Position numbers and translations under genes: made by a program
In this document: piece by piece, positions 1 to 64,000 of the stretch
Numbering within the stretch: position 1 is the first letter of the stretch
How the letters are laid out: each line of letters begins with the position of its first letter
The notes under the pieces: model-generated
The model's database searches: none
What the model was told of the DNA's origin: nothing
Seen by the model: the letters and a program-made list of their open reading frames with translations, nothing else
Assembly (NCBI GenBank): GCA_018902385.1
Contig: JABSSW010000015.1
Coordinates: 310,001 to 374,000, forward strand
Reading direction: 5' to 3'
DNA from: Physcia stellaris
Lineage: Eukaryota; Ascomycota; Lecanoromycetes; Caliciales; Physciaceae
Length of the DNA: 64,000 nt

Positions 1-1136
1 TGAGCCTGTTCAACTTTTTCTGTGGCAAGGTTGAGCCGCGCCCGAGCCTTAAGAGCAACATCCTCGTCTGCATATACTGTGGAGTCTTCACCAACACTTC
101 CCATTGTGCTGTCGAGCAGGGCTGTTGTGCCTACCAAACCTTCTTGGTTGCTTTGCGGCTCTGGAAGCAAAAGGCCGCTCTCTGCACTCGACTGGTGCCG
201 GCGGATAGCATCTCCAGAACTGGGTACTATCTGCTGCTTTAGGATCGTAGGTTCGTCATCCGTACCCGCTTGTCGCTGCTCTACAAAGGCCTCGTTTTCC
301 GGCCCGTCCATCATGCCAACTTCAGTCAGTACTTGTTGGAAGACGCGATCAAGCCGTCCACGTGAGTACTCAAGATTGCATTTCTGGATACCAAGTTCTC
401 TCTCCATTTCGTTAGCCCGTCGTATATTCTCCATTACTTGGGGTAGTCGTTGTTGTAGACTCTCTTTCTGTGATTCTCTGTAGTCTTCTGGAGTTTCGAC
501 ATTGTTGATGTGAGCCTCCGCGTTTCTCAGGAAGGTTTCTCCAATGCTAGCTTCCTTCCTGACCTGATCATATCTACGTTGCTGCTGATTCAGGGAATTG
601 CTTGCAACAATCGTCGCGCTTATATGCTTCAGCGTCTCTTCTGTCAGAAGGACAGATATCAGATCTTGGAAAATCACAATTCGATTTTCTTCTGGGAAGG
701 AGAATTGAGATGCCGCGACACCCGTGTCAACTTCTGAGACCTGCCGCCCTTGCAAAGATGACTCGGACTCACAATTCTGCCTGTCGTGGCTAGACCTGGA
801 ATGTGGACGATCAAGCTGGGATCCTCCACCAGCGTCATGATCCTGAGAAGTGTCTCTACCGCCAGCTTCTTGGCTGGATGTAGACTTATCGCTACTGAAA
901 TCCTGCGCGTCTCTCTGGACCATCCTTTCTTCGAGACGCCGTGCTTCCGATCCCGCATCCCATTTCCCGTGGCGGGCTGGGCCCGTAAACCAGTGCAGAA
1001 AGGAGTACATTGGCCCCGTATTAACTGACGCTTGATGTTCAGCATCAGGCCTCGTCAAGCGACCTAGTCGTAGAGGGGTATGGATCTTCCTGAGAGCCTG
1101 CTCCAGGTACTGTCGAATCTCTTGTGGGTGAATCAT
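1..1136 (-). CDS. Coiled-coil hypothetical protein, 3' end outside window
   Basis: A reverse-strand frame is open from an ATG at 1136 to the window edge, 378 codons without a stop, so the C-terminus is missing. The start MIHPQEIRQYLEQALRKIH is the only early Met preceded by non-coding-looking DNA. The first third is polar (Ser, Asp, Arg). After about residue 150 the protein is rich in Glu, Gln, Arg and Leu with heptad-like helices (QQQRRYDQVRKEASIGE, RRANEMERELGIQ), and it ends at the edge in another charged helix, so coiled coil is likely. I do not recognise a domain. Codon-phase continuity over more than 1.1 kb on one strand is the main evidence that it is real. Forward ORFs over the same DNA are shadows. 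Confidence 0.7.
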   Translation of the reverse strand, partial: MIHPQEIRQYLEQALRKIHTPLRLGRLTRPDAEHQASVNTGPMYSFLHWFTGPARHGKWDAGSEARRLEERMVQRDAQDFSSDKSTSSQEAGGRDTSQDHDAGGGSQLDRPHSRSSHDRQNCESESSLQGRQVSEVDTGVAASQFSFPEENRIVIFQDLISVLLTEETLKHISATIVASNSLNQQQRRYDQVRKEASIGETFLRNAEAHINNVETPEDYRESQKESLQQRLPQVMENIRRANEMERELGIQKCNLEYSRGRLDRVFQQVLTEVGMMDGPENEAFVEQRQAGTDDEPTILKQQIVPSSGDAIRRHQSSAESGLLLPEPQSNQEGLVGTTALLDSTMGSVGEDSTVYADEDVALKARARLNLATEKVEQA

Positions 1137-1591
1137 GTCGTAGCTACGAAAGGCAGAGGAAGCTTTTTCTTTTAAGTGTAGGCGTGTCCCGGAGTCTGTT
1201 GATTTCTAAGTAATTTTTAAGTAATTCCTGTTCTGTAAGTGCAGCCCATTAAATAATCTGATGGATCCAAATATGTCCTTTGTCAAACGGGCAGTGATGT
1301 CTAAATTTGCAGACAATGATACATCACTCCAACACAATTCGGAACAAAGACAGGCTTGCTCCACCTCCTCTCTGTTACTGTATCATGAAGATGGCGCGAG
1401 ACAATGTCATTGATGCCAGGAAGTGATCACAATACAATGCCATTGACTGGTCGCTAGCCCCATGTTTGCTGGCTTCTTATTTAGGGATCAACGATTCCTG
1501 ACTTTCGGGACTAAACAGTCCTTCAGATTTCGAAGTTGTCAGCCATTGACTACCTTAACGAAAGAAACACTTTAGCCAACAGCAGCGAAAG
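1137..1591. other. Intergenic, divergent promoter region
   Basis: This 455 bp lies between a reverse-strand start at 1136 and a forward-strand start at 1592, so it should carry both promoters. No TATA box or repeat stands out and no coding frame is supported. Confidence 0.6.
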
Positions 1592-2629
1592 ATGCATCAC
1601 CAACACACCCTTCAAAGTTCAACCACCCTAACGTCCGAGTCCCAGCTAAATCTTGACATTTCGAGGACAGGCAATAGTCTCGAATCTCTCAGTCTGAGCA
1701 ATCCATATGGCAATGCTCAGACGCGTTTGGCCCCGGTTAAAGAGGAAGGCTTCTCAACCGTCCAACGTGCTAAGAAACCGGTAAATTTCGCTTCGCTTAA
1801 GTCATCCAAACTAGGAGTCAAAGACGGAGCTTCTGTACTTGCTAGTCAAGCCGGCTTCGTGAGTATTCCAAGGCGTATGGACGTCAATTGGCGTATACCA
1901 AATCTCAATGGCAAATCTACTACTGAACAGCAGACGCTGGGTTCTCAACTGCGTGGGCCAAGCGCTGCAGCAGTCAGTAGAGCCAGTCAATATCGTGGGG
2001 GTCCACAGAATACCCAATTCGTGTCAGTCTACAAGGACAATGATAGGTACGCACCCAGTCCGAATTTGACTGTCGGTAACCCAAATATCCCAAGATTATA
2101 TCGGAGAGACTTCTTCAAGCCAGGACTAATCATAAGAGCTGCTCTACACGAAGAAGACTTTAAGGCCGCAAATTCAATCATGACTACCGGCAACACGGTA
2201 ATGACTACAGGGGTGACGAACGACTGTACCCCTAAAGATGGAAGCGGTAATACTAGAAATATTTACTCAAAGAACCGAAAGATGATCGTTGTAGCGTGTT
2301 ATGCTCGGCACTACATCGCCTTACCTTTATTTACCCACAATGGCCGTGGGTTGGAGAACAAGCGTGAGGAGGAGTACATCTCTGTTCGAGATCATAGAGA
2401 TCGTTCACCAGGCTTCAAAGAACTTTCCATGCATGGCTCATTGACGACAGAGTACATCCATCAGGGTATTCGCTTCTTCGATCGGAAATCGACGGCGCAT
2501 ATCACATACCCCTTGAGCAGGAAGTACGATCTTGCAATCATCCATGAAGGTAATTTGGAACCAGCCGCGATTGCCCATTTAGTCAACCTATTCAATCAGT
2601 ATGCGCCGGCGCTACCGATGGGTCGTTAG
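1592..2629 (+). CDS. DUF6590 domain protein
   Basis: Intronless 345-residue ORF. The first 165 residues are Ser/Thr/Asn-rich and probably disordered. From about residue 171 to 339 the sequence has the DUF6590 pattern common in filamentous ascomycetes: RRDFFKPGLIIRAALHEEDF, then KMIVVACYARHYIALPLFT, EEYISVRDH, and the C-terminal STAHITYP...KYDLAIIHEGNL...AHLVNLFNQYA. The biochemical function of this domain is unknown. The start at 1592 has an A at -3 and lies after stops in frame. Between residues 190 and 220 is a short loop (MTTGNTVMTTGVTND) with an internal MTTG repeat that looks like a small insertion within the domain. The family call is from motif memory; a profile search would settle it. 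Confidence 0.8.
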   Translation: MHHQHTLQSSTTLTSESQLNLDISRTGNSLESLSLSNPYGNAQTRLAPVKEEGFSTVQRAKKPVNFASLKSSKLGVKDGASVLASQAGFVSIPRRMDVNWRIPNLNGKSTTEQQTLGSQLRGPSAAAVSRASQYRGGPQNTQFVSVYKDNDRYAPSPNLTVGNPNIPRLYRRDFFKPGLIIRAALHEEDFKAANSIMTTGNTVMTTGVTNDCTPKDGSGNTRNIYSKNRKMIVVACYARHYIALPLFTHNGRGLENKREEEYISVRDHRDRSPGFKELSMHGSLTTEYIHQGIRFFDRKSTAHITYPLSRKYDLAIIHEGNLEPAAIAHLVNLFNQYAPALPMGR

Positions 2630-3458
2630 GTTATATCCTGTCTCGAGAGCTTCGTCGGAAGGAATGGATAGGGAGGATCCATAGAACATGGCGTTCGCGA
2701 TGTTCATTGCTCAACGCAGTAACGCGGAGATAATCTGTATGCAATCTATGAGTATTCGGTAGAAGTTCGCGAGATTGGACCAGTGCTCCTTGTAGAAAAT
2801 AGGGATCTTAGCAGAATGCAGAGACGGTATAACAGGGCACTAATAAGGAGTGCAATCTGGTTCTGGTATCGTGGTTCTGGGGGTGCATATGATTGAAAAT
2901 CTGTGGATGTGCTACAAGCGGATTTCTCGTAGGCCTACTGCCAAGCATTTGAGGTTAGTCACGTGATATGTCGCTTATTGACCAATTACGAGTATGTACG
3001 GATACCGTTTTCTTGTTCTCGTCGCCCACACACTTGTGATCGGAACACAGAGCTGCTAGTCCCTTTAGGATAGCGCGAGTGTCAGAGGAAACATCTGACG
3101 TTCAGCTCCCAAGTGGTCGTGGAGTAGGAGGGACTCTAAGAGACATGAGAGCACATTTATACCCTCATGATATCCATCAAGTTACATTCACGAGTTCTAC
3201 TGCAAATCGATGATTTATGAATCGATGGTTAATCCAAATGTGATGATCCTAGGTTTCCTGCTTGCAATCAAGCGACTTGAACATGGGAGTTTGGCCAGCG
3301 CCGCAGCGAATTGTCCAAATTGCAAATCTTCTCATTGGACACAATTATTTGCTAAGTAATTTTCCTGCTTATGGATCAATTCGTTCGTCGCCTGTTGCGT
3401 ATCGCAGTAGCAGTCGATCGCGAGCTCTAGATAAAGGTCAATAATCCGGCTCGTCAGG
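2630..3458. other. Intergenic, 829 bp
   Basis: Downstream of the DUF6590 gene and upstream of the fungal-N-domain gene. Only short ORFs of about 60-70 residues with no recognisable features. No repeat or RNA gene seen. Confidence 0.5.
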
Positions 3459-5064
3459 ATGGCGGGGGTAGGCGAGGCATCTGCCATCGTTGGGCTAATC
3501 GCTACAGCTGCTGCTCTCTCAAAGTCCATAGTTGAAATATCGAGCAAGTATAGAGGAGCAGAGCAACAAATCGCAGCTTTTGGTCGTGAGTTGAACTTCC
3601 TGTCGAGAATCCTTGACCAATTAAGGCACTTTCTGGATCAGCAAAGTAGATCAATGGATACCGAGGCCAGTCTTTTAACGATTCAAATCGTTGAAGAAAC
3701 GACCACTCTGTTCTCAGAGCTGGACCTCTACCGCAAAAATCTCTATCGCGGTCATAGTGCTAGCACTGACCAAGGAGTGTCTTTGCGTGGTAAGACAAAA
3801 TGGGCTTTCCAAGCTGCTGAGCTGCAAGCTCAACGTGACCGCGTCAATAGTATGAAAATCAACATACTTTTAATGATGATGATGATGCTTTCGAACAGAG
3901 TTCCACCACCGTACGTATCGATAATCTATTCTTCAAGTTGGTTCAAAGACTGATAATCTGTTAGAGATATGCAGCTCGATCGAGTCTCAGTGGCGGATAG
4001 CTTCATTGCGCTCAGGGCTGAAGGAGAAGCCTGCATTCTTCGACTTCAAGACACGGATGACAGTTTTTTGTACACCGAGCCAGACGAGGATGATGACACC
4101 ATGACTCTCAAATCCTTTAGAACTTCTCGTACATCTCAAACGGCTAGGTCAACGCTGGATTCCATCGTGAATATGAGGCGTGATGGAACCTTGAGTGAAG
4201 AGTTTGATGCTGTGCCGTTTCGGTCTGATATAGAAGACCATGAAGGGGTTGCCCGAGCATCTTCGATAATTGCACGATTCATGAGCGCAACCTCTCCGTT
4301 TGATGTTGATCATACGCCCACAAAGACCTTGGATCTTTTAGATAGTTCACCTTCGGGCGAAGGTGATATCGATGGCATCTTTCATGCAAGCACCTTCGAG
4401 ATCTCACGGGAATGGTTTGATAGGAGAGATCGTCCGAAGTCTCGGCTAGTGTTTGGAGATAGAGTCTCTGTAGTGTTTCCAAGCATGTACAAGGTGGTTT
4501 TCCGCCATGCAAGAGAGACAGCTCTCGCAGCTGAGGATCCGACTCTGAAAATACCTAAACGCAGTCATAGGAACAGAGCACCGAACACGTATTTCATCGT
4601 CTTCCGGTAAATTTCTGCAACCTACTTTGTTATGAGCATAGCTGCTAAGTTCCTATAGGCATGGATTTCTACTATTCCATGATGATGAGGCCCAACTTGA
4701 GGTTAGACATGTCGTTTCGCTGCGACGCTTCGAAATAGACATGTACTCTGGCGGCGGCGCTGTGCTTGAGGGCGATCATTGGCCAGCAACAAACGCTATT
4801 CGCTTGCAAAGATCGAGAGAAGTAACCGATCCGCCAGATATGCAGACCTCTGAGGACGCCCGTAAACCTTGGTTCCTGTTCATGACACATGATTCTGGTA
4901 GAGAGGACTTCCTGGAATTCTATCATACACTGAAGCGATGGAAAGCATTGTTTTCCCATAACTGGCTCCGAAACCCCGGCATTCTGACCGAATTGCAATG
5001 GAGCTTTCAAGAACCTTATGAACCTGAGGCCAAGCTGTCTCCTACGAGTAAGGTGTTGTCGTAG
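3459..5064 (+). CDS. Fungal N-terminal-domain (STAND-type N-terminus) protein, three exons
   Basis: Model join(3459..3910,3965..4606,4659..5064), 499 residues; both introns (54 and 52 nt) have GT-AG ends and keep frame. The start MAGVGEASAIVGLIATAAA is typical of the fungal N-terminal helical domain found at the head of NLR/STAND and related proteins, where it is thought to act in signalling or cell death. No NTPase or repeat domain follows. Residues 150-365 are acidic and low-complexity with SRTSRTSQ-like stretches, and the C-terminal 135 residues (HGFLLFHDDEAQLEVRHVV...WKALFSHNWLR) resemble a PH-like fold seen in such fungal proteins. A run of five Met (an ATG microsatellite, 3874-3888) sits in the last helix of exon 1. 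An alternative 49-nt intron at 3850-3898 is possible but would break the helical segment. Confidence 0.75.
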
Positions 5065-6250
5065 CCCAGCGATTAAGCGATCCCCAACTCGAGAGGGCGT
5101 AAGATCCCAAACGCATTTTGCAACAAAGAGAATATTCTTGATGTGGTGTTCTTGAAACGCTCATCCGAGACTGACATCCCCAAAAAGCCGAATTTATGAC
5201 ATGAAGAGAGACAGCGAAGGAGCTTTTGCCCTATCTGTATCACAGTCACGAGTAAAGGCTCTTGCGCAGTATACAAGGGTTTCCGGAAGCCTGCTCTTGT
5301 AACAGCTGTGAATCTTACGCTTGTTGTCTACGGTCGTGCTGTGCTAAAAGGGCTTCTGTTGAAGTAGAAATGTCAGCCGTGTTTACGAGATCGTGACAAT
5401 GCACGTTAGTAGCGGCGTCTTGTAGGAATTCCAAAGGATACAATCTATTAGTAAGAGAATGGGCCAAAAGGATTGCATGCATAGTTGAGAGCCTCGAAAT
5501 GACAAAATCCGACCGGTTCAACAGACAAAACATCACCACGAGACGTGAAACTGTCCGTGCTAACCCAAGACCTGGAATATACTTATTCCATGGTCTGAAG
5601 TGGTGCGATTCTGCCTTGAAGACATCGTCACTGATATACCAAAACGCGTACTCGTCCTTGGCGCAAAGCATATGAATACGATATGGAAAAGGCACTATCT
5701 CCTGATTCCGTCCCAAGTCGGGTAAATCGCAGGTCTGTCGGGGTATTCTATCCTAAAAAATTCGAACCAGGACGTGCGATACACATAGGTGACTTAGTCA
5801 ATTTTCATGATGTTTTTGCCCCCTGTGCAATACTTTTGTCCCATTCATTTACTTAAAGAGAGACTACCATGTCTCTGATAATCACTACCTGAAGTAGCCA
5901 GATTTTCTTGGTGAGACTCTGTAGGGGTCCTCAAGGTAGGTAGGTATCTGTGTAACAGCGTACGTTGAACAGAGGTGGGCCATTTGTATCACGAGCGTCC
6001 ATTGTTCAGCAAGCAACGAGTCGCGCCTGCCGTCTTTGATCCAGTTATCAACGCTTCAATCAACGATTCTGGCATTGACCAGCTCCAACTAGGTCTCTGT
6101 TACCTACGAAATGCTCATCACATTTCTTTGTAAGCTGGCTATCCTCGGATGCTGATCGTTGTTCTCGATTTCCAAAGTAACATGACGAAAGATTCTGTGT
6201 CGTTGTGCTAGGCAATCACATCACACACATCACACAACTCTCTATCAGCC
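5065..6250. other. Intergenic, 1.2 kb, one weak reverse ORF
   Basis: The only sizeable frame is 5315..5716 on the reverse strand (133 residues, MGRNQEIVPFPYRIHMLC...), with no domain or splice partner I can support; it may be chance. Near 6221 there is a short CATCACACA repeat just before the next start. Confidence 0.4.
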
Positions 6251-6946
6251 ATGGAAGGTACGGCCTTCTTCTACATGGCTCTAATCCATCACCAAAATCT
6301 CCGCCGTTGCCAAAGTGTCAACCACCCTCAGTCAAACCCTCCCTATCAGCCCCCAAGTATCACTAGAAACAAAAGAAACAGAACCACAAACCACAGCAAA
6401 GTCCCCCATCAATCTCCCCTCCCCTCGGCTATCACAACCAAATTCAACAAACTCAAATCCCGATTAGCGGATCTGAATCCCTGGTGCAAGATGCCATCCG
6501 GCCTCCTCGTCCTCCACGTACCTTCGAATCCCAGGGAATCACCCCAATTCGTCCGCCTCGCTCGGAAAGGCATCGGCATGAGCGTCGTCTTCCTGCATCC
6601 CAACGGGCAGCTCTACAAGGTCCCTCACTACTCCGATCTCAAGGGCTACGAGAGGGATTGTGGGCCTCAGACTGCACCTGTGATGGGGGGTGCGCAGCGG
6701 ACCTGCGAGGGAGGCTGCTGTGCCTGGTTCACCGTTGACGTCGATGATGATGGGAAGGACGTGCTTGATAAGCTGGACCTCGATGAAGACCTGGAGCTCG
6801 ATGAGAGGCCGAAACATGACGTTTTCCTGGTCCGGCATGGCTCGGAAGGTGATGTCCTGGCAAAGACTTTCATGCACGAGGGTTTGGAACATATCAAGAA
6901 AGACGGTCGTGGATGGTTGGGTAAAGCCAAGCTGTACAAACCGTAG
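6251..6946 (+). CDS. Hypothetical protein, acidic C-terminal half
   Basis: 231-residue intronless ORF beginning with a strong start context (AGCCATGG). Residues 1-78 are Pro/Asn/Arg-rich and disordered. The conserved-looking part begins near MPSGLLVLHVPSNPRE (residue 79) and contains a Cys cluster (DCGPQTAPVMGG, CEGGCCAWFTVDVDDDG), an acidic stretch (DKLDLDEDLELDERPK) and a C-terminal VFLVRHGSEGDVLAKTF segment. I do not recognise the family. Synonymous GC richness across the 79-231 part supports coding. The true start could be the internal Met at residue 79 or an unseen 5' exon; the N-terminal extension looks untidy. Confidence 0.6.
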   Translation: MEGTAFFYMALIHHQNLRRCQSVNHPQSNPPYQPPSITRNKRNRTTNHSKVPHQSPLPSAITTKFNKLKSRLADLNPWCKMPSGLLVLHVPSNPRESPQFVRLARKGIGMSVVFLHPNGQLYKVPHYSDLKGYERDCGPQTAPVMGGAQRTCEGGCCAWFTVDVDDDGKDVLDKLDLDEDLELDERPKHDVFLVRHGSEGDVLAKTFMHEGLEHIKKDGRGWLGKAKLYKP

Positions 6947-7372
6947 ATTCGGAGACAGACATAAGCACATATGCGAAGACGACCGTGCATGGCCGAGCAA
7001 AACCAGTTGCACGACTTTCTAATGGGGAGACGGAGATGCGGCATGGATGCTTTGTGAGGTGTACTGATCTCCTCAAGGTATCCAAAACCGTGAGCAAAGC
7101 CGCTTGATGAGCTTTCTGGCACTCCACGTATATCCTTCACTAGCACTGCATTGCTCGCTGAGCAGCCTCAGCATCTGGCCTGGCTTTGAGGTCCAGAGTT
7201 TTTGAACGGTAAAAGAGGGGGGATATAGAATAACGGTTTACGAGATCTCAAGTGGCTGGAGTTGCTTTTGCCTTTGCGTATGTTACGGCGATCTTGCATC
7301 TTAAACAGAAATAGAGAGGATGTGCTAATTCTTAAATCTAGCACGCATGAAATTGGGAACAAGACTTGCACC
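6947..7372. other. Intergenic between convergent genes
   Basis: 426 bp holding the 3' regions of a forward gene and the reverse epimerase gene. Nothing else supported. Confidence 0.6.
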
Positions 7373-8423
7373 TCAAACCTTGACGTACTTCCTCCAGTTA
7401 TGCTCTTCCTTAAAACCTAAAACATCTTTAATCTTCTTATTCGTCAACGGTGCCTCCCATTCTCCCATCTCTCTCGTGATAGGCGTGTTCGGACAGATAC
7501 TCTTCAAGTACTCCTTCGTCGGAACCTTTGTGGTAATCGTATCATTCGTCGCATTAAAGACCTGAAATCCGAGCCCATCCTTCTTCACACACAAATCGCA
7601 AATCTGCCCCAAATCCCTGGCGTCGATGTAACTCCAGGCATTCCTCTTCCTCGTCTCCGGCTTATTGACATACTCTGGAAAATCCCGCTCATACTCATGC
7701 GGCTCAATTACATTCCCGATCCTCAACGCATAGATATCCGTGCCCGGAAACCTTCTCGCGAAACTCCTTGCACAGCGCTCTCCGCACAGTTTACTCGTGG
7801 CGTAGGTATCCTCCGGATCATTATCATACGTATCCTCCTCCAGCGGGAAAGAATGGTAATCGCAGTCCCCCTGTGCGAAGCATACCCCATACGTCGTCTC
7901 ACTGCTCGCAATGACAATCTTCTTGATCCCGAGCTTGCAGGCTGCTTCAATAACATTGTACGTACTCAGTACATTGCCTCTGAAGCACTCCGAGTCCGGG
8001 ACCAGCATGTTGCGCGCGTAGGCTGCGAAGTGGATGACTGCGTCCGGGGTCTGCACGCCGGAGCCATCGGGCCGTCGCGGGTTCTCGTAGTGGGAGAGGT
8101 GGAAGTGCGAGCTGAGGGCGTTGAAGGTTTGGCCCGAGTCGGTGAGGTCTGCTTTTAGGGTGTGAACCGTAGGGTGGGGGAGGGGAGCAAGGTCGACGTT
8201 GAGGACTTGGTGGCCTGCGTTGAGGAGGTAGGGGATGCAGTGTTTGCCGGCTGTTGAAGATTATTGTTAACGATGGAGGACTTAGAGATGCTTGTCGACA
8301 ATGCGAGAAACTCGATGAGAATCTTTTTACGAAAGGGACAGGAGACGAAGGAGAAATCGTGCACGAACCCTTTCCGGAACCGCCCGTGAAGACGATACGT
8401 TTTCCTGCTGCTGACGCTGCCAT
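7373..8423 (-). CDS. NAD(P)-dependent epimerase/dehydratase (extended SDR)
   Basis: Two exons, complement(join(7373..8250,8369..8423)), 310 residues; the 118-nt intron splits the Rossmann glycine motif, and joining gives KRIVFTGGSGKAGKHC. Residues 9-25 are the dinucleotide-binding TGGSGKAG motif. The extended-SDR core follows: DAVIHFAAYARNMLVPD, NVLSTYNVIEAACKLGIKK, the catalytic region SSETTYG (Ser/Thr) and YATSK (Tyr and Lys of YxxxK), then ALRIGNVIEPHEY and a C-terminal substrate lobe. This is the UDP-sugar 4-epimerase/dehydratase superfamily, probably cytosolic; the real substrate cannot be read from sequence. Length is usual for the family. The donor is GTTCGT. It is convergent with the orphan upstream and runs in tandem with the grg-1-like gene. 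Confidence 0.9.
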
Positions 8424-8986
8424 TTTGTATTATGGGCTGAGATTCCGAAACTACTTGGGACTGAAGGTGTCATTGTGAAGGTAAGTATCTTTCCTCAACG
8501 ATGATACTGACTTGTAGAGTAGCGTCGTTGTGGGGATGTTCATGACATCAAGCCCGGCAAATGGACGCCAGGGTGCAGCCGAGGAAGAAATAATTCAGGG
8601 ACTGGCGCGGAAAACGCCGCCGGGCCTCGGCCCTGCCATCATCCCACCACCCCACTTTCACCACGTGCTTGGACCCTTCGACAATCGACCCCACCATACC
8701 CCGCGGTCACACAAATTCACACGCCACATAAAGGATTCGATTGTTGACAGTCTCACAAGGCTTGCAAGATGAAGGCAGGTCAATCAGCGAACACCATCAG
8801 GTAGAAGTCACTACGAATCAGAGATGCACAGAATGGTATGGGAAAGAATGTATCCCAGTTTTTTCAGCTATTCAAGCTATTCATGATGCCCCCAGGCCTG
8901 TCCTACAAAGTGGGTTGCTAGTAATACCATCAGAGAACCGAAAGGTAAAAGCATCACAGCCGCTCCATCCCTTAAGAGTTCAACAC
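8424..8986. other. Intergenic, epimerase promoter
   Basis: 563 bp between the epimerase start and the grg-1-like stop, both reverse strand. Holds the epimerase 5' region and the 3' UTR of the next gene. The forward ORFs here are not supported. Confidence 0.5.
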
Positions 8987-9347
8987 TCAAGACTTAGCCT
9001 GAAGGATGAATGTTAGCGACCTCGTAGCAATAATCCAGATGGCAGCGGGCATACCGAGTGGGAAGTCTCGTCAACCTTGTCGCTGGCGGCGTCCTTGGCA
9101 GCCTCAGCACGCGTTCCGAGCGATGCGTTGTCGCTCTTTGCGGTCTCTGCAAGGCAATGTTAGACCACACTCTTTGGGAGATGGTGAGTGGTAGCTGGCT
9201 TACCCTTGTTTGCCTCCTTGCTGGCCTCAGCACCTTTGCCTTGGATGGTCTCGGACGCACTGTTGATGGTGCTCCTAAAAGATATGATTAGCGACGATGG
9301 TGGTTATTATGGGTAGGAGAAATGAGAACTGACTTGACGGTATCCAT
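8987..9347 (-). CDS. grg-1: Glucose-repressible / clock-controlled protein (Grg-1/CCG-1 family)
   Basis: A small gene split in four exons and missed by simple ORF finding: complement(join(8987..8998,9055..9146,9204..9274,9334..9347)), introns 56, 57 and 59 nt, all GT-AG. Product is 62 residues: MDTVKSTINSASETIQ, then alternating Ala/Lys/Glu/Asp-rich helices (ASKEANKETAKSDNAS, AEAAKDAASDKVDETSHS) ending AKS. Length, start MDTVK and helical repeats match Grg-1/CCG-1, the strongly expressed glucose-repressible, clock- and stress-controlled protein of Neurospora and relatives; its molecular role is unknown (LEA-like composition). The last coding exon contributes only three residues. A TATA box about 130 bp upstream fits a highly regulated, highly transcribed gene. 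Confidence 0.9.
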
Positions 9348-10875
9348 TGCGTAAGTTGGTGTAGAAGATAGTACTTGGTTTGTTTGAGTGAGTTGAATGA
9401 AGTTGGGTTTTTGAAGTTTTTTGGAAGTGGTCAGGTTGGATGTAAAAGGGAAGAAGACAGGCGAGAGGCAGCGACTTATATATGAGAGGTTTCACGTTGC
9501 AGGCACGTCATCAGAAGGTCACTGGGTCAGTGAATACATTATTCATGATATTGGGTAAGAGCGATCACATGCTCGGCGAGCTGTGGAGCGGCAGTGGCGG
9601 TGCAGCATCCGAATGGACCCTGCATGAACCCCACCCCACCCACCCTACATGATAGGAAATTTTTGACGGAGGTACCTGTATGTACTCCGTACAGAGGTTC
9701 TTCGGACTTCGGAGATCTCCATGCGTTCAACAAGCCTCATGGTCAATAGAAATATACCTGACTCTGAAATTTGCAGCTGATTACCCTATATTTTGACGAT
9801 AAATCTTCACATCTAGGCCGACACCGGAAAGAAGAGTAATTGCTTGTTTACACCATCTTGCAGTAGGTCATGACGCTCACCAATTGGCTTCACTTTGCAG
9901 CATTGCGTCTCCTCCAATATTTTCTTATGCCACACAGCGTGGCACGAAGTAGATGACAGCAAAGGCGCTGTTTGGTTCGCATAGAGACCTGTTGACACGT
10001 GAGAGTCGACAAGATCTGTTCGCTCTTGTGTGGGGCTCTCTCAAAAATCCCTCTGACCGCGAAAATCTCTTGCTTTCATTCCATTGCGTCAACACTGCCA
10101 TCCATTGGAAAGGAGTTCCATGCGAGTCGCTCGAATGGTATGGTTCGAGGGTTCACTTGGACAGTCGTCGCGAATGCTCCACTAGAGGACCGCTCTCTCA
10201 ATTGGTAGGTAGTCTGCTTTGTATGAGGTGGATTCATCTCGAGGTCTGATAGGGCAGCTAGCTAGATACGAGTATTGTTTCGTACTCTCAGTCAGTCAGT
10301 GTGCACTTCGACATGGTTGAGATTCAGTTAGAACGCACCAAACACATTCGGCGCATCTGTGGTGTGAGCGTTCGACTTCGCGAAGTAAAGGTAAAGAGCG
10401 AAGTTCGATCTGTAGATCGTTGGAGTCGGAATGGGTACCTCGTACTGTGAGGTCGGGTTCTACGATAGCAGGTTACCAATCCGTCCGAGAGTGCTGCGCT
10501 TTTTGTTTCATTCACGCTTTCTGTTCCATGAACCTTTACAGGCTTCAGATGAAGGCATTATACTGTGTTGCAACCAAAGGAAAAAGTCATAGATCTCCTA
10601 CTACCTTTCCCGAAGTGGCTCCGATTTAGCCATTAAATGCTATAGTTTTCTTCATTGGCAAATTTCCAGATGACCATGCTAAGCAAAGGATCAATCAGAG
10701 CAACAATCGGAAAGCGACTTCTAATGCAATTGCAATCGATATAAGCGAGGGCTGTTACCAGCAATAATCTTGGTAAGTACCATCGAGCAGCCCTGGGGAA
10801 AGCTTTCACATGCTCACAGTTGTTAAGGTACTCATTTGCAAGTTCGCGATTCAACGCTTTCCCATGATTGCAATC
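9348..10875. other. Intergenic, 1.5 kb
   Basis: Shared upstream region of the reverse grg-1-like gene and the forward amidase gene. Apart from the TATA box at 9476-9484 I see only short ORFs without recognisable content, so this is probably a large regulatory region for the grg-1-like gene. Confidence 0.5.
9476..9484 (-). promoter_or_regulatory. TATA box of the grg-1-like gene
   Basis: On the reverse strand the sequence reads CATATATAAG, a good TATA element about 130 bp before the ATG at 9347. It would place transcription start near 9445 and leave a 5' UTR of about 100 nt. A TATA box is known for strongly induced fungal genes; no other promoter in this window shows one as clear. Confidence 0.6.
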
Positions 10876-13315
10876 ATGGAAAGTATGAAGCAAAGCCGCT
10901 CCCACTCACAGCAGCATGGCCCGCCTTGCTTCCATTTGGGCAATTTAAAGGATTTCGATCTCTATGAGATTACTATTGAGCAATTGCAATCCTACTTCGC
11001 TGACGGCCAGATAACTTCAGTCGATTATGTGAATTTCTGCCTTGAACGCATCCGGGTGGTTCGTAAGACCAAGGCTCTGAACTCCCGCAGCAGTCTGGAT
11101 TAAACTCAATGCAGGTAAATCCATATCTGGAAGCCATAATAGAAATCAATCCCGATGCCGTGGCAATTGCTGAGAGCCTCGATAATGGACGGAAACAAGG
11201 GTAGGTCCTTACACGGCAGTGTAACAGCTATATTGAGCACTTCAAGGCTGACCTGAGTACGAACATGCTGACTCCTAATGCGTCAATAGGTGGGTCTCTT
11301 CCAGCCACGGTTTATTTATACTACTACCCTATCACTTACTATGACTTTCTTCTGAGTACTCCGGAATACTGTGAGTATGTTGACAGAGCACTTCCCACAG
11401 ATAAGAAAGAAGAAACCAAACATCACAGTAAATCACTCTTCCTGTAATTCGTTCCAAACACAGGGGAGAGCTGTTGGTCCCTGAATAATTATTATTGGGA
11501 TTCGAAGGCCATCTGAAGTTTTAACGTCCGCCACAAGTGACGCACCATGTTGATCGGTCATGGGAAAGTCTGCCTCCACAGGAGGCTTGTCTTGATGATT
11601 ATTTTGCTAATCCTGGAAAATGGAATCGCTGACAGGAGCTTAATCTGCAGGAGTGTTCGAGGCAGCCTGCACGGTATCCCCGTCTTGGTCAAAGATGTGC
11701 GCTTTTGTCAGCAGACTCTGGGAACCTCAAAACTGACTGCTGCAGAATATGAGCACAAAAGACAAGATGCAGACTACCGCCGGCTCATGGGCTTTGCTTG
11801 GTATCAAAACATCTCAAGATGCTCACATCATCAGTCTTCTAAGGAACTCGGGTGCCATTATCCTAGGACATAGCAATATGAGCGAGCTATCATCCGTAAG
11901 ATCTACTAGCTATTCAACTGGTTACTCGCCTCGTGGAGGTCAGGTCCGGAATCCTTATGACCTCTCTTACAGCCCATGTGAGCTCATTCGATGCAGAATG
12001 CTAGCTAGCTGATGGCGTTAACGTAATTAGTTGGCTCAAGCTCTGGCTCCGCTGTAGGTGTGTCTGCGAATATCGTTCCGCTGGCATTTGGGACTGAGAC
12101 AGACACATCGATAATTGGCCCTGCTAGTATCAACGGCGTAGTTGGCATCAAGCCTACAGTTGGTTTAACTTCTAGGACTGGGGTGATTCCAATAAGCAAG
12201 AATCTAGACACTGTCGGGTGTTTTGGTCGGACAGTAGCGGATGCAGTACATGGACTTACTGCGATAGCCGGCAAGGACGTTGAAGACAACATGACACTTT
12301 CACGTCCATTCGGTTATGAGGAAGACTATTCGAAACATATCACCTCTCGGAGCGCGTTGAAAGGTGCAAAATTTGGGCTGCCATGGAAGCGTTGCTGGGA
12401 CTCAGTAGCTCCAGATCTAAAGCTCGTCGCTGAAAGGATTCTGAAAGCCATTGAAGAAGCAGGTGCACAAGTGATCCGCACCGACTTTCCATGTGCGGAA
12501 GATCGTATAAGCCTGGATGGTAGTTGGGACTGGTAAGCATCGTCAGTGATTCTTTCAACATGACCGCTAATATTGGTAGGAACCGTGGGGACCCATCGCA
12601 GTCCGAGTTCACGGTCGTAAAGGTCGATGCTTACAATGGTATAAACGATTATTTAGCGCAGCTCTCGGATACTTCAATGAAGACAGTGGAAGATATTGTA
12701 GACTTCAACGATCGTAATACCGGCACTGAAGGTGCAGAAGCTGGTGACATACCGGCTTTCCCATCAGGACAAGTAGATCTACACCAATGTAGGCTACCAC
12801 CACTTGCTTACTTCATCAGGACAACCTTCGATTAGTGGCAGAATCTCGTGGGATCGAAGACGAAACATATCAACAAGCTTTGAAGCACATACAATCTCAG
12901 TGCCGCGAAAACGGTATCGACGCCGCTTTGACAGCTATTACAGAAGAAGGCCAGTCGGTTGAGCTTGACGCCTTGCTACTCTGTGATCGCAAAGGGGCGG
13001 GTCAGCAAATTGCCGCACAAGCTGGTATTCCACACCCTCATTACAACGAGTACTATCATATGCCTAATGCTCCTAGGATATCCAATCATTTGCGTACCCA
13101 TCGGCCTAGACTCCGCGGGATTTCCTGTCAGCCTCTCGATACAACACACCGCCTGGAGCGAGTGCACATTAGTCAAGTGGGCCAGCGCCATCGAAGACTT
13201 GGTTCATCATACCCTAGGCCCTCGACCAACGCCGGCATACCGGAACCATATGTCTAAGAATATACCGATCAAGAAAATCGGCCCGGAAGGCTTTGAGATA
13301 CACGAAGCTTCTTGA
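10876..13315 (+). CDS. Amidase signature family protein, eight exons
   Basis: Model join(10876..11058,11115..11200,11651..11696,11746..11977,12031..12532,12580..12772,12820..13024,13077..13315), 561 residues, normal for fungal amidases, which hydrolyse C-N bonds of amides. Exon joins recreate the family sequence: LHGIPVLVKDNMSTKDK (catalytic Lys about 104), SPFGSSSGSAVGVSAN (cis-Ser 185), GTETDTSIIGPASING (nucleophile Ser 209) and YPIICVPIGLDSAGFPV near the C-terminus. The Ser-Ser spacing of 24 equals that of known amidases. The Gly usually before the nucleophile is Thr here. Intron 2 is 450 nt, far longer than the others (47-56 nt). The start chosen has A at -3 and G at +4; in-frame Met codons also lie at 10810 and 10864. 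Substrate unknown. Confidence 0.9.
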
Positions 13316-14326
13316 GTACCGTTCTGCCATCGTGAAGGGGAAGACCCAGCGATCCTATGTTCTCTGCACCAAGAGTGGTTTCCGAGGATGGGATCTGTAT
13401 ATACCGGCCTTATCGAGTTAGGATGCAATTCCTTACCAATACATTTCCGAGCCCCATAGACGTTTGAACCCTACATTAGACGGGAGGCGCCTTCATGGTT
13501 TGTCGTGTCTATACCCTAGTATGATTGTCAGAAATTACAGCGATAGGACACATATATGCTCTCGCCAGTACCCATTTCAGCTTCCCTGCCTCTAGACCCT
13601 CATCAAACAGTTCCCAAGATCTCTCTCGACTCCATGCCTTTACGACTTCATCCTGCCCCATTTTGACGACACAACATATACAGGATCTCACGATCCCGCC
13701 GTTTCGCGATCTTTCTCATCTCTTGATCTCGTGAAAAACACACGGTTTCAACAACGGCTTTCACGACTTCGCTACTGTACCTTTTCACGGTTCCATCAGA
13801 TTCTACAGATTGGTGAGTTCTGCTGCGGGTTGGTGACTGAATGGTTTGGCGGCTCGATTGTTCGATGATCTGACCGTATGACGATTTCGGGATTCTTCTT
13901 AGGTAAAGCAAGATATGTACACATACACCCTCGAAAGTTGGTAAGCTTCATAGACTTCTCAGCACTGCGGTAGACTATTCAATGTTTTCGGGACTTGCCG
14001 AGCTCAGAACCTATCAGGATTTGAATTGGACAAGGGGGATTTTCTTTTGGCTGAATTTACGGTATAACGCCTTGCCATTGGCACGAGATGACATGGTACT
14101 CGACTGCTTTTTCATCAAGGGAACTCAGAACTGAATATGTACTTTTTTTTAGTCCGAAAAGGGCGTTGCTCATGAATGCGGTCATCGCGAATGCTTTGAA
14201 ACATATAACACGTCAACTATACAGTCGGGCACATACATATATCACAATCGACAGGCAGCTAAATCCAACCACTCGCAACGCATCTTCCGTCGATCCTCAA
14301 TCAACCACCCTCGCAAGCATCCCATC
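13316..14326. other. Intergenic between convergent genes, 1 kb
   Basis: Between the amidase stop and the transhydrogenase stop. No supported gene, repeat or RNA. Confidence 0.5.
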
Positions 14327-15913
14327 CTAATAACTCATCGCCCCCTCAAACAGCCCCCGCAACTGCTCCCTCTCCTCATCGACCTCTTCCGCCAACCCAG
14401 GCGCCAGCATCAGCACCCTCTTCTGCGGCAAAGTCCCCTCCACCAACCCCTCCACATCCTCCGCCTTGAACCCCAACGCCCTCAATCCCCTCGGCTGATC
14501 GCCCATCTTGACCAAGAAGTCCGCAACCGCCTCCCCAAGCACCTCCCCCGCACTCTCCCTCTTCACTGTACTCGTGTCCACACCAAAGGCCTCCGCAGCC
14601 GCCAGGTGCCGCTCGGGATTAGATGCCCCGGTGAATTTAAACACCGAGGGAGCGGTGACAGCCACGGACACACCGTGCGGGATAATGGGCGAGTCGACCG
14701 CGTAGCCGGGGTGTTTGTAGCCCGGGTTCTGCCCGGAGATTGGATAGCTCATGCCATGGCAGAGATGCACGCCCGCATTGCCGAACCCGACGCCTGCCAA
14801 CGTGGCCGCGAGGAGCATCTCCGACTGGGCTTCGTGGTCGTCGGGGTCTTTGACTGCGCGGGGGAGGTATTTGATCGTTTGGCGCAGCGCCTGCAGGGAG
14901 AAGATGTCGGAGATGGGGTTTGCGCCCTGGTATGCTGGGCGATTGATCGGGTTCGTGGGCCGGGGCGTGCGGGTGTTGTACGGTATCGCGGTCCAGGATT
15001 CGAGACTGTGGCAGAGGACGTCGAGGCCGGAGGAGGCGTGCACGGCGCTGGGCATTGTGCGCGTATTTAGCGGATCGCATATCCCGAGGGTCGGCTTGAG
15101 GGCGCGGTGAGCGATGCCGGTCTTTGCTTTCTTGGCTACTAGGTCGAAGATTGCGGTTCCTGTGGTCTCGCTGCCGGTGCCGGCGGTGGTTGGGACGGCG
15201 ATCAGGGGATGGAGCGCTTTGGTGATGGGGAGACCACGGCCGAGAGGCGCGTTGACGAAGTCGAGGAAGTCTGCTTCGGGGAAGCATGTGTACAGGTTCA
15301 TGAGCTTGGCGGTATCAATGACCTGGGGAAGTCAGTGCTTTCCAGGCTCAGGTGAATGAGCAGGGAAAATACGCTGCCACCTCCGACTGCAAGAAAGGCA
15401 TCCGGACCGTAGGCTTTTGAAAATTCGATGGCCTCTTTGATTCTAATGTTCAATTGTTATTTGTGTCACGACTTCTATGGGCAGGCCCTCGACTACTCAC
15501 GAGCTGTCTTTGGGCTCCACCCTGGTTTTGGAGTAGACTGTGAATTCTACTCCTTCCCTACTCAAACCCTCTATGACTTGGCTCATAGCATCCAGCTTTG
15601 ATACAGTGCCATCGGTCACGACGCAGACCCGCTTTGCACCAATATTCTTGAAGTCCATGCCCACTTCTTTTGTACAACCGGGCCCGAACCGAATACTGGA
15701 TGCTGCCATCTCGAACGCATATTCTCTTCTCCTTGAGGCATCAACGGGCGTGGCGAGCGACCTTCTTGTCTGGCCAAAAAGCGCCGATGAAGCATGGTTG
15801 CTTGTAGCGGTGGCGTGACACGGACAGGTGGAGGGATGTGTGTATTGGATAGCTTTCAGGAGGTTTGCAGATTTGGTGGCTGCATTCTTGGCAACCCTGA
15901 CGTTTAGAGACAT
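14327..15913 (-). CDS. Hydroxyacid-oxoacid transhydrogenase (iron-containing ADH family, ADHFE1-like)
   Basis: Three exons, complement(join(14327..15322,15373..15442,15501..15913)), 492 residues. The family couples oxidation of 4-hydroxybutyrate to reduction of 2-oxoglutarate in mitochondria. The N-terminus (MSLNVRVAKNAATKS...RRSLATPVDASRRREY) is a plausible mitochondrial presequence. The core has IRFGPGCTKEVGMD, the nucleotide motif AVGGGSVIDTAK near residues 156-166, the type-III ADH stretch PTTAGTGSET, and metal-binding His segments SGLDVLCHSLESW and GVHLCHGMSYPISGQ. Exon 3 is very GC-rich at third positions. Introns are 50 and 58 nt. Length fits ADHFE1. The alternative of a generic iron alcohol dehydrogenase is less likely because of the long presequence and the PISGQNPGYKHPGY segment. 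Confidence 0.92.
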
Positions 15914-16538
15914 CCTACCTACTTGTACCGAGATGGTCCCAGATCTGTATTGGGGACGTCTACTCGCATTCCTTCTGTATATTATGCAAAGATCAGATGA
16001 TAATCCACTACGACCGAGTTACTAGGTATCAACCATGGACTGGCCATGTAGCTCCCATACTATGATTTTCTCCGCACCCCACATCCCCGCATACCTATTC
16101 GCCTCGGCAGCCTTACTCGTACCCTAAGCTCAGACCAATCACGTGCTTACCGCACTGACGCAGCCCTACCTTAAGGTGAGTTTTACTCATGGCAGCTCGC
16201 GCCTCTTCTCTCAAATAGAAGTGCTTGATCTCCTCGCCGTATAGTGTTCGTATCAGTCCCTTTGTGTCAATAGATACTAGGTAGGGAGATAGGATAGAGA
16301 CAAAGCCATTTGAAGTAATACATCGTTGAATATGAACCTCTTAAACCGATCTTCCATTCTTACAGCCAAGCAAAGCATGCAGTGTCCTCTTACATGTCGC
16401 CACAATACTACATTGACTGGCTAAGGTAGTTAGCCGCCGTACACTTTTCATGCCAAATGCTATCCCATGCCGCCAAAAAGCTCGGTCAATCAAGAAGCAT
16501 GGAACAGCCTCGCGCCTCTACCAAGAGGCGACTGACGT
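15914..16538. other. Intergenic, transhydrogenase promoter
   Basis: 625 bp between two reverse-strand genes. Contains the 5' region of the transhydrogenase gene and the 3' UTR of the KH-domain gene; no gene seen. Confidence 0.5.
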
Positions 16539-19500
16539 TCAGTATTCTCTTCTATTTCCGTTTCCGCCGTTCTCGACAACATCCAGGATAATATCCCTAG
16601 CCTGCTCTACTCCCTCTCTACTTCCAGAAATCTCGATGGCTTTGCCCTTGGTTTGGTCCTTGGGGACATCAATCTTGCACCCCGTCTGCCTGCGAATAGC
16701 GTCTATTTGGGCCCCCTTGGACCCGATGATGAATCGGTAGGTGCTAGGATCCGGCAAGACGAGGTATCCAGTCGAACTACCTTCTCGACTCTGGTTTTGT
16801 GCCCGTTCTAATGCCTTGTGCAATGCCACGCGTGCTTTCTCTACGTTGTCCGGAGATCCACGCAGTACCCAAGGTATTTCGCCTTCTCCGGCCTCGTCCT
16901 CGCCCATGTCGACAATTTCCCATGTGTGGCGATCCGACGAGCCAGGATCGTCTGTAATCAAAGGCAGTGGAGTACCGTTGGCTGGTGGCTTGGGTGTCCC
17001 TGCTCGCTTGCTCGGCGGTTGCTGACCATTATGATCGACCTTGACTTTGTAATCATTATTCAATCGCCGGAAAAATCGTCCATTGTCTGATACTTGGTTG
17101 TGCAATCGACGAGGGACCTGTATCACCTCACCTTGTTGATCCTTGGTGAGATGTTGAATATGCGACATGGCCTTAGCAACATCCTCCGCTTGTCCAGTCA
17201 GCTTTATTTGAGACCGAGCAGGCCCTTGCTGCGTAGTTCTTGGAATGTCGATGCTGACTTGGAACTGGGATTCTAGAGCTCGCCGGGTCTCGCCACCTCG
17301 ACCGATCAGCACCCGATGTTTTTCAGGAGCTACCTCAACCATCTCGACGACCTGATTCTCTCGTTCTGCTACGAAGGCTTGGATGGAAGCAATGATCTTT
17401 TCGACGACGGCCTGGTTACCCTCGAACGCGATTGTGCTTGAATCCGATTCTGGTCTTGGAAATTGAACCAAACGAGTTCGACCTTGCGTATCCTCTGGCC
17501 CGCCTGCCGCAAGAACAATCTTACGGATGTTGGTACCTGATGCACGTGTCAGTCAGCGGCTTACAGTCAGCGCAACAATGGACTAACCTCCAGTGCCGAT
17601 GAGAGACTTGTGGTACTTCTTGTCAACATCAATAGTCCTGCTAACGCTCTCGTCAAAAGACTTGACCCTTTGCTCCAACAGCCTCTTGGAATCTTCGACC
17701 TGCTTCTTGGTACCACTAACAAATACCTTGACCCGGCCCGAGGAGTCTCCTTGTTCATGATTTCCTGGCACATCAATTTTGGCTCCGGTCTCCATGCGGA
17801 TCTTATCCATCTCTCGCCCGCCTTGACCAATGAGACGCGGTATTTGAGCTCGAGAGACTGACACAGAAGCGCTGAAGGAGTGGTCCTTGAGATGCTGCAC
17901 GAGGTCTAAGAGCTCCTCCCTCGCTTTATCAGCGCCTTGTCTAGGCCCTCGAATCAGGACGACGTCTGGGGCTTGGCTGGACCTGGTGTTCCTCGTACCA
18001 GCATCGCTTGAGGCATCATTTGAGCGATCATCGGCAGCATTGGGTCCGGATCTGGGGAACTGTATGCGAACATTGTACCGGTCTTGGAGTCTGTTCACAT
18101 AGCTTCCTCTAGCACCTATCAACTCCCGGTGGTATTGTGGGGAAACCGTTAGAGTGTGCGTGACCTCATCCTCTAGCTTTTTAGCTAGGGCAAGGATCCG
18201 CGACTTTGCTGCCTCTCCTTTTGCTTTCGGGCCTTTAATCTCCACTGTCCCATCGTTGATTCTGATATCGACATCAAATTCTTCACGATACTTGTTGATG
18301 CTTTCACCCTTGCGACCTATAAGGTAGTTTGCAAACTTTTGGGGAAAGTCAAATGTTGTGATATGGCCACGCTCCGCTTCATCTTGCTTCTCGGTCTCTA
18401 CGAAGGATGCAATTTTTCGGCCAATTCATCAAGAATACCCTCCGACCCACGAAGCCTGGCAATAGAGCTAGGCGTACCAGCCGAATTAAAGGTTAGCTGA
18501 ACTGGTATAGATGCTGGGGTATTCTGCTGCTCCCGGTTGATAAATCTCTTTATCTTTTCTTGATATCTTCACGTGGTCAGTAAGGCAAACTGTAGCTCTT
18601 CTCCTGCGGAGTACTTACTTTGAGGGCACCTCCAGACTTCTAGTCTCAATGCGCTGCTGACCTTGGAGCAGGCCCAGAATATGCTCCTGAGCTTGCTGCA
18701 GGCCCTTTTCGAAACTTGCAACCTCGGCGGGGGACGGTCGCTGCCTTGGTACTTGATATGCGGTCGGTCCCGAAGGTGAAATGTCCTCGTAAACAAGAAT
18801 GACTTGTGGCGAGTCCTCCGGCTGCTCCGGTAAAAGCAGATGAACTCCGAAATCATCTCGTAGTCGTTGGGCGCTTTGCTGCTGGACATGCTGATGATAG
18901 AAAGGGTCAACATCAACGTGCCGGATGCGTGACGGAGGATGAGCGTTGATAAGGTTCATGATGTCTGATCTTGCTCGCAGAGCGTTCTTGCCCTCTCTTG
19001 AATACACTTCTAGAGGATCATCATTGCTTCTGGGTAAAACGATGCGAGCATCATACTGCTTCTCAAGTTGCTCGAGAGCTTGCCGCTCGCTCAGGTACTG
19101 CACAATCGCTCGAGCGTGTGCCTGCGAACCGGCTGGGGCGTTTGCATGCTGTTTTGCAACATCAACACTATGCATATGCATGCTGGTGGCCAGATCCATT
19201 ATCCTTTCGACACCTTGGTCGATTTTGTCCTGCGGACCGATCACGGCCAGCATTTCGGTGTCAGCAGAGGCAGGGGGCAAAATTACAGCACAGCCGGTTT
19301 CTTCCAACAGGCTCTGCAGGGATTCTGGTCCATCTGAGAGCACAAATTGATGTCGATTACGATCAATACCGATCTCGGAGAGTGTGATCTGCCGGCGGAG
19401 TTCGTCTTCTACCTGGCGTTCAATTTCAGCTCGCGCTGCCTGGGCTGCTAGTCTCTCGCCGGATATTCTGATGTGATTGTGTGGATGCGGCTTGAACATT

Positions 19501-20762
19501 GCTGGCATACCTGCAGCAGGTGCTTGAGGAAGGGGTTGATTTGACCAAGTCTCGAATTGTGGGATCTGAACTTTGACTTGATGATTGTTTTCGAGATGCG
19601 TAACTCGGGAATTGCGCGGTCCAGCAATGAATGGGTAGTACTCCGCAGGTATATCCCTCAGTCGAAGGTTGACCGTCGAAGTACGCTCGTTAATGATACT
19701 GTCAATCTCTCGCTGCGCCAATGCCAAAGCCAGAGGGTCGCCTTCGATGGTCATCTCGACAGTCATATCATCTTCGTCATCACCTTGTGGAGCTGAATTT
19801 TCATCAAGTTTTGGTATATTGATTCGGGCTCCTGTTCGGTCCCCAATTCCCTTGATCACTGTGCCTTGCTTGCCTATAATATGTGGACGAACGCTCACTG
19901 GTAGCGGAATACTTTTCTTTGACTAAAATATTGTTAGCATCAACCACAAGATAATGTCTACAGTGCTTACCTTCACACCAATCTCCTTGGCAACATCTTT
20001 CAAGGCTTGTCGAGTATCGTCTAGTGGTCCGACCCCCTCGAAAACGAATGTACCACCGGGTCCAGGTTTCATTGAAACTGTAGCTTTGGATTTCTTATTG
20101 ATACCCTGCAAGACGTCTTTAATCGGCTTCTTTAGTTGGTCTCTTGGTACAAGTTGCCCTGGAGCAAACTCAAATCTGTCAGTATGTTTACCCGGGAAAG
20201 ATGTGTGATGCGGTGTTGCTCGAGTAGGCTTGAGTGAAGTATTCGTGGAGGTATCGGTTAAGATTCCCGATGCCGGTGTGGAAGCTCGAGATGAGGCAGT
20301 ACTTGGGGTTAAAGGCCCTCGTCCATTGATGCCGTTTAAGCCAGCAGTGCCGACAGAAGACGGTTTCTTTGCACCCCACGCAGGCGCCGCAGCGACTGTG
20401 GCTTTTGACCCGAGACCAGCTCCCAGAGCAGGAAAAAGTTCTTCTGATTTGGTATCCAATGTAGGCTGTGTACTTGATTTTCCATAGGTAGGAGCAGCTG
20501 AAGGTTCTTCCCTAGCCTTCTGTTTCCCAGCTGCCTTCTCTGATATTGGTTCTGCATTTGACTCCAGTGAATTCGTCTCTCGAGATTCCGGTACAGCTTG
20601 CATGGAAGGCGGTGGATGTTGAATATCCTCCTCATCAATGACATCTTCGATAGTAGCACGATGGGCTGCGTCTGCATTGTGTTTTTGTTGAAGCTTCTGT
20701 GCAGGGGTCAGACCCCCTGAGCCTGCCGAGTCCCCGCTATTCATGGAGTCTTCTGTGGACAT
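16539..20762 (-). CDS. SCP160: Vigilin/Scp160-like multi-KH RNA-binding protein, with a one-base frame break
   Basis: Four exons, complement(join(16539..17536,17588..18566,18619..19922,19971..20762)), introns 48-52 nt, about 1357 residues if the frame break is bridged. Many KH units are visible by their GxxG loops: HIIGKQGTVIKG, NYLIGRKGESIN, ELIGARGSYVN, RLIGQGGREMD, SLIGTGG, VLIGRGGETRR and FIIGSKGAQID. Vigilins bind mRNA on ribosomes and ER, and Scp160 also affects ploidy and translation. The first 200 residues are disordered. In exon 3 the frame ILDELAEK ends in a stop seven codons later while IASFVETEKQDE continues one base out of phase; a T5 run at 18413-18417 (A5 in the gene) needs a sixth base. 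A 41-nt GT-AG stretch could be spliced instead but is shorter than any intron here and would delete conserved-looking sequence. Confidence 0.9.
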
Positions 20763-22491
20763 GTTCTCTGATTGGATATTCGGAAATGCAAATCTATCGA
20801 CCTCGGAGTGTCGTATTTGACACTGTCAAGGGTCTGAGTGTGGATTTCGACGAACTGCAGCGAAACTACCGGGTGAGGGGAGCATAAATCAATAGAAAGC
20901 TTTCTAATGATAGTCAACAAGGATAACAATATCGTGGATCTTTCAGGGCATCATTGTAGGCGTCCTAGCAAATTTGGAAGGAGAGGTAAAACCCAGCTTG
21001 GGCTGTTCACACAGAGAGGAGAGATGGTTAGTGACTCGGCCAGTCAGGACTATTGCGGGCAACTGCAGAGGGAGCTCCGAGCGTTGATTCCGATAATATT
21101 AAACCTAGGAGGGCGGATAGCTGGGTATTTAAGAGAAGAAAAAGGTGAGCTCAAGGATGTTGAACCAAATAAATACGTTCTCGAATAAATTATTGACGGC
21201 TCGCTAAGAATTATAGCGGGATGCTAAGCATCTTGGCCGAGCCGAGGCGTGCTTCACTAGTGCTTCAACATATCAAATATTCAGTCAGCGAAGACACACC
21301 GTATTTATTCCATGGAGCGAAGAATGACGGGATGCTCCGGTCATCAAAACGAGAAACCTGTGAATCGAGTGCCGCAAGTCTTTCAGCTCTATATGGGGGT
21401 GTCAGAAATTCGAAGCAGTACGGATAGTGCGCCGCTAATTTTCGTTCTCGTTGGAACTTGGAAGGGGGACTCCGGAAGGGGGGCTGCGGGGGGCATAAGA
21501 AGGGCTGGCATTCAGCAACCGCCTGGCTCAACATGATGGGGGTACGAACTCATGAAATCGAGCTGGTCTAGCACCATTGTCATTGTATCCAGACATATGG
21601 AGACTATAGTATAAGACACGCTTCTCGTACCTTCTTGCATCTGCCTCTACGGAACTTGTCTTTACCACCGTGTGCGAATGCAATCCGAAAAGCCGGTTTT
21701 GCTCGTACCAAAATCTCAAGAATTCTAGGTAAATGAAAGGTATTTAACGCCAGTCTTCCATTCACTAGATTTTGTCCTGCTTAAGCGTCCCATGTTCGCC
21801 ATCCAACTCTGGATAGCATATCCTCCTTTGACACGAGCTGGGGGCAGATTATAGGCGACACACCTGGACAGCGAATCGTCGATTTCCGCGGGTAGAAAGG
21901 GTCCAAGCAGCAGCAAATCTGCACAATGCATCTAAAAGACGCAGAAAGTAGGTCGACAAGACTTTGTGTTGCTCTGGGTGAAACCCGTGATGTACACTGG
22001 TCCTCCAAGGGACGGCTTAGGTTGCGATACATGACATTCTCGAAGCCTTACTTGTGTGCCTTACCGAAGTGTTTAATCTATTTTCAGGCTGGTGATCTGT
22101 CAGGATTTGAGTGGGAAAAGGAAGTGATCTGAGGTGTTATCCCTGTCGAGGCCACGCGAGGAGAAAGGGCCGAGCGTGGAGATGGGCAAGTTGGCAACGT
22201 TTTTTAGTGTAGGCGATTGCAGTAGTATTCAGACATCTGATTAGGTACCGTTCAGCGACTGGCACATAAGTGAAATCGCAATCCAGTTTTTGCAAGGAAC
22301 TTCTCTGGAGGTAGAGATTCCCTTATCGATTGATTATTGTTGGAATTGGCGGAATCCTCGGTCCGCAGCAGAAAGGTGAAAGTCAAAGGGCAAAGGGCAA
22401 AGGGCAAAGGGCTGGCCCAAAGCAAACCAACTTGAAACGAAACCCTTTAGCGCCAGCTCGACTAAAGTACTCGTACAGTACCTTACCATCC
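20763..22491. other. Intergenic, 1.7 kb divergent promoter region
   Basis: Between the reverse KH-domain gene and the forward PAK kinase gene; both promoters should lie here. Holds a short tandem repeat at 22384-22411 but no supported gene. Confidence 0.5.
22384..22411. repeat. Heptanucleotide tandem repeat (CAAAGGG)4
   Basis: Four perfect copies of CAAAGGG lie about 80 bp upstream of the PAK kinase start, probably in its 5' UTR or promoter. Confidence 0.95.
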
Positions 22492-25230
<2,739 letters not shown>

Positions 25231-26062
25231 GTAATTGTCCGAATTGTACAGAACCTGGACGGTACTTATGGTGTCTTGACGTGCTGCGCTGAAGTCTCAA
25301 TTCCAGTAAAGGCTATGGTCATCCTACACTGTAATCACTCCCCCGAAAGCAATACTAGCGACAACTTATTGATCCGATTGGGCTTCAACCCATGCTGTTC
25401 GGGTATCGAAACCTCCAGCGTTCACCGCGAACCCGGCAGTCTCAAGCTCAACGCACTGTCTCCTGGAGGAGTGTAGCCCCAGGCTTCAAGTCATATTTCG
25501 ACGTCCCATAGCGGCCGTATACCACATCATGATGATCTGCTTTGGCAATGTCCGTTCAATCCCCGCGAAGTCGGACTTGGTTCCTATGGCGTGCGAGTTT
25601 TCGAGAGACTCGGGGCAAAGCGAGGTCTCCGTCATTTAGGCGTATACAGAGTGTCTCGGTGCGAAGCACTCAGACAGCCATGATAAATCAAAATACAAAA
25701 GCAGTTAACACCATTGGTTCGCATGCAGTAATTCGTTAGTGATCCTAAATTTGAGTCGTTACAGCCACGCACTGCATGGGTTACGCACCCTCGTTCGCTT
25801 TACTCGTACTAGCTTCATGTTTGCTTGACGCCTCTTCGGTGACGCACAAGCTACACTAGCGACATCATACCTACCTAAGGCTTCATAGCTACTAGTAGCT
25901 ACCCTCACTACCTTACTGTTAAATCTCGCAACGCCCACCTTGCCTCTTCATTTGGCTATCACTAACTCCCCGCTGTCTACAAGCTCTGAACCATTGAAGA
26001 CCTACACTTATTAAACCCGAACCTTCCAGCAGCGACCAAAATCCCGGTGAAGCCATTCTATC
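25231..26062. other. Intergenic, hse1 promoter region
   Basis: 832 bp between tandem forward genes. No supported coding; short TACCTACCTA/AGTAGCTA-type low-complexity near 25860-25910. Confidence 0.5.
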
Positions 26063-28319
<2,257 letters not shown>

Positions 28320-28901
28320 ATGGATGGTTCTGGCGCTGAACAAACGGCACTGTATGGGAAGTCGTCACGGGGATAGGGTCATAGCGTGCTTTTGAAGGCA
28401 GTGGCAGGGGGCATCGCCTGTTCCAATTGGACAAGGCGTCACATAGACCAAATGCTATTGGATTTCCTGTTTGTAAAATGAACATATGCTAGCAGTGACT
28501 GCATTTTAGTAATCATATGAGCTTGCAAGCAATATTGAAAATCCCGACGCACTGGTCGTGCTTCAAACATCATACACCGTCAAATCTTCTCGAGGATTTC
28601 GCAGATACAATAATGGAAACCAGATAATCAAAGCACTGCGCTCTAAATCTCGTGTTGAATCAGCTAAGCACCAGAGCCACACACACTATCCACAAAGCAA
28701 TCGCCATAACGGACAGACAGATTTTCCCCGAAAATATGAACAGCAAAAGCGCCTTGCCAACACCAAATGTCCATGAAAAAAATAACCATCTTCTAATTTG
28801 AAACTCATTGGAAATCTATCTGTGTCTCCCTCTCCCCTCTCCCCCAACTTGTCCTATTCACCTTTCTCTTCTGGTCTGGCTGGTAATGAAGTGAAGAACC
28901 C
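28320..28901. other. Intergenic between convergent genes
   Basis: 582 bp of 3' flanks of hse1 and the cytochrome b5 gene. Nothing else supported. Confidence 0.5.
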
Positions 28902-29700
28902 TCATTTCTTGTCCGAGCTCTGCATCTGCAGGTATTTGTACGCGCCGAAGGCGAGGGCGCCGCCGAGGAGGACGAGGGCGTAGAGACCGACGCCGAGGCC
29001 GGTGCTGTCGGGTGTGGTGGTGCTGGTTGAGGGTTTGGCGGGTTCGGTTTTGGGCGCTGGGTCGCCGGGCTGGTGGGTACGTTAGCTCTTGGACACATGG
29101 GTAATGAGTGAGAAGGGAGGAAGGTGGAGCGTATGCAAATTGACGGGGGATGCCAGGAAGGAGGGTTTGGGGTGCTGGAGATAGTAGACGTGCGAGATGG
29201 TGTGGAGCTTCTGAGTATGAGGGAAGGGTAAGGGGGAACGTACAGCGCGCTTCAGATTTCCCACCAGCAACCCGTCCAATATCTCCCGAGCCTCATCGCT
29301 GTGTCCCACGTCCTCGAACGCTTCCGTTGCATCCTGTCCGCCCACATCCATCAGGACTTCTTCGCCGCCTCTGCGAATCTCAATCAGTGAAGGCACTTTG
29401 AACATCCTTTTTCCACAGAGCCTTGATGGCTGTCCGAAATCTTTTGATCCCGAGATTCACTTGGTGAAATGAGGAGTTTCGATTCATGGGGCATGCAGCT
29501 CGGGGCGGGGAAAAACGTACGGATGCTCATCCACGAATGAGGTGGCATTGTAGACTTTGTCGTGCACCACGAGAAACAGATCCTAATCAAAGCAATGGTG
29601 AGCGGGTGAGGCCACGGCTACAATCTTCGCCAAGTTAACTCACCTTCTTCGAGCTGTGTTCTGAGACGTCGCTGTAGGTGAGCTCCTTCGTATCTGACAT
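28902..29700 (-). CDS. Cytochrome b5
   Basis: Four exons, complement(join(28902..29069,29244..29370,29521..29582,29644..29700)), 137 residues. MSDTKELTYSDVSEHSSKK leads into the heme-binding fold. Axial His ligands are His39 in DEHPGGEEV and His63 in EDVGHSDEA, with the family spacing of 24. A Thr/Pro hinge (PSTSTTTPDSTG) precedes one hydrophobic helix (VGLYALVLLGGALAFGAY, about 109-126) and a short polar tail, so it is a tail-anchored ER protein. It donates electrons to desaturases, P450s and sterol enzymes. The HPGG motif is split by intron 2. Introns 2 and 3 (150 and 174 nt) are long for this genome, while intron 1 is 61 nt. Confidence 0.96.
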
Positions 29701-30374
29701 CGTGACGGCTGGACAGGGATGTTGTGAAAATGTACAATAAAGTCCGAAGAGAGCTGAGGGATTGGGGGCGCTGGTGGTTGAGACTAGGATATCAATTCGG
29801 CGTTATACCGCTTTTTGATGCTGATATTTGTACGTGATGAGGTTAGGGTTGTAGCTGTGGCTATTCACCAATCAGATCAATCTCAATATAATAATGAGGC
29901 CACCAGAACTATTTGATATAAAGTGAGGAAAGGGCTCAGCAACTGAGGATTCTCGTCAAACCCTAACATCGGCCTTCACTGGCTAGCATGCATCGTTTAA
30001 CAAGCTTGAGCGAGTGGTTTTTGTTTGTCTACATTAAAGGAGTAGCATGGAGAAGTCATCTCCAGAAAGATATGATCAAGCTCTAACTCGAAAGCAATTC
30101 CATCGCCCTATTCTGATCTAGCTTTTGCTCCGATGTATTGCTCCGGTCGACCAATAAATAAAGTGCCTTCTAATAGGCCACGATGCACCACAATCTGATG
30201 GAGTGGGATGGAAAATCTAAAAGATGAGCAAGGCCGTTGTGCTCCATCTCGTTGGGTATCATGTCTCCTGACATACGCATAACAACTCCACGAATAGCTG
30301 GCAGGGGTATCTCATTCTGGTGAAAGGGTAGCCGAGGCAAGAAGGTGTGGGTGGAACGGCGATTCGCTGTTGCC
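29701..30374. other. Intergenic, cytochrome b5 promoter
   Basis: 674 bp between two reverse-strand genes. Nothing else supported. Confidence 0.5.
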
Positions 30375-33300
30375 TTATGACAGATGGAACGCTCCCTGCC
30401 CTTCCTGGATTGCCGTCATTAGTCGAGCGCGTAGGACGTTGATATCGCTGTAGTCAGGAAGTTTGACATAGTTTGCACATGTCATGACCGAGATCAAGAA
30501 GTCATCGCAAGTGTAAGGTGGCTCGCTGGGCTTGCAGACGACTGTGAACATGGGGGTGAGGCTTTTGAATCCTGTCATACCATGTTAGTGAAGAACAGCC
30601 TTCGAAGAGAAAATCGTGTCCTTACCGCCGATTGGTAATTTGGGGCTTCCCGTGACGAATTGAAGGAAGTCTCGCCTCTGTGACGGTGACAGCTCGCTCA
30701 TGACTTGCAACAAGTTCCGAACACTCTTGCTATCCATGTTGTATCCATGATCTGCTTTGATAGAGTCGAGTAGAGCTGTAAGCGAGTTAGTAGAGTTAAG
30801 TACTACCTGTCCGCATAGGGGCAACTTACTCGCCAGACTCCAATCCTCTTCTACCCGACCAAACAGCATGACCAATTCCTGAGGCGTGAACGCTCTCAAA
30901 GCTCCATACGGGAAAACTTGTGAGAAGCCCAATCGGAAAGCGTCCACTTGTCGCTGTACTCCACTTCCCAGCGTCATGTCAAGCACTTTATCGAGATAAT
31001 CGGCTACGTTCCAGATGTTGACCGGCACCTGGCTACCCTGAGGGATGAGTTCAATTTCAGGGTATCCCGGTAGAGTAAAGTCGAGCGTAAGGTCTTCAGC
31101 GCGGACACCTTTCACCTCGATGGCTTCAATGGCGCTTTCCTTCTCTGCAGATGGTATGCGTGAATTCTCTTCGATGAGTTTCTTTTCGACTGCGAATTGC
31201 TTGACCAGCTTCAACGATGAAGCGAGCGACTCATCCACTGTCTTGACGGCACCCAGCGATAGCGGCACAGTACTAGGTTGGTTACCAACACGGAAGAAGG
31301 TAGGATTGAGCGATACCTCAATGATTCGGGAATCCAACATTGATCTTGCAATGAATTTTCCCAGCATCTTGAAATAGTGAAGAATCCTCATACCAGCCTC
31401 GGATTCTGCCTGGGCTGCACTCATTGGAGCCGGAAACAGTCCAAGCTTACCAAAGGAATATTTGCTGTTATTGGTAGAGTCTCCGTCCCGCCACAACTTG
31501 AGGTCACGTTTCGAGAACTCCTTTGACACTGTAGAATAGAATTCAAGGGTAGGTCCAAGACCAGTGCCAACTTCATCAAAGTACTCAACTTCAAGCATGC
31601 TTGGCGATGCGCCATAGAGCTCCATGACTTTGACGGCAGATTCCACGATCCTGCTGCGGGAAATCCGTACTTTCTGTCGCTGAAGTCTACCAATGAAGGG
31701 ACGCTCATCGCGATGGCGCTCCCTCCGGGCATCGTCGGTTGACTGGGCATTCTGCCAACGACTCATTGACCGTGCATATCCGAATGAGGTGGATTGAAGG
31801 AACAGATGTCTTGTTTCGAAAGGGAATAGGAATGGGTAGAATCGGGGAAGATCCTCGCTCCAGCTTGGAAGGCAATTACTTGCTACGATCAAAGGCTCCT
31901 CCAACTGCCGGTTCAACTTGGCAGTCAATTTCGTATTGACAAAGTGAGCTATGGGTTCGGCGGTGACCTTCAGTGCTTCTTTGCTGTCATCTAGCACATC
32001 TTCAATGTTGGCATTCAGTTCGTGAAGAATGCTGAGGAGGCGCAGAGTTGTTGACGTGGTAGGGTGTTCGTGTAGCGAAGCTGGCATATTAGCACTTCCA
32101 GGCACAGATGCTGTCTCAGAAAGTGATGTGATTGAGGATGTTTCGGGTGGCGGTGGGCCTTGGACACGTCGAAATTTGACTGTATGAACGCCGGACCAAA
32201 CATTTCGTCCAGACGGATCGACCGATTGCAACATACCGCTCCTGTGCACGGCTCGAAAAATTGTCGTCTCATTAGTAATGGGCTGATCATTGATGCTGAA
32301 TTCGATGTGCCAATCCTGCGGTATTGCTTGAATAGCTGCCGCATAGGACATAGCTCGGCCTGCCATTGCGGGATTGAGACCTGCAGCTAGTAATTCACGT
32401 GCGCGAGAAGAAGGTATATTCGGCGTGGTGGCCGTTGCGGCTTGAGACGGGGTCGCAATGCTTGTGCCATCGTCTTTACGAGCTGTGACCTTGCCAGTGG
32501 AAGCGACCTCCATGTTCACTGCTGTAGGATCAGGGATTTGCTCATCGTCCATACCGTCCTCCAGATCGTCAACGATTGCATCCAAGGCACTAGTATCGTC
32601 CATATCATCCTCATCTGTGAGCTGTCTCTCATCTGCACATTCAAGAGGGCTTTGCGTGGCTTCCCGTGCTGGAGCAGGAGTTTCCACAGGGGTCCTTGGT
32701 GCTTGTTGGTGTTTGCGACTGGAACGTCGTGGGGCTGTCGATCGATCTTTAGCCTCGGTTGCAGGAGGAGTAGGCTTTGTCTTCGAAGTCTTACGTGTTA
32801 CACGGCTTCCTGGAGTAGTAGAAGTAGGGGTCGTAGAGGCAGCGGCATTGCCGGACCCGCCCTCTGCTCGGTCTGATAACCGAGGAACACCAGCAGCTGT
32901 CAATGCCGCCATAGCATTAGACACACTGTCGCGCTCTCGGTGCCTGGCAGCTTTTGGTCGGTCTGCCAAGCTAATCCGGGGTCGGAGATAGTCGTCTAAG
33001 GCCTTGAAAGTCGCTATGGCATGGACCGATATCATCATATTCCGGTATGGCTTCGGTATACCCGAATCATCATCAGCAACGAGCTTTAAGCGTATCTGCT
33101 TTGAGATCATTGACGTGACACTGCTACGATTGCTGTCGAGAGAATTATGGTGAATGGTAACTACTTCGAAATGTTCTTCGCGACTCAGTACATCCTGCAA
33201 CTTATGGACCAGGACACTGAATGGGGTAGCAGGTGCCGTCATGGGAGAAGATTTCCTTGACTTCCCTCGAACGGGCAAGGTCATGAAGACTTGTAAGAAC

Positions 33301-36224
33301 GATGTTCTAGCTTTCGCTTTCATTGTACCTAAAGGACATCCAAAATTAGTAAAGCTTCATTAGAAGAACAGGGATCAACATACTTTCGTTATTACTGAAA
33401 ATTTCGAGAAGGACACGGCCAATCTCTGAGCTCAGTAACTCTGCACTTGTTATGCTTTCGAGCTCGCCACGGAGAAAGTACTTCGACAGGCGCGTGAAAA
33501 GCTTGCTTCCATCTCCAGAGCCTCGACGAAGATAACAGGTTTCAAGATCCCTAGCTAAAACCCGAAGCTCTGTGAGAGTTGCAGAAGCTTTGTCACGCAG
33601 TTCTTTCCCTTTACCGGATTCGTGGACTTCCAGAAATTTCTTAGAGCGGAGGGCGATACAATCTTGTAGGTTTGCCGTGAAGTTTGGTGCGGCATATGCC
33701 GGATCATCCGAGGAAGAATCGCTATCCGACGAGGAAAGATCTTCGTGGATCTCGTGTTCTTCATCCTCGTCTTCACCTTCGTCATCGTCGATGTGCTCGG
33801 CTTCACTGTCAGACGACCCTTCCTCATCAATTTGCTTTGCTGGCGACTTTGGCCTGACAGCTTTCTCCGCAACTGTTGTCGCTACTGGTTCCACTTCCAC
33901 AAGCGACTCTGGGGCCTTTGCTTGAGGATCCCCTGATTTCAAGGGCTGAGCTGCTAATTTGGTGATCTCAGCCATCACTCCTTCTCGGTAAAATTGATTG
34001 CGGTAGACTGCCTCCAAGCGGACGAGCAGAAACTCTACGGCCTGAAGAGCGTAGGCGACTAGAGTGGGATGATCTTGCTGAGACAAGATTGCAGCCAAAA
34101 ACGAAGCGTAAGGTACCGTTCGCAGTGCGTCTTCTAATATTGACGTGTCAAAGTTCGAGAGCATCTTCAACTGAGCTGTCAAAACCTTCTGGCGCACGCT
34201 CAGGTTCACTGTACTTGAGTAGGCATCAGTCAATGTTGGGAAGAGGACCATTGCGAAGCGTCGAAGTTTCGCCCTACAACCCTTCAGAAGATCCAATCTC
34301 TCATTTTTGGGTGAGACCGCCGAGCTGGGCTGAGGCGTAGAATTCAGATCATCACCCCCAAAAGCCGTTTCGAACAAGTCATCCTGCATGGACAAGCCTT
34401 TGTTGTCAATACGTGGGAGCAGCTCGCAGATAACGTTGAGAGTCTCATAAATCTGTTCCCGAGGTTTGTGTATGAGTGCTTGCATGACTACAACGCTGTC
34501 GATCTTGACTGGAATATTATCAAGGCCATCGGGCGGTGACACCCCTGTCAAGATCTGGAACAAAGTATCGACAATGTCCATCGTCAATAGCTCTTTCGAG
34601 AGTTTTGGACTCGCACGAGCGGTTATCGAAAGAACCCTTAGGAACTGTGTATGGATGTTCGGACTAATCAGGTTGGTAGTACCGGGAAGAAGTAGTCTTC
34701 GAATCGCCCGAAGCAATTGAGGCTTGACAAGTTGCTCAAGCTTGTCTTGGGAGTGTTTGAAGGACTCTATTATCCGGGAAACACACAGAGAGCCTTGTTC
34801 TACGACCTTCGAATCGCTGTTTTCAAGCACATGGTCTAGTATAGGCATGAGCTTTTTGATACTGGCGAAAGAGTCTTGAGGTATGTTACGGCAGCAATTA
34901 GCCGCGGTAATAGTTGCCGTCCTCTGCGTACTTGTAGGAAAGAAGTCTAGGTATTCGAGGCATGCGTCAAGGCCTTCTTCTCGAACGATTGAGGAGGGGA
35001 ACTCGAACGAGATCTTCTCTAGAGTCTACGAAGGTTAGCGGCTTCCAAGAATACGTGTGATGTCAATGTACCTACACTCAATGCTTGTTCTGCAAGATCA
35101 ATGTATTCAGGAGTCCTGAGTTTCTTAACCAGCTCCGTAACGGCCCCGCCATATACGACGTTGGCGGTCGACGGAGGTAATGCTTCCATCATATTGGCAA
35201 TGCCACGACATGCTAGGAGCATCATTTCTGGGGCGCCAGTACCCGTGTCACCCTTCAACAGGCTTACTAGCTCTTTGATGAACTGATCAGGAGAAAAATG
35301 GCCTGAAAGATTGTCCTCGGTAGATATCAGTAGGATCTCCGAGAGCTCTGTTAGTGCATACATCTGAGCATCATGATCATCATTCTGGCGCAGCTTCTCG
35401 AGAAGGTCACGAAATCTATGTGAGACCCCGGATACCATGCCAGTCAAGGCTCTGAGCGTATTGGATATATGGCCTGGGGGACCGCCTGCTCCTAGAAAAC
35501 CCGCACGAAATGGATCGTCGTGATCATCTTCGTCGTCTTCATAAGCCCTCCTGTTGCCTTGTTCGTCTAATTCGCTATCCTCATCTCCCGCCGGATCGTT
35601 ATTAGGTGCGTGTGCACGATCGGGGAGAGCCTCGCCTCTATCCGCTGCTGTGGTATCATTGGCCTTGACGGGAGGAGACTTCTTTGAGCGTTTCGTCGCC
35701 CCCGGAGCAGATGTTGATGGTCCTGAGTCTGCACATATATCAGCTGAGAACGAGACTACTTCGTTGGCTGGGGAAGTACCAGTAGTGCTCTTCTTGTTTC
35801 GGCTAGACTTTCGCTTGGATGCTTCTGGGGCTGGTTGAGAGGAATTTGACTTCTCTCCCGGCGTTTCCGATGAGGACCTGGAACAAACATTTAGATTGCA
35901 ATAATGACACAGTGATCTGGGACCATACCCTTGCTTTGCCATAACAGCGGACGACCGAGATGCCCGACGACGTGAAGCTGGCGGGCTGGTTGTAGCAGCT
36001 TCGGCAACCGTTACTTTCTGTCTCTTCGTACGTGTAGAAGATGAAGCCGGAGTGGCGTTGAATGTCTGTTCTGAGCCAGGCACGGCGGAAGTCGAAGCCT
36101 TGCGTTTTCGGTTCCTCACTGGAGGAGATTGATCTTCGGCGGGGGCGGTGTTGGAGGCTGCACCCGTCGAACTACTTGCTGCAGCTGCAAGCCTCGCTGA
36201 GGAACGAGTCACTCTGGAAGACAT
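30375..36224 (-). CDS. ufd4: HECT-type E3 ubiquitin ligase, Ufd4/TRIP12-like
   Basis: Six exons, complement(join(30375..30571,30626..30775,30830..33328,33384..35025,35076..35877,35929..36224)), introns 50-55 nt, 1861 residues. Ufd4 attaches ubiquitin chains to ubiquitin-fusion and N-degron substrates. The basic, Ser-rich N-terminus looks nuclear. Armadillo-like helices start near residue 260 (AGFLGAGGPPGHISNTLRALTG...LRQNDDHDAQMYAL) and continue through exon 3. An acidic linker (SSDSEAEHIDDDEGEDEDEE) leads to a central helical region. The C-terminal HECT domain has VEYFDEVGTGLGPTLEFY, DADHGY-like KADHGYNMDS and the active-site Cys (about 1828) in MTCANYVKLPDYS; the chain ends GQGAFHLS, usual for HECT. 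Two introns (35878-35928 and 30776-30829) have lengths divisible by three with open frame, so simple ORF reading hides them. Confidence 0.95.
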
Positions 36225-37335
36225 GAGAATGGGTTCTTTAGAGCTTGATTACCGAGATCCTTCTTAGTGGTGAAGGACCATCAAATCGGTCAAAGTAGTT
36301 GATTGGTACAGCCTCAAGGACGTTGCTGGATCCTTGAGGTTCAGAAAAACAGGCAGTAGGCAAAAAGAAGAAGGGGGAAGCTACCTTGAAGACAGATTGG
36401 ATAGTGGGGGTGAGGTGGTTAACGAGGATTCGAGCGGAGAAGGTGCCATGCGAGAGCCGCCATACAAAGGGTATGCCGAAAGTTACCAGTAAGAGAAAGG
36501 GTCAAATAGAGCGAAGAATGATGTAAGTAATCTCGCTAAAGATAATCGTGCCTTTATGCAGCTCACAAATTCATCGTCAAATGGCAGGCCGGTGAATCAT
36601 GTGGGGAGTTGGTGATGAGAGGTGGAAGAGAGTGGTGCGAGAGTCGGCTTTGACACGGCTGTCAACCTAACTTGAGTGACACCAGTCTAGGCGGGTCAAG
36701 CATATGTACATACCTAGGTACAGCTACACAGTCACGAAAACATCACTTCAACAAAGCAATCATTCATGATCAAATCTTTGCCTCGTGGTTCCAAAAGCTT
36801 ATTAGGGTTTCACTGCATAAACACTCTCCGGTCACTCCATGTTGACCATCCAGCAGTTTGGGTTTGTGATTGAGCTCCCACTTCCTCGTTCCTTTACCTT
36901 CTAGGCTAAGCGTCACTATACTTCCGGGGGCGTTTCGGGCTTGCTTCTGGAAAGCGCTCGCTTAAGCCCGGCTTAGAACTCCCGCGTTAATGATCCCGGG
37001 AGCCCCGAGATTTATCACTCCTTAAAGCGAGCACTGTCAGCTTAGGACTGTATTAGGCTTTTGGATTGACAACCTGATATTGTTACGGAGCTACCTTTTA
37101 AGGTGTATTATACTCGAACATATAGCAGCATCGTATTTCTGGTGCTCCTTTGAGCATTCTGGCTTCAGCATCACCCTGCTGCAGTAGATCAATCATCCAT
37201 CAGGCAGCAGTGAGATTCTTTCGCCCATCAAACAAATACTCATTGATAGCTCGTTTTTACTGTTCGAGTCACATTGAAGCTGCTCCTATCGGAAGAAGAC
37301 TGTACTCGTCACGTACCCCATACCTAGATCAATCT
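36225..37335. other. Intergenic, divergent promoters, with an inverted repeat
   Basis: 1.1 kb between the ufd4 and NMNAT starts. Contains a hairpin-forming inverted repeat at 36956-37032. From about 37090 to 37335 the NMNAT frame is open upstream of its ATG without an ATG of its own. Confidence 0.6.
36956..37032. repeat. Inverted repeat / hairpin
   Basis: Outer arms GCTCGCTTAAG and CTTAAAGCGAGC pair with one bulged base. Inside them CTCCCG and CGGGAG form a second stem. Total 77 nt. Could be a small fold-back element remnant or a structured promoter element. Confidence 0.6.
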
Positions 37336-38631
37336 ATGGACATCAAACCCCACGGGCAGGAGCCCGTGGGAGAGCTGAAAAACTACAAGTTTTCCGAAAG
37401 CAAGATAAAACGCTCCACGGACACTGGCAAGCAACCGATCGTTCTCGTTGCCTGTGGCTCTTTCTCACCAGTAACTACAGTCCCAGCATATACGTCGCTG
37501 TATCTAAACTCATCCTTGGCAGGTTACCTTTCTCCATCTGCGTATGTTTGAGATTGCTCTCGACCATGTCAGATTTGCTCTGACTGACTACGGTGTGCCT
37601 TATCTCCACACAGCCCATCATCGAGCTGATGATTAAACAGATGTCATTGGCATGTATCTATCGCCCGTCAGTATTTGCGTGGTGGTTGCTAGTCGATACA
37701 GACTAATTCTAGCGATTAGGTCTCCGATTCTTACAAGAAACAAGGGTTAGCTCCAGCTCCGGCAAGAATTGAGATGTGCCAATTAGCCGTGGAGGGTTCC
37801 AACGTCCAAGTAGACCCGTGGGAAGCTTTGCAGTGAGCTCGAAGCCATCTGGGTTGCGTTTCTTGTAATGGAGCGCTGATTTCACGCCCAGATCCAAATA
37901 TACCCCTACAGCTGATGTGCTTGACCAGTAAGTATTTGTATGCATTGCTCACCCGATGTGGAGATTGATTCGGGCTAGCTTCGAAAATGAGCTCAACGGC
38001 TCCGCAGATAGTGAGAGGGACGGTGCTAAACCGCAGATACGGGCATGTCTGCTTGCGGGGAGCGATTTGCTTGATACCATGAAAACACCGGGTGGTCTGC
38101 TTGAACACTCCGTTGCGCTGTAACTGAATCCACTAACTTTATGCAGTGTGGAGCAAAGTTGACCTTGACAGAATCCTGTCTCGGGGAGTATTTGTCATTG
38201 AAAGGCCAGGGACAGACGAATCAGATGCACTAGCGGCTTTGTCGCAATGGAAAGAGAAGATATACCTTGTTCCTCAGCTAATTCCAAATGAAATTAGTTC
38301 GACACGCGTAAGGTAAGGAATGCCAGCATCTTAGAAGCCGGTGCAAAGCTTACTAACCTGCTACACAGGTTATCGCTGAAGGTAAGGAAACATTATTAGC
38401 GTTGTGACCTGGGACTGATGACTTTTAGCGAGGGCTCTCCGTCAACTACCTAGTACCGAAGAACGTCGGTATGTGTCTCTCCTCTCCCTGGCATTGCGGA
38501 GATATATGCTAAACTTATGTCAAGTCGCGTACATCGAGGAGCATGGGCTGTACAGAGATGAAAGCAAAAGAAAGGACATATCTGGGGAAAACCCATCATC
38601 GATTGAGGGTTCAGGCTCTTCGTCTCGATAG
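37336..38631 (+). CDS. nma1: Nicotinamide/nicotinate mononucleotide adenylyltransferase, ten exons
   Basis: Model join(37336..37470,37523..37592,37641..37666,37720..37832,37892..37927,37979..38094,38147..38312,38369..38381,38429..38468,38525..38631), 273 residues. It makes NAD(+) or deamido-NAD from the mononucleotide and ATP. Joining restores the nucleotidyltransferase motif ACGSFSPVTFLHLRMFE (PxTxxH type), DYDVIGMYLSPVSDSYKKQ, QVDPWEALQ, LLAGSDLLDTM, the segment FVIERPGTDESDALA and the C-terminal ISSTRVRLSLKRGLSVNYL with the ISSTxxR ATP motif. Every junction keeps phase. Exon 8 is only 13 nt, exons 3 and 5 are 26 and 36 nt. An open in-frame extension without ATG lies upstream and looks presequence-like. 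Confidence 0.93.
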
Positions 38632-39564
38632 CTAGCACCATCTTTACGAAGCTCAATCGCCATCGCTGACAGTATGGCCATGAGATCAGGCATGCGTCCT
38701 CCATGATGTGTAGTAGCGACCTGGGGATGAGTTGTTGCCCTAATTGATTATCGAAAAGTCGACCTTCGACTGTTTACGATATGCTATATAACTGGCTAAG
38801 AGAGACTCCCAATAGTAGGATACCTCTAAGAGCGTCAAAGCCTTGATACCTGGAATCTGCCATAGAGTCTCATGAAAACGACACAGACAGATGTCCACAC
38901 AATGATTTTGAGTATCATTTGCAATTTCTGTCCATGCCGCGTAGTAGACTGGCCTAAAGTCATGTCGATAGCCTTGATATATGTCATTCAACAGACTCGG
39001 GACCAAGAGCAAGAAAGAAGCAGCATCGTACCATGTGAAGAGGACGAAGACTTGCAGTGTAGGGAGATGAGTACAGTATAAAGGGGAAAATAAATGTACT
39101 ACCGGTAGCCGGATACCCAAGCTCATGTGAAAATTAGCTCATCCCTGCAATCTTGCGAGAGATAGATCTCTCGCTTCTACCCGTCACTAATGCACAGAAG
39201 TGGGTCTAACAAGGTACGTCTCCATACTCCCTAGTCCCTGCCCTCCAATGAGAGAAATCCCCAAGAAAGCTTCTGAGATGTACTCGTACTGTAGATCGTG
39301 ATCTCGAACTGCACGAAAATGTACATACAGGGTTTTGGCCAATGACTGTCAAGCTTACCTCTAATGTATACGCCTAAAGTTGCATAGACGTCCGTAATAT
39401 TCATTCAATCATCGAAAATCGATCATCGGAGACTCTTTCTGCTCTCTCTTGGTCAGGCGCAAAGCCGATAAAACGACTGGCCTCGTTGATCTCGTCGTTC
39501 CTTATCTACGCGGTACTACGCTACTGTTATAAGACTTGGAGTTGGATCGACATCTCCGCTAACG
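38632..39564. other. Intergenic, 0.9 kb
   Basis: Between tandem forward genes. A reverse ORF 38740..39126 (128 residues, hydrophobic and Tyr-rich) has no recognisable domain and I do not annotate it as a gene. Confidence 0.45.
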
Positions 39565-40458
39565 ATGGACGAATTTGCCCAAACCCGTCAACCGGACGAT
39601 CTATTCGACGATGATTTCACGCCAATAACTGAACCCATACAATCGCCAATCCAACCTCCACGAGGCCCACGTTCCAAGGCTCCTCAAAGGCAGTATCCTC
39701 CAAAGCAGCCGTCACGGCCAGCTGCTCTGGACCCTGCACCTGCCGACAGTCCGGATGCTCCTGTTGCGCCAGAGCAAACCCCAAAACCGATTCCTGCAGT
39801 GCGAGGCGATCGTTCTGCAACTGGCGGCATTAACAAACCCAAGCTTACCGAGGACGAGCTCAGCGAAAAGTTAGCAGCGGCTAAACTTAACAATGCAAAG
39901 CGTGAAGAGGCGCATAGATTGGCGGAAGCCGATGAAGCAAGTTTTCAGAAACGAGAAGCGCAAGCTAGTCAGAAGAGACGCGAGGAAGGAGCGGCTAGAA
40001 GAGCAATGGATCAAGAGCGGGAAAAGAATCGTCTCAGGAAGCTTGCTGTGAAGGGAGGGAGGGAATGGGATGAGGGGAAGGAGGAACAGGATACAAGATC
40101 AGAGCGAGGAAGTCAGTTCCGGAGGGGAGCCCACGGAGGTGTGATTTCGCAGGGCAGAGGTGGCGTTCATAAAGACTACGAAAATGGCGAGACAGTATCT
40201 CGCGAATACGGTCAAAGCCGAGGTCGTGGCAGAGGTAGCGATGGAGAACGCGGTAGGAGAGGGCGTGGTGGAAGGGGCGGGAGGGGTCGAGGAGGGTTCG
40301 AGAAGGGCAACGATGACCCTCCAAATATTCGGCGCAACGAAGACTTCCCATCCCTACCGAGCAGCCAACCCCCGACGGAACCTCTCGCTTCTCCAACAGG
40401 GGAAAAGCAGAGTTGGGCAGACCAAGTAGAGACAGTGCAGGCCTCACAGAATCCTTAG
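39565..40458 (+). CDS. RGG-box protein, likely RNA-associated
   Basis: Intronless, 297 residues starting MDEFAQTRQPDDLFDDDF. Residues 20-85 are Pro-rich. About 90-170 is a charged helix typical of coiled-coil or RNA-associated proteins (KPKLTEDELSEKLAAAKLN, KREEAHRLAEADEASFQKR). Residues 185-255 are an RGG/RG-rich region (GRGRGSDGERGRRGRGG and GRGGRGRGGF), usual in proteins that bind RNA and are arginine-methylated. The C-terminus has DFPSLPSS...SWADQV, a short motif seen in several mRNA-binding factors. I do not recognise the exact family, though a conserved fungal orthologue is likely. Confidence 0.75.
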   Translation: MDEFAQTRQPDDLFDDDFTPITEPIQSPIQPPRGPRSKAPQRQYPPKQPSRPAALDPAPADSPDAPVAPEQTPKPIPAVRGDRSATGGINKPKLTEDELSEKLAAAKLNNAKREEAHRLAEADEASFQKREAQASQKRREEGAARRAMDQEREKNRLRKLAVKGGREWDEGKEEQDTRSERGSQFRRGAHGGVISQGRGGVHKDYENGETVSREYGQSRGRGRGSDGERGRRGRGGRGGRGRGGFEKGNDDPPNIRRNEDFPSLPSSQPPTEPLASPTGEKQSWADQVETVQASQNP

Positions 40459-40723
40459 TGGGAAGGTCCTATCATACGTGGCATGTAAAGATCTGGACTG
40501 GATATTTGCAATTTGTGATCACGGCGCTATGGAAAACTATCCTGTTTGCTTTAAAGCGTGGAGTTGGGGTATTGAGACGTATTTGGAGGCTTGAATCCTG
40601 GATATTGCATTGATTAGGAATCGTCGCAAATATGAATCATTGGAGAACCGAGACGCCTTGCTTTGAATGCCCTAAACCAGGCTCAAGCCGTAGTAACGCC
40701 GTGGGATCCCCAAGTGACTCGTA

Positions 40724-41701
40724 TCACCATCTGCCGCCTCTACCCCTAAACCCACCTCTGAATCCTCCACCTCCCCCTCCCCTGAAGCCCCCTCCTCTCC
40801 CACCACCATACCCACCTCTTCCACCCCAGCCTCCCTCACCATCGTCCCTTCTTTCATCCTCATTCACGGCCTTTATAGGTGGAGGCCGGCCCTTCATATC
40901 CTTCTGTAGACTCTCGTACGTTTTCCTCATTTGTGCATATCCTAGATGCATCTTGCCGTAGAAGTGATCCGCCAATCTTCTATCATTGTCAAGCCTCGAT
41001 AAGTACGCCCCACAGACGTCGCAGACTTGAAGCTTTTGGTGGCCTGAAGGTCCAGATGTGTCAGAAAGTGATTTTAGCTCTCTTTCCTTTTCCTCCTTAG
41101 CGGCTTTCGCCGTGCGGATTTTGTGGAATTCGGTGACCGCGGTAGAGACGGATCCAGATTCGCCGAGGATTGAGATTTCGAGTAGACCTGTGTTTATCGA
41201 GCGTGAGAGGTCGGAGATTTGTTTCAGCTGTCCCGCGAATACTTGTCAGCGCATGCCCTTCCTAAATTTGAAAGGGACAACGCCAGGAAATTACTTACCA
41301 GATCATTCGTCTGCCGTATCTCGTCCGGCGTCTTCTCTAATCGCCTTTGCGCAGCATCGATCCGTCGATTACATTCGTCGATGTACTTCTGCATATCTCG
41401 CATATAGTCGTACTCGAATCCGAGTTTACCCTTTTCTGGTGATGCCTCATATTCGGACTTCAGGGGCTCGCTGTGCACCTTCGGGCAAGGCCCCAAATCT
41501 TGTTTTGTGTTCGTAAAAAGGTCGTGTGGACATGTTCCAACGAGGAACGAGCGGCAGACTTTTGGGTCTGAGAGGGAGAGTTGGGCGTGTCTGGAGGAAG
41601 CTCCAGCGCCCATGAGCTGCTCTAAGAGGTATTAGTTCGCTGGAAGAAAGCCGTGGACTCATGTTGAGCCTACCTAGCAGCTTCCTCTGTTCTGCTGCCA
41701 T
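40724..41701 (-). CDS. luc7: U1 snRNP-associated splicing factor Luc7
   Basis: Three exons, complement(join(40724..41227,41299..41621,41674..41701)), introns 52 and 71 nt, 284 residues. Luc7 is a U1 snRNP component that helps choose 5' splice sites. The conserved start MAAEQRKLLEQLMG is restored by joining the 28-nt first exon. The first zinc finger has the CCCH pattern VCRSFLVGTCPHDLF...CPKVH, then a coiled coil (YIDECNRRIDAAQRRLE), and the second C2H2 finger is VCDVCGAYLSRLDND...HFYGKMHLGY. The tail is a Gly/Arg repeat (GGYGGGRGGGFRGG) replacing the RS-like tail of animal homologues. It is divergent from the Gpi16 gene with only 234 bp between starts. Confidence 0.95.
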
Positions 41702-41935
41702 GTTGACGTCTCAAGTTTGACGATGTTCAAACAACAAAAGCTGCAGAGCGACCAAATTCTTGGAGGTGAGAAAGATCTGCCGAAAGCCTATTCGGCTAAC
41801 GGCTAGGCTTGTTCCTGAAAGCTTAAATTAACGGGCCGCTGCAGCCTTATGCACGTGTATTACTAGCGTCTTTCAGCTGCAGCAAGTCGCTTTAGGGCAA
41901 CGTCAACATTCTAGGTCATTGATCGAAATGCCAGC

Positions 41936-43833
41936 ATGAGATCAGTATACACTCTCCTCCTTCCTCTCCTTCTTTTTTATCTACGTGTTCTTGCAGACTC
42001 AGACTACCGAGAGAACCTTGTGCTTGAGCCGTTGACTCCAGCTCTCTTGCTCGCCTCCTTCAATTTTCGTAGCAATGCTTCTTTACAATCTTTCGAACAG
42101 CAACATTTCCGATTCATCCCACGTTCTCTGGGACAAATTCTACAGCATTCTAACACAAAGGAACTCCACTTAAGGTTCAGTACTGGAAGATGGGATGCCG
42201 AGAGCTGGGGTGCACGACCTTGGAGAGGATCTAAAGAAGGGGGAACAGGAGTGGAGCTTTGGGCCTGGGTCGAGGCAGAGACAGATGAGGAGTGAGGCGA
42301 TTTCCAATCACCGTTGAGATTACAGCTCTGAATTTAATGTAGGGCATTCGCACGATGGATAACCCTCAATCACGCCCTCTCTGGTCTGTTCTGCGCGTCC
42401 CTCAACTTCATCGATTCAACACGGACAACCAGACCTGTGATGACCTTCGAGCCCGCTGGAGATCACTCAAAATCATCGCGGTCAGATCTACACCTATTAC
42501 ATGGCACGCTACCCAGGGAAGTCGTATGCACCGAGAATCTCACCCCTTTCCTGAAACTACTTCCGTGCAAGGGTAAAGCCGGGATCTCAAGTCTGCTGGA
42601 TGGCCACAAGCTTTTTGATGCATCATGGCAAACAATGTCAATCGACGTAAAACCTGTCTGTCCTGGCGAGGGAGCCGAGTGCTATGTCGAGATGGAGCAG
42701 ACGGTTGACATGGTGCTTGATATTGAGCGTTCGAAGAGGCCTCGAGGTTGGTAGCAAGATCTCAATAAAAGCACGCGATGTTATTGCTGAAATCTTTAGA
42801 CAACCCGATACCACGCCCAGTGCCTCATGAAGATCTAGTCTGTGATAAGACAAAGCCATACGCGGAATTCGACGCTTGCTACCCTCTTGATGTATCTTCA
42901 GGCCAACCTTGGTCGTTGAGTGAGGTTTTCGGACGTCCAATCAAGGGTTCTTGTCTTGCTGTCGATTTCGCTGGGAAGCCTACCGAGTCAGTGTGCCTTA
43001 ATGTACCTCATCAGCGTGAGGTTTGGACCGCTGGAGACGCAATTGAGATGAAAAAAGCTTCCGGACAGTCAAGGTGTTTCACCTTACATGAGACTAATCT
43101 TTTTGAGATCAGCCTTCCCCAGCAATCCATCGAATTGAAAGCCCATCCTGAACCACCTCTATACGCCTCACGCTCCTTCACAGGTCATGGCCAGGAGCGT
43201 GGTGGTGTGCAGACTCTACTTACCAATCCCTCCAATACGGATGTAGTAGAACTCATCTATTTCGAAACCCTACCGTGGTTCATGAAGCCATACCTCCACA
43301 CCCTCACATCCCGGATATCCACTAGCGCTCTACCTGATCCTAACATTATCAAGTCAATTTACTACCGACCCGCCCTTGACCGCCGACGCGGGACTCAGCT
43401 CGAATGTCTGGTTTCCGTCCCTCCCGCGTCAACAGTTGTCTTAACCTACGACTTCGAGAAAGCTATCCTGAGGTACACAGAATACCCGCCGGATGCTAAT
43501 CGAGGCTTTGATGTAGCTCCAGCAGTGATTCGAATTCTTCCATCACCCAGCACTGGGCTAGACGATCAGTCAGAGGCGGTTTTCTTGCGGACAACAAGCC
43601 TACTCCTCCCGTTACCAACGCCAGATTTCAGTATGCCGTACAACGTGATCATATTGACGAGTACGGTGATGGCGTTAGCTTTTGGAATGGTGTTCAATCT
43701 TTTGGTTAGGCGATTTGTTGGTGCCGATGAGGTGGAAGGGTATGACTTAAGTAAGATTAGATCGAGGATCAGAGGCAGGATTATGGTCATCAAGGATAGG
43801 TTGTGGGGAGGGGGAGAGAAGAAGGTCCAGTGA
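41936..43833 (+). CDS. gpi16: GPI transamidase subunit Gpi16/PIG-T
   Basis: Three exons, join(41936..42291,42343..42746,42800..43833), 597 residues, matching family length. Gpi16 is an ER-membrane subunit of the complex that attaches GPI anchors to proteins. Residues 1-20 (MRSVYTLLLPLLLFYLRVLA) are a signal peptide. The luminal domain includes YRENLVLEPLTPALLLASF, GRWDAESWGARPW, LLPCKGKAGISSLL and the GRPIKGSCLAVD region; PWFMKPYLHTL and SPSTGLDDQSEA are also family-like. One C-terminal transmembrane helix (VIILTSTVMALAFGMVFNLL) is followed by a basic cytosolic tail ending KKVQ, a lysine-type ER retrieval signal. A few Cys are placed as in PIG-T, where one bonds to Gpi8. Confidence 0.95.
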
Positions 43834-44222
43834 CCGAACTGTGTAGACATGTACCTTATTTTCAGCCGTCTCCTGATTCATGAACATGTAAGATTCGAAA
43901 TCGAATTAATTTTCCATTCAACTGTCTAATTACAGTACTTAGACTCCCATTCCGCAACGCCTTTGCGCCCGCGACGCCAAAATGACTGGAACTGCGAGTC
44001 CAAGACAACTTTACTGTATTTGTAACGCCCTGATCGTGACTGGGAGTCTCAAACGCAATAATTGAACCAGTGGCAAAGAAATTGAGTGTTCAGTCAGCCA
44101 TCCCCACAAACGTGCCACCAAACCGTTAGCATGGCCGCTACGAAAGCTACCCAACCCCACAAACAGACAACACAAAAGCCGCCCTTTTCCCTTCCGTCGA
44201 CCCTTCAATCCCGCTTGCACGA
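43834..44222. other. Intergenic between convergent genes
   Basis: 389 bp of 3' flanks of the gpi16 and bye1-like genes. No other feature seen. Confidence 0.5.
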
Positions 44223-47029
44223 CTACCACCCACCCGGTTCAGCCTGCTGCTGCTTAACTTGCAGTATATCCGTCAGCATCTTGAAATCATTACGTGTCGC
44301 TGGTATGCTTTCGAGCGTCTCTCTTAAAATCGAGAATTCGTGTATCCTTGTATTGGGCGCTTGCTTGATGAGCTCTTGCACCGAGTTGCTCAGCGCCAGC
44401 TCGCCGAGTGCTTGGCGCGCAGCATCCATGCCGACTGGCCCAGCGTGGGGCGGGGAGGTTGCGCATGTTGTGGTTGCTGCTGCTGCTGCTGCTGTTGTGG
44501 AGGTGGCATGAATCCTTGCTGCTGCTGAGGCGGACTCCCGCCGTTGTTGTAGGGAGAAACTTGATTCTGGGATGTCCCATAAGGGTGGCCCGGCACTGGA
44601 GATGGTTGGGGGGCCATTGGGGTTTGATTTAGTGGGAAGCCACCAGGGTGATGTGCTGGTTGTGCCGGTGTTCCGGGGCTTGCCGCAGCGCCCATGCCGT
44701 CGACGTGTGGTGTCGCCTGTGCAGAGGGAGCGTCGGGGTTGGAGCGAACGACCATGGTGAGCAACAGCATTCGTTCGGGTACTGGATCTTCGATCGTGCA
44801 TTGCTCGAGAAGTTCGATGAAATCTGGCTTTTTGGTGGCACCAGCCTCCAGAGGCACAAGATAGGTATCTTTGACGGCTGCATTACCTTGGGTCCCGACG
44901 ACGCCATAGCGCTTTCGATCAGTGAAGTACCAGAAAAGTTTATCGAATTCGCTCCGAGCTCCCTCGTCATCAGCTGGTGAAATTGCCAGGACGGTGACAT
45001 CTGTGGTGTTGCTGTAGCGGAGGCCGCAAATATACTCGCTAGCGCGGTCAATGTCGATACGGCCATCGATAAGGAGGTTGCTGGGCACAATTTCAGGCCA
45101 CGAGAACTTCGGACTCAAATTAAATCCAGCGACAAATTTGCCAGTTCCGTTAAACCCTGCAACGTTCGCCATCGCCATTTTACCTCGCCACACTGGCGCA
45201 TCCGGGTCCGCAGCGTAGTCGATAGGCGAATATGGCTCCTCGTCTTCCGGCTCTTCATCTTTGAGAAGATGATCGATCTCAGGATCGGTCTGGATGGGCT
45301 TCTGCTGCTCATCTTGTTGAGGCGGTACTTGTTGGTATTGACCGTCTGCCGTGGGTCCGCTCACACTTGACCAGACATTCTGGATATTGAAAGCTGAAGA
45401 TGGTTGTTTCTCAAGGCTAGCAGGAGGTCGAGCATTGGTGTCAACGGTCAAAGGCTCGCCAGCAGGGGCGGGGAGATTCTGCTCTCTGACAGTTTCGGGC
45501 AGCTCAACAGACACTGGACTAACCGGGCTTTTGTCTTGCGGACTGTCTAATTTCGGGACGTTGGGGTCGACCAGAGATTCTCTTCTCCTTACTGGAGCTG
45601 GCGCAAACACTGAATCTGATCCCAAAGTCATCTGCACATCGTCTCCAACCAATTCTTCCCCCTTGTGTGTTCTTCTGATCCTTGGCCCTTCTTCTTGCTG
45701 GATGATATGTTGTTTCTCTGCATTGTTTTTGATTTCGGCCGTTTTCTCTTGCAGCTCTTTGCTTGCCATATCCTGAGATGTCATCTTTGAGAGCTCGTTC
45801 GGCGATAGCACGCCATTAAGAAGGCGGTCTCTAAGTTCCACATTGTTCTTTACGTTATGGCTGATGGACCGGAACTGTTCTCCATACTTGGTGCTTGGCT
45901 TCGGCAGGTTACCCCAGAAATTGAGGTATACAGCGTACTCAACAGAAAGGCCGATTTTGTTACCAAGTTCTTCAGCGGTTTGACCGGGCTGAAGCTTGAA
46001 GCTGCCCTGGTTTTGGGCTTGCTTGGTAGAATCTACGAATAACTTTACTAAGGCCGTAGCAATACGCTTCCTATCCTCGCTCTGTAGATCATCAATATTT
46101 TCCACAAGTTCAGTCTGCAACGATACTCCTGAAGTCGATGTACGTTTTGGTGTTGGCGGAACTATAGAATCCTTACGCCGTGGAGAAGGGGGAACCCGAG
46201 GAGCTTTGACATCAATCGGACTCGACACTTTTCGTACTTTGGCCTGTGGTTCCTGTGTAAGATTAGTTGCTTGCTACCACCGAAGGGGTTTCGTGAATAC
46301 TTACAGGTGGCGCAACTTCCTTTGACGCGCTCACCGTCTCCTCTGGCAATTTGCGCTTCTGTCCGACTACTTCTGCCTTCGGAGTCTGGGGGGGCACTTC
46401 ATTCCTGGGTGGTGCCGCAGTAACAGCGCCATTGCTCTTAGGTTCATCCTTCTTGGCTTCACTAGGCCGTCCCCTTTTACCTTTCTTGCCTCTGCGTTTT
46501 CGACCCCTCCTCTCTGCTTCCTCACGCTCTCTCTGCTGGGCACGTTCCTCCCAAGGTCGTTCGCCACGGGCGACCTTAGCTAGAAGCTCCTTGTGGTCCT
46601 CTGGCTTGCAAAGCTCGCAGAAATACTGATCTGGCAATTCTTCCGGAATCTCTGATATTTCCATGCACTCATTGTGTTGCCAGGCGTCGCAGTTGTCACA
46701 GACAACCATAACACGATCGTCATCCTCATCTTCTTCGACGTAGCCGCAGATACAGCGTATAATGGCATCGGCTTCGTCTTCGTCAGGAGGAGGTGAGGGT
46801 TCGTTGACGGGTTGTTTTGCTTTTGCACCTTTCCCTTTCGCGCCGCGCTTGGTCGCCGATACTGGAGTCTCAGGAGCGTCAAGGTTCTTGGTGTGCTGAC
46901 CTTTCGTGGCACGACCTGATCTTCTTATCTCATCTGTCAACAACCACGTTAGCAATGTCGTAAACAGTATCGTTGGAGCTGCTTCGACCCCGCGTAGCGG
47001 AACGCGAATGATGTACACTCACCTGCCAT
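44223..47029 (-). CDS. bye1: Bye1-like transcription factor (PHD, TFIIS-central, SPOC), C-terminal frame disturbed
   Basis: Exons complement(join(44223..46252,46305..46933,47023..47029)); the first coding exon has 7 nt (ATG GCA G). Bye1 binds RNA polymerase II and H3K4me3. The PHD finger (CICGYVEEDEDDDRVM, CDNCDAWQHNECM, YFCELC) lies near residues 57-105, followed by a basic nuclear stretch, a TFIIS central domain (DLQSEDRKRIATALVKLFVD...LLNGVLSPNELSKM) and a SPOC domain (PVWRGKMAMANVAGF...WPEIVPSNLLIDGRI). After a polyQ tract the frame runs to a stop at 44390 (832 residues). The next frame carries a conserved-looking tail (DAARQALGELALSNSVQEL...RNDFKMLTDIL) to 44223, so a frame break or undetected intron lies at about 44400-44480. 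Confidence 0.88.
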
Positions 47030-47525
47030 TTTTCAATGAAGCTCAATGATCTACGCATACGGTTTGATAGCGGTATATGACTTGATATTCTCTACTCCAC
47101 GACGTAGTACTCGAGGCCCAAAGCAGGTCTAGCTACAGAAGTACAAAATAATGTCCTTCGCGCTTTTTGGAACCTGAAGCCGCGTATCTGCAAACCACGA
47201 CACGATCTCAGATAATGAAGGCCCTGATCCTGCCCGGCTACCAGACACCAGAAGACCTCCTTCCCAGTAACCCTCGTGGAAAGACTTCACGTCTAACAGT
47301 ATCGAAACAGGCTTGAGGCGTAGAGTGTTCACGTTAATCTTGGGCTAAGCGAAGACTTTGGTGTGATCTGCTGGAGCTTTTTGCTGTGGTACTTGAGGCG
47401 TGATGGTAAGGAGGGAGGGTTGTCGCAACGGAAAAGCAATGAAGTGAGGAGAATCGGAGCTCATTTAGCGTGGTTGGGAATCACGCACTGATTGGTTGAA
47501 GGTTGCATTAGTAAGCATGCCCCGC
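47030..47525. other. Intergenic, bye1 promoter up to the transposon
   Basis: 496 bp between the bye1-like start and the left end of the TIR element. A reverse ORF 47129..47332 is not supported. Confidence 0.5.
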
Positions 47526-47617
47526 ATCCCCTCCGCATCCAATTAGTGAAATTTCGCGTGATTATTTCGTGATCTTCCCCTCCCACCTGCAATCATCATT
47601 ACTCCATCAATATTACG
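47526..47617 (+). repeat. Left terminal inverted repeat
   Basis: Pairs with 55782-55871 in reverse orientation; the first 29 bases are identical, and ACTCCATCA near the inner end matches ACTCCACCA. It still contains CCCC, CC and CT sites, unlike the interior. Confidence 0.85.
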
Positions 47618-48731
47618 TCTATTCTGATCATTGCGACGTCGTTTGAATCGTTTAAATCGAATCTATTACATCATATAAACAACATGTCATTTGCTGAGTC
47701 AACATCTGAGTTAGTCATCGTGCAAAAAAAGAAAAAACACGCATCGATGCAAACGCTCTCATTTCGAAATCGAAAAAACGACGTTTCACTGTATTGAAGC
47801 AGAAAAAGTCGTTCAAACGTTTGAATTTGATTATACATTTTTTATTACATTTATTTATCGATCATTTCAATTGGATCACGCTTGTATGACGTCTTGAAAG
47901 CTCGTTCAGTTGTTTTTGTTTTTTTTGCAATCGATATTCGATTTATTGTTACATCACATCAATCAGACGATTTATATCAAAAAAATCAATTGAAATGCAC
48001 TCACTATGATGAAATTACGTCAATGAATTGTTATACGCATTTTCATGACTCAACATTTTGCAAAAAACGCAACAATTCAATCATTTTGATTTCAGGAAAA
48101 TTTTCACAAATCATCATTCAATCGCGGTCGATATCAGATCATTGAAAATCATTTGAACGTTGAATTTAATCAACAAAAATCATACAATAATGCATCATGA
48201 TTTTGAAAAATCGAAAACGTTTTGAACGTTTTCAGATCTCAATTATATTTGTTTATTCGTTTTGAAAATCATTTTGCAATTGACGAATTCGCAATCGAAT
48301 TTCACGATCGTATGAGTAACAAATTTCGTTTGTCACACAAATCAACGAAAAAGAATTTCGTTTTATACGTTTTGATCGATAATAAAAACATTTTACACGA
48401 TTTCATGATGTGAAAATCTCGCGATGATTTCGAATATCATAAAAACGATATCACGATCGATATATTTTCAAAAACGACTCGAAAACGCAAAAAAAACATT
48501 ATCGAAATCATTGTTACGACGATTAATTTTGCATTTACGAAAAAAATAATATATATTTTTTGCGAACGAATTACACGCAATTTACGTCATCAGCATTTCG
48601 TTTGTTTTATCGACAATTTTTTCACGAATTTTCATTTCGTCAGAATTTTTTTGATTTTCAATGTCGATATTTGTGACATTGTACGAGACAACGCATCTAA
48701 TATATCACTGAAATTGAAAAAAATAACTGTT
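47618..48731. other. Hypermutated left interior of the TIR element
   Basis: AT-rich with GG/CC almost absent (for example only two in 47881-48240) but CpG common. ORFs here are short and their translations nearly lack Gly, Pro and Trp. No gene supported. Confidence 0.7.
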
Positions 48732-48736
48732 GCAAA
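48732..48736 (+). repeat. Left 5-bp target-site duplication GCAAA
   Basis: GCAAA directly precedes the 5' LTR and the same five bases directly follow the 3' LTR at 54934-54938, as expected from integrase-mediated insertion. Confidence 0.9.
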
Positions 48737-49034
48737 TGTAAAGACATTCAGAGTTCAGATTTGCAGACAATGCGAGCCGAATCTCGCCAAGCAAATTCGA
48801 AACATCAGACCGATTACATCGCGAGACGAGCAATTTCGATTTGCAATTAGCAAAACTCACATTTCGGATATCGCATGAATATTCATGCGCGAAAGTCTGC
48901 GAATTCGTACAATTCAACAAATTAATTGTTTATATAATTGAAAGTCTGCAAAGCAATTAATTCAGCAATTATTAGTTTAATCATACAATCGTCTCTGCTA
49001 TACATTTTTGATGTCACATCTTTTGAGTCTTACA
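48737..49034 (+). repeat. 5' LTR
   Basis: 298 bp, about 88% identical to 54637-54933 over its whole length, with one single-base gap near the start. Differences are transitions only. Confidence 0.93.
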
Positions 49035-52000
49035 TTCTAATAATTACAATAATCATCAAATTAGCATCACTCGTGTATAGCTAGCAGTCAAGCAGTTGAG
49101 TATTCTCGTTGATCGAACGCGCTTATCTTTCTTTCAGAATTCGATTTGAACGAGAAATCGATTCTACGAGAATTCGGACGAGAAACGATCAGAATCAGAT
49201 CGAGAATGAAAAATTTACATCATACAATTAAGTATCGCAATCATGACTTATTGTACTGTTCTATTATCACGTATCGTTCAATCTAGAAAGCAAACATGAG
49301 CTCGAAAAACTAAAAATCTCAACGCAAAATTTCAGAAGCATGCTATTCAATACAATGAAAAGTTTACAATTACAGCAAGCAGTCTCAATCATTCGATTTC
49401 ATTGACATTTTCAGCGATAAGCGTCAGTCACTTCAAATCTCGATTATTCATAACAATATCGACAAATCAAAAACGTCAAAACGATTGGAAAAGTCTGCGC
49501 AACTTGTCGAAATATTCATTCAAAATGAATTTTCGATCTTTCAAATCACGAAGAACAACGCGAGAAGCAACGATTTCAGCCGATTCACTCGCAACTTCGA
49601 GCATCAAACGTCAGAATATCAAGAACGTCTTGAAAACTAAATCAGATCGTGATCACGACAAGAACTCGAAACAATACATTTTAGCTAAAACATCAATGCA
49701 TTCACAAGAGCAAATCGAATGCTGATCTGAACAGAAAGTTTCATCGACGATTGCGAGATCGCATGAATACAATGTCATTCAAAATCAAAATGACGATAAA
49801 AAATTCACATTCGATATGACTAACAAAGAGTCAATCAAAATACACTGTATCATCGACATTTCGACAGCGAAGATGTTGATTCTGTAAAATGTTGATTTTG
49901 CAAGAGCTGATCCTGAAAAGTCTCATATTGTTTCATCAAAAAATGTTGATTTTGCAAAAATTGATCTTGCAAACGATAAAACAAATGAGTGTTTCGATCA
50001 TTTTCAATCAAGTTCGCATAACGAAAACCTCAATAATCAAGCAATATTCAATAGCAACGACAGTTCTTTTGCGACGAGCACTGCTGACATAATCATCAAG
50101 CGTTGTCGCAAAAAGTTCTGCATGACTGATTGCAATAAAAAAATCAATTCAAAGTAATGTTTTCGCTGAATTCAAAAACAATTTCATTTCAAATTTTTAG
50201 TCACGAGATTGCAATTTTAAACAATCGTCAATTCAGATTTTCGACGTCTGCTTCGTACGAATATCATTCTTGAACGAAAACGATCGCGAACGCTTTTTTA
50301 ACGAAAACTTCTGAAAGTTGATTTGAATCAATCGATTTCGTGAAACTGCTTTAGATGCATCAAAATCAGAATGAATATATCGATCAAATTCGATCTTGAC
50401 ACTTCTCGATGCAAATCTCTTCATGATAAACTGTTTCGAACACATCGAATCGAAAAAATCAGTCGATTCTATTATTTATAGTCAGAATAAAATCTTCATT
50501 GTATTCGTACGAGTACTTCATGACGAAAACACGATTTCGAACGAGACGCATATCGAGCAACGATGTCAAACAGCTTATTTTTGTCGAAAATCGAAAACAT
50601 ATGCAGAAACATCAAGAAAGTTGCGAATTTGACGAATTATGAATTTGACAAACATACAATTCGCTCAATGAAAATGCAACAAATCTGAAAAAGCATGCGA
50701 TATGTCTGACGAATTCACAACGAATCACGAAAGCATGCAACAAGATTTGCAGCTGAGCAAAAAATCACACTCTAATTCTATCTACTTTTTATCGAAAAAT
50801 GATTAATAGTCTTGAAAATCTATTTGCGCAGTTATCTGAGAAACGCTCGATCGAACTTGAAGTCGAACAAAAAAACATCGTACAAGACATCAATCTATCA
50901 TTTGATCAGAAATCGCTCGACGAAAGCGTCAATTTTATCGTCTGATTGCCCGACGACGACGTCGCAATTTGTACAGATTTAGCATTTACGTGCAGCGTAC
51001 AACAAACTTCGCGTAAAACAAATGACAAACACAAGCGACGTCAAAACGAAATATATCGCTCTGCGAAGCTTCATTATTTGTACAGATTTTATGATTGCGC
51101 ATGAGCAACGAATTTCGCAACTACAAATTTTCATATGATTGAGACATGCGACATGCGACAAATTTCGCATAAAACAAAGTACAAACGTCAGACGTCGTTG
51201 ACGTCGATGAAGCAAATTGTTGAATACATTCATTTTTTGTCACGTTGATTCGTCTGCAAATAGATTTTCGACGAAACGTTTGAATTTATACGTTATAATG
51301 TATTCGGACAAAAATCATACATTTCACGAATCATAGCACAAATCGTTCTCGCTGTTTTTTCTCAGAATGTGCAGACGCGAAAGCAAAAAAAGCTCGTCGT
51401 TTTTTCGAAATAAAAAAGAATGAATCGCTGTACAACTATGATTAGCATCGAGAAATGTATCTGATACTTTCGATTTCTTGAGATTGTACAAGACTACAAA
51501 TATCAACACAAGAAACTTCAATAAATTTGATTTTTAATTTCATGCTAAAGAACAAGCAAAACTTCACATGAAAAAAGAAAGCAATTGTCAAAACGACTTT
51601 TCAATTCGAATTTTCGAATTTTTCAACGTCGACGAAACGTCTTTCATGAAATATTTTAGCAATTATTTTACAGCAATTCGAGTCGATTAAATCGTTCACG
51701 TGAAAATCGACGCTCAAAACAAAACAATAAGTCTTACTTTTCGCAAAGAATATGTCATCAATGCGACAAGTTCACAAAGAATTTCTGATCATAAAGATCA
51801 TCGAAATCTCAGCAAGCATGACAGGCGACTCGATGAAAAAATCATTGAAAAAAAATTTCGAAACAATCGTCAGTTTGACGTTTTGCGACGGTCTTTGCAA
51901 ACATCTCGATCAATACGAGTCTGCTAAATGAGAAAATCACGATTACAGTGATTCTTCAAGTCATTTCGATGCGACTCAAACAGCGATGCAAAGATCAAAT

Positions 52001-52689
52001 CAAAAAATTATGTATTTTTCGAATGATTTTCAAAAAAAAAATTATAGACTTTTCGAGAAACTTTTGACAACGAAAACTAATTCTTCGAATGATCTCGTTA
52101 AAAAAAGCGAAGAGAACAATTCTTCGAATGATTTTTTTGCTGTTTTCGATTGTCGCATCAGACGTGATCGTCGATGAGTAAAGTAATACTGATAATGCGC
52201 GAATTTTCGAGTCTGATCAATGAGTGACTGAGCAGAAGATATCAAGAATCTGAAAGTAAAATAAACAATGACGACGATTTTCGATGTTTGAATCCGTTCA
52301 TTGTTAAGCATTGACGACGACTTTCAAACTCATACATAAATGATTTGATCTGCTCATTGTCGCAAACTTCGTGCGCGTTTCTAAATGAAACAAAAATTAA
52401 TTATTTTTGATATGATCACACTCGCATTGACAAAAAATGTAAACGAAATTGAAAATTCAACATGCAATTGCTTTACGTGCCATCAAGTCTTAAAAAGAAA
52501 AAGTCATTCGTGCGAAACAATTTTTGATCGAACATTTCGATGAAGACATCTTGAAATCAATACGAAAATATTGTAAATCGAATAAAGTCATAAAAAAAAA
52601 ATCGTTCATACAGACAATTTCTGATCGAATCTTCGATGTGAACGCATCTGATCGAACATTTTGATAAAAAACATTTCAAAACTTATGTC

Positions 52690-53250
52690 GATCAAATGAA
52701 ACAAACAAACAAAATGATCGATCAAACATCGAACATGATTCAAACATGCGAACAAAAATCAAAAATTGCAAAATATAATGTTTTTGCAAACATCTTGACG
52801 ATATTCGAGCATGTAAACAAAAATCAAAAAATATTATGAAATCACAAATTGCGAAACATATAAATCAGTGCAAACATTTCGTCATGATTTCTGTATACTT
52901 TCATGTGTAATGCGCAAATTGAAATCGAAACATAAATCAATTGACAAAATATCTCGTTCAAATTGAAACATACGAAAAAAGTCAAATCACGAAACATGCG
53001 TGAACAAAACTCAGCATTTTATCATATTTTTGCGCGAACAACGATCGAAAACTGCGAGACATATAAATCGTGCAAACGTTTCGTTAAAATCTGAACATGT
53101 TAAAGCGTACAGAAGAAGTCAAACGACGAAACATGCGTCAATGACATCTCGTCATATTTTAACATGTGCGTAAAATCACAAATTGCAAAATATAAATCGT
53201 TGCAAACATTTTGACAGAATCTAAACATGCGAACATGAATCGAAAATATG
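52690..53250. repeat. Degenerate tandem repeat inside the retrotransposon
   Basis: A phrase like AAATTGCGAAACATATAAATC followed by GTGCAAAC and TTTCG or TTTTG recurs near 52846, 53045 and 53175, with related copies before 52800. Copies are diverged, so unit length (about 130-200 bp) is approximate. Confidence 0.55.
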
Positions 53251-54636
53251 CAAACAAACATTTCATTCAAAGTCACACGATAAGCTATCGTTTCAATTCA
53301 ACGAGCACTGATATGAGCTAACTTTACGTGAATCTCATAACAAACTATCGAAAAGTAAAGCATGAAATGTGCAAATGATCGCAGAAAATCTCGCACACAA
53401 TACAATTTCATGATTTTTCTGATCATGCAACGCACAATTGACAAACAATTGACTGTTCATGATAAAATCGACCTGCTAAACATGAAACATCGATGAAAGT
53501 AACATCGCTCAAGATTCTGTCGAAATTTTTCAAAAATAAATTCATTCTGCAAGTCAATGCGCAAAAAAAACTCGCGATGCTGCTAAAAGTGCATAGTTCA
53601 AGACTCGAAACAATCAAACGTATGCGAACAAAACATATAACGCAAAGAGTTTTCATTCAAAATACTCAAACAATGAATTCATCACATAATTGTATTCAAA
53701 AATCGTCTTGCTTTCTGAGAAGTTTAAGCTAAAAAGAAAAGAAAGCTTCGCTAAAATTCTTGCATCAGCTACAAGACATCGACATTGACAAAAAGTAAAA
53801 CAGTCTCGAACAAGTCGTACAGCGAGAACGTATCTGAAAATCAATAGCACGACAAGACAGTTTTTCTGACGATACAATCGATTCGAAAGCAATTTGCATC
53901 AAATATCATGACGCGTTCAGCGTTCTGTAAACGCATTTCTTTTGATAAAGCAACTGATTGAAATTCAATATCACGATCTCATGTCATCGCTTTGTGCTGC
54001 TTACTGTCTAGAACTTACGACGCATTTAAAAGTCTGAATCGTGTCAAAATCATTTTTAAAGATTGCTGCTCGATCTAATTGAGCGTTGAATATTGTGAAT
54101 GTGAAATGAAGTGCAAAAAATCGAAATCTAACACTCAATGCGATCGCGATTATTTCATCAATAAAAATCATACGATGTTTTTCGCATTCAAATCATTTTC
54201 GTCAATTCATCGATTTCGATATAGAAAGCAGAAAAATAGAAAAGAAAATATTGATTCAGATTCAGATTTCACTGTCATCAGTTAACTGTCAGTCATCAGA
54301 CGAAAATTGTGAATTGTACGAAGTCAAACTCTCGATTTTGAAAGCAACAGACAGTCGAATCATTAAATCATGCTTTTTTTGAGTCATTCACGAAAATGAT
54401 TTTCAGATTTTTATCGCAGACTGATTAAAAATCGAAATGAATGATAGAATATTCGATGCGAAAATCACGATCAAAGTGATTTTTCAAACGTAAAAATTTC
54501 TGAATGCGAAAATCGCGATTACAACGATTTTTCAAATTTTATGAATGAAACATACACACACAAACTCAGAATCTCTGTTGCAAAACATATGAAAGAAAGT
54601 CATTTCAAGAAACTTCGATGCTAAAAAAAAAACGCG

Positions 54637-54933
54637 TGTAAGACATTCAGGATTCAAGTCTGCAAACAGTGCGAATCGAATTTCGTCAAACAGATTCGAA
54701 ACATCAGATCGATTACATCGCGAAACGAGCAATTTCGATTTGCAACTAGCAGAATTCACATTTCGAATATCGCATGAATATTCATGCGCGAAGATTTGCG
54801 AGTTCGTACAATTCAACAGATTAATTGTTTATATAATTGGAAATTTGCAAAGCAATTAGTTCAACAATTATTAGTTTAGTCATACAATCGTTTTTGTTAT
54901 ACATTTCTGATGCCACATCTTTTGAGTCTTACA
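54637..54933 (+). repeat. 3' LTR
   Basis: 297 bp partner of 48737-49034, ending GTCTTACA and followed directly by GCAAA. Confidence 0.93.
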
Positions 54934-54938
54934 GCAAA
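54934..54938 (+). repeat. Right 5-bp target-site duplication GCAAA
   Basis: Matches 48732-48736 exactly and abuts the 3' LTR end. Confidence 0.9.
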
Positions 54939-55781
54939 CAAGTCACAGTTGAATTTAAAACAATGAATACATCGAATTGTGAACGAATTGATCAATTGTT
55001 TCGTTTGAAAAAATCTCGAACGTGATCACGTGATCTCATTTGTTATTACTGCATATATTTCACAAACAAACGAACAAACATCACGAAAAATTCGATTCAC
55101 GATCGATGTTTCTCTTCGAGACGATTTCAATAAAATCGTCGTCAAACAGCTCATTATTGCAATGCAATACAATTTTCATATGAATCATGTGAATCGTGCA
55201 AATCAATTTCGAAATGAATTGACGATATCACGATTCGAACAATTCAAATGAACGAAACGAATGATCGAATACATAATGAATGCGATCAATATTAATCATA
55301 CATCGTTTAAAATCATCATCAATCACAGACGAATTCTGATCATCGAAATCGACGTATATTTACTCAAAAATTGATTGATAAACTTTTACGAAATTCAAAT
55401 ATCATATATCAATCGTCAAAGTGTGTCAAATCGATCTATTGTGTGTGAAGTGATTGTTCGATCAATTTTCACATCAAATCTCGAAAACGTCAATCATTCA
55501 TTTTCAAAAATGTCAACATACAACATCGTTCGAATCGTAAAACGTTTGATTATTGTATGACATGTAAAATAAATTTATGCGTGTCACATGAATGCTTCAA
55601 AAATTATCATGATTCGAAAAGATAATCATACGAATGCTTTGATCAATAGAGAAATTTGAAAACGTTTCGAAACACTTGAAAGTGATTTAGTGATTTCAAA
55701 CGAACTTCGAATGTAATCATATTTCAGTTATTGAATGTTTATATACTATCGAACTCCTTCACTGAATTATACACATATACA
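54939..55781. other. Hypermutated right interior of the TIR element
   Basis: Same composition as the left interior: AT-rich, GG/CC rare, CpG frequent. Short ORFs only; no gene supported. Confidence 0.7.
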
Positions 55782-55871
55782 CGTAAATTTGGTGGAGTAA
55801 TGGTGGTTGAAGTGGGGAGGAAGGATCGCGTGAAAACACGCTAAATTTCACTAATTGGATGCGGAGGGGAT
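55782..55871 (-). repeat. Right terminal inverted repeat
   Basis: Reverse complement of the left TIR; retains GGGG, GGTGG and GGAGG, in contrast to the adjoining interior. Confidence 0.85.
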
Positions 55872-55943
55872 ACAGATACTGCAACTACCGTTTCAAACAC
55901 ATCGGGACAATCAAATTGCTCATCAACAATAACAACAGCGAGC

Positions 55944-56873
55944 ATGGCCGACGTGCGTTCTATGCTGCGCAATGAGCGTGTTGCGAGGCGTCTCAATCAT
56001 CCGCACCTCACATACTCGACGACAGGTACATTGGTCTGCCTCGTATGTCACATCCAGCTCAAATCAGAGGCGCTTTGGAATAAACATCTCGACAGCAATC
56101 AGCATGCGATGCGTCTACAAAGAATACGAGACAATGCATTAGGTAGACCGCCCGGCGCCCCGCCTCCTACAGAAGTCTTAGACGAGCAGCTCCCGGAAAG
56201 CACAAATGGCAGCAAGAAGCGCAAAGCGGACGACTCGAACGGTGACACGAGGAAGAAGCCCAAACCTGCAAATGGCGTACCGCCCGGTTTCTTCGACGAA
56301 GAAGCACTCTATCAAGATCAATCATCGGACTCGGAACCCCAAGAGTTAACCAAAGTCCAGCCGCGACGGCTATCCGATAATTTACCAGCTTCCTCGAACA
56401 GACCAGCTTCAAATGGTCAAGATCAGACTCCTACGCCTCCAACCACCGCCGAGCCTGCTACAGTTGACGAAGACGAATGGGCTGCCTTCGAGCGCGACGT
56501 TGCGACTCCGCCACCTGAGCCCTCAGCCCTTACCGCGGAGGCAACCATCAGCGCCGCGCCCATGTCCGCAGCTGAGCTAGCCGCTCAATCGCGCGAGGAG
56601 GCCAATCTGCAGAAAAAGTCCATCCGTGAAATTGAGCTTGAAGGTGAGAGAGAAGACGCAGCAAGGCAAATGGAGGAGGAATTGGACGAAATGGCAGGAT
56701 TCGACGATAGGGTGAAGCGGCTAAGAGAAAAGAGGGAACAGCTGAGACTCTTAAACGCAGCATCGCAGCGTATGAAAAATGAAGATAGTGACGGTGGCGG
56801 TGAGGGTGATGACGAACATGAAGATGATGAAGAAGACGAAGATGTTGATGAATTTGATCTTTGGTCGAGGTAA
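55944..56873 (+). CDS. ZNF830/CCDC16-like zinc-finger coiled-coil protein
   Basis: Intronless, 309 residues. The start MADVRSMLRNERVARRLNH leads to one matrin/U1-type C2H2 finger with Cys32, Cys35, His48 and His54 (CLVCHIQLKSEALWNKH). A basic nuclear segment follows (KKRKADDSNGDTRKKPK), then GVPPGFFDEE, the conserved VDEDEWAAFERDVATPP, a helical stretch (REIELEGEREDAARQMEEE) and an acidic tail ending VDEFDLWSR. This order matches ZNF830 homologues, nuclear proteins tied to pre-mRNA splicing and genome stability in animals; the fungal role is unproven. Only 72 bp separate its ATG from the transposon, so its promoter has probably been replaced or displaced. Confidence 0.88.
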   Translation: MADVRSMLRNERVARRLNHPHLTYSTTGTLVCLVCHIQLKSEALWNKHLDSNQHAMRLQRIRDNALGRPPGAPPPTEVLDEQLPESTNGSKKRKADDSNGDTRKKPKPANGVPPGFFDEEALYQDQSSDSEPQELTKVQPRRLSDNLPASSNRPASNGQDQTPTPPTTAEPATVDEDEWAAFERDVATPPPEPSALTAEATISAAPMSAAELAAQSREEANLQKKSIREIELEGEREDAARQMEEELDEMAGFDDRVKRLREKREQLRLLNAASQRMKNEDSDGGGEGDDEHEDDEEDEDVDEFDLWSR

Positions 56874-57070
56874 ATTTCAGCCGGTCGGGGTTATCTGGTA
56901 TTGCTATCCTTTTTCTCAGCGGGCGTATGGAGCTGCAGTTGATATCCTCAGCCAGCGTATGTAACTATGGCATTTATCCTCTGCAGTGGAGATACAATTG
57001 GTGGACACTCGACTCCTTGTAGTCAACATGATTTTAATTAAACTCGAAGAGGATCCGCTAATCTACGGAT

Positions 57071-57200
57071 ATCATGACACGTCATGGCCAGGCGAACTGA
57101 AGGGGCTATGGGTTTCCATGTACCCTAGCAGACCTTCCTTTTTGCCAACCTTCTTTGCCCTCTCAAGCTCCTGCTCGCCCTCACGGAGTATGCCTTTAGA
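57071..57200 (-). pseudogene. Fragment copy of the 3' end of the dre4-like gene
   Basis: About 90% identical to 60978-61104 and in the same orientation. It encodes SKGILREGEQELERAKKVG and the terminal ETHSPFSSPGHDVS followed by the same stop, with three extra bases (one codon). The similarity ends shortly upstream of KGILREG, so only the last 42 codons were copied. It is a relic with no start or upstream exons and probably not expressed. Confidence 0.85.
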
Positions 57201-57504
57201 ATACTTACCCGGAGCGTGTTCTGCGATCAGCCTTGGGCCTCGGCTCACCCGGGCCAATACCTGTAGAAAGGGTGCCGTACCAGTGCATAAGGGCGTCGGA
57301 CATCGAAGCTGAATTCTTCGTTTCCGAGGTGATCGAAGTTCTCTCTGCAGAAGCAATGGGTGATGGTATCACCGATCAATTCCGCAAACGCCGCGTTAAG
57401 ATCTACAACGATCCTTCTCAGTGTGGCTTTTTCGGACAATTCCGTAAGGTGCCCAAACAGCGTATCTAACTTCTTGATCGTGATTCACTGTCGCAAGACT
57501 TGCT

Positions 57505-57845
57505 TTAGGGTGGGGGTTTGTTTGTCTGGGAGGTTGCTGGTGTGTGCTGTATAGTCTTTATCCTGATATATGGTAGGTCAAAAGTGGTGGTGCACGTAAA
57601 GTAGTGGTTGAAGCAAAGTAGTGTTAGGGTGGGGGTTTGGCAGTTTGGGGGGAGATTGCCGTTGTGTGCTGTAAAGTCTTTGTCCTCGTCTATTGTACGT
57701 CAAAAGTGATGGTGCACGCAAAGTAGTGGTGTCAGAGGAGCGGCTGACAGAGAAGACACGAGAAGACTCGGGATCTGCATGGATATCAGCCGGACCTCCA
57801 TCAAAAGCGCTGTGATATCGTGGTAGTGTTAGGGTGGGGGTTTGT
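57505..57845. repeat. Tandem repeat, about 119 bp unit, beginning TTAGGGTGGGGGTTT
   Basis: Copies start at 57505 and 57624 and share the GGTGGTGCACG/CAAAGTAGTGG end; a third partial copy starts at 57829 after an unrelated 90 bp. Copies 1 and 2 are roughly 80% alike. GG is abundant, so this repeat has not suffered the change seen in the transposon. Confidence 0.8.
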
Positions 57846-58890
57846 TCGCAAATGTAGCAACGACATTAGGACTTTTATTTATTTGCGACTTTCATCAGCA
57901 TCAATGTTGCTACAGAATGAATGGGCCCAACATTTGTGATCCATTGGGGTTGATAAATTCAAACAATTGGTTCTTTGAGACTAGCCTCGACTCAATTTCT
58001 TGTTCGCAAATTGAATTACGAGAATGAGTCAAGTATGCATCGTTCAATCGGATTTCTGTCTAACAGTCGATGTGTAAAGGCACAAAAAGGCTAATAAGTA
58101 TGTTGTGGCTAATAAAGTTGTCGAATTGTTACTATCTAGGAGGCAGAGTGCGAGATATGGGCCAGGCTGCCAAGGCGCTAGTCCATTCTTGTCAAGCTAT
58201 CCTGACTCCAGCCCTATGCGGAGGTTTAACCGTAACACGATGCATCGTATCAGTTTTCCATAACAGGAAGTCATCGTTAATGATGGGTCATCAAAATTCT
58301 ATCATCTTCCAGCACCGGCGATCTTGGAGCGGGGAAACTTCGATGGTGTGTGAAGATACAAACCATAGACATGATAGTCGGCCAAGCAGCCTGAAAGTAA
58401 AATCGAATGATGACGAGATGCGCATCGATACGACGACTCGACGAGACTTAAGACGATGACAGAAAGGGTGTGAGAGATTAAGAGGAAGTTGTGCGCCCTA
58501 TGCTACTTTCAAGCCTGGTGAACGTCTTGATCGACCTTGCATGCTGCTGTGCCTCGTGTGAATATCCCGAAACCCGACAGAGGATTTACGAACACCGACT
58601 TTGGAAATCGCATTTCTTGAATGGCTCCTTAGTTACCTTGTGGCGGCTTATCTTCGGTTACTCACTGACGAATAGCAAATCGTGATCGTCCGTCTCATGC
58701 ATCATGCATCAGAAATACGACAACCAGAAGAAACTCGGATTCTCAATCGCGTCAGAGCCACCAAAAGACCAGCTTCTTTTCACCCTTTGGCTCTTGCGCA
58801 GAGATACGTATAAGAGGGCGCATTTATTGCATGTTGCTTTGAGAGTTCCAGCAGGTTGATAACCTAAAACTGAGAATATTCCCCAACACC

Positions 58891-60045
58891 ATGGACGCTT
58901 CAACCGATCGTTTCTCCTTTGACCAGTATCTTCCTGCTTTGACCAGATACTTAGATACCGTCGAGTACTGCGGCAATAAGTTTCCGAGAGCTGATCGTCT
59001 TGCCACACTGCGACATGTTTATTCCAAGACAGCCGATTATTTCGCACAAGTTCCCCAGACCACTGCTCTAAGGGTTCATCCAAAGAAATTGGCTGTGGCG
59101 ATGCGGGCGAGTGTGCATCTTGTTGTGCTCTGCTGGGTTACGCTTCCGAATCAGGTGATGATTGATCTTAGCATCTACTGGGTCTATATCATCCTACTGG
59201 ATGATTCTGGTGAAGACCCTCGCGCGGACATGGAAACCTTTGCGCAGGACTTACTTCACGGTCAGCCACAGAAAGGAACCTTTTGGCGACTCATGAACGA
59301 CCATCTCTCGTCGCGTTTTCTCCCCCATTACGGCAGCTTCTGCAGCTTGGCTATACTTCGAAGCACTCTAGATTACTTCCAAGGATGCTGGATTGAGACG
59401 CATGACTTTGGCGGGTTCCCTGGATCAGGGTATTATCCTCTGTTCCTACGTAGACTCAATGGCTTGGGCGGAATTTGTGGCGGAAGTCTCTTTCCAGCAG
59501 AGAATTTTGACGAAGAGCAAAACTTTGAGCACATCACCACCGTCATTGCTCAGCTCGAGCCGGTAATCCATTTTGTAAATGATGTGTTTTCATTTTACAA
59601 GGAATCCGGATTGGAAAGAGACCAGATCAACGTCATCACGAATGAGTGCCGAGCAGAAGGAATCACTTTCTCGCAAGCTTTTGATCGACTCATAGATCGC
59701 ACTGTATCCGCCGTCGAGCAACTACAAACTGTTTTTGCTTCGCAAGAGAATCCGGTGGTAGCGCAGATGATGGAAGCGTTTGTCGAGGGTTATACGACAT
59801 GGCATCTCTGTAGTGAAAGATATCGCATGCGAGAGATATATGATAGAGCCAATAGCGCCTCTGATGGGATCAGATTCCGCAGATACTATGAGGCCGCTCT
59901 TGATGCCGGCTCTTTTGACGCTGAAGATTGGACCTCTGGGTTAACGGCATCCGTTGTTTCAGAGCAGGATCAATGCCTTTTGAAGCAGACGTCAGCAATG
60001 GGGGACGAGCATCAAGCCCATGGAGAGATCGCATTGGAAGCTTGA
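58891..60045 (+). CDS. Sesquiterpene cyclase, trichodiene-synthase-like
   Basis: Intronless, 384 residues, about the family length (near 375-385). Class I terpene cyclases ionise farnesyl diphosphate and cyclise it. The Asp-rich Mg-binding motif is D104-D105-S-G-E-D in YIILLDDSGED, and the second metal motif is N230-D-V-F-S234-F-Y-K-E238 (NDxxSxxxE type). LRSTLDYFQGCWIE, FGGFPGSGYYP, FLRRLNGLGG and YTTWHLCSERYR are characteristic of the trichodiene synthase family. The actual product cannot be read; related enzymes in other fungi make non-trichothecene sesquiterpenes. No trichothecene or P450 genes are recognisable nearby and the neighbours are housekeeping, so this looks like a lone cyclase. 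It sits between direct copies of the dre4-like 3' end. Confidence 0.9.
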   Translation: MDASTDRFSFDQYLPALTRYLDTVEYCGNKFPRADRLATLRHVYSKTADYFAQVPQTTALRVHPKKLAVAMRASVHLVVLCWVTLPNQVMIDLSIYWVYIILLDDSGEDPRADMETFAQDLLHGQPQKGTFWRLMNDHLSSRFLPHYGSFCSLAILRSTLDYFQGCWIETHDFGGFPGSGYYPLFLRRLNGLGGICGGSLFPAENFDEEQNFEHITTVIAQLEPVIHFVNDVFSFYKESGLERDQINVITNECRAEGITFSQAFDRLIDRTVSAVEQLQTVFASQENPVVAQMMEAFVEGYTTWHLCSERYRMREIYDRANSASDGIRFRRYYEAALDAGSFDAEDWTSGLTASVVSEQDQCLLKQTSAMGDEHQAHGEIALEA

Positions 60046-60977
60046 GCTATTTCGTGGTCAGCGCACTCTTGTAACTGTGGTCGTTCTTTCTATGACATTA
60101 TATCTGAGACTTCAAATTGCTTTAGTGATCGGAGATGAGAACGACTTTTGTCCCATTGTTAATGCATGGTTTGATACGAGTAAAATTGCGCCCTGGAATG
60201 GGAATTAGAGCGTTAAGCTGGACCCATCCGTCGAGCTGGAAAGAATATCATCTATTAATTGCGACTGCGAATTGAGATTGATATTGTCGCCTTGTGCATG
60301 GTCAAGCCGAGACAATGTCGTGTTCAACACAATCTGGCCTTGCCAGCTGATCCAAATTCAAGCATGCAACACCCTCTGCGTCCACCTGGCCTGGGTTGCG
60401 CATGGCAAAAGATCGGAACGCATACGCAAAACGGTTGCGCAGTATCGTGAGCCAACTTGGAGCTGTTGCTCTTGGGCCTGGGATCTCATTGAAGATGGGA
60501 TATGTCAGCGAAGATGCCAGGAGGCTGCCAGTGCCGAATTCGTTGAGAGTAGAGCGGAGATCCCCAGCGAGTACATTACGGCCGTCGCGATGGATATAAC
60601 CACGGTTTGCAAGGCTGTTGATGGCAGGACAAGGACTGCGGATGTCTGTGGGCTGACGAGGGGCGTACATGCCTCGTTCGAGGGGAGTTGATGGTTGGTT
60701 TTGGTCCACAGTAAATTCCACGAAGTACACGCACTCTTGATCTGAACAGCGCACAGGAGGGCACGATAGGGAACAGTTATTATCAAAGGTGAAAAGAAAG
60801 ACTCCGAGGCTAACACGGCATTATAGGCGGGTACTGCATGTTATCCATGATCAGACGATTGAGAAATGGCTCAAGCTCGGCTGGCGCTTTGTCCGTTGGC
60901 GAAACATTGAAGAAGCTTCAAATGTGAGTCTCGAATCTCTGAGCATCACTAAGTTGGTTACTTTTGCAAATGAGGGA
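60046..60977. other. Intergenic, 0.9 kb, possible decayed reverse ORF
   Basis: A reverse ORF 60302..60754 (150 residues) contains SLTYPIFNEIPGPRATAPSW, faintly like the membrane-hinge region of a P450, but no further P450 motif follows. I do not call it a gene. Confidence 0.35.
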
Positions 60978-60978
60978 A

Positions 60979-62819
60979 TCATGACACGTCTCGGCCAGGC
61001 GAACTGAAGGGGCTGTGGGTTTCCATGTACCCTAGCAGACCTTCCTTGCCAATCTTCTTTGCTCTCTCAAGCTCCTCCTCGCCCTCACGGAGTATGCCTT
61101 TAGAGTGCTGGAGTGCTCCTCTCTGCCTTCGCTTCTCTTCTTCGACGCGCGCTTGACGTTCGGCCAACGCTTTCTCTCGTCTCTCACGGTCTTGTCTCTG
61201 CTTCAATTGAATCTCATACTCCTCAGGAGATAAATCGACATCTGTAGGAGGCGGCGGTAATCTCGAAATATGGGCCTCGATGATAGGGTCCCGTGTAGAT
61301 GGCTTTAATGAAATGTACCTTATGTCTGTAAGCATGGCTGGTGGAAGAGTATCTAGACTCGTCGAACGGTTGAAGATATGCACCGGCAGGAATTTGATCA
61401 ATGCAGCTAGATCGGACTTCAAAGTGCTCTCAGAAAGCTTCAAACCTGTAACTTAATCAGCCTGTAATCCGAATAAAGCGTGAGCAAATATGACGAACGG
61501 TTGATGTGTTCACGGTACAGCTTCTCCTTGTCTTTATCTGGAAGTTTGGTATCACGCATCTCAGGCTCTTTCTTGAACTTTCGTCGGAATTCAGGCCAGT
61601 AAAGCTTCGGTGTTGCGAATTTTTGCAAGAAGGCAAGGTACGGTATCCTCGGGTCTTTCTTGACTTCCCTCTCCCGCAGTTCCCTAAGCTGTTGTATCTT
61701 TTGTCGACTCCAGTCGCCCCAAACTTCTTTTCGAGCCTTCATGTTTGGCAGAACAGTATATCGATCATCTTCGACAATGTGACCAGCCTCGATTAATTGT
61801 TCCCATGTCGTGTAGGGGCTGATGTTATAATCATTAAGCATGTCCTTGAACAAAGCACTAGAGTCCTCTTCGGTCAGAGCTAAACCTTCGGCGCCCTCCT
61901 CCAATTCTGCGCCTTCGTATTCCCCATACTCTCCTGGGTCAAGACCATAGTCCTGACCCATAGCAGCCAACTGATATGCTATATCATCTTCGTTGAACTC
62001 CACTGGTGCTACAGGCTGATCATCATGGTCCTCATCTGTTTTTTGACGCTTGGAAAGGTTACCCTCTTCCTCGTCGTCGGTAACCTCAACTTCCTCATAT
62101 TCATCACTTTCTTCGTCCCTATTGCAAGGAGTTGGCGGGGCTGCTGACGGAGCTGAACTTTCAGGCCTTGCAGCTTCCGCCCTGATTTTCTCGGCTGCTG
62201 TCGCAACATGATCATCTGCCTCTTGAACCGGTTCACCTCTCTCGAGTTTTGCCTTTTTCTCCCGCTCAAGCCTGTCATATTCGACCACTCCCTTCATGAC
62301 TTCCAGAGGAAATTTCCAGAAGCTTTCACCCTTCTCGGGGTTATAGACAAATCGTCTTCCGAGCTTCGTCTTCACGAGCAGCCATGGCGAACAACCAGGG
62401 ATCGGATGCTTTGTCTTTGGCCGATCTACTGGCTCAGCACGCTGGCGTCCATCGTGTCTAGTATTAAGCACTCCACGCCCGCTGGTAGCGCTGCCAGTCT
62501 GATAAGGGTAGGGTTGGTTCTGATGATCAGCATGTTCAGGTCGCTGAGTATACCCCAGCGGTGCTGCAGCCGGGATCTGGGCAATTGATGATGGTGGCGC
62601 TTCTACAGGACGTGTGTATGTGGACTGTTGAGTTGCAGCATTGTAATAATACGGATGACCTAAGAGCCAAAGTCATCAGCATTGTTACTATGTAAGTCAG
62701 TAAACCCACCGCGGTCTAGATGTTATTTCGCGAGACTTGCCTGTGGGAGCTCTGTGCTCAGTCCAACCGGCAGGAAGCAGCGGTGGCGCTACGGCGGGCT
62801 TGTAGGTAGATTTCAACAT
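60979..62819 (-). CDS. dre4: WW-FF domain splicing protein, Dre4/Urn1-like
   Basis: Three exons, complement(join(60979..61445,61499..62659,62741..62819)), 568 residues. The N-terminal WW domain PAGWTEHRAPTGHPYYYN...QQSTYTRP is recreated by joining exons 1 and 2. A second WW-like stretch (WLLVKTKLGRRFVYNPEKG) follows near residue 100. Acidic linkers precede the FF domains (LFKDMLNDYNISPYTTWEQL, REHINRLKLSESTLKSDL). The C-terminal helix is rich in Arg/Glu (EIQLKQRQDRERREKALAER). Fission yeast Dre4 and budding yeast Urn1 are spliceosome-associated. Intron 1 uses a GC donor: ACAG|GCAAGT at 62740 is the only donor that keeps the frame. Its last 42 codons are duplicated at 57071-57200. It shares a 257 bp promoter region with the proteasome gene. 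Confidence 0.88.
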
Positions 62820-63076
62820 CTCCAAATCCCGAATGAGCTCTCTGAAGGCAACTGTTTGTGAAGCTAAGAGCTTTGCATTGCTGTTGTTGGTCAGGTGAAG
62901 TAGAAAGGTCGAGGCTTGGCACCCGCTGGAGCTTGACGCGCGTGAGGAAGCCTTGAATTTGAAGCTCTGATTCATTTGCATCACCTATCTACGTACCTTG
63001 CGAAATCCCAGATTTGCACGTCAAACATTATCCTTGACATCTCCTGAGCCCCTTTTGTAATCGGGTCACGATCAAC

Positions 63077-63985
63077 ATGTCCAGAAGATATGACTCAAGG
63101 GTATGGAAACTATAGTGCCATTGAGTTCAAGCTGGGCTAATGCGCTGTATGGTAGACGACCATCTTCTCACCAGAAGGACGCTTGTATCAAGTAGAATAT
63201 GCTCTAGAAGCTATCTCACATGCAGGTACAGCTATTGGGATATTAGCCAACGATGGCATCGTGCTAGCCGCCGAGCGGAAAGTCACAAGCAAGCTTCTAG
63301 AGCAAGACACGTCTGCAGAAAAGCTATACATCCTCAATGAGTATGACCACTTTGCCCACAGCAATAAATCACTAATATTGGCCAGCAATATGATATGCGC
63401 CGTTGCCGGTATGACAGCGGATGCAAACATTCTGATCAACTACGCTCGACAAGCTGCCCAGAGATACCTCCTAACCTACAACGAAGACATCCCATGTGAG
63501 CAGCTCGTAAGGAGATTATGCGATCTGAAACAGGGCTACACGCAGCATGGTGGTCTCCGGCCATTTGGTGTGTCCTTTATATATGCTGGTTATGACCCGC
63601 AACGTCAGTTTCAGCTGTACCAGAGTAATCCCAGTGGCAATTACGGTGGGTGGAAGGCAACGAGCGTGGGAGCGAATAATGCGAGCGCTCAGAGTTTATT
63701 GAAGCAAGATTATAAGGAGGAGTGTGACCTCAAGGAGGCATGCGGCCTGGCCATGAAGGTCCTGAGTAAGACGATGGATTCAACCAAGCTGAGCAGCGAG
63801 AAGAGTAGTAATCCCAAGCCAAGCTTGATCGCATATTTTGCTGACATCCACTTGCAGTCGAATTCGCCACAGTTGGGAAGACCAAAGGCGGCAAAGTATA
63901 CCACCATCTGTGGGGCGCAGACGAGATCAATGCTTTGCTCAAAGAACATGGTTTAGCCAAGGAGGAAGAAGCTGACACAGGGTAG
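63077..63985 (+). CDS. pre9: 20S proteasome subunit alpha type-4 (alpha-3, Pre9)
   Basis: Three exons, join(63077..63100,63156..63804,63858..63985), introns 55 and 53 nt, 266 residues. The 24-nt first exon gives MSRRYDSR, and joining gives the alpha-subunit signature [20 protein letters not shown] that forms the gate of the 20S core. [20 protein letters not shown], the IYILNE-like [24 protein letters not shown] and [16 protein letters not shown] are typical of the alpha-4 (yeast Pre9) branch, as is [10 protein letters not shown] made by the last splice. Alpha subunits lack the catalytic Thr. The C-terminus [14 protein letters not shown] is acidic as in homologues. Confidence 0.96.
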
Positions 63986-64000
63986 TCAAAGTAGATTTGC

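Follow-up and report, generated by a model that had tools for sequence, protein, structure and literature searches.

We conclude with good confidence that the genome of Physcia stellaris carries the marks of a repeat-induced point mutation (RIP) process, running or recently run, that is directed at cytosines followed by a pyrimidine (CpY) instead of at CpA. An earlier note, made from the letters of one 64,000-nucleotide stretch alone (the window), had read the differences between the two long terminal repeats (LTRs) of a single element as the record of a RIP-like, CpY-specific process. Machine alignment, further repeat families and a search for methyltransferase genes support that reading: the changes are C:G to T:A transitions with few transversions, they fall on both strands, they are confined in the window to repeated DNA with the adjoining single-copy DNA spared, and the genome holds genes of the RID/Masc1 type. 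The LTR element sits inside a second, outer repeat, and the features of the locus are as follows.

47525..48736, no strand assigned: left part of the second (outer) repeat, which received the LTR element insertion (repeat matches)
47605..55755, no strand assigned: damaged tract, with CpC purged and CpT depleted (dinucleotide profile and repeat edges)
48732..48736, + strand: left copy of the target-site duplication GCAAA (sequence reading; empty sites in other copies)
48737..49034, + strand: 5' LTR, CpY-depleted (alignment and sequence reading)
49035..54636, + strand: internal region, CpY-depleted (dinucleotide counts)
54637..54933, + strand: 3' LTR, with 35 sites differing from the 5' LTR, all CpY transitions (alignment)
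54934..54938, + strand: right copy of the target-site duplication GCAAA (sequence reading; empty sites in other copies)
54934..55871, no strand assigned: right part of the outer repeat, with the other terminal inverted repeat (copies 82-94% identical)

The LTR limits proposed in the earlier note agree with the TG...CA ends and the flanking 5-bp direct repeats GCAAA, and in other copies of the outer repeat the site is empty, the matches to the two flanks lying 5 bp apart (for example at C1:712005 and 712011). Aligned with MAFFT over 298 columns, one of them a gap column, the LTRs differ by 35 transitions and 0 transversions, where about 35 substitutions, all transitions, had been counted by hand. 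Classified by the 3' neighbour of the C in whichever copy has C, 28 of these changes lie in CpT, 7 in CpC and none in CpA or CpG, which reproduces the manual tally for each context; 3 of the 28 CpT changes adjoin a second change. The sites that kept their C, counted on both strands, comprise 44 CpA, 32 CpG, 10 CpT and 0 CpC, so that 35/45 CpY sites but 0/76 CpR sites had changed (Fisher, P = 1e-21).

The remainder of the element is similarly affected, its 5602-bp internal region containing 13 CC+GG and 430 CT+AG dinucleotides, 790 CA+TG and 321 CG, with 108 stops in one + strand frame. No RVT_1 or RVT_2 domain inside the LTR element was among the matches listed, for which the best candidates were scored, and the element may therefore be non-autonomous. 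The damaged tract extends beyond it but stops short of both edges of the outer repeat, by about 60-80 bp on the left and about 80-115 bp on the right. The left part of that repeat has at least about 39 other copies, 80-93% identical, among the matches listed, and its outer end bears a terminal inverted repeat about 97 bp long. Within the window no leakage of damage into the unique flanks was seen; the DNA flanking the outer repeat, for which no other copies were found, is not purged. The near loss of GG and CC that had been described is evident from the 23 such dinucleotides that 47605-55755 contains, a density of 2.8 per kb where DNA outside the tract has 117 per kb. TpA is indeed low, with TA/AT at 0.37-0.47 in 1-kb windows between 48001 and 56000.

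One RVT_1 family, one DDE_1 family and the LTR family of this genome all show mutation at CpY with CpR left mostly intact. The cleanest pair of copies, L036 to L053, differs by 910 C-to-T changes, one transversion and one T-to-C change; CpC had changed at 434/436 sites, CpT at 450/461, CpA at 26/441 and CpG at 0/409. The rate at CpA was thus about one sixteenth of that at CpT, and the preference for CpA that is usual in RIP, though species vary, was absent. The two strands were affected alike (371/376 CpY sites changed as C, 506/514 as G). At the changed sites of the LTR pair in the window the base 5' of the C was T in 17 cases, A in 11, G in 7 and C in 0; a 5' C is generally allowed, since between L036 and L053 CCC had changed at 60/60 sites and CCT at 139/142. 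Nine loci match L036 along at least 1.5 kb and show few transversions; against L036 their counts were CpC 3352/3434, CpT 3112/3634, CpA 246/3450 and CpG 108/3199. Both CpT and CpC are therefore targets, as the earlier note had it, with the refinement that CpC is the stronger, its rate being 1.4-2.3 times that of CpT. Separate enzymes for CpC and CpT are not supported, because the ratio stays in this range in all nine copies, although these share ancestry. Decay of methylated CpG is set aside, CpG being the best conserved class.

Nine LTR pairs, taken from the 40 LTR matches listed of 158 candidates, with solo and partial LTRs and a widely spaced pair on C47 left out, gave pooled counts of 48/50 for CpC, 152/239 for CpT, 15/367 for CpA and 8/260 for CpG, with 1 change beside a gap and 5 transversions. 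For the DDE_1 pair L056 to L062 the values were 221/270, 184/286, 20/289 and 18/297 in the same order, with 64 transversions. Two undamaged copies, L037 and L038, which are 95% identical, served as a control and showed 1.8-4.8% of sites changed in every context and in both directions, with 40 transversions. Ordinary CpA-to-TpA depletion was not shown by the repeats fetched. When 1-kb samples were taken at position 400001 of 20 chosen large contigs without regard to copy number, 2 were purged and 18 normal; the GC content of 82 heavily purged 1-kb pieces was 21-31%, with a median of 26%.

The sparing of CpA is not absolute, and not every CpR change is background. The earlier description of a process that leaves CpA alone holds strictly for the LTR pair in the window and only nearly so elsewhere: between L036 and L053 the 26 changed CpA sites, mostly CpApY, stand against none at CpG (P = 3e-8). 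In L046, 62/415 CpA sites had changed; CpA changes outnumber CpT changes between L043 and L048 (46 against 38) and equal them in the L010 LTR pair (7 each). Pooling the 13 non-overlapping best pairs among 30 RVT_1 and DDE_1 loci, a set that takes in L036/L054, L056/L062 and the control pair, gave CpA 505/4048 and CpG 308/3763, with 453 transversions. CpY mutation creates a stop from a sense codon only at TGG, yielding TGA, and the 838 stops in transposon domains mostly fit this prediction (TGA 695, TAG 6, TAA 137). The TAA codons require a CpA step or an earlier TAG, and 6 of the 28 TGA codons in aligned RVT_1 domains occupy columns without Trp in any of five undamaged copies.

Could these changes have arisen without directed mutation? 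Methylation of CpY in repeats, as in MIP of Ascobolus, followed by slow deamination over time, would draw on the DIM-2-type and RID/Masc1-type genes that are present, and methylation itself is invisible in sequence. We nonetheless consider this unlikely: slow decay should add far more background than the one transversion and one T-to-C change that accompany 910 C-to-T changes in L053, when the undamaged control pair has already gathered 40 transversions. MIP, moreover, is recognised by methylation with the sequence unchanged, and here the sequence has changed. A second possibility is that methylated CpY cytosines were miscalled as T in Nanopore reads, and that C-bearing Illumina reads might then have failed to map onto the T-rich draft. 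The assembly was built with Canu from Guppy 3.0.3 reads, followed by Racon and by Illumina polishing with Pilon (PMC7513301); the change is exactly C-to-T and near complete in some copies, and a sequence 25% off would probably lie beyond short-read correction. Yet the alignment of L036 with L053, 3477 bp long, has just 13 gap letters, below the indels expected from miscalls, and different copies carry different subsets of changes, most with transversions as well. Mutated-state peptides also occur in ENA assemblies, in contigs whose species and sequencing technology are not stated: informative sites in 7 proteins comprised 195 mutated, 19 undamaged and 106 other residues (for P0235 alone 32, 1 and 6), the comparison covering 181/200 codons. 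On the few gaps and these peptides we set the artefact aside as very improbable. Editing of single-stranded DNA by an APOBEC-like cytosine deaminase, for example during reverse transcription, is hardly credible despite a conceivable dinucleotide preference and 8 genomic hits for PF00383, a general deaminase family, and is set aside on the equality of the strands, where strand asymmetry would be expected; the DDE_1 transposon family and the outer repeat with terminal inverted repeats are affected too, and the 3' base decides here, whereas for APOBEC enzymes the 5' neighbour sets the preference.

RIP aimed at CpY thus remains our preferred explanation, and the search for RID-like genes that the earlier note had proposed uncovered plausible agents. 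The genome contains three C5-methyltransferase genes, two of the RID/Masc1 type, on contigs C5 and C6, and one of the DIM-2 type on C3. Both of the former conform to the definition of RID/Masc1 excerpted from PMC6709928 (PCQ in motif IV, EQT or EET in motif VI, a short TRD), with PPCQ in each, EQT in the C5 gene and EET in the C6 gene, and in both little sequence separates motif VIII from motif IX. In an 85-row alignment (P0001 entered twice) drawn from 233 proteins plus two, the C6 paralogue has Tyr at a position of the target-recognition/motif IX region that is His in the other 84 rows. The C3 gene has an open frame of 1064 aa whose motif VI reads ENV, and it matches PDB 9bap and 9baq (E 2e-188), which we take to be DIM-2. 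Our suspicion falls on one or both RID/Masc1-type enzymes: they would work before meiosis on the CpY sites of recognised repeats, turning C to T on both strands wherever the 3' neighbour is a pyrimidine, with CpC converted 1.4-2.3 times as fast as CpT; the changed specificity would then reside in the enzyme. More tentatively, and leaning slightly against it, we entertain the idea that a RID/Masc1-family enzyme switched from CpA to CpY, giving a distinct RIP chemistry common to Physcia and related lichen fungi, with the C6 paralogue, by its Tyr for His, a candidate for the switch. Methyltransferase activity of RID was described as undemonstrated in 2008 and again in 2019 (extracts of PMC2432034 and PMC6709928).

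None of 131 damaged windows passed the standard RIP thresholds (median TpA/ApT 0.42, median CpA index 1.46), because these assume CpA and the Physcia mutator leaves the opposite index values; together with the spectrum, those values led us to set aside RIP of the CpA type. RIP may be under-counted, since a CpY mutator escapes such thresholds. If the switch of specificity is real, RIP chemistry exists that fails CpA-based detection and makes stops from sense codons only through tryptophan. A nearly complete shift of the targeted dinucleotide, in a genome that holds genes of a known enzyme family, also offers a way to map the determinants of RID specificity.

The following comparisons draw on portions of the sources cited. 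A survey of k-mers in 1,239 fungi concludes that a CpA preference is common to RIP-like defences (PMC12543289), and no CpY-only signature was found in the literature searched, which covers the main survey of ascomycetes, Clutterbuck 2011, through citing works. Basidiomycetes and Tuber share the C-to-T bias in transposons but have CpG-type signatures (PMC4352252), whereas CpG is the most spared class in Physcia (0/409; 108/3199). Botrytis cinerea, Sclerotinia sclerotiorum and Magnaporthe oryzae, which carry RID/Masc1 genes, and Anisogramma anomala have mixed CpA and CpT signatures (PMC4352252, PMC10998396); CpT is targeted as in Physcia, but CpA, largely spared in Physcia, is a target there as well. 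The portion of PMC4352252 available lists no CpC signature, while CpC is the strongest target in Physcia; in Monilinia, CpC-to-TpT double mutations occur alongside CpA-to-TpA (PMC8959702). Neurospora crassa RIP resembles the Physcia process in its C-to-T changes on both strands of repeats, its hundreds of changes per copy and its RID/Masc1-type and DIM-2-type genes, and differs in its preference, which is CpA>CpT>CpG>CpC (PMC5496416) against CpC>CpT>>CpA>CpG in Physcia. Among lichen fungi, Cladonia rangiformis and Endocarpon pusillum likewise have AT-rich repeats; Cladonia is reported to have homologues of RID and DIM-2, its repeats peaking near 16% GC (PMC12542154) against the median of 26% in purged Physcia pieces, and the repeats of Endocarpon pusillum, with a TpA/ApT of 1.47 and a CpA index of 0.70 (PMC3897900), show index values that are reversed in Physcia.

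Machine alignment of the two long terminal repeats (LTRs) of the inserted element (window 48737-49034 and 54637-54933) yielded 35 substitutions in 298 columns, all 35 of them transitions, in agreement with the earlier note's count of about 35 differences, transitions only. Its further claim, that the changed C precedes only T or C, also held: 28 changes fall in CpT, 7 in CpC and none in CpA or CpG, while the sites left unchanged comprise 44 CpA, 32 CpG, 10 CpT and no CpC. The probability that every change would land on CpC or CpT (CpY) by chance is ~1e-21. The element is a true insertion, with TG...CA termini, GCAAA duplications and a host sequence, a second repeat bearing terminal inverted repeats, whose copies elsewhere show an empty site where the element sits in the window. 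The features of this region are:

window ~47525 to ~55871: outer repeat with terminal inverted repeats, LTR element inside
window ~47605 to ~55755: tract purged of CpY
window 58891 to 60045, plus strand: open frame assigned to the trichodiene synthase family (PF06330, E 6.7e-134), separated from the mutated repeat by ~3 kb

After subtraction of the LTR element, the outer repeat measures ~2.15 kb, with inverted termini of ~97 bp, and has ~39 further copies among the matches listed. Comparison of the tract and repeat coordinates places the edges of the damage ~60-115 bp inside the outer repeat, in or near the inverted repeats, and CpC and CpT are retained over most of both termini. Beyond the purged tract, CC and GG together reach 117 per kb.

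The same spectrum recurs in repeats across the genome. In nine LTR pairs of the same family, changes affected 48/50 CpC, 152/239 CpT, 15/367 CpA and 8/260 CpG sites, with 5 transversions. A reverse-transcriptase (RVT_1) family, presumably Gypsy-type, includes an undamaged copy (L036; GC 0.51, domain without stops) against which a damaged copy (L053) has changed at 434/436 CpC, 450/461 CpT, 26/441 CpA and 0/409 CpG sites, with a single transversion and a single T-to-C change. The rare CpA changes in L053 were more frequent in CpApY (21/185) than in CpApR (5/255), a hint that a pyrimidine at the second position after the C is a partial substitute for one at the first. Pooled over nine copies, which share ancestry and are not independent, 97.6% of CpC, 85.6% of CpT, 7.1% of CpA and 3.4% of CpG sites were changed, and the CpC/CpT rate ratio in these copies related by descent was 1.4-2.3. 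A DDE_1 pair, presumably of mariner or pogo type, gave 82%, 64%, 7% and 6%, respectively. Ordinary divergence does not account for this bias, since two undamaged RVT_1 copies (L037, C5:1166521, and L038, C12:60312; 95% identity over 3.5 kb), taken as a control, differ at 1.8-4.8% of sites in all contexts, with 40 transversions; as they lack CpY bias, some repeats escape the mutation process. Among 30 RVT_1 and DDE_1 loci, the 13 best pairs (L036/L054, L056/L062 and the control pair included) pooled to 731/1195 CpC, 1493/2243 CpT, 505/4048 CpA and 308/3763 CpG, with 453 transversions; in this pool, CpA and CpG changes count for more where both copies are old and have exhausted their CpY sites. 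One LTR pair (C19:727837 and 733391) shows 7 CpA versus 7 CpT differences, perhaps because its CpY sites were exhausted earlier.

Stop codons provide a separate prediction. CpY-to-TpY change on the coding strand turns no sense codon into a stop, and on the opposite strand turns TGG into TGA, whereas CpA targeting would turn CAA and CAG into TAA and TAG. Stops occurred in 282 of 297 transposon domain matches (RVT_1, the best 150 of 527 candidates; RVT_2, 137; DDE_1, 10), with 695 TGA, 6 TAG and 137 TAA, counted in related copies and not as independent events. In 20 aligned RVT_1 domains, 22 of 28 TGA codons lie in three columns that have Trp in one or more of five undamaged copies; the other 6 are in columns with Trp in none of the five. 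CpY change alone does not account for the TAA stops unless these were reached via TAG; they suggest either some minor targeting of CpA or decay of greater age.

Repeat-induced point mutation (RIP) is conventionally called at TpA/ApT of at least 0.89 and a CpA index of at most 1.03. Among 274 one-kb windows from the fetched loci, picked mostly for repeat content and with a few overlaps, none of the 131 purged windows and none of the 143 others passed. The purged windows have medians of 0.42 and 1.46, on the opposite side of both thresholds; because the values run the reverse way, standard thresholds miss CpY damage. Twenty large contigs were each sampled with a one-kb piece starting at position 400001: two pieces (L076 and L085) were purged likewise and 18 were not; none of the 20 passed both thresholds, and one of normal GC, L080, came close (1.14 and 1.04).

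Physcia stellaris is a lichen-forming Lecanoromycete, and the genome analysed comprises 43,974,083 bp in 147 contigs, the window being C15:310001-374000. The published assembly, from a culture started from ascospores, is slightly larger (46.57 Mb, 184 scaffolds), so that the version analysed may have been filtered; the Physcia methods and results sections of that paper contain no RIP analysis (PMC7513301). Because the assembly rests on Nanopore reads, with Illumina polishing (PMC7513301), we considered a methylation-miscall artefact. A 200-aa frame of a damaged copy retrieved seven proteins, all from ENA assemblies, at 54-91% identity. At codons that differ between the damaged and the undamaged copy, their residue agrees with the damaged copy in 195 cases, with the undamaged copy in 19 and with neither in 106, in a search whose damaged query favours damaged-state matches. 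CpY-mutated transposon peptides thus occur outside the assembly analysed, possibly from other lichen fungi; the more distant matches suggest that related fungi may have the same spectrum.

The earlier note had asked for a search for RID-like methyltransferases, and such genes are present. A whole-genome Pfam C5-methyltransferase search gave four matches in three genes, one DIM-2-like (on contig C3) and two RID/Masc1-like (on contigs C5 and C6). Both of the latter have a PPCQ motif plus EQT or EET, and their catalytic regions share 42% identity. The gene on C5 is 47% identical to Aspergillus flavus DmtA over 302 residues; among matches carrying functional names, that on C6 is 36-38% identical to DmtA proteins. 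An 85-row RID-family alignment has a column in the target-recognition/motif IX region that reads Tyr in the C6 protein and His in the remaining 84 rows (83 distinct proteins, one C5 protein being entered twice), a candidate position that we offer as a lead only.

Types of RIP already published include those that target CpA, CpA plus CpT, and CpG (PMC4352252, PMC10998396, PMC5496416). CpT-to-TpT was dominant in RIP-capable controls in one survey's alignments (PMC7882544), RIPCAL placed CpT above CpA in Neurospora Tad1 (PMC2621366), and Monilinia has double CpC-to-TpT changes alongside CpA (PMC8959702); a CpT or CpC component alone is therefore not new. The accessible open-access literature, which does not extend to Clutterbuck 2011, yielded no report of a near-exclusive CpY target. 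Within the literature examined, what is new in Physcia is this near-exclusive targeting of CpY, with CpC foremost and CpA and CpG largely spared.
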